Positions 1 to 64,000 of a stretch of 64,000 bases of DNA are shown piece after piece (the first letter of the stretch is position 1; every line of letters starts with the position of its first letter). Made by a program: the position numbers and the translations under genes. This DNA comes from Pseudomonadales bacterium (GTDB lineage Bacteria > Pseudomonadota > Gammaproteobacteria > Pseudomonadales > Azotimanducaceae), in contig JAJECH010000042.1 in assembly GCA_022822135.1 (NCBI GenBank), positions 1 to 64,000 on the forward strand, read 5' to 3'. Below the pieces are notes generated by a model. The model was not told the DNA's origin and did not search any database. It saw nothing but the letters and a program-made list of their open reading frames with translations.

Positions 1-931
1 CCTCTTGCCAAGGCTCGTCGATGCTGTCCCTGATCATGGGCTTGTAAATACGTTCTTGGTGGTTCGCATATCCCCTCGCAAACCGACCCTTGACGCAGGA
101 AGCCCCGTGATTGGCTTTCCCTTCTTTATCCGGTACCATGCGAACGACTTGATCGCCTTTCATTTCCGCTTTGAACGAACAACCGACACCACAGTAGCCA
201 CAGGTGGTTAACACGGTACGGTCAGGCACGCCGTGCTCGATGACGGTTTTTTCCATCAACGTAGCTGTCGGACATGCTTGTACGCAGGCACCGCAGGACA
301 CACATTCAGAATCGAAGAACGACTCCGCGCCCGTCGAGATTTTGGATGCGAATCCTCGATCGTCGACTGTAAGTGCAAACGTTCCTTGAATCTCGTCACA
401 CGCCCGAACACAGCGGGAGCAAACGATGCACTTCGATGGATCAAACGTGAAGTAAGGATTGCTTTCGTCTTTCGTTTCTTCGAGGTGATTCGCGCCTTCT
501 TCGTAGCGAACTTCACGCAATCCGACTTGCCCGGCGACATCCTGTAGCTCGCAATCACCGTTCGCCGAACAGGTTAAGCAATCGAGAGGATGGTCCGAGA
601 TATAGAGTTCCATCACGCCACGTCGCAGCTCGGCGATCGATTCATTTTGGGTGATGACGTTCATATCTGCAGCGACAGGTTCCGTACATGCCGCGACGTA
701 CCCGTTTCGACCTTCGATTTGCACCATGCACATACGGCATGAGCCAAAGGACGCGAGGCTATCAGTCGCGCACAACTTAGGAATGTCGAGATCGAGCATT
801 GAAGCCGCACGCATGATGGACGTGCCAGCAGGTACGGATACGGATTGACCGTCAATCGAAAGAGTTACCGAATCCTTCGGATCGAAGTGTTCTATCGGCG
901 GTGTACCGAAGTCCTTGTCAAGCAATCTCAT
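1..931 (-). CDS. fdsA: NAD-dependent formate dehydrogenase alpha subunit, N-terminal part
   Basis: Cut by the left window edge; about 310 N-terminal residues are visible. The ATG at 931 lies 15 bases after the fdsB stop. The order is a NuoG-like [2Fe-2S] domain (four Cys around FGSCRMC), the His-Cys3 motif HPLDCLTCSANGDC, two ferredoxin-type [4Fe-4S] clusters (CIVCSRCVRAC and CVSCGACVQACP), then the molybdopterin-oxidoreductase Fe-S domain (CGYCGVGC, later ASCVKGR). Known role: the alpha subunit oxidises formate to CO2 at a bis-MGD cofactor and passes electrons through FdsB/FdsG to NAD+. The domain order and the fdsG-fdsB neighbours separate it from membrane or hydrogenase-linked formate dehydrogenases. 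The catalytic Cys/Sec region lies outside the window. Confidence 0.93.
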   Translation of the reverse strand, partial: MRLLDKDFGTPPIEHFDPKDSVTLSIDGQSVSVPAGTSIMRAASMLDLDIPKLCATDSLASFGSCRMCMVQIEGRNGYVAACTEPVAADMNVITQNESIAELRRGVMELYISDHPLDCLTCSANGDCELQDVAGQVGLREVRYEEGANHLEETKDESNPYFTFDPSKCIVCSRCVRACDEIQGTFALTVDDRGFASKISTGAESFFDSECVSCGACVQACPTATLMEKTVIEHGVPDRTVLTTCGYCGVGCSFKAEMKGDQVVRMVPDKEGKANHGASCVKGRFARGYANHQERIYKPMIRDSIDEPWQE

Positions 932-946
932 TGCAGTGGAAATGTA

Positions 947-2443
947 CTACCGAAAATCTTCCGGAAACCGTTCAAGCGCGCTTCGGACGGGAATCGGCGT
1001 CATGCCGCCCATCTGGCACAGACTCGCGTTTTCCATAACGTCACAGAGCTCGTGAATTAATTGTATATCTGCCTCTACATTGCTGGTTTGCGGAAGGCCT
1101 TGGACTAATTCCTTTCCACGAACACTTCCGATACGGCAGGGCGTGCATTTACCGCATGATTCAATCTCGCAGAACTCAAAGGCATACTCGGCTTGCTCGC
1201 GAAGGTCAACCGTGTCATCAAACACGACCAACCCACCGTGGCCGATCCCTGCACCGATGGTTTGCATCGCCTCATACGTTAGCGGCGTGTCGAGTTCCGC
1301 TTCGGATAGATAAGCGCCTAATGGACCGCCAATCTGCACACTTCGGAATGGTCGTCCGGATCGTGTACCACCGCCATAGTCTTCGACTAGCTCCCGCACT
1401 GTATGCCCGAACTCAAGTTCGATAAGTCCACCGTATTTCACGTTTCCTGCGATCTGAAACGGAATGGTTCCACACGACGGTGCGACGCCGAGTTCGCCGT
1501 ACTGCTCGCCGCCTAAGTCGAACAAACTTGGAACGGATGCAAGAGTTATGACATTGTGCACTAGGGTGGGCTTATTGAACAGTCCTGCGATCGCCGGTAA
1601 TGGCGGTTTTGCACGAATCTGTCCTCGTTTCCCTTCCAAGCTTTCAAGGAGTGAGGTCTCTTCGCCACAGATATATGCACCGGCGCCAACAAAGACCTGA
1701 AGATCGAACGAAAATTCACTATCAAAGATGTTATTTCCTAGTAGCTTATGATCATAAGCCCTTGAAATAGAACGTTTTAATTCGTGAAGTGCGTATGGGT
1801 ACTCAGAACGTAAGTAGATGTAACCGTGGGATGCCCCGCATGCGTAACCCGCGATTGCCATGCCTTCGATTAGAGCATCTGGATCGCCTTCCATGAGCAT
1901 CCGGTCCGAAAAAGTACCGGAGTCTCCTTCGTCAGCATTACATACGATATAGCGTTGGTCAGCGGGTGTATCTGCCACCGTCCGCCACTTGATGTGCGCT
2001 GGAAATCCTGCTCCGCCTCGACCTCTTAAACCTGATACCTCAAGCTCATTGATCAAGTCGTGTGGGTCACGCTCAAGCACGGTTTTTAACGTGGTGTACG
2101 TCGGCGTGTCCGTCAGTGCGGCATAACCGACGTTTCTGAACACGAGACGCTGTTGTTTCTTGATGAACGGGTGCTCGTGTATATCACCGAGAAACGAAGA
2201 ATGGTGGTCGTAATTTGCGCCAGCATTGATGAGCGCTGCGAGGTCCGACACCACGTCGGCGGAGACCGGGCCAAATGCGACTCTACCGCTAGGTGAGTCA
2301 ATTTCGATCAGAGGCTCAAGCCACGCGAGTCCGTATGAACCTACATCGACACAGTCGATGTCTTGGGTCGCAAGTGCTTCCATGACAGCCGATCTGCCAA
2401 GCGCGTGCGCGAACGAATCATTGGAGATGTATGCGGTGGTCAC
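947..2443 (-). CDS. fdsB: NAD-dependent formate dehydrogenase beta subunit (NuoF-like)
   Basis: 498 residues. The GTG start overlaps the fdsG stop as GTGA; a longer frame opening at 2521 would run inside fdsG and is not favoured. A thioredoxin-like N-terminus is followed by the NuoF-type flavin/NAD module (GLRGRGGAGFPAHIKW, then CNADEGDSGTFSDR and GAYICGEETSLLESLEG). Near the C-terminus is the [4Fe-4S] ligand set ESCGKCTPCRIG with a fourth Cys in SLCQMGG. Known role: FMN-dependent transfer of electrons from the Fe-S chain of FdsA/FdsG to NAD+. Translationally coupled to fdsG, with fdsA immediately downstream. Confidence 0.95.
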   Translation of the reverse strand: MTTAYISNDSFAHALGRSAVMEALATQDIDCVDVGSYGLAWLEPLIEIDSPSGRVAFGPVSADVVSDLAALINAGANYDHHSSFLGDIHEHPFIKKQQRLVFRNVGYAALTDTPTYTTLKTVLERDPHDLINELEVSGLRGRGGAGFPAHIKWRTVADTPADQRYIVCNADEGDSGTFSDRMLMEGDPDALIEGMAIAGYACGASHGYIYLRSEYPYALHELKRSISRAYDHKLLGNNIFDSEFSFDLQVFVGAGAYICGEETSLLESLEGKRGQIRAKPPLPAIAGLFNKPTLVHNVITLASVPSLFDLGGEQYGELGVAPSCGTIPFQIAGNVKYGGLIELEFGHTVRELVEDYGGGTRSGRPFRSVQIGGPLGAYLSEAELDTPLTYEAMQTIGAGIGHGGLVVFDDTVDLREQAEYAFEFCEIESCGKCTPCRIGSVRGKELVQGLPQTSNVEADIQLIHELCDVMENASLCQMGGMTPIPVRSALERFPEDFR

Positions 2444-2880
2444 AGGTTCGCTATGACCTGATCTGCGGACGCATTGGATACAAGCTGTCCGTTGATTTCG
2501 ACCGCTGGTCCATTCGGGCACAAGCCTAGGCAGTAGACAAAACTAACGGCTGTCATGCCGTCGACCGTTTGACACGGGATCGTCGAGCCTAGATGGGCTT
2601 CGATCGCTTTTACCAAGTCCCGTGATCGGTTCGCTTGGCAAGCCTCCGCTGTACAAATACGTAGCGTATTAGGCGGCTGCGGCGTCGTCTTGAAATCATG
2701 ATAGAAACTGATGATTCCGCTGACTTCAGCAACGCTTAAATTGAAGATATCGGCGAGAATGATCCTGTGGTCCGCACTGATGTACCCAAACTGACTCATC
2801 AAGCGCCGACAAGCATGAATAATTCCGCCAACGAGGTTCGTACAGGGTTGTAACAGCTCTCGTACTTCGGCCTCGGACAT
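2440..2880 (-). CDS. fdsG: NAD-dependent formate dehydrogenase gamma subunit (NuoE-like)
   Basis: 146 residues from the ATG at 2880 (begins MSEAEVREL); an upstream in-frame ATG at 2949 would add 23 residues without family resemblance. The thioredoxin-like [2Fe-2S] ligands are visible as CTAEAC (Cx4C) and CLGLC (Cx3C), with the typical ISFYHDF segment before them. It is the first gene of fdsG-fdsB-fdsA, the usual order of soluble FDS enzymes. The 100 bp to the divergent gor start must hold its promoter. Slightly short for the family but complete in motifs. Confidence 0.92.
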   Translation of the reverse strand: MSEAEVRELLQPCTNLVGGIIHACRRLMSQFGYISADHRIILADIFNLSVAEVSGIISFYHDFKTTPQPPNTLRICTAEACQANRSRDLVKAIEAHLGSTIPCQTVDGMTAVSFVYCLGLCPNGPAVEINGQLVSNASADQVIANL

Positions 2881-2980
2881 AGACGGGAGTGTGTTGGGGA
2901 TGCGTCGATTATATTGTCGGATATTCCTCGTCCGTTTCGCACGATACATGCGTATTTAAGGGTTTTGTTAATAAAAAAGC
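2881..2980. promoter_or_regulatory. Divergent promoter region fdsGBA / gor
   Basis: A 100 bp gap between two divergently transcribed units, AT-rich near 2950-2980. It must carry both promoters unless the fdsG transcript starts within 2881-2949. No specific operator was recognised. Confidence 0.4.
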
Positions 2981-4330
2981 GTGAAACACGACTACGATCT
3001 TTTTGTGATTGGTGCCGGTTCTGGCGGCGTACGCGCCGCACGGATGTCGGCGAATCTAGGTGCGAAAGTTGCGATTGCTGAAGAACGCTATCTGGGTGGT
3101 ACATGCGTCAACGTAGGGTGCATTCCCAAGAAACTGTTTGTCTATGGCAGTCATTTCAGCGAGGATTTCGACGAATCCGCAGCGTACGGCTGGAAGGTCG
3201 GCGATTCCGAATTCGAATGGTCAACGCTACTTGAAAACAAGAATCGAGAGATTTCCCGACTCAACGGAATCTATCGGAACTTACTGGAGTCACCTGGGGC
3301 AGAGATATTCGAGGTTCATGCAGAACTCGAGGATGCTCATACGGTTCGCGTCGGTGACCACCGGGTTACTGCAGACAAAGTATTGATAGCAACGGGTTCA
3401 TGGCCCGCAGTGCCTGACTTGCCAGGACGCGAGCATGTTCAAACGTCAAACGACGCGTTTTTCTTCGAAACACTTCCAGAACGTGTGATCGTCGTTGGCG
3501 GTGGCTACATCGCAGTGGAATTTTCAGGGATCTATCAAGGTCTCGGTGTTGACACGACGTTACTCTATCGGGGTCCGCTGTTCTTGCGCGGATTCGATGA
3601 TTCCGTGCGTGAATTTGTTCGCGATCAGCTCATCGAGAAAGGCGTCGAAGTACGCTTTAACGCGGTGGTAGACAAGGTTGAACTAACGAACGACGGTAAG
3701 GTCGCGCATTTGTCAGACGGAACGGACTTGGTAGCCGATGAAATCTTGTACGCGACTGGTCGTCGGCCTCTGTCTTCGTCGTGTGGACTTGATCATGCGG
3801 GCGTGCAGGTCGATGAAAATGGCGCTGTTCGTGTGGATTCCAACTATCAAACGAATGTCCCAAACATCTATGCGATTGGTGACGTCATCGATCGTTTGCA
3901 GTTAACGCCGGTCGCGATCGCAGAAGGAATGTGCATCGCGTACAACCTGTTTGCCGGCGAATCTCGACAAGTTTCGTACGAAGACATAGCAACGTCGGTG
4001 TTCTGCCAACCTAACATCGGCACCGTTGGACCAACCGAAGCGGTCGCTCGATCAAAGTATGCCGACCTGCACGTCTACGAATCGTCTTTTCGACCTCTGA
4101 AGTACACCATGTCGGATAATCAGGAGCGCACATACATGAAATTGCTTGTTGATGGCGATTCCGACCGCGTCGTGGCGGCGCACATGGTAGGTCCGGAGGC
4201 GGGTGAGATCATTCAAGGATTGGCCGTGGCGATTAAAGCGGGCGCAACGAAAGCAGATTTCGATGCAACGATCGGGATTCACCCGACAGCCGCCGAAGAG
4301 TTCGTCACGATGCGCGAACGGTCGCGCTAA
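2981..4330 (+). CDS. gor: Glutathione-disulfide reductase
   Basis: 449 residues from a GTG start. It has an N-terminal FAD motif [10 protein letters not shown] and the redox-active disulfide C42/C47 in [13 protein letters not shown]. The NAD(P) Rossmann motif is [11 protein letters not shown], the second FAD motif is IYAIGDV, and the catalytic His-Glu pair is [10 protein letters not shown] (H434/E439). The C-terminal dimer domain is complete. The signature [13 protein letters not shown] and the length of about 450 match glutathione reductase better than dihydrolipoamide dehydrogenase or mercuric reductase. Known role: NADPH-dependent reduction of GSSG in the cytoplasm. The AGCS symporter gene follows 12 bases downstream, so the two are probably co-transcribed. 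Confidence 0.93.
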
Positions 4331-4342
4331 AGGACACACGAA

Positions 4343-6022
4343 ATGGCAGAAGTAATTCAAGCGTTCGAAGGGTTTCTAGGTCTCTTAGACAGTTGGCTCG
4401 GATCATCCATTTGGTTCCCGTACGTGCTCGTCGGGGTAGGCGTGTGGTTCACGATTTACCTTGGGTTTCCGCAATTTCGTTATTTCAATCGGGCGTGGCG
4501 ATTTCTCTTTGGGAAAGAGGGCGATTCCAATGCGCCCGGTGATACCACACACTTTCGCGCACTGACAACGGCGTTGTCCGGTACGGTGGGTACTGGCAAC
4601 ATCGGCGGTGTTGCGTTCGCGCTTTTCCTTGGTGGTCCTGCCGCGTTGTTCTGGATGTGGGTGACCGCGTTCGTCGGCATGACGACCAAATTTGTTGAGG
4701 TCACGCTTTCACATAAATACCGCGAATTCGACGATAAAGGCGAAGTCGCGGGTGGTCCCATGTATTACATGGAAAAACGCCTCAATATGAAGTGGTTGGC
4801 CGTGATCTTCGCGATTGCAACGTTATTAAGTGCCATCGGTACTGGTTGCCTGCCGCAGAGTAACAACCTAGCGAACGGCCTGGATACATCGTTTGGTATC
4901 CCAACGTGGGTCAGCGGACTTGTACTTGCTGTACTCCTGGGTCTCGTTGTGATCGGCGGGATCAAGCGGATCGCGGCGGTTGCGTCCAAGATCGTTCCGG
5001 TCATGGCGGCGTTCTACCTGATCGGTGCAATTGGTGTCATCGTCGTGCACGCGGAGAACATCTGGCCGTCTTTGGTCAGTATCTTCGGCAGCATCTTTTC
5101 AGGAAGTGCTGCGTTAGGTGGCTTCTTAGGTGCTAGTTTTGCATACGCATTCACCCACGGTGTTAATCGCGGGATATTCTCGAATGAAGCTGGGCAGGGT
5201 AGTGCGCCGATTGCGCACGCGAGTGCGAAAGCTGACGATCCAGTGCCTGAAGGTTTGGTCTCGTTACTCGAACCGTTTATCGACACCTTAGTAATCTGCA
5301 CGATCACTGGGTTGGTGATCCTATCGTCGGGCGCGTGGGCGGATAAATTCCCGAACGATTTTGGATTAGGAAACACCGAGGTCGTGGCTGGCGTATATAG
5401 CGACGAGGATCCAGCCCATGTGGCGATGTTGAGTGCTCACATGGGACGAAACCCACCAGCGAATGATCCGATCAAACCACTAACTGCGGAATTGACCGTA
5501 GTGAATGGCGCAATTGTTGATTCCGGATATACGATCATCCACAATCGATCGGTCGCTGAAGAAATCACTGTAAGGAGGAACGGTGAGCTACTTACCGGTT
5601 CGCTTGTGGTTGAAGCGGGCGAGATCGTAAACGATGTAGAGCTGCATGGTTCTTCACTCGTCCACTCCGTCAACTTAACGGTTGAGGCATTTAAGCGCGG
5701 GATTTTTGGAGAATCTGGCCAGTATGCGGTCACTATATCGCTCGTGTTGTTTGCTTTTTCAACCGCGCTCGCATGGAGTTATTACGGGGATCGGGCGATC
5801 TTGTATCTCTTCGGACCGAAGGCTCTTACCCCGTATCGAGTGATCTATTGCATTGCGTTCTTGCTTGGAGCGACGATGGATACGACGTTGATCTGGAAGA
5901 TCGCGGCGGTGTTCGTGGTACTGATGGCGTTGCCAAACTTATTTGGCATCACAATGTTAAGTCGTGAGATGAAGTCGACCGTGAGAAACTTCGTAGATCC
6001 TGCGGAGGAGAAAGCGGCTTAG
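4343..6022 (+). CDS. AGCS-family sodium:alanine/glycine symporter with extra loop domain
   Basis: 559 residues; an AGGA ribosome site precedes the ATG. AGCS hallmarks include ALSGTVGTGNIGGVAFAL in the first third and the GGPMYYMEK loop. Also present are GVNRGIFSNEAGQGSAPIAHA and the closing helices around YYGDRAILYLFG. It should import a small neutral amino acid with Na+ across the inner membrane; the substrate is inferred from the family only. The family is usually about 450-500 residues. The excess is a polar segment of roughly 120 residues (about 331-450) between two hydrophobic stretches, rich in Val/Thr and acidic residues, which looks like an extra loop domain. The last about 65 codons are duplicated in decayed form at 7011-7222. 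Confidence 0.9.
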   Translation: MAEVIQAFEGFLGLLDSWLGSSIWFPYVLVGVGVWFTIYLGFPQFRYFNRAWRFLFGKEGDSNAPGDTTHFRALTTALSGTVGTGNIGGVAFALFLGGPAALFWMWVTAFVGMTTKFVEVTLSHKYREFDDKGEVAGGPMYYMEKRLNMKWLAVIFAIATLLSAIGTGCLPQSNNLANGLDTSFGIPTWVSGLVLAVLLGLVVIGGIKRIAAVASKIVPVMAAFYLIGAIGVIVVHAENIWPSLVSIFGSIFSGSAALGGFLGASFAYAFTHGVNRGIFSNEAGQGSAPIAHASAKADDPVPEGLVSLLEPFIDTLVICTITGLVILSSGAWADKFPNDFGLGNTEVVAGVYSDEDPAHVAMLSAHMGRNPPANDPIKPLTAELTVVNGAIVDSGYTIIHNRSVAEEITVRRNGELLTGSLVVEAGEIVNDVELHGSSLVHSVNLTVEAFKRGIFGESGQYAVTISLVLFAFSTALAWSYYGDRAILYLFGPKALTPYRVIYCIAFLLGATMDTTLIWKIAAVFVVLMALPNLFGITMLSREMKSTVRNFVDPAEEKAA

Positions 6023-6119
6023 ATATCTGAGTCATTTGGCGTATTTGTAGAAGGCGTGCTGAGAAGCTAGACGAGTCGAAACGACCATGATGATCAGATG
6101 ATGCTGCGCGTCGTCAAAT

Positions 6120-6938
6120 TTGTCGGAATCTGACATGCAAGCAACGTCCGGGTTTGCGCCGTTTCGGTTAGAGTCGAAGGAAGCGCTAGATTCCGTTCGC
6201 GATCAGTTAGTGAAAAGCGGCTTTGCGCGCCTCACTCAAGGAGTGAATGGTCACATCGCGGAGTCCGTTGCTTCGCATGTTTGGAACTGTCTTGAATCTG
6301 TTGACTTATATCGGGACCGCAAGGAAACTTGGCCGAACGGAAGACCTGTACGTGGACCGTTATTCCGTGCCATTCGAGACTATGAAGGTCTGAACCCGCT
6401 GTTCCCGAATACGTTCGAGGAAGGCATGTTGAACCTGATCGGTAGCGAGTACCGATTTATTCAAGAATTCATCCTCTACATGACCTTTCCAACAGCGAAT
6501 CGCGACCTTGGGAAATGGCGTGTGCCGTGGGCTGGATGGCACAACGACTTCACAGGTGACGGTACAGGTAAGGCACCGGGCTATCTGGCGTTTGTGTTAC
6601 TGACAGATACTGAAACTTGTGGGGGTAGCCCCGTATTTCTCGCAGGTTCGCATCGGTTAAGTGAGGTCATTGCCCCACAACATGCGAGCGCGATCATGAA
6701 ACAACTCAGCAAAAAGTCGACGTTGTTGGAACGCCTTTGGGATCGAAGCGAGGGGGCACCTGGCGCATTCGTTGGCGAAGGATGTACGGTCGATGAAGTC
6801 GAGCTTGAAGTACTCGAAATGACTGGAAAGGCAGGCGACGTATTTCTACTCAATGGCTTGCTATTACATGCTCCGACCGAGAACGAGCGAGTGGACGCGA
6901 GACTTGCTGCGAAGTGTTTTCTTCAGCTGATTGAGTAG
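6120..6938 (+). CDS. Phytanoyl-CoA dioxygenase (PhyH) family protein
   Basis: 272 residues from a TTG; an ATG at 6135 is an alternative start. The Fe(II)/2-oxoglutarate dioxygenase facial triad can be read as H-x-D in GWHNDFTGDG and a distal His in LLLHAPTENER, with the PhyH-typical phrase GGSPVFLAGSHR between them. The C-terminal region (GDVFLLNGLLLHA) matches the jelly-roll closing strands. The substrate is unknown. It lies about 100 bp after the symporter on the same strand and is followed by a fragment of a second symporter copy, so the gene may sit inside a duplicated or rearranged unit. Confidence 0.8.
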   Translation: MSESDMQATSGFAPFRLESKEALDSVRDQLVKSGFARLTQGVNGHIAESVASHVWNCLESVDLYRDRKETWPNGRPVRGPLFRAIRDYEGLNPLFPNTFEEGMLNLIGSEYRFIQEFILYMTFPTANRDLGKWRVPWAGWHNDFTGDGTGKAPGYLAFVLLTDTETCGGSPVFLAGSHRLSEVIAPQHASAIMKQLSKKSTLLERLWDRSEGAPGAFVGEGCTVDEVELEVLEMTGKAGDVFLLNGLLLHAPTENERVDARLAAKCFLQLIE

Positions 6939-7010
6939 CGGGCCGAGATTTGGTGTCCGCCGAGCTAACGACATCTAGGACCTGCTACTAGGCAAATACG
7001 CTCGGCTGTA

Positions 7011-7222
7011 TTGGACCAAAGGCTCTGAGCTCTTCTCAAGTGATCTATTGCATTGCGTTCTTGCTTGGAGCAGCTATGGATACGACGATGATCTGGTAAA
7101 TCGCGGCACTGTTTGTGGTGCTGAATGCGTTACCGAATTTACTTGGCATCACGTTGTTGAGTCGTGAGATGAACTGGACGGTGCGAAACTTCATGGACCT
7201 TGCGAGATAAAGAGCGATTTAA
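7011..7222 (+). pseudogene. Decayed duplicate of the symporter 3' end
   Basis: Aligns without gaps over about 200 bases with 5811-6022, the 3' end of the AGCS gene, at a constant offset of exactly 1200 bases. The shared run TGATCTATTGCATTGCGTTC is identical. The copy has an in-frame TAA where the intact gene has the Lys codon of the motif IWKI, and several further substitutions. No start or upstream part of the gene is present, so it cannot encode a transporter. It shows that a second symporter copy, or its 3' end, once lay downstream of the PhyH gene. Confidence 0.88.
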
Positions 7223-7423
7223 CGGTTTCAATCCATAAAAGCAAAACTACGTAGAAACAGATAGCATCGAGAGACCTTATTGAGAAATTCGGAAAAGAAC
7301 GTGAATCTACATTAAATAGTTGTCGATTCTCCGGTGATGTCAATCCTCAAATAGATATCAGTGATTCGACGGTGTTGCAGATCTTTCGTAAGCGTCGAAT
7401 CCGCAGATGCAATCGTATTTGTT
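7223..7423. other. Intergenic, nothing recognised
   Basis: AT-rich spacer between the symporter remnant and the convergent hypothetical gene ending at 7424. No coding frame with a plausible start, and no clear terminator hairpin. Confidence 0.4.
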
Positions 7424-7861
7424 TCACACGATAGCCTTGTGGTGATTAGGGTTAACAACTTTGGCAATTTGTTCGCAGACACTACGTTCGTTTGCGGAAT
7501 TTCGTTCCGGGATTCCTTTTATGTCGCAGTGAGCAGGATCTTCGGGCGACGTCGGAGTTGAATCGATTGGCATATGAATGACTTTAACCGATCCGCTACA
7601 TGCTTGCAGATCACCAACAACGATCTCGACTAAACGCCCTGCTTCCTTAATCGTTAGTGCAGACTTAGCTAACAATCGCACCTCGTTTAATTGATTCTCC
7701 GGGGGATACTGACTGAAGACCTCGAGCCACCAGGCAGATGGGCATTTTCCGGATTCTTTATTCCGAAACGTTGTCCACAATACTTCGCCCGTTTCCGTGA
7801 ACTTGGATGGTGAAACGTAGTGAACAATATGTGCGCTTGGTGATAGTTCCTCACCCCTCAT
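7424..7861 (-). CDS. Conserved-type hypothetical protein, second gene of a pair
   Basis: 145 residues, ATG at 7861, overlapping the end of the upstream gene by 11 bases, so translationally coupled. The N-terminal phrase HIVHYVSPSKFTETGEVLW is of a kind I recall from unnamed proteobacterial proteins of this length, often encoded as the second gene of a pair. No catalytic motif, signal peptide or membrane segment is visible. It appears to be a soluble cytoplasmic alpha/beta protein. Function unknown. Confidence 0.7.
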   Translation of the reverse strand: MRGEELSPSAHIVHYVSPSKFTETGEVLWTTFRNKESGKCPSAWWLEVFSQYPPENQLNEVRLLAKSALTIKEAGRLVEIVVGDLQACSGSVKVIHMPIDSTPTSPEDPAHCDIKGIPERNSANERSVCEQIAKVVNPNHHKAIV

Positions 7862-8321
7862 ACAGGAGAAAGCGCCTTATTGCTGGACGAATGTGTGACC
7901 AGAATTCACTTGAATCGATCGTCTGGACCTCTACGTTTCTGTCAAAGGGCAGCCAGGCATACTCGATATCACCATTTGGACGGACTTCGATCGAGAATCT
8001 TGTTTGGCGATCAACACTTACCCAAACAGCGTTAATCTCACCTTGATCACCAAGGGCAAGTCCAGCTCGTTTAACCTTGAAAGGCGCATCGTGCATGCAG
8101 GCGATAAAAACTCGAACCGAAGTTTCGTCTACTTCAAAATCTTCTTCTTTCGCGATTGCTCGTAGTTCACTGATTCGGTCTTCGTAGACACCCAAAATAG
8201 ACGCGTATCCCTCGCCTTTTTGGTTCTTTTTAGTTTCTGCTAGCGAGTTGTTCTCTAAAGCGTTCATTCGGTCGTACGAGGAAGTCGCAGAATAGGTGTG
8301 TTGTTCTTTTTTGTTATTCAA
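7851..8321 (-). CDS. Hypothetical protein, first gene of a pair
   Basis: 156 residues. The N-terminal 40 are polar and low-complexity (Lys/Asn/Glu-rich), followed by a compact domain with the phrase RPNGDIEYAWLPFDR. No signal or transmembrane segment. It runs directly into the next gene with an 11-base overlap (stop inside the start region at 7861), so the two proteins are probably made in fixed ratio and may interact. Function unknown. A toxin-antitoxin pair is possible from the layout alone but is not supported by any motif. Confidence 0.7.
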   Translation of the reverse strand: MNNKKEQHTYSATSSYDRMNALENNSLAETKKNQKGEGYASILGVYEDRISELRAIAKEEDFEVDETSVRVFIACMHDAPFKVKRAGLALGDQGEINAVWVSVDRQTRFSIEVRPNGDIEYAWLPFDRNVEVQTIDSSEFWSHIRPAIRRFLLYEG

Positions 8322-8472
8322 CTTTAATTGTAGTACGACGGAAGTGTTAGCTCCGAGGATATTCGAAACTGCGCCACGGAGCCTTCAACGTCGACCATAC
8401 TGCTAATGCACCATGATCATCGTCAACCATGTCCCTACAGAAGCGAACGTGTAAATACTTTATAGCTAATCC

Positions 8473-9144
8473 TTATTGTCGACTAAAGAGACTCGGTTGC
8501 AGTTGACGAACACGTGCCAGAATCTCGATTTCTGATGTGGAGCGATTAGGCTGAAACGCGACTCGGTGCTCTAGCCACTTAGCGAGCCGTTTTACGATCT
8601 TTGAACTTGTGGTAACACGTCGTTGCGCGGATAACTTGAGCCGTTGGTTGAGCCACTTCGCGATTTCCTCCGGCGTCTGAACGGAGAAGACCGCATAGGC
8701 GCGACGATAGTTCTTTCGTGCAGCACCTTTGTGCGCGTGACCGTGCTTTTTCATTACACCTAGCACTTGGCTCGCGGCTCTCGGATCCTGCATGAGCGTG
8801 TCAAGTTCATCCTTTAGCTGAACAAGCAACTCGCGGTACTGATCAACCCGCTGTGCTTTACCGAGCAAGGTCCCGATGGAGTGGGCTGCCGCATGACTTT
8901 CTGTATACGATCCGAATCGCGCTTGCGTAAACAGCGTTCGCCACCCGTCGATGTCATCCGAGCTATTTGTACGACAGGGACACAGACCGCGAAGAAATTG
9001 TCGACGCTCGAGTAAATCCATGTCGTCGACACAGATTTTGGAGCTTACTCGTTTTGCCACTCGTTTCCCCAAATGGGATTTCGCGAATTCTAGAAAGACG
9101 GAATCGATCTTTGGCATGATCGCATCGTAGGTAACGAGCGACAT
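8473..9144 (-). CDS. Hypothetical basic, helical protein
   Basis: 223 residues, strongly basic and predicted to be mostly helical. Arg/Lys-rich helices fill the second half (for example KGAARKNYRRAYAVF). It vaguely resembles CHAD-type helical, polyphosphate-binding proteins in its basic helices and its LLGKAQRVDQYRELL segment. The conserved His pattern of CHAD is not evident, so this is only a suggestion. It stands alone, with 150 bp to the gene pair on its 3' side and a very small gene on its 5' side, all minus strand. Confidence 0.55.
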   Translation of the reverse strand: MSLVTYDAIMPKIDSVFLEFAKSHLGKRVAKRVSSKICVDDMDLLERRQFLRGLCPCRTNSSDDIDGWRTLFTQARFGSYTESHAAAHSIGTLLGKAQRVDQYRELLVQLKDELDTLMQDPRAASQVLGVMKKHGHAHKGAARKNYRRAYAVFSVQTPEEIAKWLNQRLKLSAQRRVTTSSKIVKRLAKWLEHRVAFQPNRSTSEIEILARVRQLQPSLFSRQ

Positions 9145-9202
9145 GAATGCGAGTTAATGAATCACCCAATACTCAATCGATGGTGATTCGTGATGTTGAC
9201 AG

Positions 9203-9343
9203 TTAAGAAGAAACCTGGGTATCTCGATTCGTATCCCACTTTAGACGCTCAACGCGACGACCAATTCGATACGGAATGTAAGTAATTACAAGAAATAAAG
9301 GTCCAATTAGCACCAATACAAAGACTAAGAGTCCCCAATCCAT
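9203..9343 (-). CDS. Small single-pass membrane protein, 46 residues
   Basis: ATG at 9343 and TAA at 9203-9205. It starts MDWGLLVFVLVLIGPLFLVI, one hydrophobic helix of about 20 residues, followed by a basic cytoplasmic tail (YRIGRRVERLKWD). The charge pattern fits an N-out/C-in inner-membrane microprotein. It is too short for routine gene calling, and no family was recognised. It lies between the 3' end of sppA and the hypothetical gene at 8473, all on the minus strand, so it may ride on the sppA transcript. Confidence 0.55.
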   Translation of the reverse strand: MDWGLLVFVLVLIGPLFLVITYIPYRIGRRVERLKWDTNRDTQVSS

Positions 9344-9588
9344 TTCAAGACCTAGTTGATGTCAGTTTCCGCTATTCTAAAGACGAACAGCGAGTGTGAT
9401 TGACTAGGACGATCGTGTGCAGAAGGTTCTCGAATTTCAGTATTAACCACTCGCGACCTGCCGAATTGACCTTTGTACTGCCATAGAAAGACACGCACGA
9501 GAGCTTGAAGTTTCACTCCACTAAGGGGAATGTTCAACCTCAGCACAATGGTTATCTTTGTCGTACGCTATACGTATTGCTTGGTTCA

Positions 9589-11412
9589 CTAATGCTGGAA
9601 GTTGCAACTTGAGCAACGAGCATAAACATTTGTAGGATCACGTAGGTACTTGATTTCTCGAGTTAGCTGTCGGCCGATCGAGTCAATCGGTAGCAGAAAT
9701 TCCGCGAACATCGAACGCACTTCCACTGCTAAATCACTGAGAGGTGAGAGGAGCCCTGTGTTCTGCTGAACGTATTCGACGTCATATTCGTCGAGTCCGG
9801 CGAGTTCGGCGGCTTGAGCGATGGCTACTTCAATCTCGCCGAGTTGATCAATCAGTCCCGATTCAAGCGCTTCTGATCCTAGCCACACGCGACCTTGCGC
9901 AAGTTCTTCGATGTACTCGACCGGTTTATCGCGAGCAGACGCAACTAGGTCAATAAACTGGTCGTAATAACGTTTGACCATCAACCTTCGAAGGCTAAGT
10001 GTCTGGTCAGTTGGCTTGACAATCAAACTGGACGACAATCCATAGGGAGTCGTACGAATGACGTCATTGGTGACGCCGATGTTTGCGAGTGCGTCATCGA
10101 CGTTGGGATAGAGACCGAAGACTCCCACAGAACCCGTGAGGGTCGTCGGGGTTGCATAGATTTGGTCCGCTGGCAGCGCGATCCAGTACCCGCCAGAAGC
10201 CGCGGTCCCACCGAATGACGCGATCAATGGCCGATTCGTCTTCTTGAACTTTTCCAATGCGCGGCGAATATCTTCAGACGCGATCACGCTACCTCCGGGA
10301 GAGACAACGCGCAGTACAAGCGCACGATAGCTGTTGTCTTTCCGCACCTTCTCGATTTGTTTGACCCAGGAACTGGACTCGCCGGTAATTTGGGTCTGGA
10401 CGCCTAATATCTCGCCTTGAACCACGACCACACCGATCTTGGGTTTACCGAATTTACGTCCATTCGGCACGTGCGGTAGGTAGTCGTAGAACTTGATCGG
10501 ACGAAGCGAAGAACTTAGCCTTTCGTGGTATTCGTCATCAAGTTCAGATTTTGAGACAAGCGCGTCAACGAAACCATATTCAACAGCCAGACCTGCAAAC
10601 CCAATCTCGTCGTCGATGATGAGCTCGTGGAGAGCGGTCGAATACTGGTTGAACCGATCCTCGTCGACATTTCGAGCGGACGCGACACGCTGCTTCATTC
10701 GAGTCCAAAGCGCATTGACAAGGCCGGTATTCACGGTTTGTGCTGCTTCGGACATGTCGTTTCGTGTGAACGGTTCGACCGCGGTCTTGAACTCGCCCTC
10801 CGCATACACATCTACGTTGATATTTAGCTTGTCGAGTAAGTCCTTGTAGTACGTGGTCGACGAGGTCACGCCAGAAAACACGAGATCACCCATAGGATCC
10901 ATCAGCACTCGGTCAGCGGCCATCGCGAGCATGTACGTTCCCTGCGTATAGGACGTCGCATGAGCCCAGATCTCTTTCCCGCTCTCACTTAGCTCATTCA
11001 GCGCGTTTTGAATGCGCTCAGACTCCGCCATGTCGACATCGAACAATCTTGAGAAATCCAGAATTACAAGCTCGATGCGTTGGTCTTTTGCGGCGTATGA
11101 GATCGCGTTCAGAACGTCATTGATCGGCGTCTCGATCGGTACATTGGATCCAAACAGCAAGTCCAAGACAGGATCGTCGTACGTGGTCTGCTCAACGAGC
11201 GCGCCGGAAGGATTAAGCACCAATACCGCATTTGCGGGTACCGGTTTGACACCGTCATCGCTAAATATCGCAGCAAGTACTGCAATCAATACGATCAAGA
11301 ACAGGACATTTAGGACGACGTTACGGAGTATCGTGATACCGCGACCCACGCCGCGCAAGAATCCAAATCGACGGGTAGTTCGCGGCTGGCTTTCTGAGTC
11401 TTGGTCGCTCAC
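9589..11412 (-). CDS. sppA: Signal peptide peptidase SppA, 67K type
   Basis: 607 residues from a GTG start. One N-terminal transmembrane helix (about residues 31-50, VVLNVLFLIVLIAVLAAIF) is followed by two tandem ClpP-like domains. The catalytic dyad is visible as K209 (GEFKTAVEPF) in the first domain and S406 (GGTAASGGYW) in the second, essentially the positions of the E. coli enzyme. Known role: a periplasm-facing, inner-membrane-anchored tetrameric protease that degrades cleaved signal peptides. The C-terminus carries two Cys in the phrase RCSSCNFQH, which is unusual. Monocistronic, or followed by the 46-residue membrane protein. Confidence 0.93.
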   Translation of the reverse strand: MSDQDSESQPRTTRRFGFLRGVGRGITILRNVVLNVLFLIVLIAVLAAIFSDDGVKPVPANAVLVLNPSGALVEQTTYDDPVLDLLFGSNVPIETPINDVLNAISYAAKDQRIELVILDFSRLFDVDMAESERIQNALNELSESGKEIWAHATSYTQGTYMLAMAADRVLMDPMGDLVFSGVTSSTTYYKDLLDKLNINVDVYAEGEFKTAVEPFTRNDMSEAAQTVNTGLVNALWTRMKQRVASARNVDEDRFNQYSTALHELIIDDEIGFAGLAVEYGFVDALVSKSELDDEYHERLSSSLRPIKFYDYLPHVPNGRKFGKPKIGVVVVQGEILGVQTQITGESSSWVKQIEKVRKDNSYRALVLRVVSPGGSVIASEDIRRALEKFKKTNRPLIASFGGTAASGGYWIALPADQIYATPTTLTGSVGVFGLYPNVDDALANIGVTNDVIRTTPYGLSSSLIVKPTDQTLSLRRLMVKRYYDQFIDLVASARDKPVEYIEELAQGRVWLGSEALESGLIDQLGEIEVAIAQAAELAGLDEYDVEYVQQNTGLLSPLSDLAVEVRSMFAEFLLPIDSIGRQLTREIKYLRDPTNVYARCSSCNFQH

Positions 11413-11719
11413 GTGGTTTGCCTAATTCGAATGAGTGGGAGACGTAACGGCGACGTTTCGTTCTCGCCAGGATTGCGCGCGCCTATGATAGTTGCGACAT
11501 ACGGTCTTTATTAAGTTGATAGGCGTACTTGACGTAAATTTTGATTGCTATATCGAAAAGAAATTTACGCACACTTCGGTGGTTAATTTGTGGCGACTTG
11601 GTCGATTGCAACAGTGTAGATGAGCGGACAGATCGAACGCTGGATAGAAGCTCGCAGTATGCACTACATCGCCGCATTTCATTAAACTTCATTCCAAATT
11701 TCACTATTAGGGGTTCGTT
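11413..11719. other. Divergent intergenic region sppA / small Cys-His gene
   Basis: About 300 bp, AT-rich from 11500 to 11580. It must hold the promoters of sppA (minus) and of the small gene at 11720 (plus). No recognised operator or RNA. Confidence 0.4.
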
Positions 11720-11923
11720 GTGCCAAAATTCTGTATGAACACCAATAAACCAAACGGATACCATATCGTTCACAACAACGACTGCTCTTCTGTCAAAACG
11801 ATCAAGAAGCCGCTTTTCTTCGAATCGAAAAACGCAACAATTGCAATTCAAAGAATGGGGAAGAAGTACAGTTCCGTTGTGGGCTGCGCTAACTGTTTAC
11901 CTAATTTCGCAGATTTGGAATGA
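11720..11923 (+). CDS. Small Cys/His protein of the NKNxxGxHxVH type
   Basis: 67 residues from a GTG with an AGGGG ribosome site 7 bases upstream. The pattern is MPKFCMNTNKPNGYHIVHN, then a Cys (CSS), then GCANCLPN near the C-terminus. It fits a widespread family of small proteins of unknown function that begin MPxYxVNKNxxxxGxHEVH and end with a CxxC-like pair; this is from memory of the family's appearance. A second member lies at 26521. The spacing of Cys and His suggests a small metal- or redox-binding fold. Stands alone between sppA and murF. Confidence 0.65.
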   Translation: MPKFCMNTNKPNGYHIVHNNDCSSVKTIKKPLFFESKNATIAIQRMGKKYSSVVGCANCLPNFADLE

Positions 11924-12113
11924 AACCGCTCGATTTGCGTTAGCCAGACTGTTTTATTGTCGAATCACAGTCCATTGGCTATACGGTTACATAAATAGCT
12001 GATCCAAGAATTGCCGCACTCACTCGCGTCAGCGCATGGTGTTCTAACGGGGAGTTGTGTTTGTTCATAGACACGGCGACTTGACCAGCTGAACTTCAAG
12101 GGCGAACATCAAT

Positions 12114-13475
12114 ATGTCGTTAGATGAGTCGAGCGTATGGACATGGTCTGAACTGTGCGAAGCTATAGCCGCCGACGAAACTCCCGGTCCGTGGATTCGC
12201 GGCGTGAGTATCGACTCTAGGACAATCAAAGAGGGTGAGTTATTCGTTGCACTGTCTGGCAGACCTAGACCGGAGTTCAACGTATTAGAAGGCTCGGGTC
12301 GAGATGGGCATGACTTCATTGCTTCTGCTGTCAGTCGGGGTGCGGCTGGTGTTCTTGCACATAAGCGTCACCCATCCGACGTACCGACGCTTTATTGCCA
12401 GGACACGTTATCGGGACTTTGGGAGTTAGCGCGATATCGCCGGTCGCAAATCGATGGAGCCATCGTCGCCGTTACCGGTAGCAGCGGCAAAACAACGTTA
12501 AAGAGCTTTCTTTCACAAGCGCTTGAGTGTCCCACGAGTGAAGGCAGTCTGAACAACCACATCGGTGTACCACTGAGTATGGTGCGCACGTCAAGAGACG
12601 CGACGCGAGCCGTCTACGAAATCGGTACGAACCATCCAGGCGAAATTGCGCCGTTGTCGAACCTGGCGCGGCCGAACATCGGGGTTGTCCTGAATGTTCT
12701 CAATGCACACATTGGCAACTTCGCAAATCTGGATGAGTTACGAGAGGAAAAACTCTCGATCGGCGAAGGGATAGAGGCTGGCGGCCATCTGATCGTGCAC
12801 GAAGATCTCGTCGAACGGGCTAACGAACGATTCCCGAGTCTGAACGTGTGTTCCTACGGTCCATCGCAAACAGCAGACTATCGCTACGACATGATCGACA
12901 TCGACCAGGTTGCTATTTCGACGATCGATGAATCAGTACAGATCCCAGGTGGTGGCGAACATCGGGCGGCGACATTGTGTGCGACGGCTGCGGTTCTCGA
13001 TGTATTGGGAGTAAGCGCAGAGAAGCTTCACGAGATTTCGGAGGAGCTGCCGCCGGGTAGGGGTCGCAGATTCCACGTCAACGGAATCCAGGTCATTGAT
13101 GAGAGTTACAACGCGAACCCTGAGAGCATGCGAAAGTGTCTCCAGCATCTATCTCGACAACGGGGTGGTCGTCGTGTCGCGATCGTCGGTGAAATGGCTG
13201 AATTAGGTGACCAAACCGAGGAGCTACACGCGACGTTAGTCAACGAACTAAACGCCCTCGATGGCGTTATCAGTGTTGGGAAAGCGATGAACGCAGTTGC
13301 CTACGAGCGATTAAAGCCAGAAGTTAAATGGGGCGCGTTCGACGATATCGAAGGCCTCGCCTCGTTTTGCGTTGAAACCCTTGATGCCGACGATGTCGTC
13401 CTCGTAAAAGGCTCAAATACGGTGTTTTGGACGCGAAATTTCGTACCCGATCTACTGGCGGCATTGGATCGATGA
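12114..13475 (+). CDS. murF: UDP-N-acetylmuramoyl-tripeptide--D-alanyl-D-alanine ligase
   Basis: 453 residues, complete. Mur-ligase N-terminal domain with GVSIDSRTIKEGELFVAL; ATP-binding P-loop VTGSSGKTT (about 120-128); central-domain EIGTNHPGEI. The C-terminal domain has the IDESYNANPESMR signature and ends LVKGSNTVFWTRNFV. Known role: adds D-Ala-D-Ala to the UDP-MurNAc-tripeptide, the last cytoplasmic step of the peptidoglycan precursor. Unusually, it stands outside a dcw cluster, without mraY or murE neighbours. moaA follows after 67 bp on the same strand. Confidence 0.95.
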   Translation: MSLDESSVWTWSELCEAIAADETPGPWIRGVSIDSRTIKEGELFVALSGRPRPEFNVLEGSGRDGHDFIASAVSRGAAGVLAHKRHPSDVPTLYCQDTLSGLWELARYRRSQIDGAIVAVTGSSGKTTLKSFLSQALECPTSEGSLNNHIGVPLSMVRTSRDATRAVYEIGTNHPGEIAPLSNLARPNIGVVLNVLNAHIGNFANLDELREEKLSIGEGIEAGGHLIVHEDLVERANERFPSLNVCSYGPSQTADYRYDMIDIDQVAISTIDESVQIPGGGEHRAATLCATAAVLDVLGVSAEKLHEISEELPPGRGRRFHVNGIQVIDESYNANPESMRKCLQHLSRQRGGRRVAIVGEMAELGDQTEELHATLVNELNALDGVISVGKAMNAVAYERLKPEVKWGAFDDIEGLASFCVETLDADDVVLVKGSNTVFWTRNFVPDLLAALDR

Positions 13476-13542
13476 GTCGCGGCTTCTTAACATTCGTCGC
13501 TACTAACGACGAACGCCTCGTCGTTTTCGTACCGATTTCACC

Positions 13543-14508
13543 ATGATCATCGACCGCTTCGGCAGGCAGTTCCGCAATTTGCGCGTCAGCTTGACGGCAG
13601 CGTGCAACTACGCGTGTACATACTGCGTTCCGGACGGCAAGAAGCTGCAACCAGCCAATGCCGAACTGGATGGCGAACACTTGCTCGAAGCGGTACGGCT
13701 ACTCATCGACGGGGCGGGGATCGAAAAACTTCGGATCACGGGTGGTGAACCTATGCTTTCGCCGAAGTTTGAGCCATTTCTTCGAGGTGTCTGTGAACTA
13801 GATCTTGAAGATATCGCCATCACGACGAACGGTCAGTTCCTTCCTAAGTACATGCCCCTATTAAAGGAAGTTAATTTCAAACGTCTCAATGTGAGTCTCG
13901 ACACGCTTGACGCGAGCCATTTTCGTTCAATCGCGCGCAGTGGTGACCTCGCGACTGTCTTAAAAGGCATCGAGATGGCATGTGAAGCAGGCATAAAGGT
14001 CAAAGTCAACACGGTCCCGCTCAAAACGGCGAATTTCGATCAGGTGCTACCGCTTCTCGATTACTGTCTTGATCGGGGGATTGAATTACGGTTCATCGAA
14101 CTCATGAATATGGGTCATTTGAAGCTGAACGATCAATATCAAAAAGACTTCGTCAGTCTGGACATGCTTCTTGAGGTCATTCGAGAGAAATACGAAGTCG
14201 TGCCGATTACTGCGGAATATGACTCGACGTCCATTCGGTATGAGGTGGTTGGCCGAGGTACGTTTGGCGTGATTGCGAACGAAAGCGAACCGTTTTGTAG
14301 GGCGTGTTCTAGATTGCGGCTTTCCTCAAACGGTCACTTGTATGGTTGTCTCTCAAATACGAAGAACTATGACCTTAGACCGTTGCTATCGATGCCGTAC
14401 TCTCTAGCGCTGAATGAACTGCAAGGTGTGCTCAATTCTGCGATCGGCGACAAGCAGAGTATCGCCTTCACGGGCGAGACCACCGTCATGAAATTCATCG
14501 GCGGTTAA
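13543..14508 (+). CDS. moaA: GTP 3',8-cyclase (molybdenum cofactor biosynthesis)
   Basis: 321 residues. The radical-SAM cluster C21-x3-C25-x2-C28 is in the phrase TAACNYACTYC, and the S-adenosylmethionine motif is TGGEP. The C-terminal substrate-side [4Fe-4S] cluster is FCRACSRLRLSSNG followed by YGC. The protein ends in the di-glycine typical of MoaA. Known role: with MoaC, converts GTP to cyclic pyranopterin monophosphate, the first step of Moco. This matches the need of the formate dehydrogenase at the left edge. The DUF1285 gene starts 6 bases after the stop. Confidence 0.95.
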   Translation: MIIDRFGRQFRNLRVSLTAACNYACTYCVPDGKKLQPANAELDGEHLLEAVRLLIDGAGIEKLRITGGEPMLSPKFEPFLRGVCELDLEDIAITTNGQFLPKYMPLLKEVNFKRLNVSLDTLDASHFRSIARSGDLATVLKGIEMACEAGIKVKVNTVPLKTANFDQVLPLLDYCLDRGIELRFIELMNMGHLKLNDQYQKDFVSLDMLLEVIREKYEVVPITAEYDSTSIRYEVVGRGTFGVIANESEPFCRACSRLRLSSNGHLYGCLSNTKNYDLRPLLSMPYSLALNELQGVLNSAIGDKQSIAFTGETTVMKFIGG

Positions 14509-14514
14509 ACCAAG

Positions 14515-15042
14515 TTGAGTTCCGCCTTCAACGAATTGTTGAAGCAAGTAGGTAGCGCGAGTCTACCTCCGGTTGAGTCGTGGCATCCTGAGCGTGAAGG
14601 TCAGATCGATATCCGTATACGAAGTGATGGAACCTGGTTACATGACGGTACGGTCATTCGCAGGAAAGCGATCGCACGAATCTTTTCCACGATCCTCCGA
14701 CTAGAGGAGAATGCTTACTACCTCGTTACGCCGGTTGAAAAGCTAAAGATTCAGGTGGACGATGTACCGTTCTTGGCCGTCGATATGGAGGCATCCGGTA
14801 CAGGAAAAGAGCAACGCGTGCTTTTCAAGACCAACATGGATGACGTCGTGCTACTCGACGGCGACCACACAATTACGATCGAGCGCACATCATCTGGACC
14901 GCGACCGTATGTCGAAGTTCGTGATGGTCTGCGCGCACGCGTATTGAGTGACGTCTTCTATCGCCTCGCGGATTTTGTAGAGGATCCGGAAGCCGACCCG
15001 TTGAATCTTTGGAGCGCTGGCTGCAGATTTCAGGTTAGTTAA
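14515..15042 (+). CDS. DUF1285 family protein
   Basis: 175 residues from a TTG start, 6 bases after moaA. Typical DUF1285 features are DGTWLHDGTVIRRKAIARIFS near the start, YYLVTPVEKLKIQVDDVPF in the middle and a closing NLWSAGCRF. No signal peptide. The family is common in proteobacteria and functionally uncharacterised. Here it is likely co-transcribed with moaA, though a role in Moco synthesis is not implied by the family. Confidence 0.82.
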   Translation: MSSAFNELLKQVGSASLPPVESWHPEREGQIDIRIRSDGTWLHDGTVIRRKAIARIFSTILRLEENAYYLVTPVEKLKIQVDDVPFLAVDMEASGTGKEQRVLFKTNMDDVVLLDGDHTITIERTSSGPRPYVEVRDGLRARVLSDVFYRLADFVEDPEADPLNLWSAGCRFQVS

Positions 15043-15172
15043 TAGTGACGAACCGTTTGCGGTGGTGTCGAAATATCGAGGACGCGGCTCAAGTGCCGTG
15101 ACCTAAAACGGGGCAGTGGGAAAGAGAATCCTAGCTCCAAAACATCGCCACTATTGCATTGGAGAATTTGAT

Positions 15173-15376
15173 ATGTCTCGTCACTTTGATTCGAATGGCA
15201 AGTTTCGTGACGTGGCCAAGCGGTTACTAGAAATCAAAGGTACATCGTTAGATCTGTCAGCAAACTATCGACAACAAGGAGGCGCAGACTTCGTAGATAT
15301 TCGTATTCATCGTCCCGTATTCAAGAATGTTGATTACGAGGATTTCGATGATGTGATTAAAGAACTGCGAGAATAG
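15173..15376 (+). CDS. Hypothetical protein, 67 residues
   Basis: Starts at the ATG at 15173, which has a GGAG site 8 bases upstream (15161-15164); an upstream in-frame GTG at 15116 lacks one. The protein is acidic with no signal or membrane segment, beginning MSRHFDSNGKFRDVAKRLL and ending in an acidic helix. Not recognised. It precedes a small HNH nuclease on the same strand by about 100 bp. Confidence 0.55.
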   Translation: MSRHFDSNGKFRDVAKRLLEIKGTSLDLSANYRQQGGADFVDIRIHRPVFKNVDYEDFDDVIKELRE

Positions 15377-15475
15377 AAACGGAATTTCCACTGCATACTG
15401 CGGTTCTTCCGAGCGAATCTGGAACTTTCGAACTTCAAGCTAGTCTCAAGCGATTAAGTCAATGGGACTATAGAT

Positions 15476-15727
15476 ATGGCTAATTTTTCGAAAGCGCGAC
15501 GACGCGAAGTCTTTAACAAAGGAAAACCAATCAAAGGTAAAGATCCAAATCTCTGGCGCAGAGATGCGCGTGGATCCGAAATCAATTGGGCAGCCTATGG
15601 CGATACAAATTCTGAGTTTGGCTGGGATGTCGACCACATCAAGAGTAAGAAGAAAGGCGGCTCAAACGATCCCGGCAACCTACAACCGCTGCATTGCAAA
15701 AACAATCGCAAGAAAGGCAGCTCCTGA
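15476..15727 (+). CDS. Small HNH-domain protein
   Basis: 83 residues. It consists almost wholly of an HNH fold: DPNLWRRDARG at the start, then WDVDHIKSKKKGGSNDPGN, LQPLHCKNN and a basic tail. The D-H, N and H residues of the HNH motif are all present. The family of small stand-alone HNH proteins of this layout is widespread and mostly uncharacterised; some relatives act in phage or defence contexts, but nothing adjacent here says which. Followed by a possible terminator. Confidence 0.78.
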   Translation: MANFSKARRREVFNKGKPIKGKDPNLWRRDARGSEINWAAYGDTNSEFGWDVDHIKSKKKGGSNDPGNLQPLHCKNNRKKGSS

Positions 15728-15782
15728 GCTGAGTTCCTCTTACTTCATCCATTTTGATTGAGCGAACTGCGAAAAAACGTGG

Positions 15783-15807
15783 GAGAGTGACTGCTCGTCT
15801 CTCTTTT
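15783..15807 (+). terminator. Possible Rho-independent terminator after the HNH gene
   Basis: Short stem GAGAG/CTCTC (15783-15787 with 15799-15803), 11-base loop, then TTTT. Weak stem but well placed about 55 bases after the HNH stop. Confidence 0.35.
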
Positions 15808-15985
15808 GACTACCCTCGGACTTCAACTCGGACAGCGTATTGAAGATAGAGACGACCGGAGTGCAAGTCTTAGGAAGGACCTAATCGATCGTGGTCCATT
15901 AATCTGAATAAGACCATCGACGTATGAATGTCGATTTTCTACCGTAGTACGAGATGAACGAATAGCGTTCACACGCGAAAGCAGC

Positions 15986-16019
15986 AAAGTGACGCGCTCG
16001 CTCAGGAGCGCGCCACTTT
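15986..16019 (-). terminator. Hairpin terminator of the giant surface-protein gene
   Basis: Strong inverted repeat: AAAGTG-A-CGCGCTC (15986-15999) pairs with GAGCGCG-C-CACTTT (16006-16019) with one internal mismatch and a 6-base loop. It lies 8 bases beyond the stop of the gene ending at 16028. The U-tract is poor, so it may act mainly as a 3'-end stabiliser. Confidence 0.6.
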
Positions 16020-16027
16020 CTGAATGA

Positions 16028-19000
16028 CTAGAAGTTCAATCGAGCGTTAACTTTGATTGACTCTTCTTGCGTACCCGAGTAGCTGCTGTTTTCGCCTACC
16101 TGAACGCTAACGTCCAAGCTTTGGGCTCCAACGCGCATGAACTGCGAGAGTTTAGCGCCGAAGCTGACATCATGCTCATCGGAGTAGCCGGATTGAACGT
16201 CGATAAACGGTGTGAGTAGGAAGCGCTCGTCGACGACGAGGAATCCATAACCGATGTTCGAATCGATTCTCATCCGCTCTCGATCCGCGATACCCCAGCT
16301 AGCGAGATTAGGCACTCGGTTGGTGTCCAAATCGTTCTGCCACATGGTATTTGTATTTACCGCGCTCGCACCCCAACTCGGTGAGAGTGAAATGCTAAGA
16401 CCGGTAGCACCAGCCGTTGGGTTGAGCAACGCCGCGATCGCAAATCCTGTCTCGCTGTAGTCATCAGCGCCATACGTAGCAAGCGTGCGGAAGTTCGCGT
16501 CAACCGACATTATTGGATTCGTGATGCGAATACCACCACTTATCTCAACACCCGATTCGGCGAGGCCGTCGCCACCATCAGATCTGAATCCAACGGTTAA
16601 GAACGGAGAGAACGAACCGTCTGCGCCCATCAGCATGTTGAACGAGGTTTCTAACCCTGCGCGGAGTCGTGTAACTTCGGCAAGAAGACCGTGCGCACCA
16701 CTGTCCCCTTCATCCGTTTCGAGATTGGAGAATCCGTAATCGCCAACGATCGCGAGATTGAGTCCGTTCGCTGTCGTGAAAACGATTTGACGACCGCCGA
16801 GTAAACCGAGCGTACCTTTGAGGTCCGCTTTATCGTTGTTGTTTCCAATAACCGTCGTCTCAACAGAACCGCTCCCGATTCCGAACGCGGCGTAGACCGT
16901 TGTTCGGTCAGAAGGCTGCATGCGTGCATACGGGATGAACTGTGTGAGTTCGTTGTCCATCTTCTGCATAGCGCTCCCGTAAGAGTAGTCGACTTCGCCT
17001 GCGGTCCGACCGATGCCGACACCGAACGTCCACTGTCCTTGAAGCGTCAAATCCGCACCAAAGTAGAAGGAAGTTGCGCTTCCTTCGTGGTCGGGTGCTT
17101 CAAAAGATTGTGCATCGAGTCCACCCCAGATGCTCCAAAACATAGGATCACCGGCTGCTGCCAACTTCAGAGCGAAACCGCGACCGAAGAGCGCGTCGAG
17201 CTGATTGAATTGGTTATGCTGCGGGGAAACACCGGCATTCAGAGGATTGGTCGTTGCCCAACCTTCGTCGTCGATTCCATAAGGCGTCGAAGCCATGGTG
17301 TTGTTTGATGAAAACGCGTAGCCGTCGGTTGGCGCGAAGTCATCCAGGCTATACATCGCGAACGGTGTATATAGACCGTCTGCATCGGCAATCAATCTTG
17401 CACCGAGTGTTGAACTCACGCTATTCAGGAGCGTTCGCGAGAAGCTCGCAAGGGCAGTGTTCGCGACAGCCTTGATTTCGCTGTCAGACACTCGGACGCC
17501 GACGAGTACAGACACACTCGCACCATGGGCATCCGTAGCCGTGATCTCAACCATCGTACCTCCACGAGATACCGGAGAGACAGAAACCATCATGCCCGAC
17601 ACCGTTGCGGTAGCAACGGCTTCGTTTACGGTTGACGCGGTGATCACAAGAGGTGTCGAATCATCGTCCGTGAAACCGGTGGATACGTCTCGAGCGACCG
17701 CTTCGCCGCCTACCTGAAGATCAATACTGGCGATCGCACCCTCAACCGCTTCCGGTGCTTTGTTCACAACCGTGACGTCAAAACTGGTCGAGACCGAGTC
17801 ACCAAACTCATCGCTAGCTGTCACGGTAACGGTGGTCGTGCCCACGGCCGTGTTGTTGACGGTGAGCATTGCGCCGTCGATGCTGGCATTCGAGATGGTG
17901 CTGTCTGCGACCGTGGCAGTGTACGCGAGTGCATCACCGTCAGGATCACTGAATACCATGGACAGATCGACCATGATCATCATGGTTCGATCCGTTTCCT
18001 GATCGTCGATCTCCATTGCCACAACAGGCGCTCGGTTCGCGATCGTGACGGTAAACGTCGACATGCCGGCCAGACCGAACGCGTCGGTCGCGGTCACGGT
18101 AACTTCCGATTCACCAACGCCGATGGCTTCTACGGTTAGGGTAGAGCCTTCGATAGAAACGGTCGCGATCATTTCGTCCGCAATGGAAGCGGTGAATGTC
18201 AACGCATCGTTGTCTGGGTCAGTGAATATGGTGGTTAGGTCCACCGTATCCGTGTCGCCTCGGTGCTCAAGCTCAAGCGTGATAGGCGTTTGAGCGCTTG
18301 GCGGGTCATTAATGACCGCTACCAAGAACGTCATTCGGACACTTTCCCCATCAGGGTCCGTCGCAGTTACTGTGACTGCCGTCAAGCCGCGATTCCTTGC
18401 ACGAATGGTTAAGGAGCTACCTTCGACGGTCACTGTCGCGATATTTGGCTGGTCTGCGGTCGCAGTGAACGTAAGCGTATCGCCATCCGGGTCACTGAAG
18501 TGTGTGTTCAGATCAATCGGTTCGCCAGTCTGGTTCGGACGAAGCTCGACCGTACCGATGGGCGTTTCGATGACCGGTGGGACGTTGCCTAATACGGTGA
18601 CTGTTACGTTTGTGGTATTACGACCACCGCGCGTATCAATCGCCGTGATAACGACGGTTGTCGATCCTTCCGCTCTCGGGATGAGCACCATGGACAGGCC
18701 ATCGCTCGATACTTGAGCAAGTACGATCGATTCGTCGTTTGACGAGGCTTCGTATCTCAAAACACGGTCGCCCTCGTCGTTATCTGAAAACGTTCCGCTT
18801 AGGGGGATCGTTGAAGCCGTTCCGACACGAAGAGCCGGGACAACCGGTTGTCGTACTAACTGAGGAGGATTGTTAGACGATACGAAAACGCGGAAAGTTA
18901 TCGTCGCCGATAGGTTCGACGGGTCAGTTGCGGTAACGACCACGATGACGGGGGCATTCCCAGTTGCCTGAAGTCCCTGAAACTGGACCGTGCTGAATCC

Positions 19001-21346
19001 GACCATGGATACGGAGGCAAATTGTGAACCTCCTGCTTGCGCTACTGCATTGAACTGGAGGCGAGCGCCTTCGGGGTCAGTAAAGTACTCGGCGACGTTG
19101 ACCGAGCCCGTACCGTTAACCGCGACGGTTTGATCTGGAATCGTCCGAGGAGTGCCCGCGGCGTCGGTTGCAACTTGCGGCGCTTCTGGATGATCGGCGA
19201 CGGTGACAATCACAGCGGCTGTTCTTGTACTTAAGTCCCAACCGTCGTTTAGTTGCACCTCGACGACGTGTTGTTGGCTTGTTTCGAAATTGAGACGGCC
19301 GACGAGTTTTACTGCTATTTCGCCAGTGTGGGTTTGTGTACCGATTTTTGGATCAACAACGGCTTCGAAAGGTGCCGAGTTCACTACTGTTGCTGTGATC
19401 GAGTCACCATCTGGGTCGCTGTAACGTAATCCAGGTACGCGGACTATGGTGTCTGTGGGTTCGTTTTCAACGATCGCTCGTTCAGCGTTTACTCTTGCAA
19501 CTCCACCTACAAAGGTCGGTGCTTGGTTTGTTTCGCGTACTGAAACTGGAATAACTTGCGGATTCGCACTCCCACCGGAAACCGCTGTAACGACAATGGA
19601 TGTCGATCCCGCTGGACCAACAGGATTCACAGTAAGAACAGATCCTTGAAGACTTACAGTGACAATCGTTGGATTACTAGAAATAGCGGTGTAGGCTATT
19701 GGTGTTCCGTCGGGGTCACTGAAGTGATCGTTGAGATCAACCGAACGTCCTGCTCGTCCGGCTACTAACTGCGAGATCTGGTTAATTGGCCCGGAGAACT
19801 CGAGACCCTCATCAACGTTTTGCACGACGATACTAATCGGGACCCGCGCGTCTTGTGCGGGGTTGTATCCATCGCTTGCAACCAACGTAATCGTGTAGGT
19901 TCGATTGGGTGGGGCAGTCTCGTAATCAAGATTCTTCCCTTTAATTTCTACGTTTTGGCTAGCCAGTGCTGTCGAATCCAGCCAAGCACATCCGCGACCG
20001 AGAGCAACAGCATCTGGGATTACTGTATTCTCATCTATGGTTCGGCACGCTAGAGAAGCTGGGCTACCTTCAAGACGATAAGTGAGGGGATCGTTGTCCA
20101 AATTAGTAGCGTTCCAAGCATTACTCGACGCAGGTCTTGGACCGATAAGAACCGGGAGGTCATTGCGAGTCTCATCGACGCTTACTCTAAATCCTTGCGC
20201 TCCACCTGCGAAAAGTGGTGCATCGTTTACGCCGGTTTTTACGTAGACCGTGATTCGAGCTTGGTGTGACCAGATGAGATTGGTGGCATCAATTGCCGTA
20301 CCAGATCGACTCAGAGTCGGATTCGACGACCACCCGTGAAACTTCAATACAGCTCGACGCACACCTGGTTGCTCATGCGCTAATGGTGTGATTTGAATAT
20401 TTGAACCGAAGGTCGTAACGTTGACCACCTCCCCACCACGGGTGACATCGGCAGCTTCAGGATTCGCGGGTGGGACGGGTGCAGGGAAGCAATGTGCGGC
20501 GTTGCCCGTTAAAGTGGCACTCGCATCTAGGTCTATGTCACCTCGAACATCTGGGGAATCAGTTTGACCTGGTGTACGATATTCATCGACCTCGAAATCA
20601 TCGGCACAGGCTTTAAACCGCATCGCTGCAGCGTTTCTATCTGGATCGCGAAAGACTTGATGTGCGAAGATCGGTGGGATTCCGCCGACGTCCGGTGTCT
20701 TTTGAATGTACAAAACTCGTCCAGCGTCACCTTTGTAAGGCGCGAGAACCTCAGGTCTCTCATCCTGATTTGTTACACGCAGCGATATCGTGAGCGTGTT
20801 AGCGATTCGATTGGTTGCAGATTCGTTTACTTTCTTGCTTATGATCCGGAATGTAAAGGTTGGCGTTGTCTCATGGTCTAGAGTTTGATCGACCTTAAAA
20901 GTGAGTGCTAAGTTGGTGTCAAGATCGAATTTCGTTTTGCCACTTTGATCCAATTCATACGTGAAGTCGCTTTGTACTGCCGAATCGCTATTTCTGGCCG
21001 AACTAATTCGACTGTTGAGCGCGTCTAGATTTGGATTGTCGACGGTACCGGTATTCCGGTGACTCTCCGTAATCTCAAATCCTGATATACCCTCTGTTGT
21101 AAATGCCCTCTCCTGTGCTAGAGCAGGAACAGCACAGACAGTTGCAAGACATACTATCAGGAATTTAATCCCGTTGTGACTTCCAAGTCGAGATCCGCTC
21201 TTGAGCGAAGACGCAGTAGCAGATTCTGAGTAATGCGATTCGTGTTGAGGAATCGAGTCTTCCTCGAATTCAGGAATCGCGATTCCCGAGCGTCGAAACG
21301 GGGTTTTATGTGCAGCCTTCGCGACTGATTTCGCAACAGAGTTCAA
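16028..21346 (-). CDS. Giant secreted surface protein: Ig/cadherin-like repeats plus C-terminal beta-barrel
   Basis: 1772 residues from a TTG chosen for its strong GGAGG site 6 bases upstream. An unusually long N-terminal extension of about 57 residues precedes a hydrophobic signal segment (FLIVCLATVCAVPALAQ). About residues 80-500 hold cadherin-like sequence with phrases such as FSDPDG. At least five or six tandem Ig-like repeats of about 85-95 residues then run to about 1290, each with a [FT]DPDGDxLxFTA strand, a middle TVxGSxLTV strand and a closing VTVTATD. The last 400-450 residues are strand-rich (alternating Gly/aromatic/polar, ending KVNARLNF), as in an autotransporter-type outer-membrane barrel. 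Inferred role: self-exported adhesin. No passenger protease motif was seen. A hairpin follows the stop. Confidence 0.82.
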   Translation of the reverse strand: MNSVAKSVAKAAHKTPFRRSGIAIPEFEEDSIPQHESHYSESATASSLKSGSRLGSHNGIKFLIVCLATVCAVPALAQERAFTTEGISGFEITESHRNTGTVDNPNLDALNSRISSARNSDSAVQSDFTYELDQSGKTKFDLDTNLALTFKVDQTLDHETTPTFTFRIISKKVNESATNRIANTLTISLRVTNQDERPEVLAPYKGDAGRVLYIQKTPDVGGIPPIFAHQVFRDPDRNAAAMRFKACADDFEVDEYRTPGQTDSPDVRGDIDLDASATLTGNAAHCFPAPVPPANPEAADVTRGGEVVNVTTFGSNIQITPLAHEQPGVRRAVLKFHGWSSNPTLSRSGTAIDATNLIWSHQARITVYVKTGVNDAPLFAGGAQGFRVSVDETRNDLPVLIGPRPASSNAWNATNLDNDPLTYRLEGSPASLACRTIDENTVIPDAVALGRGCAWLDSTALASQNVEIKGKNLDYETAPPNRTYTITLVASDGYNPAQDARVPISIVVQNVDEGLEFSGPINQISQLVAGRAGRSVDLNDHFSDPDGTPIAYTAISSNPTIVTVSLQGSVLTVNPVGPAGSTSIVVTAVSGGSANPQVIPVSVRETNQAPTFVGGVARVNAERAIVENEPTDTIVRVPGLRYSDPDGDSITATVVNSAPFEAVVDPKIGTQTHTGEIAVKLVGRLNFETSQQHVVEVQLNDGWDLSTRTAAVIVTVADHPEAPQVATDAAGTPRTIPDQTVAVNGTGSVNVAEYFTDPEGARLQFNAVAQAGGSQFASVSMVGFSTVQFQGLQATGNAPVIVVVTATDPSNLSATITFRVFVSSNNPPQLVRQPVVPALRVGTASTIPLSGTFSDNDEGDRVLRYEASSNDESIVLAQVSSDGLSMVLIPRAEGSTTVVITAIDTRGGRNTTNVTVTVLGNVPPVIETPIGTVELRPNQTGEPIDLNTHFSDPDGDTLTFTATADQPNIATVTVEGSSLTIRARNRGLTAVTVTATDPDGESVRMTFLVAVINDPPSAQTPITLELEHRGDTDTVDLTTIFTDPDNDALTFTASIADEMIATVSIEGSTLTVEAIGVGESEVTVTATDAFGLAGMSTFTVTIANRAPVVAMEIDDQETDRTMMIMVDLSMVFSDPDGDALAYTATVADSTISNASIDGAMLTVNNTAVGTTTVTVTASDEFGDSVSTSFDVTVVNKAPEAVEGAIASIDLQVGGEAVARDVSTGFTDDDSTPLVITASTVNEAVATATVSGMMVSVSPVSRGGTMVEITATDAHGASVSVLVGVRVSDSEIKAVANTALASFSRTLLNSVSSTLGARLIADADGLYTPFAMYSLDDFAPTDGYAFSSNNTMASTPYGIDDEGWATTNPLNAGVSPQHNQFNQLDALFGRGFALKLAAAGDPMFWSIWGGLDAQSFEAPDHEGSATSFYFGADLTLQGQWTFGVGIGRTAGEVDYSYGSAMQKMDNELTQFIPYARMQPSDRTTVYAAFGIGSGSVETTVIGNNNDKADLKGTLGLLGGRQIVFTTANGLNLAIVGDYGFSNLETDEGDSGAHGLLAEVTRLRAGLETSFNMLMGADGSFSPFLTVGFRSDGGDGLAESGVEISGGIRITNPIMSVDANFRTLATYGADDYSETGFAIAALLNPTAGATGLSISLSPSWGASAVNTNTMWQNDLDTNRVPNLASWGIADRERMRIDSNIGYGFLVVDERFLLTPFIDVQSGYSDEHDVSFGAKLSQFMRVGAQSLDVSVQVGENSSYSGTQEESIKVNARLNF

Positions 21347-21428
21347 TTTCCACCTCCTGTCGAAATTGCGGCATGAGCCGAGCTTCGCTCAATTTCGCGA
21401 ATGGGCGACGACCCATCGCACGAAGCAT
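21306..21428 (-). CDS. Possible 40-codon leader peptide overlapping the giant gene start
   Basis: ATG at 21428 with an excellent GGAGGAG site 5 bases upstream (21434-21440). The frame runs 40 codons (begins MLRAMGRRPFAKL) to a TAA at 21306, past the TTG start of the surface protein at 21346, in another frame. The product is basic and matches nothing I know. The layout (strong start, overlap into the next start) is that of a translational-coupling or attenuating leader. It could also be accidental. Confidence 0.35.
   Translation of the reverse strand: MLRAMGRRPFAKLSEARLMPQFRQEVEIELCCEISREGCT
21351..21357 (-). promoter_or_regulatory. Ribosome binding site deciding the TTG start of the surface protein
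   Basis: GGAGGTG on the minus strand; the GGAGG core is 6 bases before the TTG at 21346. It justifies a TTG start where no ATG is available. Confidence 0.6.
21361..21397 (-). promoter_or_regulatory. Inverted repeat in the leader of the giant gene
   Basis: CGAAATTG (21361-21368) and CAATTTCG (21390-21397) form an 8-bp stem. Two nested mini-hairpins lie inside (CGG-CATGAG-CCG and GAGC-TTC-GCTC). It lies just upstream of the GGAGG site and inside the possible leader frame, so it could control ribosome access. Confidence 0.4.
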
Positions 21429-21837
21429 TCGATCTCCTCCATGAGAAAGGCAATTCGGTTCAGAGCTTGTTAGCTCCTAACGCGCTACGCGAACGTATAC
21501 GGTCGATTCAACAAATCAGCCGAAATGCGATTTAAGTATATAGGAAAACGCTCGATTTGATAAGCGCTAAATTAACGACGTTCAAGACTTAACTTACTGA
21601 TTGAGTTAGCTAAATATGAATCGAGTGGCAAGTTTCAGTGAAGCCGAGACTTCGTGGAAGTAGAGATTGAGCTTTCGTCGGGATTGAAATTGGGGGTGAA
21701 TCGGGAATCTGAGCGGTCTTGTAGAACCATTGAACTGGTCACATTCGTGACGCGCGATTCGTATCGGTAGAAGATCGATCAGTGCACAGGATTTCCAGTT
21801 CGTAAACGACTTCCCGGCTCGAAGGCTGCTAAATCGC
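21429..21837. other. Intergenic between the ETF-QO gene and the giant surface-protein gene
   Basis: About 410 bp, AT-rich around 21530-21610. It probably contains the promoter of the giant gene on the minus strand. No gene was recognised. Confidence 0.4.
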
Positions 21838-23493
21838 TTACATATTGGGGTAGTTCGGACCTCCGCCGCCCTCTGGCGCAATCCACGTTATGTTCTGTGC
21901 TGGGTCCTTTATGTCGCACGTCTTGCAGTGCACGCAGTTCTGCGCGTTGATCTGGAATCTTGGTCCGGATTCCTCTTCTACGATCTCATACACGCCTGCT
22001 GGGCAGTACCGTTGCGCAGGCTCCGCGAAATTCGGTAAATTCTGCGCTACCGGAATCGATTCGTCAGCGAGTGTCAGATGACAAGGCTGATCTTCTTCGT
22101 GGTTCGTGTTCGACAGAAACACGCTTGACAGTCGATCGAACGACAAGATGCTGTCAGGTTTGGGGTACTCGATCGTTTTTGCTTCACTCACATTAATGAG
22201 CGTCGCATGGTCAGGTTTCGGGTCCGATAGCTTGAACGGCGACTTCCCGCCGAGTATGTTCTGTTCGACAAACGAATAAGCAGAACCGAAAAACAATCCC
22301 CACTTATGCCAAGCAGGACCCGCGTTTCGCGATGAATTCAGTTCGTCAAACAACCAGGAATCCGCCACGCGGTCGAAGAGATTGATTTCAGTTCCTTCAT
22401 CGCCTTGTTTTAGACTGTCGAGAACCGCCTCCGCCGCGAGCATCCCGGACTTCATGGCCGTATGGCTGCCTTTGACCTTTAAGACGTTCAAAAAACCAGC
22501 ATCGTCGCCAATCAATGCCGCACCAGGAACCGTAAGTTTCGGCAATGCCGGCAGTCCGCCTTTAACGATCGCTCGCGCACCGTATGAGACTCGCGTTCCC
22601 CCAGCGATCTCATTCACGATCACAGGGTGGTGCTTCCACCGCTGAAATTCCTCAAACGGACTCAGATACGGGTTCTTGTACGCGAGGTCGACAATCAATC
22701 CCAGTGAAACCTGCCGGTTCTCAAGGTGGTACAGGAAGCTGCCACCTGTCGCGGCGCTTGATAACCCGAGAGGCCATCCAAGCGCGTGAATGACTTTCCC
22801 TTGATCAGCGCGTTCCTCTGGAACCTCCCAAAGTTCTTTGAGTCCGATGGCGTAGTGCTGTGTGCCAGAATCAGCATCCAGCTTGTACTTCTGAATGAGC
22901 TGTTTGCCTAGATGCCCTCGACAACCTTCCGCTAATAACGTGTATTTCGCACGTAGTTCGTAACCAGGTTGGTACGTTCCTTTCTGTTCACCGTCCTTAC
23001 CGATGCCCATATCGCCCGTCGCGATACCGCATACACGGTCTTGATCGTCAAACAATATCTCGGTCGCGGCGAACCCAGGAAACGTCATAACACCAAGCGC
23101 TTCCGCTTGCTCACCAAGCCATCGACACAGATTGCCTAACGAAATCGCGTGATTGCCAGCGTTGTGGATCGGTTTCGGAATGAGGAAACGAGGGATCGGA
23201 AAGCTGGACGTTTCACTCAGAAAACAGTGGTATTCGTCCTTCATGACCGGGTTATTGACGGGAGCACCTTGTTCCTGCCAATCGGGAATCAACTCATTGA
23301 GAGCTCGAGGATAGAAGACTGCGCCAGAGAGGATGTGTGCGCCGATCTCACTGCCTTTCTCGGCAAGGCACACCGTGATTTCTTGCCCTGTCTCAGCAGC
23401 GAGTTGCATCAGCCTAATTGAAGCTGCAAGACCTGATGGACCGCCGCCTACGATGACGACATCAAAGTCCATTGCTTCGCGTTCTACTGTCAC
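21838..23493 (-). CDS. Electron transfer flavoprotein-ubiquinone oxidoreductase
   Basis: 551 residues from a GTG; the ATG at residue 8 (MDFDVV) is an alternative. FAD-binding motif VVIVGGGPSGLAA at the N-terminus, the family phrase GSEIGAHILSGAVFYPRAL, and LAEGCRGHLGKQL in the middle. The C-terminal [4Fe-4S] ligands are NCVHCKTCDIKDP, followed by the typical WIAPEGGGGPNYPNM end. Known role: inner-membrane-associated enzyme passing electrons from reduced ETF to ubiquinone. It is divergent from etfB-etfA, which encode its electron donor, across a gap of about 145 bp. Confidence 0.95.
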   Translation of the reverse strand: MTVEREAMDFDVVIVGGGPSGLAASIRLMQLAAETGQEITVCLAEKGSEIGAHILSGAVFYPRALNELIPDWQEQGAPVNNPVMKDEYHCFLSETSSFPIPRFLIPKPIHNAGNHAISLGNLCRWLGEQAEALGVMTFPGFAATEILFDDQDRVCGIATGDMGIGKDGEQKGTYQPGYELRAKYTLLAEGCRGHLGKQLIQKYKLDADSGTQHYAIGLKELWEVPEERADQGKVIHALGWPLGLSSAATGGSFLYHLENRQVSLGLIVDLAYKNPYLSPFEEFQRWKHHPVIVNEIAGGTRVSYGARAIVKGGLPALPKLTVPGAALIGDDAGFLNVLKVKGSHTAMKSGMLAAEAVLDSLKQGDEGTEINLFDRVADSWLFDELNSSRNAGPAWHKWGLFFGSAYSFVEQNILGGKSPFKLSDPKPDHATLINVSEAKTIEYPKPDSILSFDRLSSVFLSNTNHEEDQPCHLTLADESIPVAQNLPNFAEPAQRYCPAGVYEIVEEESGPRFQINAQNCVHCKTCDIKDPAQNITWIAPEGGGGPNYPNM

Positions 23494-23639
23494 GAGTCCC
23501 CCATACGCAATTCGCCGCGATTATAAAAACGATAGAGGAATAAAATCTTCCGCCGATAACGCCTGCCTTGGCGTTTTTCGCATGCACCGCAATGGCGCTG
23601 TATGCGACTCAGTTTTTTCAAAGTCACATATTGGAACGT
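23494..23639. promoter_or_regulatory. Divergent promoter region ETF-QO / etfBA
   Basis: 146 bp between two divergent genes of the same electron-transfer pathway, so co-regulation from this gap is likely. No operator was identified. Confidence 0.4.
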
Positions 23640-24392
23640 ATGAAAGTTCTTGTTGCTATCAAACGCGTCGTTGACCCTAACGTCAACGTGGTCGTAAAAC
23701 CAGACGGCACCGGTATCGACCTTACCAACACGAAAATGGCCGTTAATCCTTTCTGCGGTATCGGGATCGAAGAAGCGGTCCGGCTGCGGGAAGCTGGCAC
23801 CGCGGAGGAAGTGATTGCGGTTACGGTCGGAGGCGAGAAGTGCCCCGAAACACTTCGCGTGTGCTTGGCGCAAGGTGCCGATCGAGCGATCCACATCGAA
23901 GCCGACGACGACGTTGAACCTTTAGCGATCGCCAAGCTGATTCAAGCGGTTTATGAGCGTGAAGAGCCCAAGATCGTCATGTTCGGTAAGCAGAGCATCG
24001 ATGGCGACAACGGGCAAACCGGACAAATGTTCGCGCAACTCACGGGCTTACCGCAAGCGACATTCGCTTCGGAGCTGACGGTGGATGGCGACACAGCGAC
24101 GGTGATTCGAGAGGTCGACGGCGGTTTACAGACAATCAAGACGTCCATTCCGATGGTTTTAACGACGGATTTGCGTTTGAATGAACCGCGTTACGCCTCA
24201 TTACCGAACATCATGCAGGCACGGAAGAAGCCAATCGAAACGGTTTCACCGTCCGATCTCGGCGTCGAAGTCCAACGTCACACTGAGATTTTGGATGTCT
24301 CGCCACCCCCAGGCCGTGCTGCGGGCATCAAAGTTGAATCAGTCGACGAATTGGTCGACAAGCTGCGGAACGACGCAAAGGTGATCGCATGA
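23640..24392 (+). CDS. etfB: Electron transfer flavoprotein beta subunit
   Basis: 250 residues from the ATG at 23640 (MKVLVAIKRVVDPNVNV); a longer frame from 23568 has no family resemblance. Signatures are NPFCGIGIEEAVRL, GKQSIDGDNGQTGQM and the ETF-beta motif around VLTTDLRLNEPRYASLPNI. Known role: binds AMP and, with EtfA, forms the soluble ETF carrying electrons from acyl-CoA and other dehydrogenases to ETF-QO. Its stop overlaps the etfA start (ATGA). Confidence 0.96.
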   Translation: MKVLVAIKRVVDPNVNVVVKPDGTGIDLTNTKMAVNPFCGIGIEEAVRLREAGTAEEVIAVTVGGEKCPETLRVCLAQGADRAIHIEADDDVEPLAIAKLIQAVYEREEPKIVMFGKQSIDGDNGQTGQMFAQLTGLPQATFASELTVDGDTATVIREVDGGLQTIKTSIPMVLTTDLRLNEPRYASLPNIMQARKKPIETVSPSDLGVEVQRHTEILDVSPPPGRAAGIKVESVDELVDKLRNDAKVIA

Positions 24393-25321
24393 GCGTATTA
24401 GTAGTCGCTGACCACGACAATGAAGCACTTAAACCGGTCACGCTGGTTTCGCTGGCCGCAGCCTCCGAAATTGGCGGCGATGTTGATGTCTTAGTCGCAG
24501 GTCACAACTGTGAAGCGGTTGCGAATGAAGCAGCACAAGTCGGCGGCGTCAACAAAGTACTCCTTGCCGACGCAGCATCCTATGAACATGCGCTACCAGA
24601 GAACGTTGCGCCGCTGGTTGTCAATCTAAGCGGCAACTACAGCCACTTGCTCACTGCTCATACGACGACCGGCAAGAACTTCATGCCGCGCGTCGCAGCT
24701 GCGTTAGACGTACAAATGATTTCAGACATCATGGGCGTTGACTCCGAGGACACGTTCAAGCGTCTGATCTACGCGGGTAACGCGATTGCGACCGTGAAGA
24801 CCAGCGACGAGAAGAAAGTGCTGACCGTTCGCGGGACCGGTTTCGACGGCGTCGCGCCAGATGGTGGGAGCGCTTCCGTTGAAACGATCGACGGTGCGGA
24901 TTCAGACGGCAGCTCCGAATTCATTGCGGACGAACTTGCTAAATCCGAAAGACCAGAACTCACGGCGGCTGGCGTTGTGATCTCCGGCGGTCGCGGTATG
25001 CAGAACGGCGAGAACTTCTCGCTGTTGGAAGGCATTGCCGACAAGCTCGGTGCAGCGATTGGTGCCTCACGGGCAGCGGTTGATGCGGGGTTTGTACCCA
25101 ACGACATGCAAGTCGGGCAAACAGGGAAGATTGTTGCACCCGAACTCTACATCGCGGTCGGTATTTCCGGTGCGATTCAGCACTTGGCCGGTATGAAGGA
25201 TTCGAAAGTGATCGTCGCGATCAACAAGGACCCGGACGCGCCGATCTTTCAGGTCGCAGACTACGGCTTAGTTGCTGACTTGTTCGACGCGTTACCCGAG
25301 TTCGAGACGGCGCTAGGTTAA
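24389..25321 (+). CDS. etfA: Electron transfer flavoprotein alpha subunit
   Basis: 310 residues, overlapping etfB by 4 bases. The C-terminal FAD-binding domain is clear: VISGGRGMQ, then GASRAAVDAGFVPNDMQVGQTGK, LYIAVGISGAIQHLAGM and INKDPDAPIFQVADYGLVAD. Complete and of normal length. Partner of EtfB; electron acceptor is the ETF-QO encoded divergently upstream. Ends 2 bases from the convergent pyrB stop. Confidence 0.96.
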   Translation: MSVLVVADHDNEALKPVTLVSLAAASEIGGDVDVLVAGHNCEAVANEAAQVGGVNKVLLADAASYEHALPENVAPLVVNLSGNYSHLLTAHTTTGKNFMPRVAAALDVQMISDIMGVDSEDTFKRLIYAGNAIATVKTSDEKKVLTVRGTGFDGVAPDGGSASVETIDGADSDGSSEFIADELAKSERPELTAAGVVISGGRGMQNGENFSLLEGIADKLGAAIGASRAAVDAGFVPNDMQVGQTGKIVAPELYIAVGISGAIQHLAGMKDSKVIVAINKDPDAPIFQVADYGLVADLFDALPEFETALG

Positions 25322-25322
25322 T

Positions 25323-26345
25323 TCAGCTACCTAGTCGATTTCGAGGCGTCTGCCAACGTAACGGTTTTGCGTGAAGCTCGACGTCATTCACGACGTCGAA
25401 GATCAACGTAAACAATGCCATGCGGATGAGCACACCGTTCTGCGTTTGGCGAAAGATGGCAAGGTTCGGGTTCGAATCCAGGTCTTCGTCTAGCTCCTGA
25501 CTTTGCGCACGCGAGTCGCGCGGTAGTGGATGCATGATCACCGTGTTCGATTCGCAATACTGCGAATAGATTTCCTGGTTCAAGCGGAACAGGCCGCGAT
25601 AGTAATCGGCTTCTTCCTGTGTTGGGAAACGTTCTTCCTGAACCCGCGTGACATAAAGGATGTCGACGTGCTGGATACCTTCGCGAAGGTCGTGAAATTC
25701 CGAAACTGATGCACCGCCTTGACGAAGTAACTCGATTAATTCGGGTGGGGCGTCCAAACCTTCAGGCGACGCCAATTGCACCGTTACCTTCTTAAAGAGG
25801 GTCAAGAGCTTTAACAGTGAATGTACGGCTCTTCCGTTGGCTAAGTCACCAATCAATGCGATGCGGAAGTCGTCGACGCTCTTGTTTTGGGATTCAAGTT
25901 CCTTACGGATGGTGTAGAGATCCAGTAACGCTTGTGACGGATGTTCGTTCGCCCCGTCGCCGCCGTTAATGACAGGAACTAGAGACGCCGACGCAAATTC
26001 TTCGGCCGAGCCAGTTTCCGGGTGGCGTATCACGATGATGTCGCTGTAACCAGAAAGGACCCGCGCGAAATCACGCATGGACTCACCTTTTACGATCGAC
26101 GAGGACTCGATACCGGTGGTTTCTCGAACGTTTCCGCCAAGGAGGTTAAACGCGCTTCCAAACGAAACACGCGTGCGCGTGCTAGGTTCGAAAAACATGT
26201 TGGAAAGGATGGCGCCTTCGAGCACCCGGGTGATACGTTCACGACCTGCGAACGGTCGCATACGATCGGCGACTTTGAAGATTTCCTCGACGTCGGCGCG
26301 TTCGAACTGTTGCACCGAAAGGATGTGGTCGCCGTGAAAGTTCAG
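25323..26345 (-). CDS. pyrB: Aspartate carbamoyltransferase catalytic chain
   Basis: Carbamoyl-phosphate motif FFEPSTRTRVSFGSAF, then GESMRDFARVLSGYSD, NGGDGANEHPSQALLDL, the aspartate-side GDLANGRAVHSLL and MHPLPRD. Known role: second step of pyrimidine synthesis. The frame has no ATG at its front. By family resemblance the protein should begin (M)NFHGDHILSV, which puts a CTG at 26345; a GTG at 26315 would cut off 10 conserved residues. Length about 340 residues from the CTG. No pyrI regulatory gene is adjacent. A decayed copy of its first about 75 codons and leader lies at 31309-31627. Convergent with etfA. Confidence 0.93.
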   Translation of the reverse strand: MNFHGDHILSVQQFERADVEEIFKVADRMRPFAGRERITRVLEGAILSNMFFEPSTRTRVSFGSAFNLLGGNVRETTGIESSSIVKGESMRDFARVLSGYSDIIVIRHPETGSAEEFASASLVPVINGGDGANEHPSQALLDLYTIRKELESQNKSVDDFRIALIGDLANGRAVHSLLKLLTLFKKVTVQLASPEGLDAPPELIELLRQGGASVSEFHDLREGIQHVDILYVTRVQEERFPTQEEADYYRGLFRLNQEIYSQYCESNTVIMHPLPRDSRAQSQELDEDLDSNPNLAIFRQTQNGVLIRMALFTLIFDVVNDVELHAKPLRWQTPRNRLGS

Positions 26346-26373
26346 ATTTGTACCAGAGGCTAGACGCGTTGAA

Positions 26374-26388
26374 CGAAGCCATACTTCG
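26374..26388 (-). promoter_or_regulatory. Small hairpin in the pyrB leader
   Basis: CGAAG-CCATA-CTTCG (plus-strand reading), a 5-bp stem about 30 bases upstream of the proposed CTG start. Recurs in the pyrB remnant at 31309-31627 and, in altered form, at 27953-27987. Possible leader structure; function unknown. Confidence 0.35.
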
Positions 26389-26520
26389 CCTAGACGTGCA
26401 TTTTAAGAAGCAGCCTTAAAGCTTCTGAACCGAATTCCGTTTTATCAGTCGCCGATTTCATACATCGTATCGCATTTGTTATTAAGCTGCGGACATTGAA
26501 TAACAATTCGAGCACTAAAC

Positions 26521-26763
26521 ATGCCTCACTATTGCATTAATCGCAACAAACATAACGGCAACCACACCATTCACCGGATCGGACCGTTCATGGGACCGGA
26601 TGGCAACCCGCGCACATGTTCTTCGTTTCCTAATCCTGAGAACCAAGTCGCGCTCGGGTATTCATTCAATCGAGATTGGGCGGTTCGTAGCGTGACCGCA
26701 CAGGGCGTAAAAGCGAAGGCGTGCGGTCAATGTTGTGCTGAGAGTTTCCCAAAACTATGGTAA
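26521..26763 (+). CDS. Small Cys/His protein, second member
   Basis: 80 residues, ATG start. MPHYCINRNKHNGNHTIHR matches the start of the protein at 11720 (MPKFCMNTNKPNGYHIVHN). A middle Cys (RTCSSF) and a terminal CGQCC also align, and an insertion of about 13 residues lies in the centre. Probably a metal- or redox-binding mini-domain; function unknown. It sits between the HEPN-like gene and pyrB on the opposite strand, and is absent from the duplicated copy of that locus near 31700. Confidence 0.65.
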   Translation: MPHYCINRNKHNGNHTIHRIGPFMGPDGNPRTCSSFPNPENQVALGYSFNRDWAVRSVTAQGVKAKACGQCCAESFPKLW

Positions 26764-26957
26764 CGCCCGTATTGGAACTCCATCCGTCGTGAGAGGAATT
26801 TCGTTTGCTTGAGTAACACGCTGATCAACGCTTGCATCGTGATACCAACAGAACGTACATGTAATAGCTGCGAGTCATCCACAATCTCGCGAGAAGATCG
26901 TGAGTTTCTTGAACTGCAGTTAAATCACGTATTTCCTTCGGTACGCCATGATCATCT

Positions 26958-27830
26958 CTAATTCTCAAACTGTGCCAGTTCCTTTCCTCTGCTAAGGAGT
27001 ATCAATGCCGCTTCCTTCAAGTTAAATTCAGTGGGCATTGGGTTGCCGTTCGCTTCATCCAATCTGTTCAGTCTCTCAATATGTAGATCGGTGAGCGCGA
27101 TAAATAACAACCACGCTTTCATGCAATTGCTTTTAGTTGCATAACCAAGGGACCTACCGTGCAGGATGCCATGACGTCCCGGCACTTCCGTAGTCTCCTC
27201 CGACGTTTCTGACATACTTTTGGTTAAAGCACGAACTAGCGTAGGTAACGCGGTGGAGTGCCCTACGACGCTGTCGAAGGCGGTCAAATCAGCCTTCTGG
27301 CTGAATAAGCTGACGTTGAGAACGTCATTCGCAAATCCGTCGCATACGATGAGGATCAAAGGAACAGCGCTAAGATAGTGTTCCGCATGAGTCAACTCAA
27401 GTGCTTCTTCTAGTTGAGCCTTCCTTAATTCGTTTTTACCGAAATTACCGCACCGATCGACTGCCAGCAATTGGATCGTCCACGGGTCAAACCAACGTAT
27501 CATGATGTTCTCCGCTTCTTCATGACGTTTCTCTTCGTGAAGTGTCAAGGCTTCGCGAAGGACTTCTGCTCGAAGAGACTCCGTAGCGATCCATCCTTTT
27601 TCTGCGAACGCCTGATTGAAGCGTTCGGCGACGTCTATATAGTCTTTGTTATCTAGCATGTACTGTGCGCCGAGGCGGAGTTCGTGAAGTACTTTGTGAT
27701 CGACACCTTGTTCCCGCAGAATCTCGATGAAACTACCAACGGTCGCAGCGTGTTGAGCTAGCGACATGAATCGCTTCGAGGAAGGGTTGTCTGAGAGGCT
27801 GTTGTTTTTATTCTTGTCTTTTTTCGTCAT
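26958..27830 (-). CDS. HEPN-like hypothetical protein, copy 1
   Basis: 290 residues from the ATG at 27830 (MTKKDKNKNNSLSDNPSS); an upstream extension to 27863 is not shared with the paralog. The protein is all-helical in appearance. A conserved C-terminal segment RHGILHGRSLGYAT contains R219-x4-H224, the Rx4-6H pattern of HEPN ribonuclease domains, followed by a helix KAWLLFIALTDLHIERLN. A paralog of identical length and roughly 60% identity by eye lies at 31752. No signal or membrane segment. HEPN proteins often serve as RNA-cleaving toxins or defence effectors, so that is a reasonable inference, not a demonstrated role. Confidence 0.6.
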   Translation of the reverse strand: MTKKDKNKNNSLSDNPSSKRFMSLAQHAATVGSFIEILREQGVDHKVLHELRLGAQYMLDNKDYIDVAERFNQAFAEKGWIATESLRAEVLREALTLHEEKRHEEAENIMIRWFDPWTIQLLAVDRCGNFGKNELRKAQLEEALELTHAEHYLSAVPLILIVCDGFANDVLNVSLFSQKADLTAFDSVVGHSTALPTLVRALTKSMSETSEETTEVPGRHGILHGRSLGYATKSNCMKAWLLFIALTDLHIERLNRLDEANGNPMPTEFNLKEAALILLSRGKELAQFEN

Positions 27831-28272
27831 ATTAGTAACTGGCCAGGTGATTGTGGGACTCAAGACGTACTAGTGAGACACCGGAACGTTGTAGTTGTCG
27901 TAACGCACGAATTTGCAGAAATTCGAGTTAACGCGACGGTTGGTCGGTGGTGCGTGTTGAAGGAAGTCACACTTCGCCTAGATGTGAACCCTAAGAGGCT
28001 CATTCGATGGATTACGTATGCCAGTATCTTCGCAATTTACGGTGATCGTTGCATCACCATCGTGAGTTAGAACTGCGTGCTCTCTGAACGCACCCCACGT
28101 GTACGCTGTTAAGTTGCTAATGACCTGAGTTTAATCTTGTCGTGTTTTTACGAACCGCGATACTGCGACATGCTGCAAGGAGATACACAAGAAATTCGTG
28201 ATCTGGTCAATGCGACGACTTAGATCGATTTCTCATGAGATTTCTGGTGTTTCGAAGGAATAGGTTGATTTA
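27831..28272. other. Intergenic between HEPN-like copy 1 and the M48 gene
   Basis: About 440 bp between divergent genes. The only structure seen is the 35-base element at 27953-27987 that resembles the pyrB leader. The rest shows no gene. Confidence 0.4.
27953..27987 (-). repeat. Third, partial copy of the pyrB leader element
   Basis: The stretch around CACTTCGCCTAGATGTG matches the pyrB leader (26365-26399) and its copy at 31590-31620 over about 35 bases, including the GAAG/CTTC hairpin arms. A little downstream, GGATTACGTA is shared with the 31690 region of copy 2. It looks like the edge of the duplicated segment. Confidence 0.5.
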
Positions 28273-29676
28273 GTGTTCATCAAGTACGTTCGGATAGCCA
28301 TGACTCTGTTGTGGCTCACGTGTGCCATCGGTTGTGCCGTTAATCCAGTTACAGGCCAACGAGAGCTGTCGTTGTACTCGACGGCAACCGAAATCGACAT
28401 GGGTCGGAGTCATTACGTTCCACTTCAGCAGATTAGTGGCGGTGCGTACGTAACGGATCAAGGCATTGCGAAGTACGTCTCGGTGGTTGGTCAGCGAGTC
28501 GCTGGTTACAGTGATCGGGTGTTACCCTATGAATTCGTAGTCCTGAACAACAGTACGCCGAATGCATGGGCGCTCCCAGGCGGAAAAATCGCGATCAATC
28601 GAGGATTGCTTGTCGAGCTCGAAAATGAAGCAGAACTTGCGGCGATTCTTGGACATGAAATCGTTCACGCCGCTGCAAAACACAGTGTAAACGAACGCCA
28701 ACGGGAGCTTCTACTCGGCTTAACCGGACTCGGGGTGGCGTACGCCGTCAAAGACGAGAAACGTGCCCGCGAGATAGTTGCTGCGACCGATATTGGATTA
28801 GGTCTTGCTAGTATGAAGTTCGACCGGGATCAGGAGCGTCTTGCGGACTATCACGGAATGAAGTACATGCACTCAGCGGGTTATGACACTGCTGCAGCGG
28901 TCACATTGCAGGAGAAATTCGTGGCGATGGGTGCGGGTAATAAGAGTCAATGGTTGGAAGGTCTATTTGCCACTCATCCACCTTCGCCCGAGCGAGTTTC
29001 CAACAACCGCGCTGCGTTAGTGGAGTTCCCGCCAGGCGGAGATTTAGGCGCGGCTCATTTTCGTGCACAAATGCGCACGCTGATGGACGATCGTAAGGCA
29101 TATGACCTTGCGGACCAGGCACGGGCAAGCGACGATATGGATCAATCGTTGGTGTTGATTGATCAAGCCATCGCACAACAACCTCGCGAGTCTCAGTTTC
29201 ATGGCATACGTGGAGACATTCTCGCGAGTCAAGGAAAACATCAAGATGCTGTGCAGTCTTACACGGTCGCGACCGTTCTTAATAGCGGTTATTTCGCACC
29301 TTTTCTAGGTCGAGCCATGTCGTTCGATGTATTGGGGTACGATGATCGCGCTCGAAACGACTTTCGAAGTAGCAATCGGCTACTCCAGACACCATACGCA
29401 AGTTTTAAGCTGGGCTACTACGCGTTAGCTGCGGGTGATCGCGACGAAGCGAAACGCGAGTTTAAGCTAGCAAGCACTGACGACAGTGATCTAGGTAGCG
29501 CAGCGTTAAACGAGCACTTGAAAATTGATATCGAGGATGAGCCTTGGAAATACATCGACGTGGAGACATTCCTCGGGAATGGTGAGATCGTCGTCGAGGT
29601 TACGAATTCAAGTGATTATCCGATAAGAACGATTGTCGCGCACGTAACTGCTCGGGTGACTGCTCCCCTCCCTTAA
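28273..29676 (+). CDS. M48-family metallopeptidase lipoprotein with TPR-like repeats, 3' end replaced by tnpB element
   Basis: 467 residues from a GTG. Lipobox AIGC with Cys21 follows a short signal, so it is probably anchored in the outer membrane facing the periplasm. The zinc site is H128-E129-x2-H132 in ILGHEIVHAAAKH, with the third ligand expected in QERLADYHG. The second half has helical-repeat sequence (KAYDLADQARAS, GDILASQGKHQDAVQSYTVA), as in BepA-like peptidases. The last native codon is about Arg461 (29653-29655). The final six residues and the stop come from the right end of the inserted tnpB element. The original C-terminal tail is therefore lost, but the peptidase domain is intact. 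Confidence 0.85.
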   Translation: MFIKYVRIAMTLLWLTCAIGCAVNPVTGQRELSLYSTATEIDMGRSHYVPLQQISGGAYVTDQGIAKYVSVVGQRVAGYSDRVLPYEFVVLNNSTPNAWALPGGKIAINRGLLVELENEAELAAILGHEIVHAAAKHSVNERQRELLLGLTGLGVAYAVKDEKRAREIVAATDIGLGLASMKFDRDQERLADYHGMKYMHSAGYDTAAAVTLQEKFVAMGAGNKSQWLEGLFATHPPSPERVSNNRAALVEFPPGGDLGAAHFRAQMRTLMDDRKAYDLADQARASDDMDQSLVLIDQAIAQQPRESQFHGIRGDILASQGKHQDAVQSYTVATVLNSGYFAPFLGRAMSFDVLGYDDRARNDFRSSNRLLQTPYASFKLGYYALAAGDRDEAKREFKLASTDDSDLGSAALNEHLKIDIEDEPWKYIDVETFLGNGEIVVEVTNSSDYPIRTIVAHVTARVTAPLP

Positions 29677-30865
29677 GGAAGGGGCTTCCTGCTTCGCTGG
29701 CTACCGCCGGCCATTCGCCGGTCTTACACAAGCCTCCACAGGCAGAGACGGACAGCCCTGCCGCCTTTAATTTCAAAATGCCCTCGGCCTTGATGTTCAA
29801 CGCCGCATTGACATCACGATCGTGCCGATGATGACACGTCGGACACGTCCACGTTCTAACTGACAAAGGCAGTTCTGACACTACTTCGCCGCACGCTGAG
29901 CACTGCTTGCTCGACGGAAACCATGGGTCCACGGACACCACGTGTTTGCCTTGCCAGTTCGCCTTGTACTTGAGCTGTCGCACCAGTTCGCCCCATGCCG
30001 CATCGCTGATCGCCTTGGAAAGGCGTCGGTTCTTCAGCATGTTGGTCACGCGCAAGGTCTCGACACAGATGGCTTGGTTCTCGTCCATCAGTTGTCGTGA
30101 CAGCTTGTGCTGTGCATCATGCCGTTGGTTCGCGATGCGTTCGTGGGCTTTGGCAACGAGGAGACGAGCCTTGTTGCGATTGGTGGAGCCTCGCTGTTTC
30201 CGCGACAACGCCTTCTGCTTGCGCCGGAGGTTGCGTATGCCTTGGTTCAGGCAACGTGGGTTCGGTGCCTTGACACCCTCACTCGTGATCGCCAGGTGCG
30301 TCAGTCCCAGATCAACGCCCACCACTTGATCCCCATCGACGTGACGATCTGGTTGAGGTAGTTCCTTGCCATCATCGCACAGGATGGACGCGTAATACTT
30401 GCCGCTCGGACTGCGACTTACGGTCACGGTCTTGATCCTGCCCACCAACTCGCGGTGCAGCACGGCTTTGACCCGACCGACCTTCGGCAGATACAGACGG
30501 TTGCCGTCCACCACGTTCACGCGTTGCGGGTAGGCCATGGATTGCTTGCCAGATCTTCGCTTGAAACGCGGGTACCGGGCTTGCTTGTTGAAAAATCGGG
30601 AGAAGGCATGGTCGAGATGACGCATGGCTTGCTGCAACGCTTGACTGTCCGCGTCTCTCAACCATGCGGTTTCAGGTTGACGCTTGAGCGTGACCAGTTG
30701 ATCGAGTGTCATGCGCAACGTGACGTTTTCCTGGCGTTCTCGCCAAGCCGTGCAACGCCACTCCAATGCGTGGTTGTAGACCCAGCGGACCGCGCCGAAC
30801 TGACACGCCAATGCGTGCTGTTGCGCCGATGTTGGGTAGAGTCGGACTTTCACGGCTTTGAACAT
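29600..30865 (-). CDS. tnpB: TnpB, RNA-guided nuclease of an IS200/IS605-type element
   Basis: 421 residues. N-terminal helix-turn-helix-like domain starting MFKAVKVRLYPTSAQQ. RuvC-type catalytic residues are D185 (VVGVDLGLTH), E269 (AICVETLRV) and D351 (RHDRDVNAALNI). The zinc ribbon is C322-x2-C325 and C341-x2-C344. All active-site residues are intact, so the nuclease may be functional. No tnpA transposase is adjacent, making this an IS1341-like solo element. The frame crosses the element's right end and takes its last 18 or so residues from host DNA, overlapping the 3' end of the M48 gene on the other strand. Confidence 0.92.
   Translation of the reverse strand: MFKAVKVRLYPTSAQQHALACQFGAVRWVYNHALEWRCTAWRERQENVTLRMTLDQLVTLKRQPETAWLRDADSQALQQAMRHLDHAFSRFFNKQARYPRFKRRSGKQSMAYPQRVNVVDGNRLYLPKVGRVKAVLHRELVGRIKTVTVSRSPSGKYYASILCDDGKELPQPDRHVDGDQVVGVDLGLTHLAITSEGVKAPNPRCLNQGIRNLRRKQKALSRKQRGSTNRNKARLLVAKAHERIANQRHDAQHKLSRQLMDENQAICVETLRVTNMLKNRRLSKAISDAAWGELVRQLKYKANWQGKHVVSVDPWFPSSKQCSACGEVVSELPLSVRTWTCPTCHHRHDRDVNAALNIKAEGILKLKAAGLSVSACGGLCKTGEWPAVASEAGSPFLKGGEQSPEQLRARQSFLSDNHLNS
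29636..29790 (-). ncRNA. Probable omega/reRNA of the tnpB element, with guide
   Basis: TnpB-associated guide RNAs overlap the 3' end of tnpB and end in a hairpin beside the element's right end, followed by a guide copied from flanking DNA. Here the minus strand carries the hairpin CCCCTTCC-TTAA-GGGAGGGG (29665-29684), then AGCAGTCAC (29656-29664). After that comes host M48 sequence beginning CCGAGCAGTTACGTGCGCG, which would be the guide. The 5' limit is a guess. The call rests on the position, the hairpin and known IS605/IS1341 architecture. Confidence 0.55.
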
Positions 30866-30960
30866 GGCGGAATCCTAAGAAGGAATCGCTCATTGCGCAG
30901 AATGAATTTAGTGGGTGGTTGAACGCCGCGATGACGGCGTTGAAGACGTTCTGATCGGTC
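29656..30960 (-). mobile_element. Solo tnpB element (IS605/IS1341 type), right end sharp, left end approximate
   Basis: The right end is placed at about 29656, after the terminal hairpin and AGCAGTCAC, because the M48 reading frame runs cleanly up to 29655. The left end lies upstream of tnpB, beyond the subterminal palindrome at 30922-30941; its exact border is not visible. No inverted terminal repeats or target duplications are expected for this class. Confidence 0.65.
30922..30941. repeat. Left-end subterminal palindrome of the tnpB element
   Basis: AACGCCG-CGATGA-CGGCGTT, a perfect 7-bp stem with a 6-base loop, about 55 bases upstream of the tnpB start. Such imperfect or perfect palindromes near each end are what IS605-type elements use for recognition. 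Confidence 0.55.
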
Positions 30961-31308
30961 GGACCTGACGACCCAGATTGAGCACGCGGAAGGTCCCACG
31001 TCCGATGTTGAAAAATCTTGTGAAGACGCGCCACACGGGTTCGTCCGTCGACCATAGAAACATAATTTGTCAAACGCTCAAGTAGTGAGCGTGTTAGTTC
31101 TCAGATATCAATGACGGGGTTGTATGGCGCTTTGGATAAATAGTGAGGAAGTATCGCGTCGATTGGAGTTAAGGAGTCTGGACTCCAGCTACTACCATAC
31201 GCTCGATAGTTCGATCTACTACCGCTCGGAAGATGATGTACGAACACGGGTGAACGTTGTAAGCGCAAAGCAAGGTTGGTAGGATCAGTCGGGTACGTTC
31301 TTAGACAT
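30961..31308. other. Flank between the tnpB element and the pyrB remnant
   Basis: About 350 bp that should contain the left border of the element and possibly the severed 3' end of the M48 gene. No frame resembles a recognisable M48 tail, and no gene was found. Confidence 0.35.
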
Positions 31309-31627
31309 TCTTTCACGATCGACGAGGACTCGATACCTCTGGATTCTCGGTCGTTTCCTCCAAGTAGGTTAAACGCACTTCCGAACGACACACGAGAGCG
31401 TGTGCTAGGTTCTTAAAGCATGTGTGAAAGGATGGCGCTTTCGAGCACGCGCGTGATGCGTTTACGATCTGCGAACGATCGCATACGACCGGCGACTTAG
31501 AAGACTTTCTCGACGTCGGTGCGTTCAATCTGTTGAACCGAAAGGCTGTGATCGCCGTGAAAGTTCAGATTTGTACCAGAGCTAGACGTGTTGAACGAAG
31601 CCATATTTCGCGTAGACGTGCGTTTTA
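31309..31627 (-). pseudogene. Decayed duplicate of the pyrB 5' end and leader
   Basis: Aligns with 26086-26407 with few single-base indels and about 15% substitutions by eye. Shared runs include GTTCAGATTTGTACCAGA and GCGAACG/GCATACG blocks. On the minus strand it covers the pyrB leader and roughly codons 1-75, ending after the motif SSSIVK; the rest of pyrB is absent. The frame is interrupted (for example TTCTTAAAG in place of the TTCGAAAAA stretch). It lies downstream of HEPN-like copy 2, just as pyrB lies downstream of copy 1. Confidence 0.9.
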
Positions 31628-31751
31628 TGAGTCGAAGTCAGTTTTATTTGGAACTCGGACAGGTTTCTAGGTTACCGTAAGGTGCGTCTGAAGGATTACG
31701 TAGGTCTCAAAGGCCGCTCTATCTTCATATGATCAGTCGCCCGTGTTGGCT

Positions 31752-32624
31752 TTAACGCTGCAATCGCGCTTGTGTTTCCCCTCTTTCTAGCAACATCAAC
31801 ACCACTTCCTTCATACTCAGTTCCGTGGGGATTGATGCTCCGTTGGCTGTCTCATCTCGATTGAGTCTCTCGATGTGCAGATCTGTGAGTGCGATAAACA
31901 ACAACCACGTTTTCATACAGTTGCTTTCAGTTGCGTAACCAAGCGTCCTACCGTGAATGATTCCGTGACGCTCGGGCACGTCCACATTCTCTTCGGATGT
32001 TTCCGATACGCTTTTCGTTAGCTCTTTGACAACTGTAGGTAATGCCGATGAATGTCCGACAAAGGTGTCGAAAGCTGTAAGATCGGGCTCTTTGCCGAAT
32101 AAATCTACCCTCAAGACATCTCTTGCGAATCCCTCACATACGATGAGAATGAGTGGAACTGCACCGTAATAACGTCCTTCTTGAGTAAGTTTGAGTGCTT
32201 CTTCAAGTTGAGCCTTCCGCAATTTATGATCACCGAAGTAACCACAACGTCCTACTCCGAGAAGTTGGAGCCTGTAATCGTTAAACCAATCTAGGATCAC
32301 CTCCTCTGCTTCCTCGAGATGACCTTCCTTATGCAATGCCAAGGCTTTGCGTGTGGTATCAATGCTAAACGACTCTGTAGAGATCCAGCCGTGTCTTGCG
32401 AAGATGTCATTGAATTGCTCGGCGTTCTCTAAATAGTCCCTGTTTTCTAGCGTGTTTTGCGCACCGAGAAGAAGGTGATCTAGCACCTCGTGTTCGACAC
32501 CCTGTTCTTGCAACAGCTCGACGAGAGAAGAGATCACCTCAGTCTGATGAAACAGCGACGGAAGTAGCTGGGAACTGGGGTTGTCTGAGAGTTTGGAAGA
32601 GCTAGATGTGTTTTCTCGTGTCAT
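31752..32624 (-). CDS. HEPN-like hypothetical protein, copy 2
   Basis: 290 residues, ATG at 32624 (MTRENTSSSSKLSDNPSS), the same length as the protein at 26958-27830. The most conserved blocks are GYFGDHKLRKAQLEEALKL, AVPLILIVCEGF and RHGIIHGRTLGYATESN, again giving R-x4-H, then KTWLLFIALTDLHIERLNR. The two copies differ mainly in the N-terminal third, where a specificity or partner-binding surface could lie. Conservation of the frame and motif, while the adjacent pyrB copy decays, argues that both HEPN-like genes are under selection. Function unknown; an RNase or defence role is inferred. Confidence 0.62.
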   Translation of the reverse strand: MTRENTSSSSKLSDNPSSQLLPSLFHQTEVISSLVELLQEQGVEHEVLDHLLLGAQNTLENRDYLENAEQFNDIFARHGWISTESFSIDTTRKALALHKEGHLEEAEEVILDWFNDYRLQLLGVGRCGYFGDHKLRKAQLEEALKLTQEGRYYGAVPLILIVCEGFARDVLRVDLFGKEPDLTAFDTFVGHSSALPTVVKELTKSVSETSEENVDVPERHGIIHGRTLGYATESNCMKTWLLFIALTDLHIERLNRDETANGASIPTELSMKEVVLMLLERGETQARLQR

Positions 32625-32880
32625 TTTCGAAACCGTTGGGATAAATGTAAGAGTCGATACGTGCCAACCAACTTAACGTGATACATGGTCTTCATAACGG
32701 AAGGGGATTGAAGAGGTTCGTTTTAATCGTCAGTCGATTTGTTGTATGCGTTGTAGAGTGGAATTCGTGATGCAATGAGGCATGCGCGTCAGTTTAGACA
32801 GATAAATTAGATCGGTGTCGCTGGAGCGACTGTGTCGACCAGTTTCGATGTTAGCTGAAGCGCGTCCAACAGTTACACGA
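32625..32880. other. Intergenic, nothing recognised
   Basis: About 255 bp between two minus-strand genes; presumably the promoter of HEPN-like copy 2. Open frames here have no good start or composition. Confidence 0.35.
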
Positions 32881-33567
32881 TCAGTATCGACGTTTTCGTT
32901 CTTGTGCCTTCGCGTTGATGAATGTTTGAACAACCTCGACAAACATCTCACACGCCTGGTCGTTTGCTGTTGCGACTGCGAGTTGGTTGGACTCATGAAC
33001 GTCCCGCAGATACACGGTAAACCAATCGTCATTCCGAAATGACTCGATTAGTGTCTCGACGTCTGAATATCTGTGACGATCAAACGCCAACCACACGCGA
33101 GTTAACGGGTCGTGTATCGCGTACATAACCAGCAAGTCGAGTAACCTTCGGTGCGATCGTTGGTCGGTCACTTCCTCCCAAATCTGGGGGTGGTTCAGAA
33201 ATTGTCCAACGCGTTGACGTGTGGCATCTTCGTTGTACTCGGATTCGAAATTGTGGGATTCGCGTTTACGGCGCGAGACTTGGTGAGTGTGTATCTGGAC
33301 AACGCGATCGCGTACTCTTAGTACACGATTTACTTCGCGAATCGTTGAGGGTCCTGCGGCGATTGCTTGCTGCAGCGCTTCCTCAGCAATCGCAAACTGG
33401 GCAATCTCGTAATCTAGTTGCTCGATCGTGTAGTCCTTTTCGTGACGTCGACCAGATATACCTTCGAGGTTCTTCGAGAATGGGTCGTAATCACTCCAAT
33501 CGACATGTGCACGTCTTAGTGCTTCGAACGCGATTACGAGGTGTTGACCGTAAGTCTTGGGCATCAT
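32881..33567 (-). CDS. Hypothetical helical protein
   Basis: 228 residues beginning MMPKTYGQHLVIAFEALR. Predicted to be largely helical, with alternating acidic and basic stretches (EYNEDATRQRVGQFL, RSHRRLLDLLVMYAI). It ends in a basic tail (NAKAQERKRRY). No signal peptide, membrane segment or recognisable active site. Not recognised. It lies within the accessory block between HEPN-like copy 2 and a TIR gene, so it could be an accessory or defence gene, but this rests on location only. Confidence 0.55.
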   Translation of the reverse strand: MMPKTYGQHLVIAFEALRRAHVDWSDYDPFSKNLEGISGRRHEKDYTIEQLDYEIAQFAIAEEALQQAIAAGPSTIREVNRVLRVRDRVVQIHTHQVSRRKRESHNFESEYNEDATRQRVGQFLNHPQIWEEVTDQRSHRRLLDLLVMYAIHDPLTRVWLAFDRHRYSDVETLIESFRNDDWFTVYLRDVHESNQLAVATANDQACEMFVEVVQTFINAKAQERKRRY

Positions 33568-33871
33568 CCTAGGTCTCTGTTTTTAGTCCTTAGACGGCTG
33601 TACGGCCACAAAATTGCAAGTAACCCACTACTCGGAAAAATTGCGCTAACGAAATTCGGGTGTTGCATCAATTTCGCCAGAGGCCGCCGAAAATCAGTGA
33701 ACTCTTGCTCCGTATCGTTCGCTGAATTTAAGGCTATCCAGACTGTCCAATTGAGACAACGAATACGAGTTAGGTTTCACGGGCTACAAGCCGGTCGACT
33801 ACGACGCGGCTCATGGAATCTGTGAAATCATCGGTTGAATCGGCTATTAATACGAACTGAAGGAACGGTTA
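33568..33871. other. Divergent intergenic region before the TIR gene
   Basis: About 300 bp; a GAAGGAACG site at its right end serves the TIR gene start at 33872. No other feature was recognised. Confidence 0.35.
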
Positions 33872-34252
33872 ATGTCCACTAAAAAAATCTTCGTCAGCTT
33901 CGACTACGACCACGATAATGAATTGCGGTGCGGCTTTATGTCTGAAGCGAAAAAACACTCGAAGCACAAGATCAAGGATTATTCGCTCAAAGGCGCTGTG
34001 GACGCAAATTGGAAGAAAAAGGCTCGGTCTCTTATCGGAGAAACAGATTTTGTCATTTTCCTCTGTGGTGTTAACACGCATGCAGCGCCGGGCGTAGCAG
34101 CGGAAATGACCATTACTCATCAATTAGGCAAACCATACATCCTCCTAAAAGGACGACGTAAAAGTAAATGCTCGAAGCCTCTAGGAGCGAAAGCCTCAGA
34201 CGAGATCCAATCGCGGAAGTGGAAGCACGTCAACGCACTGCTTGACAGGTAG
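33872..34252 (+). CDS. TIR-like domain protein (ThsB/DUF1863 type)
   Basis: 126 residues, ATG with AAGGAA 7-8 bases upstream. It begins KKIFVSFDYDHDNELR, the first TIR strand-loop, then has IKDYSLKG, KKARSLIGETDFVIFLCG and a GVAAEMTITHQLGKPYILL segment with the Glu expected to be catalytic. This order matches the short TIR proteins related to ThsB of Thoeris defence, which make a signalling nucleotide from NAD+. It has no other domain, and no ThsA-like SIR2 or macro partner is adjacent. The role as a defence sensor is inferred. Confidence 0.75.
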   Translation: MSTKKIFVSFDYDHDNELRCGFMSEAKKHSKHKIKDYSLKGAVDANWKKKARSLIGETDFVIFLCGVNTHAAPGVAAEMTITHQLGKPYILLKGRRKSKCSKPLGAKASDEIQSRKWKHVNALLDR

Positions 34253-34410
34253 CAATAGAAAGACGTGCTTGAGTGAGGACATTTGAGGCCAATCGAACGA
34301 ATCGTTTGGAATCTAACGCTGCCGCTTAAACCGTCGCTCTAATATGTGCACACATTCGTCCTATTTACTTGTCATTAATATTGAACCGAATCCGAGTATC
34401 TGACAACGAC

Positions 34411-34998
34411 ATGAGGAATACCTTGAGGAAGCGATTGGAGATCATCGGTGATCAGCACCTCACGCGAGTGCTCGTGGGTACGATCGCGTTTGCCTTGTGC
34501 AGTTCGACCATCGTGAGTGCGGAAGAGCGAGAGATTGATCGCTTCATGGAAATTGACGTTGATAGCGTCGCATTCTCTGATGTGAAGGAACTAACGGACT
34601 CGTCCAAACCAATCTCGATACAAAAAGGCGAATGGTCGTTTTCCGTATCTCAAGAACCCGACCGTCAAGTCTTAAGTGCAGAGTCCGACGACACGCGAGT
34701 TACACAATCCATAACGCCGAACGCGATATTCAAGCGATTCGTGTTCGACGTGAAGAAACAACGCTTTGAACCGATGCGGCAAGAAATCCGTATCGAACAC
34801 ACCAGCGAGAAGAAACTCGAAGAAATTGAAGGACTGACTGGCGTTACAGCGGTCAAGCACTACGAGAAACTCGGTTTCTCAATCGTCAAGATAAGTGCGG
34901 AAGTCAATCCGGTTGAGGTATTTCGTACGATAAAGGACGATTTTGACGGCGTGAACGCGCGGATCCTTACAGGATTCTTTGAAGATGAACCGATGTAG
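34411..34998 (+). CDS. Secreted propeptide-like protein preceding the subtilase
   Basis: 195 residues from the ATG at 34411. The signal peptide has its hydrophobic core at VLVGTIAFALCSSTIVSA. The C-terminal 65 residues (starting LEEIEGLTGVTAVKHYEKL) have the look of a subtilase prodomain: a short Gly-containing turn, a hydrophobic strand and an acidic end. The subtilase gene starts only 12-45 bases downstream and itself has no prodomain. Inferred role: a separately made intramolecular-chaperone-like inhibitor of the protease, exported to the same compartment. The similarity is structural impression, not a firm family match. Confidence 0.6.
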   Translation: MRNTLRKRLEIIGDQHLTRVLVGTIAFALCSSTIVSAEEREIDRFMEIDVDSVAFSDVKELTDSSKPISIQKGEWSFSVSQEPDRQVLSAESDDTRVTQSITPNAIFKRFVFDVKKQRFEPMRQEIRIEHTSEKKLEEIEGLTGVTAVKHYEKLGFSIVKISAEVNPVEVFRTIKDDFDGVNARILTGFFEDEPM

Positions 34999-35043
34999 GC
35001 GAGCCGAGTCGTGATCTATTCAATTGAAAGTCGAAAGCGAAAT

Positions 35044-37587
35044 ATGGGTACCTTGATAAAACCGTTATTTTTGGTCATTCCGGCATTTCTTGGACTGACC
35101 TTAGAGATTCATGCGCAGAACGAATCGGTCCCCCTTGACGACCAACGCGTTGCTGTCACTTTGTCGGTGAGTAAGTCGACGATCGCGGAATTGGAGGAAG
35201 ACGCACTTGCCGTGAAACTCTCCGCTGATCGACCCGTGTCCGATCGACTCATCGTGAATCTGAAGTTGGGAGGAACCGCAACGAGGGATGTGGACTATCA
35301 GGTCTATTCAACGCTCGCGGTTTTCGAGAAAGGGGAAGACACTACACGGATGTTTGTGGTACCGCTACGAGACTGGATCTGGGAAGGAGATGAGACGATC
35401 AAAGTCGAAATCGCGTCCTTTATAGGCAATGGTCGAATTGGATCGCTCGGGGAAGTGGAAATTACGATTTATGACGATGAGCTAGAACCTGCTGAGGGAG
35501 AACCGAATTTCCGCGAACTGGAGCAACTATCCGATATTTACACGTTCAGCTACATGCGAATTACCGATGAAGTTATCTCGGTTGCCGTATTTGTGATAAA
35601 TCACGGTGCTTTCCGCTCAGAAAAAACGGCCGTGACGCTATCGCTCGCAGATGATCCAGCGGGAGAGAACGTCGTACATAGCGCGAGACGCCTTGTGCCA
35701 GAACTTGACCCTCGAAGTGATCCGAACGGTGAGTATTTTTGGGGCGAGTTTGTACACATACATATCAGTGGTCTGCGACCTTCAACCACTTATTACGGTG
35801 AAATTCTGCTCGAAACTTACGAGGGAGAGACGTATACGTACAACAATGATGACAGCTTCGGTTTCTATATGGATTCAGAAAAAAAAGTGCGTGCACAATG
35901 CACTCAAGAACCCCCAGATCTTATGACGGGTACGGATCCTTTATTCGCGGAACAGTGGTACATCGAGAGCACCGGACAAAAGGCATTTTCACGAAATCGG
36001 GCGCGACCGGGTGAAGACCTGCACATGCATGACACGCTTGAGAATGACGTCGATGGTGACGGAATTCAAGTTGCCGTCGTTGATTCAGGATTGGAGCTTT
36101 GCCATCCGGATTTGATAGAGAACATAGAAGAGGGTGCCTCCTATAACTTTCTTACAGACGAAACCGCTTCAGATTATGTGTTCGGATCGATTACTTCCGA
36201 TCCTTTCAATCCGAATATATACGGTGACCACGGCACGAGCATCGCGGGGTTAATTGGCGCATCAGCCAACAATGGCATCGGTATCCGCGGAGTTGCTCCG
36301 GGTGTGAGATTGCGCGGGTTTAACTATCTGCAGCGCGGCACGGATTCATCTGAATTGGACAGCTTAGGTGGCAGCGCGAGCGAACCAAATTCAACGAATG
36401 TCGATATCTTCAATATGAGCTACGGTTCAACTCGCTGGCAGGAGCCTGACGAAGACTTGTATGAGTTAATTAAGTCGGGCACAACCGATTTACGCGACGG
36501 GAAAGGCGCGATTTATGTTAAGTCTGCTGGAAACGGTTGGCGCGGTTGCGATGCAATTTCCCACCCGATTCACAGGGACATCGGTTGCATCAGTGCCAAT
36601 ATGGATTACCGAAACAGGCTTCCTTATCTTGTCGTCATAGGTGCACTCGACGCGGATGGAAGACCCGCACCTTATTCAAGTGCTGGTTCAAATCTATGGG
36701 TTTCGGCACCCGCGGGATGGTTTGGACGCAACCAACCAGCACTGCTAACGACAGATCAGATCGGACCGGAGAGGGGCTATCACCGCTACGGTTCGCATGG
36801 CTTGCGGCCGGACCATCAGTATTCGAATGGAGACTACATTAGCACATTCAATGGAACGTCCGGGGCCGCGGGCATCGTTTCTGGCGTCGTCGCTTTGATG
36901 CTTGATGAGTATCCGAACTTGACATGGCGCGATGTAAAGCACGCCCTTGCTAATACCGCTCGCCAATCAAATGTCGGCGCGCTTCCGGTCCGCGTTGTGA
37001 TTGCTGAGCATATCACCACGCTCAGCAACGGATGGCAACTGAACGATGCAGGATATGCCTACCACAATCGCTATGGATTCGGTGCGGTCGACGTTGACCG
37101 AGCAATGGATTTCTTGAGCGAGTACGAGCCAGACTCGCTAGGTGAATTCAAGAAAACGGAATGGCTGGAACTGGAGAGCTTTGAGAGTCAAGAGATTCCA
37201 GATGGCAGTGGCGAAGGCACAGTGGTCGAATTTCAAGTGGAATCACCGAACAGTTCTGAGATGCCATTAGAGGCGGATCTCGAAGCCTTCAAGCAATCGA
37301 ATATCGAGATGGTGTATGTCGAACTCGAATTTGTGCATGATGATCTAAGGCATCTCGGGATTACTTTGATTTCTCCTTCGGGGATGGAGAGCGTTGTGAA
37401 CCCTGTCTTCAACGATGCACTACCACACGGTCAATCGGACGCAGAGACTCTTCTGCTTACGTCTAGCGCGTTTTACGGCGAATCACCAGTCGGCACCTGG
37501 AAGATCAAGGTGGTTGACGGGATGTCGGGTGAAACGGGTACGCTGGATGACGTGAAGCTTCGGTTTTACTACGGATCTCATCCCTAA
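35044..37587 (+). CDS. Secreted subtilisin/kexin-like serine protease with Calx-beta and P domains
   Basis: 847 residues from the ATG at 35044, which opens a clean signal peptide (MGTLIKPLFLVIPAFLGLTL); a GTG at 35011 would add 11 polar residues in front. After the signal comes a Calx-beta-like domain (about 40-155, GTATRDVDYQ...EGDETIKVEI), then a beta-rich domain to about 300. The S8 catalytic domain has D347 (VAVVDSGLELCHPDL), H396 (GDHGTSIAG), N497 (SAGNG) and S606 (NGTSGAAGIVSG). The C-terminal about 120 residues form a proprotein-convertase P domain (DDLRHLGITLISPSG). All catalytic residues are present. Likely exported to the periplasm or outside; the type II secretion operon nearby is a possible route. 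Confidence 0.88.
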   Translation: MGTLIKPLFLVIPAFLGLTLEIHAQNESVPLDDQRVAVTLSVSKSTIAELEEDALAVKLSADRPVSDRLIVNLKLGGTATRDVDYQVYSTLAVFEKGEDTTRMFVVPLRDWIWEGDETIKVEIASFIGNGRIGSLGEVEITIYDDELEPAEGEPNFRELEQLSDIYTFSYMRITDEVISVAVFVINHGAFRSEKTAVTLSLADDPAGENVVHSARRLVPELDPRSDPNGEYFWGEFVHIHISGLRPSTTYYGEILLETYEGETYTYNNDDSFGFYMDSEKKVRAQCTQEPPDLMTGTDPLFAEQWYIESTGQKAFSRNRARPGEDLHMHDTLENDVDGDGIQVAVVDSGLELCHPDLIENIEEGASYNFLTDETASDYVFGSITSDPFNPNIYGDHGTSIAGLIGASANNGIGIRGVAPGVRLRGFNYLQRGTDSSELDSLGGSASEPNSTNVDIFNMSYGSTRWQEPDEDLYELIKSGTTDLRDGKGAIYVKSAGNGWRGCDAISHPIHRDIGCISANMDYRNRLPYLVVIGALDADGRPAPYSSAGSNLWVSAPAGWFGRNQPALLTTDQIGPERGYHRYGSHGLRPDHQYSNGDYISTFNGTSGAAGIVSGVVALMLDEYPNLTWRDVKHALANTARQSNVGALPVRVVIAEHITTLSNGWQLNDAGYAYHNRYGFGAVDVDRAMDFLSEYEPDSLGEFKKTEWLELESFESQEIPDGSGEGTVVEFQVESPNSSEMPLEADLEAFKQSNIEMVYVELEFVHDDLRHLGITLISPSGMESVVNPVFNDALPHGQSDAETLLLTSSAFYGESPVGTWKIKVVDGMSGETGTLDDVKLRFYYGSHP

Positions 37588-37815
37588 ATTCTTTAAATTG
37601 AGCACCGTTCCTAATCGATATTCGTCTAATCGATAAATACGTGGTGGATTAAAGAGATTGCGCTAAATCCTTCTGCTCGTTCGTATTTTCTGTTCGAAAT
37701 CTCAATTACTCAAAGCACCGTGAAAGGTGTCGATGCAGACTTAGAGAAGCAAGTTCCATTGAGTGATAGACAAGAGATTAATGATTTCGGAGAAATTCAT
37801 TAAATTGAATTCGCT
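37588..37815. other. Convergent intergenic region after the subtilase
   Basis: About 230 bp, AT-rich, between the subtilase stop and the broken membrane-protein frame that ends at 37816. No clear hairpin. Confidence 0.35.
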
Positions 37816-37974
37816 CTATATGATCGGGTTTATCGCTAGTACAACAGAAAAAAACGCCAGGGCCAAACCAACTATAAAGAAAGTAAGCACAACGATATTT
37901 ATTGATCGCTCAAGTGTTGCGATGTAATAGGATTTCCAAATGTCTTGCTCTTCGTTTAAGAACCGCGTGTTGAG
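37816..37974 (-). pseudogene. In-frame continuation of the TIR-linked membrane protein beyond a TAA
   Basis: After the TAA at 37975-37977 the same frame stays open for 52 further codons. They encode a charged linker (LNTRFLNEEQDIWKSYYIA) and a strong hydrophobic helix (IVVLTFFIVGLALAFFSVV), ending at a TAG at 37816. There is no start codon that would make it a separate gene. As I recall them, related TIR-linked membrane proteins are about 150 residues long and end in just such a third helix. This looks like the lost C-terminus of the 94-residue protein. Confidence 0.65.
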
Positions 37975-38259
37975 TTATAATTCGTTCTCCATCCGAAGCA
38001 AGAGTTCGTTTTTAGCTTTCAATTTAGCTCGCAGAGATTTGAGAGAATAGTTCCATCCGATTGAAACAATACTCACTGTAGCAAAAAGAACAGCTGATGC
38101 CCACGAAAAACCATGTATGAAACCAATAGTAATCGATGCGGCCATGATCGCTACACAGAGGGTTCCGTATAGCCGGGTGGTCATATCACGTCGTTCGTCG
38201 ATTTTATCCGCTGATTGGACTTGCAGTTGGTAGATTTGAAAATCGCGTGTATCGGACAC
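37975..38259 (-). CDS. Small membrane protein paired with a TIR protein (truncated by TAA)
   Basis: 94 residues. N-terminal polar helix RDFQIYQLQVQSADKIDERR, then two transmembrane helices (about 33-50 and 53-68), then a basic coiled tail ending MENEL at a TAA. The N-terminal phrase is typical of small membrane proteins encoded beside DUF1863-type TIR genes and recalls SLATT-like two-helix effectors. It lies 18 bases downstream of the TIR gene, so it is clearly one operon. The frame continues past the TAA with a third helix (37816-37974), so this copy may be a nonsense-truncated allele. Inferred role: membrane effector of a TIR-signalling defence pair. Confidence 0.7.
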   Translation of the reverse strand: MSDTRDFQIYQLQVQSADKIDERRDMTTRLYGTLCVAIMAASITIGFIHGFSWASAVLFATVSIVSIGWNYSLKSLRAKLKAKNELLLRMENEL

Positions 38260-38277
38260 GACTATATTCCTTATTCT

Positions 38278-38898
38278 CTAAGAATGCGTACGGTTTCGCC
38301 TTCGTAACCGTTGACTCGTGTCGTACTTGCACTTCTTCCTGTCCCTATATGCTAGTTCTACTAATGTACGTAGCTCATTAGGAGATGTCGCCAGTTTCCA
38401 TGGCACCACTGATATGTAAACGTTCGGTTTCACGAGATTGTCAAGAATTCGATCGGGCATGTGTTCGTACTTCCTCCTAATTTCTTTGGGATTGTCTATC
38501 ACGAGCGACGACCGAATATTCGAGTGAATCTGCTTTCTTTCCTCTTCGCCGTGCGGTGTCATGACGAATTTGCCATTCGGGGTCCCTGGTAGGTTTATTA
38601 CGAGGATTCCTGACCTTTTATTCTGTACACTATCGTACATACTAGCATGTATCTCCCAATCAACGTGCTTACGGTACTTTGTCTGAAGTCCAGCGAGTAC
38701 GATAGTTACGATTGATTTACGTAGGTACTCATCGCGGATTGTATTTCTTATTTGTTCGTCAGTTAGCCTATCGCTAATATCCCCCGTATCGACAGATCCA
38801 TCTACAAAAACACCATTGTTCTCTCCGATACTAATGAGCTCATCCTTGTAGGCTTGATCTTGTTTATGATGGTATGTAATGAAGACTCTAGGTGGCAT
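38278..38898 (-). CDS. TIR-domain protein (DUF1863/ThsB-like) of a TIR-membrane protein pair
   Basis: 206 residues from the ATG at 38898, which has a GGGAG site just upstream; an earlier in-frame start at 38952 lacks one. It begins MPPRVFITYHHKQDQAYKD, has VFVDGSVDTGDISDRL, then IVTIVLAGLQTKYRKHVDWEI, with E82 the expected catalytic Glu. The C-terminal 90 residues are basic and less conserved in appearance. TIR proteins of this family make or cleave NAD-derived signals in Thoeris-like and related defence systems. The partner membrane gene follows after 18 bases. Confidence 0.82.
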   Translation of the reverse strand: MPPRVFITYHHKQDQAYKDELISIGENNGVFVDGSVDTGDISDRLTDEQIRNTIRDEYLRKSIVTIVLAGLQTKYRKHVDWEIHASMYDSVQNKRSGILVINLPGTPNGKFVMTPHGEEERKQIHSNIRSSLVIDNPKEIRRKYEHMPDRILDNLVKPNVYISVVPWKLATSPNELRTLVELAYRDRKKCKYDTSQRLRRRNRTHS

Positions 38899-39379
38899 GA
38901 GACTCCCTACTTCGGATCGGGTTTTGTTTGAACTATCTGAGCAAATATGCAAAAAGTAACCGATAGATGAATGACTTTATCGTACAGTGCTCGGAATAGC
39001 CTATATTGAATGTTCAATAGGATAAATTCGATTGATCGACTTCGTCGGACTTCGATCTTGACATCATTAAACACTCTCTGATTCAGTTTGTTCGACCGAA
39101 AAATCGAGAAGAAGTTCGCTAGTGCGCGTACTTAGCGTAAGACGTTTCTACCGTAGATGGATATCGATTTGAGGCGATCCATATTTAGCAAGATTGCGAG
39201 ATCTAGACGTGTGCCAATTGCTAAGTAATCGAGATCGAGTCCGCTTGCTTAGAAGTCTACTTAGGAGCGATTTGATCAAAAAACTATTAGAACGCCACAC
39301 CCATCAGATTGTGTTGCGGAGCGCTGTATCGAAGCGTAGAGTTCGATGTCTAAGCGAAATAGTCTGCAATCACGAGATG
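38899..39379. other. Upstream region of the TIR unit
   Basis: About 480 bp of AT-rich DNA between the TIR gene and the HTH gene, both minus strand. It contains the inverted repeat at 39004-39019. No gene was recognised. Confidence 0.4.
39004..39019. promoter_or_regulatory. Operator-like inverted repeat upstream of the TIR gene
   Basis: TATTGAA-TG-TTCAATA, a perfect 7-bp repeat with a 2-base spacer, about 105 bases upstream of the TIR start. It is a plausible operator for the HTH regulator encoded just upstream. The sequence is short, so chance cannot be excluded. Confidence 0.4.
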
Positions 39380-39697
39380 TCAAGCGATCGAACTGATTCC
39401 ATTTTTTTTAACAAGCGTCAACAGCTTCAATGAAGCTCCGCGTGGCCGCTTCTCGCCCCGCTCCCATTGACTCACTAGTCCTGGAGTCACATTGAGATAG
39501 CGAGCGAACACGGCTTGGCTCGCATTTTCACGGATACGCAGATAACGAATGTTCGCGGCCGACATCTCTTGAACAGGTGTCAAGCACGTTTCGTCAAAAA
39601 ACCGCATGGTTTGTTTCGACAGCAGTCCAGCCTCTGCGAGACCTGTTGCTGCTTCGTGCGCCGCCGCCAGTGGTTCACTCTTGTACTGCTTAATCAT
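39380..39697 (-). CDS. XRE-family regulator, NadS/HigA-like orphan antitoxin
   Basis: 105 residues. The C-terminal helix-turn-helix reads SQAVFARYLNVTPGLVSQW followed by ERGEKRPRG, the pattern of HigA/NadS-type antitoxins. An N-terminal segment, AAAHEAATGLAEAG, is also typical of NadS-like proteins. Such genes normally follow a RelE/HigB toxin. The 150 bp upstream on the minus strand holds only broken frames, so no toxin was found. It may now regulate the downstream TIR unit. Confidence 0.78.
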   Translation of the reverse strand: MIKQYKSEPLAAAHEAATGLAEAGLLSKQTMRFFDETCLTPVQEMSAANIRYLRIRENASQAVFARYLNVTPGLVSQWERGEKRPRGASLKLLTLVKKNGISSIA

Positions 39698-40046
39698 CGA
39701 ATTTCACCATAGAGATTGCCGAAGCTGACAACATAGACCGGAATGTCTCATAGTTCCGCCCCATGCGGATGGCGAGTAAGGTTCGGTCTCTGCTATATGA
39801 ACGCGTAAAGTCGAGTTCTTTTGATTTGCTCAATCACTCCAACAGCTCAATAATAATATAACACTTAGTATGATATTTTGTGAGTGGCTCCTCGTCCCGA
39901 TCTGCTCTACGGGCAAGGCATAACTCCTTTTGTTCAATGCGCGCTGAGATAACACATCAATCAAGATTAAGTGTCGCACAATAGAAGACCGCACGAAAAC
40001 GGACTAATGTAGCGAATAAGTAGCTATCCAACTTAAAATTGAAGCG
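39698..40046. other. Divergent intergenic region HTH gene / gspE
   Basis: About 350 bp containing an AT-rich stretch (39840-39890) and the likely promoter of the gsp operon. Minus-strand frames near 39700-39840 are broken and do not show a toxin gene. Confidence 0.4.
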
Positions 40047-41609
40047 TTGTCCAGTCAGTGGAACTGTCCGCGCTTGAGCGACATCGACGAATCCTCTCAG
40101 AACACGGCGAATGCTGACGCCCAAGTAAGCAACGGCGCTTCGGTTGCATCATTGCGACCTCTGCCGTTCGGCTTTGCGCGTAGGTTTGGTGTTCTGATCG
40201 ATTATCAGAACGGCACCCCTGTTGTCGTCCATAAACCGCCACTTGAATTGTCGGTCGTGGCCGAAGTCCAACGATTTTTGAGCACAACTGTTCAGTTTCA
40301 AGCGGTAAGCGACGACGAATTCGACGTGCTGCTTTCCAATACCTACGCGGATCTGAATTCGGACACCCGTCAGATCGTAGAGGACTTGGACGAAGAGATC
40401 GACTTGGCAACCCTTGCTGAATCGTTGCCTGATGAGAGTGATTTGCTTGAGCAAGAGGGCGACGCGCCGGTCATTCGCCTGATTAATGCGCTCATCGCCG
40501 AAGCCATCCGTGAGAATGCGTCCGATATCCATATCGAGACATTTGAAACAACCGTTCGGGTTCGCTTCAGAATTGATGGCGTCCTTCGAGAGGTCGGCAC
40601 ACCAAAACGTGCACTCGCCCCACTGATCGTATCCCGTATCAAAGTCATGTCGAAACTCGACATTGCTGAACGGCGAGTACCGCAGGACGGAAGAACCACA
40701 GTGAGGATCGGTGGTCGCGAGCTCGACGTTCGTGTTTCCGTCATGCCAACGGGCAGCGGCGAACGCGTGGTATTGCGGCTGCTCGACAAGCAATCCGATC
40801 GTCTGACGCTGCCAGCACTCGGTATGGACGAATCTACGCTAGCGGGTGTACGGGAACTCATGCGTGCACCGCACGGTATTTTCCTGGTCACTGGACCGAC
40901 CGGCAGCGGTAAGACAACGACGCTTTACGCATCTTTGTCAGAGCTGGATACGGACGTACTTAATGTCCTTACTGTCGAGGATCCGATCGAATACAACCTT
41001 CACGGCATCGGTCAGACTCAAGTCAATACAAAAACTGGGATGACGTTCGCGGCAGGTCTACGGGCGATGCTGCGCCAAGATCCTGATATCGTTATGGTCG
41101 GAGAAATTCGCGATTTCGAGACGGCCGAGATCGCCATTCGAGCGAGTTTGACAGGGCACTTGGTGTTGTCGACATTGCATACGAATACGGCGATTGGTGC
41201 TGTAACGCGACTCGCCGACATGGGTCTGAAGCCGTATCTGCTTTCTTCGAGTCTGATCGGCGTACTGGCACAACGTCTTGTACGCGTTCTATGCACGGAA
41301 TGTCGTGAGCTCGCGGACCCCGATGCGTTCGAGGTGGGATTTCTCGATATCGATCCAAGTCACCAGATCTATCATGCCGTCGGCTGTGAGCAGTGCCATG
41401 GATCAGGTTTCCAAGGCCGTACGGGAATATACGAGCTCATCACGGTCGACAACGACCTCCGCCAAACCATCCATGAGAGCTCGTCGGAACAGCTCCTGAA
41501 GCAATCTACGCTCGGCAAGTCCGGCACGATTCGCGATGACGGTCGGCGGAAGGTGTTGGACGGTATCACCACGGTTCAGGAAGTACTCCGCGTCACGTTG
41601 GACGACTGA
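40047..41609 (+). CDS. gspE: Type II secretion ATPase GspE
   Basis: 520 residues from a TTG; another TTG at 40074 is possible. Walker A GPTGSGKTTTLYA, Asp boxes around TVEDPIEY and IRDFETAEIA, Walker B DPDIVMVGEIRD, His box TGHLVLSTLHTN. The zinc-binding C-terminal domain has Cys pairs in RVLCTECREL and GCEQCHGSGF. Known role: cytoplasmic ATPase powering pseudopilus assembly in type II secretion. The C-terminal zinc tetracysteine and the gspF-M neighbours separate it from type IV pilus PilB. First gene of the operon. Confidence 0.95.
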   Translation: MSSQWNCPRLSDIDESSQNTANADAQVSNGASVASLRPLPFGFARRFGVLIDYQNGTPVVVHKPPLELSVVAEVQRFLSTTVQFQAVSDDEFDVLLSNTYADLNSDTRQIVEDLDEEIDLATLAESLPDESDLLEQEGDAPVIRLINALIAEAIRENASDIHIETFETTVRVRFRIDGVLREVGTPKRALAPLIVSRIKVMSKLDIAERRVPQDGRTTVRIGGRELDVRVSVMPTGSGERVVLRLLDKQSDRLTLPALGMDESTLAGVRELMRAPHGIFLVTGPTGSGKTTTLYASLSELDTDVLNVLTVEDPIEYNLHGIGQTQVNTKTGMTFAAGLRAMLRQDPDIVMVGEIRDFETAEIAIRASLTGHLVLSTLHTNTAIGAVTRLADMGLKPYLLSSSLIGVLAQRLVRVLCTECRELADPDAFEVGFLDIDPSHQIYHAVGCEQCHGSGFQGRTGIYELITVDNDLRQTIHESSSEQLLKQSTLGKSGTIRDDGRRKVLDGITTVQEVLRVTLDD

Positions 41610-41611
41610 CC

Positions 41612-42823
41612 GTGACAGCATTCGAATATGTCGCGCTCAACGAGCACGGCAGCGCGAAGAAAGGCATTCTTGAAGGCGACAGTAGTCGTCATGTGCGCCA
41701 GTTACTCCGAGATCGAGGTTTGACCCCAGTTGAGGTCACGGTAACTCGCGCGAATATCCAGGCTAGTAGTTGGTTTCAGTGGTGGCGACGGATCCCACCC
41801 ATGGAGCTGGCGTTAAATACGCGCCAGATTGCGACCATGATCGGTGCAGGTCTGGCGATCGAGGAAGCGTTTCAGGCAGTTGCGCAACAGTCGAGTAGTC
41901 GTAAAGCGACTTCAGTACTCATGACGGTTCGTGGCAATGTCATGCAAGGACAATCGCTGAGCGCTGCGCTTGGCGAGTTTCCCCAGACATTTTCGCCCAT
42001 GTTTCGAGCAACCGTTGCGGCGGGTGAACAATCTGGTTATCTGGATACCGTGCTGGAGAATCTCGCCGATTACCTAGAGCGCTCATACGAAACGCGTCGT
42101 AATGTCGAGATGGCACTCTACTATCCCGTGATTTTGCTCGTTTGCGCGATTGCGATCGTGATTCTGGTAATGACGTACGTCATTCCGGATATTGTTGAAG
42201 TCTTCGATACATCAGGAGCAACCCTACCGGCGATTACTAGCGTACTGATCGCTACAAGCGACGCGCTACGGGCTTATGGCTGGGCTCTCCTACTAGGTCT
42301 CGTCGGTTTTTTCGTGCTCTTCAATCTTGCGCTACGCCAAACCGGATTTAGGTTAGCGTGGGATCGATTCAAGCTAGGTGTACCGGTGCTTCGCTGGCTG
42401 GTCCGATCAACCAGTGCGTCACGCTACGCGAGTACGCTTGCGATCCTCGGTAAGAGCGGAGTACCGCTGGTGGAGGCGATGCGGATCGCGTCCGAAGTCG
42501 TCTCGAACGTGTGGATTAACTCTAGATTGGCTGAAGCGGTGGCTAAGGTGAGTGAAGGTTCTTCGCTTCGGAATGCACTGGATGCGACCGGGAACTTTCC
42601 CCCGATTTTTCTGCACATGGTCGCAAGTGGAGAATCCAGTGGTACGTTAGACGAGCTCATGGCAAAGGCGGCAGACTTCCAACAGAAAGAGCTTGAGCGA
42701 AGAGTCGAGACCCTCGTGCAGCTGTTCCGACCTTTTATGCTCCTCGTCATGGCCGGCATCGTATTAATGATCATGCTTGCGATGTTATTACCGATCCTCA
42801 ACATGAACGCATTGGTGCTTTAA
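41612..42823 (+). CDS. gspF: Type II secretion inner-membrane protein GspF
   Basis: 403 residues from a GTG, 2 bases after gspE. Two T2SF domains, each with the typical GExSGxL phrase (AAGEQSGYLD and VASGESSGTLDEL). Three membrane helices: about 170-195, 215-235 and the C-terminal FMLLVMAGIVLMIMLAML. Known role: polytopic inner-membrane platform of the secretin system, interacting with GspE and GspL. Confidence 0.95.
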   Translation: MTAFEYVALNEHGSAKKGILEGDSSRHVRQLLRDRGLTPVEVTVTRANIQASSWFQWWRRIPPMELALNTRQIATMIGAGLAIEEAFQAVAQQSSSRKATSVLMTVRGNVMQGQSLSAALGEFPQTFSPMFRATVAAGEQSGYLDTVLENLADYLERSYETRRNVEMALYYPVILLVCAIAIVILVMTYVIPDIVEVFDTSGATLPAITSVLIATSDALRAYGWALLLGLVGFFVLFNLALRQTGFRLAWDRFKLGVPVLRWLVRSTSASRYASTLAILGKSGVPLVEAMRIASEVVSNVWINSRLAEAVAKVSEGSSLRNALDATGNFPPIFLHMVASGESSGTLDELMAKAADFQQKELERRVETLVQLFRPFMLLVMAGIVLMIMLAMLLPILNMNALVL

Positions 42824-42828
42824 GCAAT

Positions 42829-43260
42829 ATGAGAAATATCAGACGGGCGCGTGAGCGCGGTTTCACCTTGCTCGAGATCATGGTGGTCGTCATCATCATC
42901 GGCGTATTAGCCGTCATCGTCGTCCAGAACGTATTGCCTCAAGCGGATAAGGCACGGATAACCGCAGCTAAGGCTGATATACGCACGCTCTCTGCAGCAC
43001 TCGACACCTATCGATTGGACAACAGCTTCTACCCATCGACCACTCAAGGACTCGATGCACTGGTAAATCAACCGGGCGGTACGCCCGAAGCACGTAATTG
43101 GGGTCCGGAACCGTACATGCGAAAACTCCCCGTGGACCCATGGGGCAATAGCTACGTCTACACGAATGAAGGCTTCGTATTCGAGATTGTGTCGTTGGGT
43201 GCGGACGGTGAGGAAGGTGGGGACGGCGTCGCTTCGGATATTAAGTTCTCTGAGCTTTAA
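42829..43260 (+). CDS. gspG: Major pseudopilin GspG
   Basis: 143 residues. Prepilin-peptidase site RG-FTLLEIMVV with Glu at +5, the long N-terminal helix, and then the conserved QGLDALV, DPWGNSYVY and calcium-loop sequence near the end. Known role: main subunit of the type II secretion pseudopilus. It follows gspF by 5 bases. Confidence 0.96.
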   Translation: MRNIRRARERGFTLLEIMVVVIIIGVLAVIVVQNVLPQADKARITAAKADIRTLSAALDTYRLDNSFYPSTTQGLDALVNQPGGTPEARNWGPEPYMRKLPVDPWGNSYVYTNEGFVFEIVSLGADGEEGGDGVASDIKFSEL

Positions 43261-43286
43261 CCATCCAAACGACTCGCTCGGCTGCT

Positions 43287-43841
43287 ATGCGTCATCAATG
43301 GCGATATCTGAATAGAGGACGTTCTGGCTTCTCGTTGCTCGAACTGCTCACGGTCCTCATCATCGTGGGTGTTCTCGCAGCAACCGTCGTTCTTACCTAT
43401 ACCAGCGGGTCGGAAACTCGAACTCTGCGGACCCATGCAGAGAGATTCATGCTCACGGTCGAGCTGGCGCGTCAGAAGTCCACCATCACCAACGAGATTT
43501 GGGGTGTAAAACTAAATTCGTCGTCGTATGAATTTCTACGCTTGTTAGAAGACGGCGAGTGGTACATCGTCGACGAAACTCCGTTTCAGCATCGGTCGCT
43601 CGGTAATGACTACTGGATACAAGGTCGACTAATCGGTAAGGCACAGAACCAAGGTCTAGGTTCGTCGGATGGTGTCAAACCGGATTTTGTGATCTACCCG
43701 AGTGGTGAAATGAGCCCGTTTGAAGTCAGTTTTACGCACCAGGTCTCGCGGGCTGAACGGTTTGTGTTTAGTGACGGTCTGCAGCGAGTTGCAGTGAACG
43801 ACGAACGATATCGACCCCTCGCGAAAGACGATGAGAGTTAA
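43287..43841 (+). CDS. gspH: Minor pseudopilin GspH
   Basis: 184 residues, cleavage site SG-FSLLELLTVLI with Glu at +5. A typical GspH/FimT-like beta domain follows (phrase MLTVELARQKSTITNEIWGV). It overlaps the gspI start by 11 bases. Known role: minor pseudopilin at the base or initiating complex of the pseudopilus. Confidence 0.9.
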   Translation: MRHQWRYLNRGRSGFSLLELLTVLIIVGVLAATVVLTYTSGSETRTLRTHAERFMLTVELARQKSTITNEIWGVKLNSSSYEFLRLLEDGEWYIVDETPFQHRSLGNDYWIQGRLIGKAQNQGLGSSDGVKPDFVIYPSGEMSPFEVSFTHQVSRAERFVFSDGLQRVAVNDERYRPLAKDDES

Positions 43842-44244
43842 AGTGCCTGCTCGGTCGAGCGGCTTTACCTTGCTCGAAATGATGGTGGCGGTCGCTATCC
43901 TCGCGATTGCTTCTGCAGCCGTTTTCTTCAGTAACTCCGAAGCGCTGCAAAGCCAGCTGCGACTTGAGGAGCAGACGGTCGCGCAATGGGCGCTTGCGAA
44001 TCAAGTCTCGTACTATCGACTTGCACAAGAGATGGATTCCGGCGCATTGCACACCATGGCGAATGCATCACTAAGTCCTCAACGTGTGAACGTCGCAGGC
44101 TACGACCTGGAGGTCTCGGCCACCGTACTGCCTTCAGATATCGACGGCGTACGACATATTCGCTGGGAGGTCTATCGAATCGTTGACAACGATCCAATTG
44201 GTCCTATACGGTCGCTAGCGGCTTGGGTTCGAACGCCGCAATGA
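43831..44244 (+). CDS. gspI: Minor pseudopilin GspI
   Basis: 137 residues, cleavage site SG-FTLLEMMVAV. Then the GspI signature EEQTVAQWALANQ. Overlaps gspH upstream and gspJ downstream (ATGA). Part of the GspI-J-K tip complex. Confidence 0.92.
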   Translation: MRVKVPARSSGFTLLEMMVAVAILAIASAAVFFSNSEALQSQLRLEEQTVAQWALANQVSYYRLAQEMDSGALHTMANASLSPQRVNVAGYDLEVSATVLPSDIDGVRHIRWEVYRIVDNDPIGPIRSLAAWVRTPQ

Positions 44245-44876
44245 AGTATCGCGGGTTCACCTTGCTGGAGATGGTCGTAACCGTACTTATCTTCGGCATC
44301 GTTGGCGTACTAGCTGTGCAACTACTGTCGCAGTCGGTACGCACGACTGAGAAAGTGATCCATCGAAGTACCGTGTTAGCCGATTGGCACCGGGCGATGA
44401 ACATCATCGAGCAAGATTTACTCCAGGTGAACGATCGTGAAATCCGCGACGAACACGGAGACTATCAACCCAGCGTCGTCGTCGATACATCAGGTCAGAT
44501 CGAATTTACGCGCAACGGCTGGCGGAATCTTCTCGGACACCAGCGATCTGAACAACAACGCGTGTCGTACTTTCTATACGAGAATCAACTGTTCCGCCGC
44601 TATTGGGAAGTACTTGATCGTGCCCAAGATTCAGAACCGATTGATCAGTTACTGCTCCCGAACGTGAATTCCCTCGAGATCGAAGTGATTGACCGGACAG
44701 GACACGAACACTATTTTTGGCCGCCTCAATCGTATGCCGATGCCGACACTACATACAGTCCATTAGTTGGTATTCGCGTCACGTTTGACTTGCCGCAGCT
44801 AGGCACCGTGTCACACCTATGGTTGGTACCTGTCACAACGGGACCAGTGCTGGCTTATGAGAGCGTTGGAACGTGA
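44241..44876 (+). CDS. gspJ: Minor pseudopilin GspJ
   Basis: 211 residues from the ATG at 44241, which overlaps the gspI stop as ATGA. Cleavage site RG-FTLLEMVVTV. The GspJ signature DWHRAMNIIEQDLLQ and the RVSYFLYENQLFRRYW strand are present. Known role: tip-complex pseudopilin with GspI and GspK. Confidence 0.92.
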   Translation: MKYRGFTLLEMVVTVLIFGIVGVLAVQLLSQSVRTTEKVIHRSTVLADWHRAMNIIEQDLLQVNDREIRDEHGDYQPSVVVDTSGQIEFTRNGWRNLLGHQRSEQQRVSYFLYENQLFRRYWEVLDRAQDSEPIDQLLLPNVNSLEIEVIDRTGHEHYFWPPQSYADADTTYSPLVGIRVTFDLPQLGTVSHLWLVPVTTGPVLAYESVGT

Positions 44877-45826
44877 TGAAGGCGCATCGTGGTATCGCAC
44901 TGATAAGCATCTTGCTGATGGTCGTGCTATTCAGCGCGTTGGCATTTCAGCTGTATTCACATCAAACGATGGTGACAGCACAGACTCGAATCGGACTAAC
45001 CGCGAATCAGGCGAGATATTCGTTGATGGCGAGCGAAGCACTCGCACAAGAACTGTTGTTAGTTGACTGGCTAGATGAAGACGGTCGGTTACGCGACGAT
45101 ATGGCCGAACCGTGGGCGCAAACGCTTGCACCGTTACTTACCGTATCTGGCAATGTGCACGTGCAGATTGTCGACCTGAGCGGAAAACTGAATTTGAATT
45201 CACTCGCAGGCTCTCGCAAAAAGGAGTCGACACAGGCGTTTAACTACTTACTGAATCGAGTCGGGATCAGTTTGGAGTTAACACCGATGTGGCGAGATTG
45301 GATCGACCCCGACGATCAGCGTTTTCATATCGACGGCTACCAAGGTCGGGAGGAACTGGATTGGCTCGGTAACGAAACCCCATTTCGTACGCCGAATCGT
45401 TTAGCAGGTCATCTTAGCGAGATTCAGGTGTTAGCACCGATCGCCCAAGACGTATATACAGAATTGACTCACCTTGTTGCTGTGTTGCCTACGAGCTCGT
45501 TGAGCATCAACGTGAATACCGCACATCCGGAAGTCTTGAACTCACTATTGCCCCCTGGCGGCTCAAAAATGTCTGCGCGTGGTGGCGTGCGAAACTTCGG
45601 CTCGGTTGAAGCGTTTGTGGAACTGCATGGTGGATTCTCCGAAGTGCGAGAAAATTTGAGCGTCAGAAGCGATTTTTTCGAGGTGCGCGCTACGTTGAAT
45701 AGTGAGGACCTTCGAATGGACATGACGAGCCATATCTATCGAGACCCGAAGTCCGGCGAATGTCAAATCTACGCTCGCGATTTTGGCAGGCGTCATGTTT
45801 GGGATAGTGAACGCGATTTAAGCTGA
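44873..45826 (+). CDS. gspK: Minor pseudopilin GspK
   Basis: 317 residues from the GTG that overlaps the gspJ stop (an ATG follows as the next codon). Cleavage site RG-IALISILLMVV without Glu at +5, which is normal for GspK. The large globular domain has phrases such as DLSGKLNLNSL and WIDPDDQRFHIDGY. Known role: large pseudopilin capping the tip. Overlaps gspL by 1 base. Confidence 0.92.
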   Translation: MMKAHRGIALISILLMVVLFSALAFQLYSHQTMVTAQTRIGLTANQARYSLMASEALAQELLLVDWLDEDGRLRDDMAEPWAQTLAPLLTVSGNVHVQIVDLSGKLNLNSLAGSRKKESTQAFNYLLNRVGISLELTPMWRDWIDPDDQRFHIDGYQGREELDWLGNETPFRTPNRLAGHLSEIQVLAPIAQDVYTELTHLVAVLPTSSLSINVNTAHPEVLNSLLPPGGSKMSARGGVRNFGSVEAFVELHGGFSEVRENLSVRSDFFEVRATLNSEDLRMDMTSHIYRDPKSGECQIYARDFGRRHVWDSERDLS

Positions 45827-47037
45827 TGGATGTTCTATACATCGCGCTGAATGACGCCGATCCTCAAACGCTCGCCCGATGGTGGCTGTGTGAGGACTCT
45901 AAAGTTACTGCTTCAGGCGCCGGATCGCTCAGTGATGTAGAAGCAGAAGCGCTTGAAAGCGCGAAAACCCCGGCGAGGGTGGAGACTGTCGTTCTCCTAC
46001 CAGATCGCGAGATCCTGTATATTCAAGTTGAAATCCCTGGTCGAAGCCAGGCTAGGGTCCGTCAAGCGGCGCCATTCGCGGTCGAACCCCACCTTACGGA
46101 AGAGATCGACGACGTACATATCGCGGTCGGCGACGTAAAGCAACGCGGCGCGGTACCGTGCATGGTGATGAACAAGGTACGTCTTGAGACGTATCTGTCA
46201 GTTCTCGAACAGACGAACCTCCATCCAAACGTCGTTACGACGCCCGGTATGTTGACAGATGCGTCGAGTGAACTGTTTTTGATCGAGTCAGGTTCGACGA
46301 TCACGTTGAGAACACCCGATCAGCTTGCCGTTGTTGCGTCAGATGCTCTCAGTTCGACACTCGCCTTCACCATTCCCCGAGAGGAGGAGAACGTATCCAT
46401 TACGTGTGTCGGTAGTGAGGGTGTCGCGAGCGTAACTCAGAGTGTTGTAGATCAGCTGAACGTCGATGATGCAACGATCGAGTTAATCTCGTTTGAAACG
46501 TTGCTTGAGGGCGTCATCGAAACAACCGGCTTGATGAATCTACTGCAGGGAACTTACGCGACCAAAGACGGTGGGGATGCGATTCGGCAGAATCTAAACA
46601 AAACCGCGATGGTAGCAGCTGTGTGCGTGGTCGTAGCCGCTGTGATCTTTGTAATTCAAGGACTTTGGGCGGATTTTCAGACCGACAAACTTCGTGAGAA
46701 GTCTTTGGATATCTATGAGACGGTCTACAACACGCGGGATGTCACAGGTAATCCCGTTTTTCGTATGCAGGAAAGAATGGGAGCGCGCGTCGACCAGCAG
46801 AGCAAATGGCTGGGTTTACTTGAGAGCGTCGTTGCCTCGACAGCCGGCGTTGAGGTTCGCAACTTGAATTTCAACGAATCCCAGAACAAGATGGGAATCA
46901 CGTTTTTCGCCGATAGTTTCCAGCAGTTTGAATCGATCCGATCTCGCATCGAGAATCGGGGAATGAACGTAGAGGTAAACGTCGCCGAGCAACAAGCGAA
47001 TCGAGTTTGGGCACGGATCACGCTGTCAATGCCATGA
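45826..47037 (+). CDS. gspL: Type II secretion protein GspL
   Basis: 403 residues. Actin-like cytoplasmic domain with VVLLPDREILYIQVEIPG and AAPFAVEPHLTEEID. A single transmembrane helix sits near residue 265-283 (VAAVCVVVAAVIFVI), followed by a periplasmic ferredoxin-like domain. Known role: links the GspE ATPase to the inner-membrane platform. Its TGA overlaps the gspM ATG. Confidence 0.93.
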   Translation: MDVLYIALNDADPQTLARWWLCEDSKVTASGAGSLSDVEAEALESAKTPARVETVVLLPDREILYIQVEIPGRSQARVRQAAPFAVEPHLTEEIDDVHIAVGDVKQRGAVPCMVMNKVRLETYLSVLEQTNLHPNVVTTPGMLTDASSELFLIESGSTITLRTPDQLAVVASDALSSTLAFTIPREEENVSITCVGSEGVASVTQSVVDQLNVDDATIELISFETLLEGVIETTGLMNLLQGTYATKDGGDAIRQNLNKTAMVAAVCVVVAAVIFVIQGLWADFQTDKLREKSLDIYETVYNTRDVTGNPVFRMQERMGARVDQQSKWLGLLESVVASTAGVEVRNLNFNESQNKMGITFFADSFQQFESIRSRIENRGMNVEVNVAEQQANRVWARITLSMP

Positions 47038-47528
47038 ACAGAATCTTGACTTGGTTCCCTTCGATCGCGCCGTTGATTAGGCGGTTTGCCGCGGCAAGTC
47101 CGCGAGAGCGCACCTTGATCGGAATTAGCGCATACCTGCTGATTGCGATATTTCTGTATTACGTCATTCTCGATCCCGCGATCGGATTTCGAGATGAGAA
47201 GCTACGCGCCCAAGCCGCAGCTTCGAACGGTTTAAGTTGGATGGTCGCGAATCAAGCGGAAGCGAGGCAGCGCGGCAACACGTCGGCACCCGTTCGCAAC
47301 GAGAGTAAGTTGACGGTGATATCGAGTAGTGCAGAACTTCAGAGTGTCACGATCAAGCGAATGCAACCTGGTGAGGATCGAATAAACATCGAGCTGACTG
47401 GTCAGGAATACGCGGCAGTTATCCGATGGTTGATTGCGCTTGAAACAGACCACGGACTGACGCTCATAGACATTCGCCTTGATAAATCGGCCGAAGGTGT
47501 CGTCGACGGTCGATTGACACTTCGCTGA
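47034..47528 (+). CDS. gspM: Type II secretion protein GspM
   Basis: 164 residues from the ATG at 47034 (ATGA overlap with gspL). N-terminal cytoplasmic stretch, one transmembrane helix (LIGISAYLLIAIFLYYVIL), then a small periplasmic domain ending in LTLIDIRLDKSAEGVVDGRLTLR-type strands. Known role: partner of GspL. It is the last gene of the operon; no gspN, gspC or gspD follows. Confidence 0.88.
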   Translation: MNRILTWFPSIAPLIRRFAAASPRERTLIGISAYLLIAIFLYYVILDPAIGFRDEKLRAQAAASNGLSWMVANQAEARQRGNTSAPVRNESKLTVISSSAELQSVTIKRMQPGEDRINIELTGQEYAAVIRWLIALETDHGLTLIDIRLDKSAEGVVDGRLTLR

Positions 47529-47556
47529 GATGTGTCCGAGGATTCGGACTCGAATG

Positions 47557-47655
47557 TGCCATCTCTAACGCTTGCTGCCGGATAGCGCTTCGATCTTCCG
47601 CGTAGCCATACGATTTAAATGTCATGTTGAGCGTGTGCTGATACTGATGCGTCAA
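47557..47655 (-). pseudogene. Probable decayed copy of the 3' end of the HExxH/TPR gene
   Basis: On the minus strand this stretch encodes AIRQQALEMA, close to AVRQQAIEM at the very C-terminus of the protein encoded at 48563-50032. Nucleotide similarity to 48570-48670 extends about 90 bases with small shifts (for example CATCTCTA and TTGCCGG or CTGCCGG runs). No larger frame is present. It is more diverged than the other remnants, so the call is moderate. Confidence 0.5.
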
Positions 47656-47732
47656 TCGCATATCACTGCGGACTAACCTATGCGATGTTTAACGTTGGTT
47701 AAGCAGACGCGCTCATCTAATACGGAGGCACT

Positions 47733-48131
47733 ATGGGTCCGTTTCAAGTTACCGTACTTTATGCCGCACTATTGGCTGCTGTCGGTGTTGTCCTGATATT
47801 CAGAGTGATTGCAGTTCGAGCAAGAACCCGTGTGTCGATACTGCACGGAGACGATATGGAGCTCGCACAGGAAATTCGTCGACACGGTAATTTCTTCGAA
47901 CATGTACCGTTCGTACTCGTTCTAATGGCATTGGTAGAAGCAAACGGTGCAAACCAACTCATTCTCCACGCGATGGGTACGATCCTAGTAATTGCGCGAA
48001 TCGCGCAACCGTTTGGATTGCATCACGATCGAATCATGCATCCGTTACGCGTTGTAGGCTCGGTTGGAACGCTGTTGCCACTGGTCGTGTTTGGATCCAT
48101 CGCATTGTGGCAAGCAATTGATGCCTTCTAA
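47733..48131 (+). CDS. MAPEG-family membrane protein
   Basis: 132 residues with four hydrophobic helices. The MAPEG core phrase RRHGNFFEHVPFVLVLMALVE and the RIAQPFGLHHDRIMHPLR loop are both clear. Bacterial MAPEG proteins resemble microsomal glutathione transferase; the substrate is unknown. Its stop overlaps the start of the TfoX-N gene by 11 bases, suggesting one transcript. Confidence 0.88.
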   Translation: MGPFQVTVLYAALLAAVGVVLIFRVIAVRARTRVSILHGDDMELAQEIRRHGNFFEHVPFVLVLMALVEANGANQLILHAMGTILVIARIAQPFGLHHDRIMHPLRVVGSVGTLLPLVVFGSIALWQAIDAF

Positions 48132-48471
48132 TTCAGAATCCGTAGGAGAGAGCGGCGACTTGAGTGCTCGGATTAGACCGATACTATCGAGAGATACAAA
48201 GGTCGTCGAGCGTCAAATGTTCGGTGGTACCTGCTTCATGACTAATGGCAACATGTGTGTCGGGACATGGCAAGATTCACTCATTGTCAGAATCTCGAAA
48301 GAAACATATGAATTGATGTTGGAAGAACCCCATGCGAAACCCGCCGATATGAATGGCAGACCAATGCGTGGTTGGGTTTTGGTTGAGCCTGAAGGGATTG
48401 CGTCCGAGGACGATCTCAGCAAATGGTTGAGACGAGCCTTGGATTACGTACTTACGCTTCCGCCTAAATAG
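48121..48471 (+). CDS. TfoX N-terminal domain protein
   Basis: 116 residues from the ATG at 48121, overlapping the MAPEG gene. TfoX-N signatures: VERQMFGGTCFMTNGNMCVG, LIVRISKETYELML, then MRGWVLVEPEGI and a C-terminal helix DLSKWLRRALDYV. It lacks the TfoX C-terminal domain, so it is a stand-alone member. Stand-alone TfoX-N proteins are common and uncharacterised; a direct competence role should not be assumed. Confidence 0.85.
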   Translation: MPSNSESVGESGDLSARIRPILSRDTKVVERQMFGGTCFMTNGNMCVGTWQDSLIVRISKETYELMLEEPHAKPADMNGRPMRGWVLVEPEGIASEDDLSKWLRRALDYVLTLPPK

Positions 48472-48562
48472 TTCGAGATCCTTCCAGTCTGTCTAGCTGA
48501 TTGCTCTAAATCTAACGAAAGCGTTGTCGATTTGCTGAGTGTGATGACTTGGGTTAGCAGAG

Positions 48563-50032
48563 CTAATTCATCATCTCTATCGCTTGTTGCCGGACCGCTT
48601 CTTCGATCTCCCACATAATCGCTCGGTTCAAATGAAAGCTTGCTCGTGTGTTATTTCCGATTTGGCGATAGGCGTCTCCGAGAAATAGGTTAATTCGCGC
48701 GTTCCAGGGTAAGCGTTCGTAAGCGACTTTTAGGTAGTTCAAACCATCACCGGCGCGCGCAGAACGCAACAACGAAACGCCTAACCCAAACGCCGCATCA
48801 ACACGCATTGGGTCGCCATTGAGTGCGTGACGGTAGTGCTGGGTTGCAATGTGTCGAAGATTTTCACACTCATCGGTGAACACATCTAGACAGTTGTAGC
48901 TGAGTAAGTCCCCCATGCGAACGTGTGCGTCCACGTTTTTCGGGTCGCGTTCTAGCGCAATCACGGTTCGCTCGTAGGGTGTTTTGCTATCCAATTCCGG
49001 TAGGTAGGACAGCAACACTTGAAACATCGGATGCTCAGCGTCGATTTTCATACCCCTATTGATGTGCATAAGAGCGCGTTCTGGATTGTTTCGGACCAGC
49101 AAATTCGCAAGGAGGATGCGAGCGTCTAGTTCATCCATACATGTGACTTCGCTGATCGGCGAAAACGACGCGCTGTCAACATCAATTCGATAACTCAGAG
49201 GTCGTGTCTTCCGGAAGTGGTTGGTGAGTGTTCGCATGAACTCAGCCGGTTCGACACCTGCAACCTTCGGTAAAAGCTCGCTTGGCTGCGCTCCGTTGCT
49301 GATATCAATCAATATTCCATCGACTTTCTCACGCATCGGGTTGCCGCTTGCATCGTTCCCATGGTGCAGGAAGTGAGTTAGGGCATGTGCGAACTCGTAA
49401 TGTGCCGCGTAATCGTGTTCGTGCCAATCCAATCTAGGCACACCATCGACGATGGTCTCCCATTTTGGTCCGTTTCGTCGGATCGCCCTGATCATGCTGC
49501 GGTACGGTACTTCGCCTATGGTCACACGATCACCGCTTATCTCCAGCATGCCGAGATACTGTGCAAAACCTTCCTCGTACCACATCGGTATGAAGTGGTT
49601 GTAACGACTGCGGGAGATGTAGTGGGTGTACTCGTGATATGCAACTTGATTGGGGTGCGTCGTATGGACCGCGAGACCGAAAGCTAAAACGTGTTGCCGC
49701 ATGGACGGTTGCATGAATCCGATAAACTCGTCGGATTGAAACTCCGCAACAAATGCATCGATATCTTCAAACGCTATGACTTTTAATAGCGAGCGTTTCG
49801 GGAAAGTGCCGGGAACTAGATCCACGGCAATCGCGTGCAATGCTTGAAGCGACTTGGCAAGTGTTACCATCTGACGCTTCGGCATTGCGGAGTACATTTC
49901 AAACTCGGCAGTGCGTAATTCACACCACTGTGGCATGATGGGTTTTGCGCCTAAGGGGACTATGAATGCGAGAACACAAACGATTAACACAGTGCGTATG
50001 GTGGTGTTGCGCGTTTTTCGCGACATGCGCAT
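48563..50032 (-). CDS. Secreted HExxH metallopeptidase-like protein with TPR repeats
   Basis: About 489 residues from the ATG at 50032 (MRMSRKTRN); the ATG two codons later is an alternative. The signal peptide core is TVLIVCVLAFIVPLGA. The zinc motif is H-E-x-x-H in YHEYTHYISRS, with a downstream Glu in MWYEEGFAQYLG, a gluzincin arrangement. From about residue 300 there are TPR-like repeats ending with HLNRAIMWEIEEAVRQQA. Substrate unknown. The 5' end overlaps a divergent secreted-protein gene by 67 bases, and a fragment resembling its 3' end lies at 47557. Confidence 0.78.
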   Translation of the reverse strand: MRMSRKTRNTTIRTVLIVCVLAFIVPLGAKPIMPQWCELRTAEFEMYSAMPKRQMVTLAKSLQALHAIAVDLVPGTFPKRSLLKVIAFEDIDAFVAEFQSDEFIGFMQPSMRQHVLAFGLAVHTTHPNQVAYHEYTHYISRSRYNHFIPMWYEEGFAQYLGMLEISGDRVTIGEVPYRSMIRAIRRNGPKWETIVDGVPRLDWHEHDYAAHYEFAHALTHFLHHGNDASGNPMREKVDGILIDISNGAQPSELLPKVAGVEPAEFMRTLTNHFRKTRPLSYRIDVDSASFSPISEVTCMDELDARILLANLLVRNNPERALMHINRGMKIDAEHPMFQVLLSYLPELDSKTPYERTVIALERDPKNVDAHVRMGDLLSYNCLDVFTDECENLRHIATQHYRHALNGDPMRVDAAFGLGVSLLRSARAGDGLNYLKVAYERLPWNARINLFLGDAYRQIGNNTRASFHLNRAIMWEIEEAVRQQAIEMMN

Positions 50033-50508
50033 TAGCTCAAGACTCAACGGATGCAGAAGGGGATTCGTGGTTACCGACGCGATGCGTTCCTCTGGAGACG
50101 ATCGGCCTCCACGATGAACCCGAGGTAGAAGGCGATCCTGTAGAAGCTTTCGGTCCGGCCAAATTCAAATCCACGCCGTTCATGTTACGCGAAAACAAAA
50201 CGCTCGCGGCGTTGTTGGATGATGCTGATGATGTGAATCTATTTATCACTATGCAGATGGAAGAAACTAATGAGCTGTTTGAGTTCTCATGCAAGACGGT
50301 ACTTGGTGCGAATCGTGAACCAGGTTATAGCTGCGTAAATACGCCCCCGTCAGACATTCTCATGCTGAACCCTAAGTCTTTGCGCTTTAGTCGAGCCGCG
50401 ATCGGCAGCTGGACGTTTCAGAGTGAGACGAATCTCCGCACTGGTAGCTCGTTGTTCGTCGAGATGGGACAGTGCTACTCGTTGGAGACTGAGTCAGATT
50501 CTAATTGA
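49966..50508 (+). CDS. Secreted hypothetical protein
   Basis: 180 residues. The ATG at 49966 opens a short signal peptide with the core CVWWCCAFFATCALAQ. The mature part has several Cys (TRCVPLETIGL, FSCKTVL, GYSCVNT, MGQCYSL), suggesting two disulfides in the periplasm. No family recognised. Its 5' end overlaps the start of the divergent HExxH/TPR gene by 67 bases, and its 3' end overlaps the small gene at 50475 by 34 bases on the other strand. Confidence 0.62.
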   Translation: MREHKRLTQCVWWCCAFFATCALAQDSTDAEGDSWLPTRCVPLETIGLHDEPEVEGDPVEAFGPAKFKSTPFMLRENKTLAALLDDADDVNLFITMQMEETNELFEFSCKTVLGANREPGYSCVNTPPSDILMLNPKSLRFSRAAIGSWTFQSETNLRTGSSLFVEMGQCYSLETESDSN

Positions 50509-50729
50509 GAGATTTCCTCAAGAATTTTCTCAATTTCTTCGTCTTTCTCGTCGTCGCGAACAGGCTGGAGTTCTTTCTCACTGGTAATCTCAATGGTTTC
50601 GAGCAGTTCGAGCTTCTCCTGAACCGTGAGTGTATGGGTGACCACGGTTAGGGGGTCGTTCGCAACAAGACCGGTTGCAGCCAGTAAAACAAAAGAGAGT
50701 GCGAGTGCACGTAGTGGTTGTCGCGTCAT
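50475..50729 (-). CDS. Small secreted acidic protein
   Basis: 84 residues from the ATG at 50729. Signal peptide MTRQPLRALALSFVLLAATG, then a Thr-rich strand and an acidic helix (DDEKDEEIEKILEEISQLES). A longer frame to 50963 lacks plausible sequence. No family recognised. Convergent with the preceding plus-strand gene, with overlapping 3' ends. Confidence 0.5.
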   Translation of the reverse strand: MTRQPLRALALSFVLLAATGLVANDPLTVVTHTLTVQEKLELLETIEITSEKELQPVRDDEKDEEIEKILEEISQLESDSVSNE

Positions 50730-51183
50730 GATCTTACACCAACGGAACCTTCGTAAAGCATATACGAAAACTCCTGATCTTTCACTAAGAATCGGCGTAT
50801 CAAGTACGCTAGGAAAATCACCGAGAGTAAGGCAAATATGAGTGTCTTCTCTGCTGAGATTTGGTGCTAGTACGGGGAAACCACGTGTGTGGAGTATCTT
50901 CGTTCGAATTTGCATCTGGAGAGATTGGCGTTCGTTGTGATCCTCCCGAGCTTGAATTGGCACTCTGAATTTCTGGCGGAAAACGGTGCTACTTCTGACG
51001 ACTGACAGCCTTAGCCACGTCCATTTCGTATAGCGAGTTCCGGAAGCGATTCAATGTCAAAGAAACACGGAATAACAAAAATATCCTAATTAAATTGTTC
51101 TAAACGATATAACATATTAAGTTATACGCCTATCGTTCGCATATTGGAATACTTTTATCGCTCAATCGGCATAAAATTCGTGC
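50730..51183. other. Intergenic before the aromatic amino acid hydroxylase gene
   Basis: About 450 bp. The right part (51060-51180) is very AT-rich with several TATA-like stretches, the probable promoter of the gene at 51184. The left part holds the promoter for the small gene at 50475. No other gene was recognised. Confidence 0.45.
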
Positions 51184-52050
51184 ATGGAACTTGCATGTGA
51201 AATGCCGCTCGCGCCTGTTGCGCAGTTCAGCATTAGTCAACGATACGATCGCTATTCAGATTCCGATCATGAATCATGGCGTTGCGCAATGCATGCACTC
51301 ATTCACGTACTCGAATCTCGTTGTGCGGTTCCATATGCATCGGCATTGCGTCAGTGCGGATTACGTACGAATCGACTACCGAAGTTGACCGAGATCAATC
51401 AAGCGTTGAGTCATTTTGGCTGGCACTCTGTGATGGTCGATAGCTTTATTCCACCTCCGAAATTCATGGAATTGCAGGCTCAACGGATCCTCCCTATAAC
51501 TCGGCACGTTCGAGCGTCTTCGCAGTTGGGATACACGCCGATCCCAGACATCATTCACGAGGCCGCCGGTCACTTGCCAATGCTTGTAGATTCGGAGTAT
51601 CGTCGGTTTCTGCAGCGATTCGGCGAAGAAGGGAAGCGTCTTGTGTACTCGGAATTGGACGAACGTGTATACCTTGCTCAAAAACGATTCGCGGAATATG
51701 CTGGACTTCCGTTTCCTGACATCAATCGGTTGGATGAGCTCCGTCACGAACTCGATTCGCTCCGCAATCAGCAGAAAAAAGCACTGACACCAGCGTGTCT
51801 GTTGTCGCGGTTCCATTGGTGGACAGTGGAGTACGGTCTCGTAGGTCAAGACGCGAAACTCTTTGGCGCCGGGTTGCTCTCGTCGTCGACAGAAGCGTTG
51901 GCCACTGACCGTACGAAGCGGTTGCGACTATCGATGGATTGCCTGGACTTCGACTATGAAATTTCGAAGATGCAACCCCAGCTGTTTGTCGCCGATGATT
52001 GGACACACCTCCACGACGAGCTTAGCGCCGTGATGAGGTACGTCGCCTAG
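51184..52050 (+). CDS. Aromatic amino acid hydroxylase (phenylalanine 4-monooxygenase type)
   Basis: 288 residues. Iron site HEAAGH (two His, about residues 122 and 127) in PIPDIIHEAAGHLPML, with the third ligand Glu in FHWWTVEYGLVG. These are the hallmarks of pterin-dependent aromatic amino acid hydroxylases. The N-terminal regulatory region is absent, as in bacterial forms. It most likely makes tyrosine from phenylalanine. No phhB (pterin-carbinolamine dehydratase) is adjacent. The 3' end overlaps the convergent zinc-ribbon gene by 4 bases. Confidence 0.88.
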   Translation: MELACEMPLAPVAQFSISQRYDRYSDSDHESWRCAMHALIHVLESRCAVPYASALRQCGLRTNRLPKLTEINQALSHFGWHSVMVDSFIPPPKFMELQAQRILPITRHVRASSQLGYTPIPDIIHEAAGHLPMLVDSEYRRFLQRFGEEGKRLVYSELDERVYLAQKRFAEYAGLPFPDINRLDELRHELDSLRNQQKKALTPACLLSRFHWWTVEYGLVGQDAKLFGAGLLSSSTEALATDRTKRLRLSMDCLDFDYEISKMQPQLFVADDWTHLHDELSAVMRYVA

Positions 52051-52259
52051 TCGTTAGAGTCCTCTCTGACAACAACGCGCGTTCGCGTTTCCGCAAAAAC
52101 GTGCTTCGGCATGATGGAGTGAACGTGACCACAAGCATCGCAATATACGACGAAGAACCAAGGCTCTTTCGTCTGACTTGATTGAACGCTTCGCTTACTA
52201 GCGAAATGCTCAATGCCTTCGATGCCACACTTCGGACACTTCGGTTGGGACTCAGGCAT
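52047..52259 (-). CDS. Small zinc-ribbon protein
   Basis: 70 residues with two CxxC pairs, CPKCGIEG and YCDACGHVHS, about 37 residues apart; a zinc ribbon is likely. It overlaps the 3' end of cysE by 8 bases and so is translated from the same transcript. Function unknown. Confidence 0.72.
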   Translation of the reverse strand: MPESQPKCPKCGIEGIEHFASKRSVQSSQTKEPWFFVVYCDACGHVHSIMPKHVFAETRTRVVVREDSND

Positions 52260-53106
52260 TTTCGGGTTTGACGAGATCGAGATGTTGGTCCATGTTCAAC
52301 GCCGGATCATCAGCAGTTGGCTTGCCGACGACCTTTGCAGGTACACCTGCCACGGTAACGTGAGGAGGTACGTCGTCGAGGACGACGCTTCCGGCTCCAA
52401 CCTTCGAACCTTCGCCGATCGTAATGTTCCCGATGATCTTGCACCCAGCACCGAGTAAGACACCACGACGGATCTTGGGATGGCGATCTCCACTTTCTTT
52501 ACCGGTACCGCCGAGTGTGACAGAATGGAGCATCGAAACGTCATTGTCGATCACAGCGGTTTCACCGACGACTATTCCCGTCGCATGATCGAGCATGATG
52601 CCACGCCCGATATTCGCGGCTGGATGGATATCAACCCCTAGTCCGATACTTATTTGACCTTGGAAGAATTGGGCGAGTGTGGTTCGATTGTGTTGCCACA
52701 ACCAATGGCTGATACGGTAGGCTTGTAGCGCGTGAAATCCTTTGAAGAACAGGAACGGAGTAGTAAGGTCGGAACACGCTGGATCGCGATCAAACGTTGC
52801 CATCATGTCCGCGCAAGCGGCGTCAAGTATCGACTGGTCGGTCGTTATGGCTTCTTCGATCACGTCTCGAATCAGCATCGTCGGCAGCATCGGATTGTCC
52901 AACTTGCTTGCTAAGCGGAAACTCAAAGCCTTACCGATACTGTCGTGATTGAGGACAGTCGCATGAAAGTAACTACCTAAAATGGGTTCTTCCATGACTT
53001 TGGCTTCCGCTTCGCCTCGCATGCGCCGCCAAATGTCTTCTTTAATGTCCTTGTTGTTCAAGTGAAGTGTCGTGAGAGAGTATCTGCAAATTTTGCATTG
53101 TGACAC
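52252..53106 (-). CDS. cysE: Serine O-acetyltransferase
   Basis: 284 residues from a GTG; a TTG at 53061 is an alternative giving a more usual N-terminus. N-terminal helical domain (EPILGSYFHATVLNHDSIG), left-handed beta-helix repeats with VDIHPAANIGRGIMLDHATG, VVGETAVIDNDVSMLHSVTL, GGTGKESGDRHPKI and GVPAKVVGKP, and a cysteine-synthase-binding type tail. Known role: makes O-acetylserine for cysteine synthesis. Divergent from nadK with only about 40 bp between, so the promoters overlap the coding starts. Confidence 0.94.
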   Translation of the reverse strand: MSQCKICRYSLTTLHLNNKDIKEDIWRRMRGEAEAKVMEEPILGSYFHATVLNHDSIGKALSFRLASKLDNPMLPTMLIRDVIEEAITTDQSILDAACADMMATFDRDPACSDLTTPFLFFKGFHALQAYRISHWLWQHNRTTLAQFFQGQISIGLGVDIHPAANIGRGIMLDHATGIVVGETAVIDNDVSMLHSVTLGGTGKESGDRHPKIRRGVLLGAGCKIIGNITIGEGSKVGAGSVVLDDVPPHVTVAGVPAKVVGKPTADDPALNMDQHLDLVKPENA

Positions 53107-53147
53107 TCGCCGATGGGTCGAATTCGCACTGGCTCAAGTGCATTAGT

Positions 53148-54038
53148 TTGAGTTCTCCCACGTTTTCCCGAGTCGGCATCATTGGTCGACAGGGTAGTCC
53201 AGTCATCAATGATTCGCTAGAAGCAGTTCATACGACGCTTCGCGCGCGAGATTGCGACGTCTTAGTCGAAAACGAGTCCGCATCGATGTTGCGAGATCGT
53301 GACGTGAAAGCCGTCTCTCGTGATGAGATTCATTCATGCGATCTGATCGTGGTCGTTGGTGGCGACGGCAGCATCCTCGGCGTCGCGCGCGATTTCGCTC
53401 GTTCGCAGATTCCAGTTGTCGGCGTAAATCGGGGTGGTTTGGGATTTCTTGCGGACATTTCGCCGGACGAAATCAAAAAGCAACTCCATCGGGTGCTCGA
53501 CGGTGACTACCGGTTCGAGGAACACTTTCTGATTCAGCAAATAGTCCATCGCGGATCAGGCATTGCACACGAGTCAGCTGCGTTGAATGACGTGGTTGTG
53601 AGTTCAGGCGCACAGTCGCGAATGATGGAATTTCGCTTGTCGATCGATAATGAGTTTGTATACGAACAACGCTCTGACGGCCTGCTGATTTCAAGTCCTA
53701 CCGGGTCTACGGCATATTCGCTATCCGCTGGCGGACCCATCATGCATCCACGATTGGATGCGATTGCGATCATCCCGATGTACCCTCATACGCTTACCTC
53801 GAGACCGATCGTGGTTCCTGGAAACTTCAAGTTACGTATTGAAGTGGGGCATGGAACTCATGGTGCGCGAACCAGCTCCGATTCGCAAGTTGATTTCGAC
53901 TTAGCGCCGGATGATGTGATCGAAATCAGCAAGCATGAGCATGTACTGCGATTGATTCATCTCACGACGCACAGTTTCTACGAGGCGTGCAGAAGCAAGT
54001 TGGATTGGGGTTCGCGGCTTGGGTTGCGCCACGACTAA
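53148..54038 (+). CDS. nadK: NAD kinase
   Basis: 296 residues from the TTG at 53148 (SSPTFSRVGIIGRQG); the frame extends further upstream but would exceed the family length. Signatures are the GGDG motif in VVVGGDGSILGVAR, VNRGGLGFLAD, DGLLISSPTGSTAYSLSAGGP and RPIVVPGNFKLRI. Known role: phosphorylates NAD to NADP. The 3' end overlaps the convergent mocA-like gene by 4 bases. Confidence 0.94.
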   Translation: MSSPTFSRVGIIGRQGSPVINDSLEAVHTTLRARDCDVLVENESASMLRDRDVKAVSRDEIHSCDLIVVVGGDGSILGVARDFARSQIPVVGVNRGGLGFLADISPDEIKKQLHRVLDGDYRFEEHFLIQQIVHRGSGIAHESAALNDVVVSSGAQSRMMEFRLSIDNEFVYEQRSDGLLISSPTGSTAYSLSAGGPIMHPRLDAIAIIPMYPHTLTSRPIVVPGNFKLRIEVGHGTHGARTSSDSQVDFDLAPDDVIEISKHEHVLRLIHLTTHSFYEACRSKLDWGSRLGLRHD

Positions 54039-54604
54039 CGGCGAATTTGTTCTGGCGTATCTACGTCGCGCAGAATCGCCTCATCGGTCACGGGCAGATC
54101 GACTAGCTTATTACCGTTCTGACTTAGAACCCGTTTCGCACCAACATCGCCGGACAGTGTCTTCAGTTCTTCGAGGAAGTTTCCGCTAAAACCCACGGGA
54201 TGCCCAGGTTCGCCGTTGAAAGAGGGTCGAATGATGGCATCCTCTAACTCCCTTACGCGTGCGATGATCCGATGGATCGTATCCGTTTTTATCCAAGGCA
54301 TGTCCGCTAAGCCAACGAGGAACCATTTCAAATCGGGTAGATGGTGTGCAGCTGCAGCCAAGCTATGACCCATTCCTAGGTAGGCATCAGGTGCTTCGAT
54401 GATCTGAACACTAGGTGGTAAGACGGTTTCTACAGGGTCATCCGGTTTAAGAACCACGTAAACGGATTGAAGTTGATCGATATAAGGCGCTAGAGCATGA
54501 AGGATCATAGGTTGACCTTCAAGTGCTACCAATCTTTTATCCGCACCAAAACGTTGCGAGCTACCTGCGGCCAAGATCACCGCAGCCCCGTCGTCCGGTC
54601 TCAT
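54035..54604 (-). CDS. MobA/MocA-like nucleotidyltransferase
   Basis: 189 residues. N-terminal nucleotide-binding signature VILAAGSSQRFGADKRL, then GLADMPWI and HPVGFSG, the pattern of MocA-type CTP:molybdopterin cytidylyltransferases rather than GTP-using MobA. It is downstream of the xdhC-like gene by 12 bases on the same strand, and that pairing supports a role in maturing Mo-hydroxylases. No such hydroxylase is encoded in the window. Confidence 0.82.
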   Translation of the reverse strand: MRPDDGAAVILAAGSSQRFGADKRLVALEGQPMILHALAPYIDQLQSVYVVLKPDDPVETVLPPSVQIIEAPDAYLGMGHSLAAAAHHLPDLKWFLVGLADMPWIKTDTIHRIIARVRELEDAIIRPSFNGEPGHPVGFSGNFLEELKTLSGDVGAKRVLSQNGNKLVDLPVTDEAILRDVDTPEQIRR

Positions 54605-54616
54605 ATCAAACCGAAG

Positions 54617-55627
54617 CTAAATCGAAGCAGCGAGTGCCTGCTCTGCTTGAGAACTGTCGGTGTTTTTAGCGAGTTTCGCGCGCTCAGCGATTATTTCTGC
54701 CAGAATCGAGATCGCGATTTCAGGGGGCGTCTTGCTCCCAATCGGAACACCAATCGGTGCATGTAGTCGGGCTAGTGAGGCTTCGCTGACGTCTAAGGCA
54801 AGCAATCGTTCACGGCGTTTCGCGGAAGTTCTTGATGACCCCATGGCACCGATGTAGTACGCGTCGGTATCGAACGCTTCAAGTAAACCCATGTCATCGA
54901 TGCGTGGGTCGTGCGTGAGGGCGACGATGGCGGTTTGTGCATCATTCGCGCGGTCCCTGATCACGTCGTCAGGGAAAGCGCAGATCTTCTCGACGCCGCC
55001 TACATCCAGTTCATCAAGCATGTCTTGCCGCGGATCGCATATCGTCACTTGGTACTCAAGCAAGATTGCAAGTTCCGCGACATACTGTGTGACCATGCTG
55101 GCGCCGATGATGAACAGTTGGTGACTAGGTCCATGCACTTGTCGGAGGACGCGCGAGTCGTAGTCGTAGAAGAACGGCACAAAGTCATCGGTTTCTTGAA
55201 TATGGCGTTCCGCTGTACTGACATGCAAAACGCGCTCGATGAGTTTCCGTTGTTGGAGTCGCGTACTGAGTAGCCCGAAATCCTGAAGCGTCCGTTCGTC
55301 GTTCTTGAGCGGTTCGATCACGATGTCCAAGTGACCGCCACAGGGTAACCCAAGTTGCTCAGCTTCTTCGTCGGATTCACCATACCGGAAGAACTGCGGG
55401 TGTGATTCAGCGAGCACCCCGTTTTTGAGTTTCTCGACGAGATCCTCCTCGACGCATCCTCCCGACAGAGAACCTACGACATGACCTTCTTCACTGCACA
55501 CCATCATCGAGCCTTCGGGTCGTGGCGATGAGCCATACGTAGCGACGACGGTCGAAAGCCAGCATTTGCGGCCTGATTGGAGCCATTCGTGCGTTTGTCC
55601 GATAACTTGGTGGTTGGCGGCTTTCAT
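54617..55627 (-). CDS. XdhC/CoxI family protein
   Basis: 336 residues. XdhC-CoxI N-terminal domain with STVVATYGSSPRPEGSMMV and GSLSGGCVEEDLVEKL. The C-terminal Rossmann domain has FIIGASMVTQYVAELAILL, ALTHDPRIDDMGLLEA and YIGAMGSSRTSAKRRERL. Known role: inserts sulfurated molybdenum cofactor into xanthine dehydrogenase-type enzymes. Paired with the mocA-like gene downstream. Confidence 0.88.
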   Translation of the reverse strand: MKAANHQVIGQTHEWLQSGRKCWLSTVVATYGSSPRPEGSMMVCSEEGHVVGSLSGGCVEEDLVEKLKNGVLAESHPQFFRYGESDEEAEQLGLPCGGHLDIVIEPLKNDERTLQDFGLLSTRLQQRKLIERVLHVSTAERHIQETDDFVPFFYDYDSRVLRQVHGPSHQLFIIGASMVTQYVAELAILLEYQVTICDPRQDMLDELDVGGVEKICAFPDDVIRDRANDAQTAIVALTHDPRIDDMGLLEAFDTDAYYIGAMGSSRTSAKRRERLLALDVSEASLARLHAPIGVPIGSKTPPEIAISILAEIIAERAKLAKNTDSSQAEQALAASI

Positions 55628-55692
55628 CGTTGGTGTGGACTAATCGAACATTTGATTATAGAAAGAGGCTGGTTCCTTGAGGCATGCGAAAC

Positions 55693-57360
55693 TCAGTTCA
55701 AAACCGACTTCAAGCCAAATTCCGGTTCATCACCCTCATGATTTTTAACAATTGAATCAATAACTTGTTGAATAGTCTTCAAGTCGCACTCAAATTCACT
55801 CGTCGAGTCGTTGTAGGCTAATTGATCCAATTGAGAAAGGATCGAATGACCGGTTGTCGATTCGAGAATCAGCTCGCGAGCCGCTACAAGATCAACACGC
55901 AAATGTTGAGCAAGCGTGTGCAGGATCGCATGTCGCAAAGCGCCTGCGTCGTTGTGCGCTAACGCGTGTCGAATTGGTCCGTAGTCGATTCGAGAAACGA
56001 GTGGTTTCTTGCCGAGTCGTGGTATGTAGCGTTCTCTGTTGAAATAGAGGAGCGCGGCGACAAGAAGCCATCCAGCAATGGCTGCTGCAATCAGAGCATA
56101 GAACCAAGTGTTCGTGCGATCTGTGCCGTATTGCGTATCTGTAGGTTGCAACAAACCACTGTCGGAAGGTTGCAGCTGTTCTGTCGCGAATCGACTGTCC
56201 CGAGGATCCGGTACGTTAAATGCGGCTGACGGTAATCTTGAGACCTTGACCTCTCTCGACTCCGTGTCCCACCAGGTCAGCCGAAATTCGGGCAGTGAAA
56301 CTCGACCGGGTTCGACGGGAATCAGGTTAAACGAACGAGATTGCGTTCCCCAAACCCGACCACCTTCAAGTACGGAGTCCACTGTGGCTTGTTCTGGGTA
56401 GACTCGGAGGTCGTCGATCGAACCGAGCTCAAGAGGCAGTAGGGCAGATTGGTAACTATCCCGCGCCCGTAAGTTGATTGAACGAGTGATTGCGTCGCCT
56501 AGATTCAGCGTGCTCGTGCCTGAAGGTTGAAACGACTGCGTCAGTTCAACATTTGAAGCTGGGAACCATGGTTCATCACTTGGGTACTCGGCGGGAATCG
56601 GCAATATGGTGATCGTTCGTTCGGGGGCGACGATCGGTCGGACTTGCGGTCGGAATTGATTGCTATAGATGGCAACGCGTGCGTTTTCGCCTGGAATCCT
56701 CAACGTGCCGCTCTTTTCAGCAAACACAACATAACGCCACTGCATCACGAAATACTCGACGCCGTTTCGAACCTCGCGTAACGTCTCTCGACTACCAATT
56801 GGCAGTACCGTTGCGTCGACGATGTCAAGTTGCTTGTCCTGGGGCATCGACGGGATTCTTGCCTGAGCGGTGTAGAGCATTCGTCGTGTCACGTAGATAG
56901 CCGCTTGCGGATACTGCGTTTGGTGGGAGACGATCGTCTCGAAAAACGCGGTCTTTGAGATGTAATCTCGCTCCCGAGCGGATATTGGATTGACCTGTAG
57001 TCTTAATCGGTTCGTACGCGAATTGCCTACGGTTATCGGTGGAATATCAATCGTTCCTGCGCGTTTTGGCATCAGCTCAAGTTTCCAGCTCTTAGCGCGA
57101 TCGACGCGACCATTCACGATTCGAAGCTGTGACTCAGTTGAGACGCTTGATATTTCGAAATCAGTTTCTAATTCAGTGAAATCAGGATCACTCGAATCAC
57201 GGTTTCGATCGGTCACCGTCAGCGTGACTGACTCAAATTCAGACACGACATCAGCGCTGAGTGTCGCGCTCGCTTGTCCGTGAGAGTAGGGTGCGTAGAG
57301 AAGCACGAACACGGTCGCAAGCAATCCGATCGGATGTGTTAGATACCTCATAGCACGCAT
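55693..57360 (-). CDS. BatD-like protein
   Basis: About 555 residues from the ATG at 57360, overlapping the batB/C stop (TGATG). Signal peptide (hydrophobic GLLATVFVLLYAPYSHG), then two or three beta-rich oxygen-tolerance (BatD) domains with DFEISSVSTESQLRIVNG and TIDIPPITVGNSRT. A transmembrane helix lies at about 425-445 (FYALIAAAIAGWLLVAALLY), with a cytoplasmic helical tail. Last gene of the moxR/bat operon. Role inferred from the family: periplasmic component of an envelope-maintenance complex. Confidence 0.87.
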   Translation of the reverse strand: MRAMRYLTHPIGLLATVFVLLYAPYSHGQASATLSADVVSEFESVTLTVTDRNRDSSDPDFTELETDFEISSVSTESQLRIVNGRVDRAKSWKLELMPKRAGTIDIPPITVGNSRTNRLRLQVNPISARERDYISKTAFFETIVSHQTQYPQAAIYVTRRMLYTAQARIPSMPQDKQLDIVDATVLPIGSRETLREVRNGVEYFVMQWRYVVFAEKSGTLRIPGENARVAIYSNQFRPQVRPIVAPERTITILPIPAEYPSDEPWFPASNVELTQSFQPSGTSTLNLGDAITRSINLRARDSYQSALLPLELGSIDDLRVYPEQATVDSVLEGGRVWGTQSRSFNLIPVEPGRVSLPEFRLTWWDTESREVKVSRLPSAAFNVPDPRDSRFATEQLQPSDSGLLQPTDTQYGTDRTNTWFYALIAAAIAGWLLVAALLYFNRERYIPRLGKKPLVSRIDYGPIRHALAHNDAGALRHAILHTLAQHLRVDLVAARELILESTTGHSILSQLDQLAYNDSTSEFECDLKTIQQVIDSIVKNHEGDEPEFGLKSVLN

Positions 57361-59138
57361 CACCACGCCGGTCCAACGTCAGCCTGGTCTAACTCACCTC
57401 GCTCAATTCGGGCATTGGATTCTGCTTGAAATTTGCGTCGTAATAGACCGCTAGGATCGTCTGGGATACGACGCAGCCACCGTTCGTGGATTTCGCGCAA
57501 CTCGCGTTCCTCGCTGGATTCTGCCAGTGCAGCGGAATCTTGACCTTCAGTCTCGTCATCGGACTCGCTCGCATCTTGGCGCTGTGCGTGTTGTTGCTCT
57601 GCGTCGGTGCTCTCTTCAGAATCGTCTTGAGTTTCGTTTTGCGGTTGCGTGTCTTGCTCCGTTCCCTCTTGCTGTTGACTTGGTTCGTTAGACATCTGAG
57701 AGTTGGAGGCTTGTTCTGACGCATCTTGACTTTGTTGCGATTGATTCTGTGACTGTGCGTTCTGATTTCCCTGTTGCTCAGACTCCTGCTGTTGGTCACT
57801 TTGACTCTGTTCAGAATCACTGTTCTGTTGCATCGCTTCAAGCAACGCTTCGATGATCGCTTTGTTGTGTTTTGCGTCTTCGTGTTCTGGTTCTTGCATC
57901 AATACAGCGTCATATGCTGTAAGGGCATCGCTGAATCGACCTTCCCACGCAAGTGCGTTCCCTTGGTTGTAAATCGACTCGGTTGAATCGTTCTTCGAAA
58001 ACAGTTCCCCTGCCTCGGCGAACGCGCCACTCCGATATTTCGCGACGCCCTGCCACTGAGAATCACGGAATAGCTCCGCGGCGGTCTCAAAATTTCCCGC
58101 GTCGTGAGCAGACAAGGCTTGGCGATCCTTGGGTACCCAAAGATCTTCGAGCCATCCGGCTTGGACATTTGCACCAATTACAAGCAACACAACAGCAAGA
58201 CCTCCTCGACGCATTGAGAACGCGAGTAGCAGCGCGAGTGGTAATACGAGTAGATAGCCGAGATCATGCCAAACGTCGAACGTCTGGTTATCCAGTAATT
58301 CGGTCGTCGTAAGCGACGATTCCTGCAGTAGGAACTCGATGTCATCATCATTTAAGGTAATGCTTCGATAGCGACCTCCGGCTACCATCGCAAAATCGCG
58401 TAACAACGAATGGTCCAACTCGAACTCACGGCCATCCGACCGCACCACATCTGACGAACCAATACCAAGAATCGAGATCGCGTATCGTGAATCCGCACTG
58501 TCGCGTAAACTGCCAAAGTTCGTGATGCCGTCGGTCAGCAGAATGATTCGACCGCTCTCTTGTGCGAGCGAACTGAAGAGGTCGTTGGCGAGTTCTATGG
58601 CAGCTTCCGCATTGCTGCCGCGAACGGGCATCATTTCGGGATCGAGGGACGGCAATAGATTCAGGATGTTGTCCTTGTCGCTCGTTAACGGCGTGACCAC
58701 GTAAGCATCACCTGCATAGACCACGAGCCCCGTTAGACCTTCGTCGCGACGCTCGAGTATGTCACTGATTTTGAACTTAGCGCGTTCGATTCGACTAGGA
58801 CGAATGTCGGTCGATCCCATGCTCAGAGTTAGATCAAGCACGATGACGATAGGATCGTTCTTCGTTTCGACAGGTTGCGGTAGTCGTTCATAAGTAGGTC
58901 CTGCCAACGCTAACGCAGCGCAGATCAAAGCGAGGGGTGGCAGAGCCATTGATACACGAACACGACGGAGTGGTCTCGACTCAATCAACGCATCGAAAAG
59001 TGAATCGGAAATCACGTTATGCCAGTTATTCGCTCGAGATACGAAACGGATTTGCGCCCAAATCAGAAGCGGGGCGACCGATAGTAAGAGCAACCACCAT
59101 GGTCGAAGGAAGTGAAACTCTGTGAGTACTTCAAACAT
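57360..59138 (-). CDS. BatB/BatC fusion: VWA membrane protein with TPR and Q/S/E-rich tail
   Basis: 592 residues from the ATG at 59138, overlapping batA by 8 bases. Two N-terminal transmembrane helices, then a VWA domain with the MIDAS loop DLTLSMGS (D102), where the usual Ser at position 3 is Thr. Two further helices follow near residue 295-330. TPR-like repeats come after them (FSDALTAYDAVLMQEPEHED). A very polar Gln/Ser/Glu/Asn-rich stretch of about 110 residues runs to near the C-terminus. This combines BatB and BatC, which are separate genes in some genomes. Confidence 0.88.
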   Translation of the reverse strand: MFEVLTEFHFLRPWWLLLLSVAPLLIWAQIRFVSRANNWHNVISDSLFDALIESRPLRRVRVSMALPPLALICAALALAGPTYERLPQPVETKNDPIVIVLDLTLSMGSTDIRPSRIERAKFKISDILERRDEGLTGLVVYAGDAYVVTPLTSDKDNILNLLPSLDPEMMPVRGSNAEAAIELANDLFSSLAQESGRIILLTDGITNFGSLRDSADSRYAISILGIGSSDVVRSDGREFELDHSLLRDFAMVAGGRYRSITLNDDDIEFLLQESSLTTTELLDNQTFDVWHDLGYLLVLPLALLLAFSMRRGGLAVVLLVIGANVQAGWLEDLWVPKDRQALSAHDAGNFETAAELFRDSQWQGVAKYRSGAFAEAGELFSKNDSTESIYNQGNALAWEGRFSDALTAYDAVLMQEPEHEDAKHNKAIIEALLEAMQQNSDSEQSQSDQQQESEQQGNQNAQSQNQSQQSQDASEQASNSQMSNEPSQQQEGTEQDTQPQNETQDDSEESTDAEQQHAQRQDASESDDETEGQDSAALAESSEERELREIHERWLRRIPDDPSGLLRRKFQAESNARIERGELDQADVGPAW

Positions 59139-60114
59139 TTCTTCGAGAATGGAGTAGCCAAGCAAGCGCGAAAAGTGCTAGGGCGAGAGTGAGCGGGTAG
59201 TGGTAGAGAGCACGCATGGGACGTACGGTCTGACCTTCATTTTCGATCGGTTCTAGCGCGTCGATTTGCTCATAAATCGCCAATAAGGCGTTGAGATCTT
59301 CGGCTTTGTAGTACCCTCCACCGGTTTTGGTTGCGATTGCTTGTAGCAGTTCTTCGTCCACTGCATCTGATTGACGTTGGAATGGCGCAAAGAATCCCAA
59401 GCCACCTCTAGGCGGAACGATGCCGATCGTGTAAACCGTTACCTCCGAAGCCTCAGCGAGTTCTGCCGCGTCCATAGGATCGAGTTCGCCGAAGTTATTC
59501 ATGCCATCGGTCATGAGTACGACGACGCGGTGGTCGGCTGGGTGGTTCAAGATTTGTTTGATTGCTAAACCTAACGAATCTCCGATCGCTGTTGATCGAC
59601 CAGCGATACCGATAGGAGCGTCGGCCAACATCTGACTTGCCGTATCTACGTCCGGTGTTAGTGGCACATAGACGTACGGTAGGCTACCGAAAAGAACGAT
59701 CCCGATTCGATCGCCTTCTCGTTTTTCGACGAAATCTTGCACGGCATGTTTCACAACCGCAAGACGTGTGTACTGCCTGCCACCAACGTTCATATCGCCT
59801 TGTCCCATGCTACCGGAGATATCGATCGCAAGCACAAGATCACGGCTCAACGTCGGCAACACAGTAGGTTCACCGGTCCATTGGGGACGAGCAAGTGCGG
59901 TCGCTAACGACAACCAAGCGAGTAAGGCAATGATGAAGAGGAAGACCGATCGGTGACTTGAACCGCTTCCAATTTCTTGCTGTGTAAATACAAACGACTC
60001 AACGTGAGGTACGTTAAGTGCGGCTTCGCTCGCGGCACGCGCAGGGATGAGGTACCTGATGAGCAGCGGTAGGAGCAGAATCGCAAACGCCCATGGCCAT
60101 ATCAATTCGATCAT
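59131..60114 (-). CDS. BatA-like VWA membrane protein
   Basis: 327 residues from the ATG at 60114, overlapping the DUF4381 gene stop as ATGA. N-terminal membrane helices (IWPWAFAILLLPLLIRYLI and a second at about 50-70), then a VWA domain with the canonical MIDAS DISGSMGQ, and later VVLMTDGMNNFGELDP. A C-terminal helix YPLTLALALFALAWLL anchors the end. Metal-dependent adhesion or complex formation at the periplasmic side is inferred from the family. Confidence 0.9.
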   Translation of the reverse strand: MIELIWPWAFAILLLPLLIRYLIPARAASEAALNVPHVESFVFTQQEIGSGSSHRSVFLFIIALLAWLSLATALARPQWTGEPTVLPTLSRDLVLAIDISGSMGQGDMNVGGRQYTRLAVVKHAVQDFVEKREGDRIGIVLFGSLPYVYVPLTPDVDTASQMLADAPIGIAGRSTAIGDSLGLAIKQILNHPADHRVVVLMTDGMNNFGELDPMDAAELAEASEVTVYTIGIVPPRGGLGFFAPFQRQSDAVDEELLQAIATKTGGGYYKAEDLNALLAIYEQIDALEPIENEGQTVRPMRALYHYPLTLALALFALAWLLHSRRNV

Positions 60115-60617
60115 GTCGCAATACCCCTGCGAGAGGGATATTTCACATCGCAAAGCGTCTTAGCGATAAGCTCGTCGATACGTTCATCGAAGAACGCGAC
60201 GGGTCGATAGCGGACCGTACCTAGACACTTCCCTGGTCCAGATACGAATGATTCTTCGTTAAACCGGTCAGCGAGCATGTTCAGCCATAGCAATCCGTCA
60301 GCCTGTACCGAGCCTGGGACAGCTTCTACGTCCACAAGTAAGTGCTTGTAGAGGCGATTAGCCGAATCGACATATTCCCGATTGGATAACCGTCCGTCTT
60401 GATAAAGATCCCTTAGCGCGGACGCAGCTTCTCGAATTGAACGATAGGGACGATCATTCGCGTACCGACTCCGCCACCACCATATCAAACAAACAATGCC
60501 GGCGACGATCGTTACAGCCAAGATCCACCAGCCGATGGGTATAGGCCAAAATGGCGGAAGCGCGGGTTCATGGATGTCTCGCAGTTGCGCTAGTGCTTGC
60601 GCGATCTGTTCATTCAT
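60111..60617 (-). CDS. DUF4381 domain protein
   Basis: 168 residues from the ATG at 60617. Begins with the typical QALAQLRDIHEPALPPFWP, then one transmembrane helix (WWILAVTIVAGIVCLIWWW) and a helical cytoplasmic domain with RLSNREYVDSANRLYKHL. It is the small DUF4381 gene commonly found between DUF58 and batA. Overlaps both neighbours by a few bases. Confidence 0.87.
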   Translation of the reverse strand: MNEQIAQALAQLRDIHEPALPPFWPIPIGWWILAVTIVAGIVCLIWWWRSRYANDRPYRSIREAASALRDLYQDGRLSNREYVDSANRLYKHLLVDVEAVPGSVQADGLLWLNMLADRFNEESFVSGPGKCLGTVRYRPVAFFDERIDELIAKTLCDVKYPSRRGIAT

Positions 60618-61515
60618 CGAAGAGCGCCTGCGAACTATCCTCCGTCGTCGAGAAGGAGAAAAACCGGATCCCTCGTGACCGACATGCGTCTTCGAGTCTC
60701 GTTCGGTGTGCCTCGAAACGTCCTTCGTACTTACTCTGATTTCGAGGAATCCCACCGGAAAAAGAAATTCTTCGAGACCCGTCAGTCACTGCGTAAGCGC
60801 CACTCGGCGGTAAGTTCTGCTCCAGCGGGTCGTAGATATGGATAAGAGAAATCTCGTTATGGTTTTGAAGCACCAGGAGCTGCTGTAGGTCACTCTGAGC
60901 GATACCCTCAAAATCGGAGATGAACACGATGCGATGTCCGACCGGAGTTGCACGACGAAGGTTCATTAGGACCTCATGCCATGAGGGTTCTGCAGATTCC
61001 GACGGCTGACTCGATGCACTGAGTTCATTGTTTGCATCCGTTATCGCGCTTAGCAAACGAACGACGTTTAGCTTGCTTCGGATTGGCTTGAGGACGCCTA
61101 GCGAATCCGAGGCAATCACAACGCCACCAACCCGGTCGCGTGCATTAAGCGTCTGCCACGCAAATCGAGCGGCTGCCTCGGCGGCAGCGACGCTCTTTAA
61201 TCGGACTTGACTCCCGAAGAACATGGATCGTCGCTGATCGATCACGAGCATGGTGGGTCGCTCGCGTTCTTCACGAAAGATCTTTGTGTGTGGTTTTTCT
61301 TTCCGCGCGGTGACCTTCCAGTCGATGTTTCTGACGTCGTCGCCTGCTTGATACAGTCGTACTTCGTCGAGATCCACACCGCGACCACGCATCCGCGAAA
61401 CGAGTGCGCCTGAATACCCGCCAGTTGCACGACGCGTGCGACGTTTCTGAATCGGCGCTGTAGCTAAGCCGATCAAGTCGGCGACGGTGACATAAACGCC
61501 GGTAAGTGACGGCAT
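60610..61515 (-). CDS. DUF58 domain protein
   Basis: 301 residues from the ATG at 61515 (a TTG precedes it). DUF58 hallmark GDDVRNIDWKVTARKEKPHTKIF, then a VWA-like fold with MLVIDQRRSMFFGS and IVFISDFEG. No membrane segment. Second gene of the moxR operon, overlapping the DUF4381 gene. Role unknown; partners of MoxR ATPases are thought to act in protein-complex assembly. Confidence 0.9.
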   Translation of the reverse strand: MPSLTGVYVTVADLIGLATAPIQKRRTRRATGGYSGALVSRMRGRGVDLDEVRLYQAGDDVRNIDWKVTARKEKPHTKIFREERERPTMLVIDQRRSMFFGSQVRLKSVAAAEAAARFAWQTLNARDRVGGVVIASDSLGVLKPIRSKLNVVRLLSAITDANNELSASSQPSESAEPSWHEVLMNLRRATPVGHRIVFISDFEGIAQSDLQQLLVLQNHNEISLIHIYDPLEQNLPPSGAYAVTDGSRRISFSGGIPRNQSKYEGRFEAHRTRLEDACRSRGIRFFSFSTTEDSSQALFDE

Positions 61516-61524
61516 CAAATCGTT

Positions 61525-62508
61525 CTAGGTTAAAGGCACCTGGTTGATCATCGTGTCGATGATGTCATCGGTTGTCGTTCCTTGTGCTTCCGCCTCAAAA
61601 GACAGGATTAAGCGATGTCGTAGAACGTCGTGGATGATCTCAAGAACGTCCTCTGGAACGACGTAATCTCGACCCGCGAGCCAAGCGATGGTTCGTGAGC
61701 ATTGGTCCAACGCGATGGTTGCTCTTGGACTCGCGGCGTATTCGACACCTTCCAGACCGGACCTCGAATGTGCGATGAGGTCGATGATGTACTTTTCGAT
61801 GGATTCAGCCATGTGAAGTTCACCTAATTCATCGCGAATGCCAAGGATCTCACTTTCGCTGAGTTCCACCGGCGAAGGCTGATCGACATTGCCGAACTCT
61901 TCACGTGCTAATTGCAGAATCGCCCGTTCTTGATGTGCCGGTGGATAGTCAATAAGGACATGCATGAGGAAGCGGTCCAATTGCGCTTCAGGTAACGGAT
62001 ACGTACCTTCCTGTTCGATCGGGTTCTGCGTTGCCATGACAAGAAACAGGCGCGGCAAGTTAAAGGTCTCTCGGCCGACGGTCACTTGGCGTTCCGCCAT
62101 GGCTTCAAGCAAGGCTGACTGTACTTTTGCTGGTGCGCGATTAACTTCGTCCGCGAGCACAAGATTGTGGAAGATCGGACCTTGCTGGAAATGGAAACTG
62201 CTCGTTTCGGGACGATAGATCTCCGTACCAGTTACGTCGCTTGGAAGTAAATCTGGCGTGAACTGGATTCGATGAAAATCACCTTCAATACATCGTGAAA
62301 GCTCCTTTATCGCACGGGTTTTTGCGAGTCCAGGTGCACCTTCAACCAGCAAATGACCGCCGCAAATTAGTGCGATCGTTAATTTCTTGGTCAGCGCTTC
62401 TTGACCGACAATGCGCTGGTTCAACCAATCGAGTGCTAGGTGGACTTTTTCATAGGTTGAAGAAGCCGTTCCCGACTCGATTCCTAGGGGTTCGTTTTGC
62501 GTAACCAA
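61525..62508 (-). CDS. MoxR-family AAA+ ATPase
   Basis: 327 residues from the TTG at 62508, preferred because AAGGGA lies 5 bases upstream and the length then fits the family. Walker A-like GAPGLAKTRAI, Walker B-like VLADEVNRAP, the sensor region VMATQNPIEQEGTYPLPEAQLDRF and the C-terminal lid ASPRATIALDQCSR are all present. The Walker A motif reads GAPGLAKT, usual for MoxR. Known role: chaperone-like ATPase that works with VWA proteins such as the BatA/BatB genes downstream. Confidence 0.93.
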   Translation of the reverse strand: MVTQNEPLGIESGTASSTYEKVHLALDWLNQRIVGQEALTKKLTIALICGGHLLVEGAPGLAKTRAIKELSRCIEGDFHRIQFTPDLLPSDVTGTEIYRPETSSFHFQQGPIFHNLVLADEVNRAPAKVQSALLEAMAERQVTVGRETFNLPRLFLVMATQNPIEQEGTYPLPEAQLDRFLMHVLIDYPPAHQERAILQLAREEFGNVDQPSPVELSESEILGIRDELGELHMAESIEKYIIDLIAHSRSGLEGVEYAASPRATIALDQCSRTIAWLAGRDYVVPEDVLEIIHDVLRHRLILSFEAEAQGTTTDDIIDTMINQVPLT

Positions 62509-62618
62509 GCGAGTCCCTTTTGTTGTAATGATGGCGCGAAACGATGCATTTAAGCTAAAAGCGCGTGAAAATATGCAATGAACAATTATTGCCTTTGACA
62601 AAAACGCCGTACTTTAGT

Positions 62619-63629
62619 TTGAATCTGTTCTATCAGTGCGCGCGACCATTTCTTGCGGCGTGCAATCCAGAAACGGCACATACGTTGACATTACGTGGTC
62701 TCCGTATAGCGGGTCGTTTGCGTGGGATTGGTCGACCACAGGGTGAATCCGTGCAACTCGCAGGATTGAATTTCACAAATCGTGTCGGATTGGCCGCAGG
62801 ATTTGACAAGAACGCCGAGGCCGTTGTAGGACTTACCCAACTTGGATTCGGTTTCATCGAAGTTGGTGGCGTGACGCCGCTGCCTCAAGTCGGCAATCCG
62901 AAGCCTCGTCTTTACCGTTTGGCGAGTTGTGGTGCAGTCATTAATCGAATGGGATTCAATAACGACGGCGTCGAAATGATTCACGAACGCCTCGCGGCGA
63001 TGCCTTCGATTGAACCTACTTTGCTGGGCGTCAATTTAGGTATCAATCGAGCTACTCCGTTAGAAGAAGCTGACCAAGACTATCGGTTGTGTATGCGATC
63101 GTTGTACGATGTCGCCGACTACTTCACGATCAATATCTCATCTCCTAATACACCTGGATTGAGAAATCTACAGGGTGATCCACAGCTTGATGACACTTTG
63201 AAATCGGTGTTAGGGGCACGAGATCGTCTGGTCGAAGACGTTGATCGACGGTTGCCGGTTTTTGTGAAGGTGTCCCCGGACCTTGATCCTGATGTACTGA
63301 GAGAACTCGTGAGCCGTATTCGGGACGCAGCGTGCGATGGATTGATTGCGACCAACACTACGACCGATCGTCGCGAGATATCTCACAGGTTTGCGAACCA
63401 GGAAGGCGGACTAAGTGGTCGACCTTTATTCGAGCGGTCTTTGCAAACTGTTACGCACGCCCGAGAAGCCGTTGGTTCGGACTTTCCGATTATTGGAGTG
63501 GGCGGCATCTCAAGCGGCGCAGATGCAATTGCGATGCGAGAAGCTGGCGCTGATCTAGTACAAGTCTATACCGCGTTAGTCTATCGTGGTCCTAATTTAG
63601 TAAAGGAACTCGTGAACGCGCTAGACTGA
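62619..63629 (+). CDS. pyrD: Dihydroorotate dehydrogenase (quinone), class 2
   Basis: 336 residues from the TTG at 62619 (NLFYQCARPFLAACNPETAH), the same length as the E. coli enzyme; a GTG at 62565 would add 18 unlikely residues. The N-terminal helix pair for membrane association is followed by the FMN barrel: GLAAGFDKNAEAV, FGFIEVGGVTPLPQVGNPKP, NRMGFNNDG, TINISSPNTPGLRNLQ (with the class 2 catalytic Ser) and GVGGISSGADA. Known role: oxidises dihydroorotate with ubiquinone in pyrimidine synthesis. Divergent from moxR. Confidence 0.94.
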   Translation: MNLFYQCARPFLAACNPETAHTLTLRGLRIAGRLRGIGRPQGESVQLAGLNFTNRVGLAAGFDKNAEAVVGLTQLGFGFIEVGGVTPLPQVGNPKPRLYRLASCGAVINRMGFNNDGVEMIHERLAAMPSIEPTLLGVNLGINRATPLEEADQDYRLCMRSLYDVADYFTINISSPNTPGLRNLQGDPQLDDTLKSVLGARDRLVEDVDRRLPVFVKVSPDLDPDVLRELVSRIRDAACDGLIATNTTTDRREISHRFANQEGGLSGRPLFERSLQTVTHAREAVGSDFPIIGVGGISSGADAIAMREAGADLVQVYTALVYRGPNLVKELVNALD

Positions 63630-63792
63630 ATTGATTGGCTAAATAAATTAAATAAAACAATAAGTTAGATTGATATTCTATTGAATTCAAAATTGAGTAC
63701 GTAGCCGAACTCCCTTGATCCGGCCACAACGACATCGAATTGTTAGGACTACCTGCAAATTTATAATCGCGCTAAACCAGTCGCGAGAGTCG

Positions 63793-64000
63793 ATGTTGTT
63801 TAGTAATAAGAAAATTTGGTGCGCGATCGTTGCATTGCTCGCGACGCCACTCATGGCGGAAGGTCTAGATAGCGGCGATACCGCATGGGTCTTGACATCG
63901 ACCGCGCTTGTCTTGTTTATGACCATTCCTGGTCTATCTCTTTTCTATTCAGGATTGGTCGGTCGAAACAATGTACTGAGTATCTTGATGCATTGTTTCG
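63793..64000 (+). CDS. amt: Ammonium transporter, N-terminal part
   Basis: Starts at the ATG at 63793 and runs off the right edge after 69 codons. Signal-like first helix ([14 protein letters not shown]), then [17 protein letters not shown] and the Amt phrase [18 protein letters not shown], where the usual reading is FYGGLVRxKNVLS. Known role: channel-like transport of ammonium across the inner membrane. No glnK gene precedes it in the window; it could follow downstream. Confidence 0.9.

What the first reader, a model, noticed from the sequence alone, without database searches (positions are those of the whole stretch)
37816..38898. TIR plus small-membrane-protein pair, with the membrane gene cut by one in-frame TAA
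Seen: a DUF1863-type TIR gene and a membrane-protein gene 18 bases downstream. After the TAA at 37975-37977 the same frame stays open for 52 codons, and these encode a charged linker and a third strong transmembrane helix, with no new start codon. Known: short TIR proteins signal through NAD-derived molecules, and small membrane proteins (SLATT-like and others) serve as effectors. Inference: this is a TIR-membrane defence pair whose effector was full-length (147 residues) until a recent nonsense mutation, or which is made in two forms by stop-codon readthrough. Loss of an abortive effector while keeping the sensor would be notable.
Basis: partly seen in the sequence, partly recalled or inferred. 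Interest (0 to 1): 0.72.

Follow-up and report, generated by a model that had tools for sequence, protein, structure and literature searches.

The report
TIR–membrane defence pair, membrane gene cut
A bacterium carries a two-gene set that looks like an anti-virus alarm (a TIR enzyme plus a small membrane protein), but the membrane gene has a stop codon in its middle, so the alarm has probably lost its working output.

Summary
A ThsB-type TIR gene (38278-38898, minus strand) is followed after 18 bases by a GTG-started membrane gene that stops at TAA 37975-37977; the frame then stays open for 52 codons to a TAG. The membrane protein gave no SLATT (DUF4231) match. It matches Pfam 8xMP (PF24838): 35.4 bits over positions 2-134 of 136 read through, but 28.8, below the cut-off of 30, as encoded. 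The TAA falls in the loop between predicted helices 2 and 3. TIR genes sit beside 8xMP genes at four other places found here, one in the same genus; all four 8xMPs have a third helix. No above-cut-off 8xMP found ends near the TAA. The residue-level match of the tail is weak and fails a profile shuffle test; reading frame, codon use and helix position support it better. In four genus members the site holds 108-122 bases where this genome has 2,440, so the cassette is probably an acquisition. Best reading: a Thoeris-like TIR plus membrane-effector module whose effector is cut by one nonsense codon, most likely a loss of function. I found nothing that favours readthrough. An assembly base error cannot be excluded.

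The parts
38278..38898 (-). TIR gene, ThsB family, 206 aa
   Evidence: PF08937 ThsB_TIR, 70.3 bits, cut-off 21.2; F6 and E82 invariant in 16 of 16 aligned sequences
38903..38908 (-). AGGGAG, possible ribosome-binding stretch of the TIR gene
   Evidence: Sequence upstream of ATG; assignment by eye
37975..38259 (-). Membrane gene as encoded (GTG start, 94 aa, two helices, TAA stop included)
   Evidence: 8xMP 28.8 bits, below the cut-off of 30
38268..38272 (-). AAGGA, possible ribosome-binding stretch of the membrane gene
   Evidence: Sequence upstream of GTG; assignment by eye
37975..37977 (-). In-frame TAA between predicted helices 2 and 3 (codon 95)
   Evidence: model helices 3-49, 53-94, 98-143
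37816..37974 (-). Open continuation: 52 codons with charged linker and third helix, then TAG 37816-37818
   Evidence: read through, the protein matches 8xMP 2-134 of 136 at 35.4 bits
37588..40027 (.). 2,440 bases between the aligned protease and gspE blocks; 108-122 bases in four genus members
39380..39697 (-). Helix-turn-helix gene in the same insertion; link to the pair unknown
   Evidence: HTH_3, 30.8 bits

Best explanation
The two genes are a Thoeris-like defence module. The TIR protein is predicted to respond to phage infection and to turn NAD+ into a small nucleotide messenger (inferred from its family and kept active-site residues). The 8xMP-type membrane protein is predicted to assemble in the inner membrane and permeabilise it when that messenger binds (inferred). 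Here one nonsense codon removes the third helix, so the effector is most likely inactive while the TIR gene is intact. The module was probably acquired with a ~2.3-kb insertion between a protease gene and gspE. Shown: gene order, TIR family, the stop and its place, recurrence of TIR beside 8xMP, empty site. Inferred: messenger, membrane action, loss of function, recency.
For: ThsB_TIR 70.3 bits; solved ThsB1 chains found by profile; active-site F6 and E82 kept. 8xMP match above the cut-off only when read through. Four other TIR-8xMP neighbours: G015 same genus, L098, L006 and L155, all with a third helix. L098 and L006 give the two highest pairwise scores to this protein among 27 family rows. 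The same TIR clade has other membrane partners, e.g. a 3-TM family at 8 of 80 loci. Empty site in four genus members. In 34 orthologue alignments covering 12 other window genes, 33 show no stop; the one stop lies where the query extends upstream of the window ORF, so the assembly is not error-rich.
Against: No defence activity was tested. The tail match is weak: with a 26-row profile 259 of 1000 whole and 730 of 1000 half shuffles score as well as the real tail (49 and 444 with one wrong row). hhalign does not gain from the tail. Only 2 of 28 loci fetched by the 8xMP family have a recognised TIR next door, and only 1 of 80 loci fetched by this TIR has an 8xMP. The closest TIR relative (L060, 57%) has no membrane neighbour.
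Confidence: 0.5

Rival explanations
1. The TAA is a base error or minority variant in the assembly; the cells encode a full-length effector.
For: One base can make a stop; the genome is a 63-contig draft; no reads could be seen.
Against: 33 of 34 orthologue alignments over 12 window genes have no stop, and the single stop lies outside the window ORF.
Confidence: 0.15
2. The 94-aa two-helix protein is a working short form, for example a smaller effector or a brake on the system.
For: Good start site; the stop sits exactly in a loop; two-helix SLATT effectors beside TIR genes are proposed in print (PMC9503650, passages).
Against: None of 27 other plausible above-cut-off 8xMP matches ends there; the tail still looks coding.
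Confidence: 0.13
3. The open tail is a chance open frame and never was part of the protein.
For: Weak residue-level match.
Against: 0.36% in a composition-matched simulation; codon use favours this frame; against L098 the tail raises the local score from 97 to 112, reached by 16 of 1000 whole and 47 of 1000 half shuffles. Raised from 0.06 to 0.12 after the profile test was repeated without a wrong row.
Confidence: 0.12
4. Two forms are made by readthrough of the TAA.
For: Frame stays open and coding-like.
Against: No readthrough signal was seen or searched for by a tool; UAA is the least leaky stop in bacteria (recalled, no call); none of the related 8xMPs examined has a stop there.
Confidence: 0.03

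Closest known systems
Thoeris, type II (ThsB TIR plus TM-macro ThsA)
   Same: ThsB-type TIR beside a membrane protein; the TM-macro effector clusters in the membrane (PMC11204291, passages)
   Different: Our membrane protein gave no macro-domain match in Pfam and belongs to 8xMP
TIR plus SLATT pairs (PMC9503650 and PMC7159879, passages)
   Same: TIR with a small membrane protein predicted to act on membrane permeability
   Different: Three-helix 8xMP, no DUF4231/SLATT match
TIR plus two-helix ~235-270-aa protein in Klebsiella, E. coli, Listeria and Lactiplantibacillus plasmids
   Same: TIR of the same clade (29-46% identity) beside a membrane-type protein
   Different: Another partner; convergent in enterobacteria, same strand in the other two. 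Likeness of these partners judged by eye
8xMP, Pfam PF24838
   Same: Match over 2-134 of 136 when read through
   Different: As encoded, cut after profile position 91 and below the cut-off

Membership tests
ThsB_TIR (PF08937) | Pfam match over the domain | tested here: met
   70.3 bits, cut-off 21.2, positions 1-98 of 100
ThsB_TIR (PF08937) | Catalytic glutamate facing a phenylalanine (PMC11312562, passages) | tested here: met
   F6 and E82 invariant in 16 of 16; E82 aligns with the glutamate of ThsB1 chains 9b7d and 6lhy. Equivalence of F6 is inferred from position
Thoeris | A ThsA effector (SIR2-SLOG or TM-macro) | tested here: not met
   The gene beside the TIR matches 8xMP, no SIR2, SLOG or macro match
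Thoeris | TIR makes a nucleotide messenger that switches the effector | not testable with these tools
   Needs biochemistry
8xMP (PF24838) | Pfam match above the cut-off, read through | tested here: met
   35.4 bits, cut-off 30
8xMP (PF24838) | Same, for the protein as encoded | tested here: not met
   28.8 bits, positions 2-91
8xMP (PF24838) | Octameric assembly (the family's name) | not testable with these tools
   Only a single-chain model was made
SLATT / DUF4231 | Pfam match | tested here: not met
   No DUF4231 match at E<=1 for either form

The most novel reading that the evidence does not exclude
TIR plus 8xMP is an undescribed, recurrent branch of TIR signalling in which TIR proteins of several subfamilies switch an oligomeric membrane channel; this strain keeps the sensor but has disarmed the effector by a stop between helices 2 and 3.
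Probability: 0.38. Interest if true: 0.65.

Novelty: new variant of a known kind. Interest (0 to 1): 0.42.

Why it matters
TIR proteins are known to fire NADases, membrane-clustering macro-domain proteins and a protease. A recurring TIR-8xMP pair would give a membrane-protein family for which I found no described role a testable function as a messenger-gated effector. The broken copy would be a natural case of a cell that keeps the sensor after losing the lethal output.

Tried and rejected
SLATT identity: no match. Homology of the 3-TM 'EIYRQRYETFRHLDKLRWQ' neighbours (8 of 80 TIR loci) to 8xMP: hhalign probability 0.4%, not supported; counted as a separate partner. Direct homologues of the read-through protein: none in plasmids, genome contigs or viral contigs; 1 of 368 other genomes in the class sample. 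Fold search of the membrane model: no match at E<=0.001. Open runs after other stops (7 of 44 at 52 codons or more) were dropped as a control because some runs read into the next gene in the same frame. 13 sub-cut-off 8xMP matches (eight of them ending at profile positions 66-108, in open frames of 182-656 aa) were not counted as natural short forms. L014 (32.2 bits), whose match holds a TAA, reads by eye like part of another protein and was dropped from the count of homologues. L158 entered the 27-row profile in a wrong frame; the test was repeated without it and came out weaker; its right frame shows a third hydrophobic stretch. L153 is a fragment. A remnant of the G015 8xMP beside the window's second TIR was looked for and not found. 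Promoter and terminator scan: 2 and 2 sites, against shuffle means of 4.7 and 1.8. Papers on 8xMP with TIR: 0; 'octameric membrane protein' with TIR: 0; 8xMP alone: 4, from other fields by their titles.

Full report
What is there. On the minus strand a 206-aa TIR gene (38898-38278) is followed after 18 bases by a membrane gene that starts at GTG 38259 and stops at TAA 37977-37975 (94 aa). The same frame then runs 52 codons to TAG 37818-37816. Both starts are preceded by a ribosome-binding-like stretch (judged by eye). Its 'no new start codon' is true for ATG only: GTG 124 and TTG 132 lie inside the third helix. The organism was not identified; its genome is a draft of 3.75 Mb in 63 contigs.

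The TIR. It matches ThsB_TIR (PF08937) at 70.3 bits and several PADLOC ThsB models, best E 6.6e-9. Alone it finds no solved chain, but its profile finds the ThsB1 chains 9b7d and 6lhy and one more TIR chain. The AF2 model (pLDDT 87.1) has 9b7d as first Foldseek match (E 1.1e-3, probability 1.00, TM 0.35); none reaches 0.001. F6 and E82 are invariant in 16 of 16 aligned sequences. PMC11312562 (passages) reports that changing F6 and E81 of a staphylococcal ThsB2 disrupts immunity. So the enzyme looks intact; its product is unknown.

The membrane protein. Read through, it matches 8xMP (PF24838) at 35.4 bits over positions 2-134 of 136; as encoded it scores 28.8, below the cut-off of 30, over 2-91. 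It is the only 8xMP match in its own genome. An AF2 model from nine sequences (pLDDT 73.5, moderate) has helices at 3-49, 53-94 and 98-143; the TAA (codon 95) lies in the loop before helix 3. No convincing solved relative was found by sequence or by fold.

Is the tail real? For: of 20,000 composition-matched random sequences 6.9% are open and 0.36% open with a helix in place; codon use favours the frame; a BLASTP alignment to the L098 8xMP runs through the stop to residue 133 (25% identity over 7-133), and against L098 16 of 1000 whole and 47 of 1000 half shuffles of the tail do as well. Against: with a 26-row family profile the tail adds 0.4 bits, and 259 whole and 730 half shuffles of 1000 do as well; the same test with a wrong row included had given 49 and 444. 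Four smaller profile sets gave 22-160 whole and 77-654 half shuffles of 1000. Of seven intact relatives tested in the same way six gave 0 of 500 for both kinds and L098 gave 14 and 43 of 500 (the cut in L150 was set late). Against other single relatives the tail helps with L152 (36 and 120 of 1000), hardly with L006 (457 and 837), and not with G015, L150 or L155. hhalign does not gain from it. I read it as a genuine but divergent C-terminus; the better evidence is layout and coding signal, not residues.

Do homologues end there? Searches (274 genomes, own included; 398, own included) gave 28 other above-cut-off 8xMP matches. One (L014) is probably a different protein. Of the other 27, 26 reach profile position 126 or more. 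L158 stops at 112 in the profile, but its frame goes on through a third hydrophobic stretch. None stops near 91.

Recurrence of the pair. G015, same genus: ThsB_TIR (7e-9), 35 bases, an 8xMP of 175 aa (131.6 bits), then a second TIR that is the orthologue (62%) of the window's own second TIR at 33872-34252. L098 (Aestuariivita sp. MAG by its record title): an 8xMP of 153 aa (40.8 bits), 33 bases, then a TIR 47% identical to ours. L006 (G137): TIR (4.5e-18), then an in-frame ATG of the 8xMP four bases after its stop. L155 (G574): TIR (8.9e-12) and an 8xMP (56.1 bits) whose longest ORF overlaps it. All four 8xMPs have a third hydrophobic helix (for L155 the first helix is weak at the stricter threshold). 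L098 and L006 give the two highest pairwise scores to the read-through protein among the 27 rows compared (the G015 protein, scored, is lower), and G137 was the only other genome it hit in a class sample of 369. But only 2 of 28 loci fetched by the 8xMP family had a recognised TIR in their flanks of up to 1.5 kb, so the link is recurrent, not general. The G015 TIR shows no BLASTP similarity to ours, so different TIR subfamilies are involved.

What else this TIR clade pairs with. Of 80 loci found with the TIR, 77 had a TIR ORF by my rule and 5 of these had no same-strand neighbour within 150 bases. The 114 neighbours cluster as a SLOG/TIR-type group (38 proteins), a 'DKDAAWELYIELLTR' group (24), a 3-TM 'EIYRQRYETFRHLDKLRWQ' group (8), four groups of 2-3, one of them SIR2-like, and 33 singletons (group names are my reading, not scans). 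8xMP occurs once (L098). In plasmids 149 of 72,556 records hold a related TIR, every one below 60% identity. Of six enterobacterial stretches looked at, five (L031, L032, L033, L140, L184; not L030) have a convergent gene of 708-711 bases. The L032 copy starts with two hydrophobic segments, and its likes in L091 and L102 have two predicted helices. This modularity is the best support for calling the window's pair a signal-effector module.

Origin of the locus. In G001, G015, G016 and G017 the aligned protease and gspE blocks are 108-122 bases apart; in the window 2,440. G006 shows no protease orthologue in the stretch read. In 97 genomes of the genus, family and order, own included, only three have a match to the TIR: the window's own and two weak ones at about 4e-4, one of them with stops inside. 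Acquisition by insertion is therefore likely; exact boundaries and mover are unknown.

How it most likely works. In Thoeris, 3'cADPR fires SIR2 effectors, His-ADPR clusters TM-macro effectors with membrane perturbation, and N7-cADPR fires a protease (PMC12847820, passages). SLATT proteins beside TIR genes are predicted to control membrane permeability (PMC9503650, passages). By analogy the TIR would make a messenger on infection and the 8xMP would open or disrupt the membrane. Loss of helix 3 would leave a two-helix hairpin, most likely inactive. None of this was measured.

Membership and novelty. The TIR is a ThsB-family member. The pair is not filed as Thoeris, because no ThsA-type effector is present. 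The membrane protein passes the 8xMP cut-off only when read through. I found no paper on 8xMP with TIR in the held library; other libraries were not searched. I rate it a new variant of a known kind.

Noticed in passing
window 33872-34252 (+): A second, shorter ThsB-like TIR ORF (20.0 bits, just below the cut-off). Its orthologue in G015 (62%) follows a TIR-8xMP pair that is missing here.
   Followed up: partly
window 26087-26358 and 31310-31581: The 5' end of a pyrB-like gene is repeated (87%) on both sides of about 5 kb that holds a TnpB-like ORF (29600-30865), as if an element had inserted with a target duplication (gene names by eye).
   Followed up: partly
L031-L034, L038, L140, L184: Related plasmid TIR genes have a ~235-270-aa partner with two hydrophobic segments, convergent in enterobacteria and on the same strand in Listeria and Lactiplantibacillus (likeness of the partners by eye).
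   Followed up: partly
L073, L086, L096, L109, L111, L113, L116, L119: A 3-TM protein family (EIYRQRYETFRHLDKLRWQ) lies directly upstream of TIR genes at 8 of 80 loci; no Pfam match above a cut-off and no profile match to 8xMP.
   Followed up: partly
L061, L064, L069, L092, L101, L104 and others: A ~172-aa 'DKDAAWELYIELLTR' family is the TIR neighbour in 24 cases; the one scanned (L061) has no Pfam match.
   Followed up: no
window 37613-37628 and 39154-39169: A 16-nt inverted repeat (88%) lies on both sides of the pair; it may be chance.
   Followed up: no
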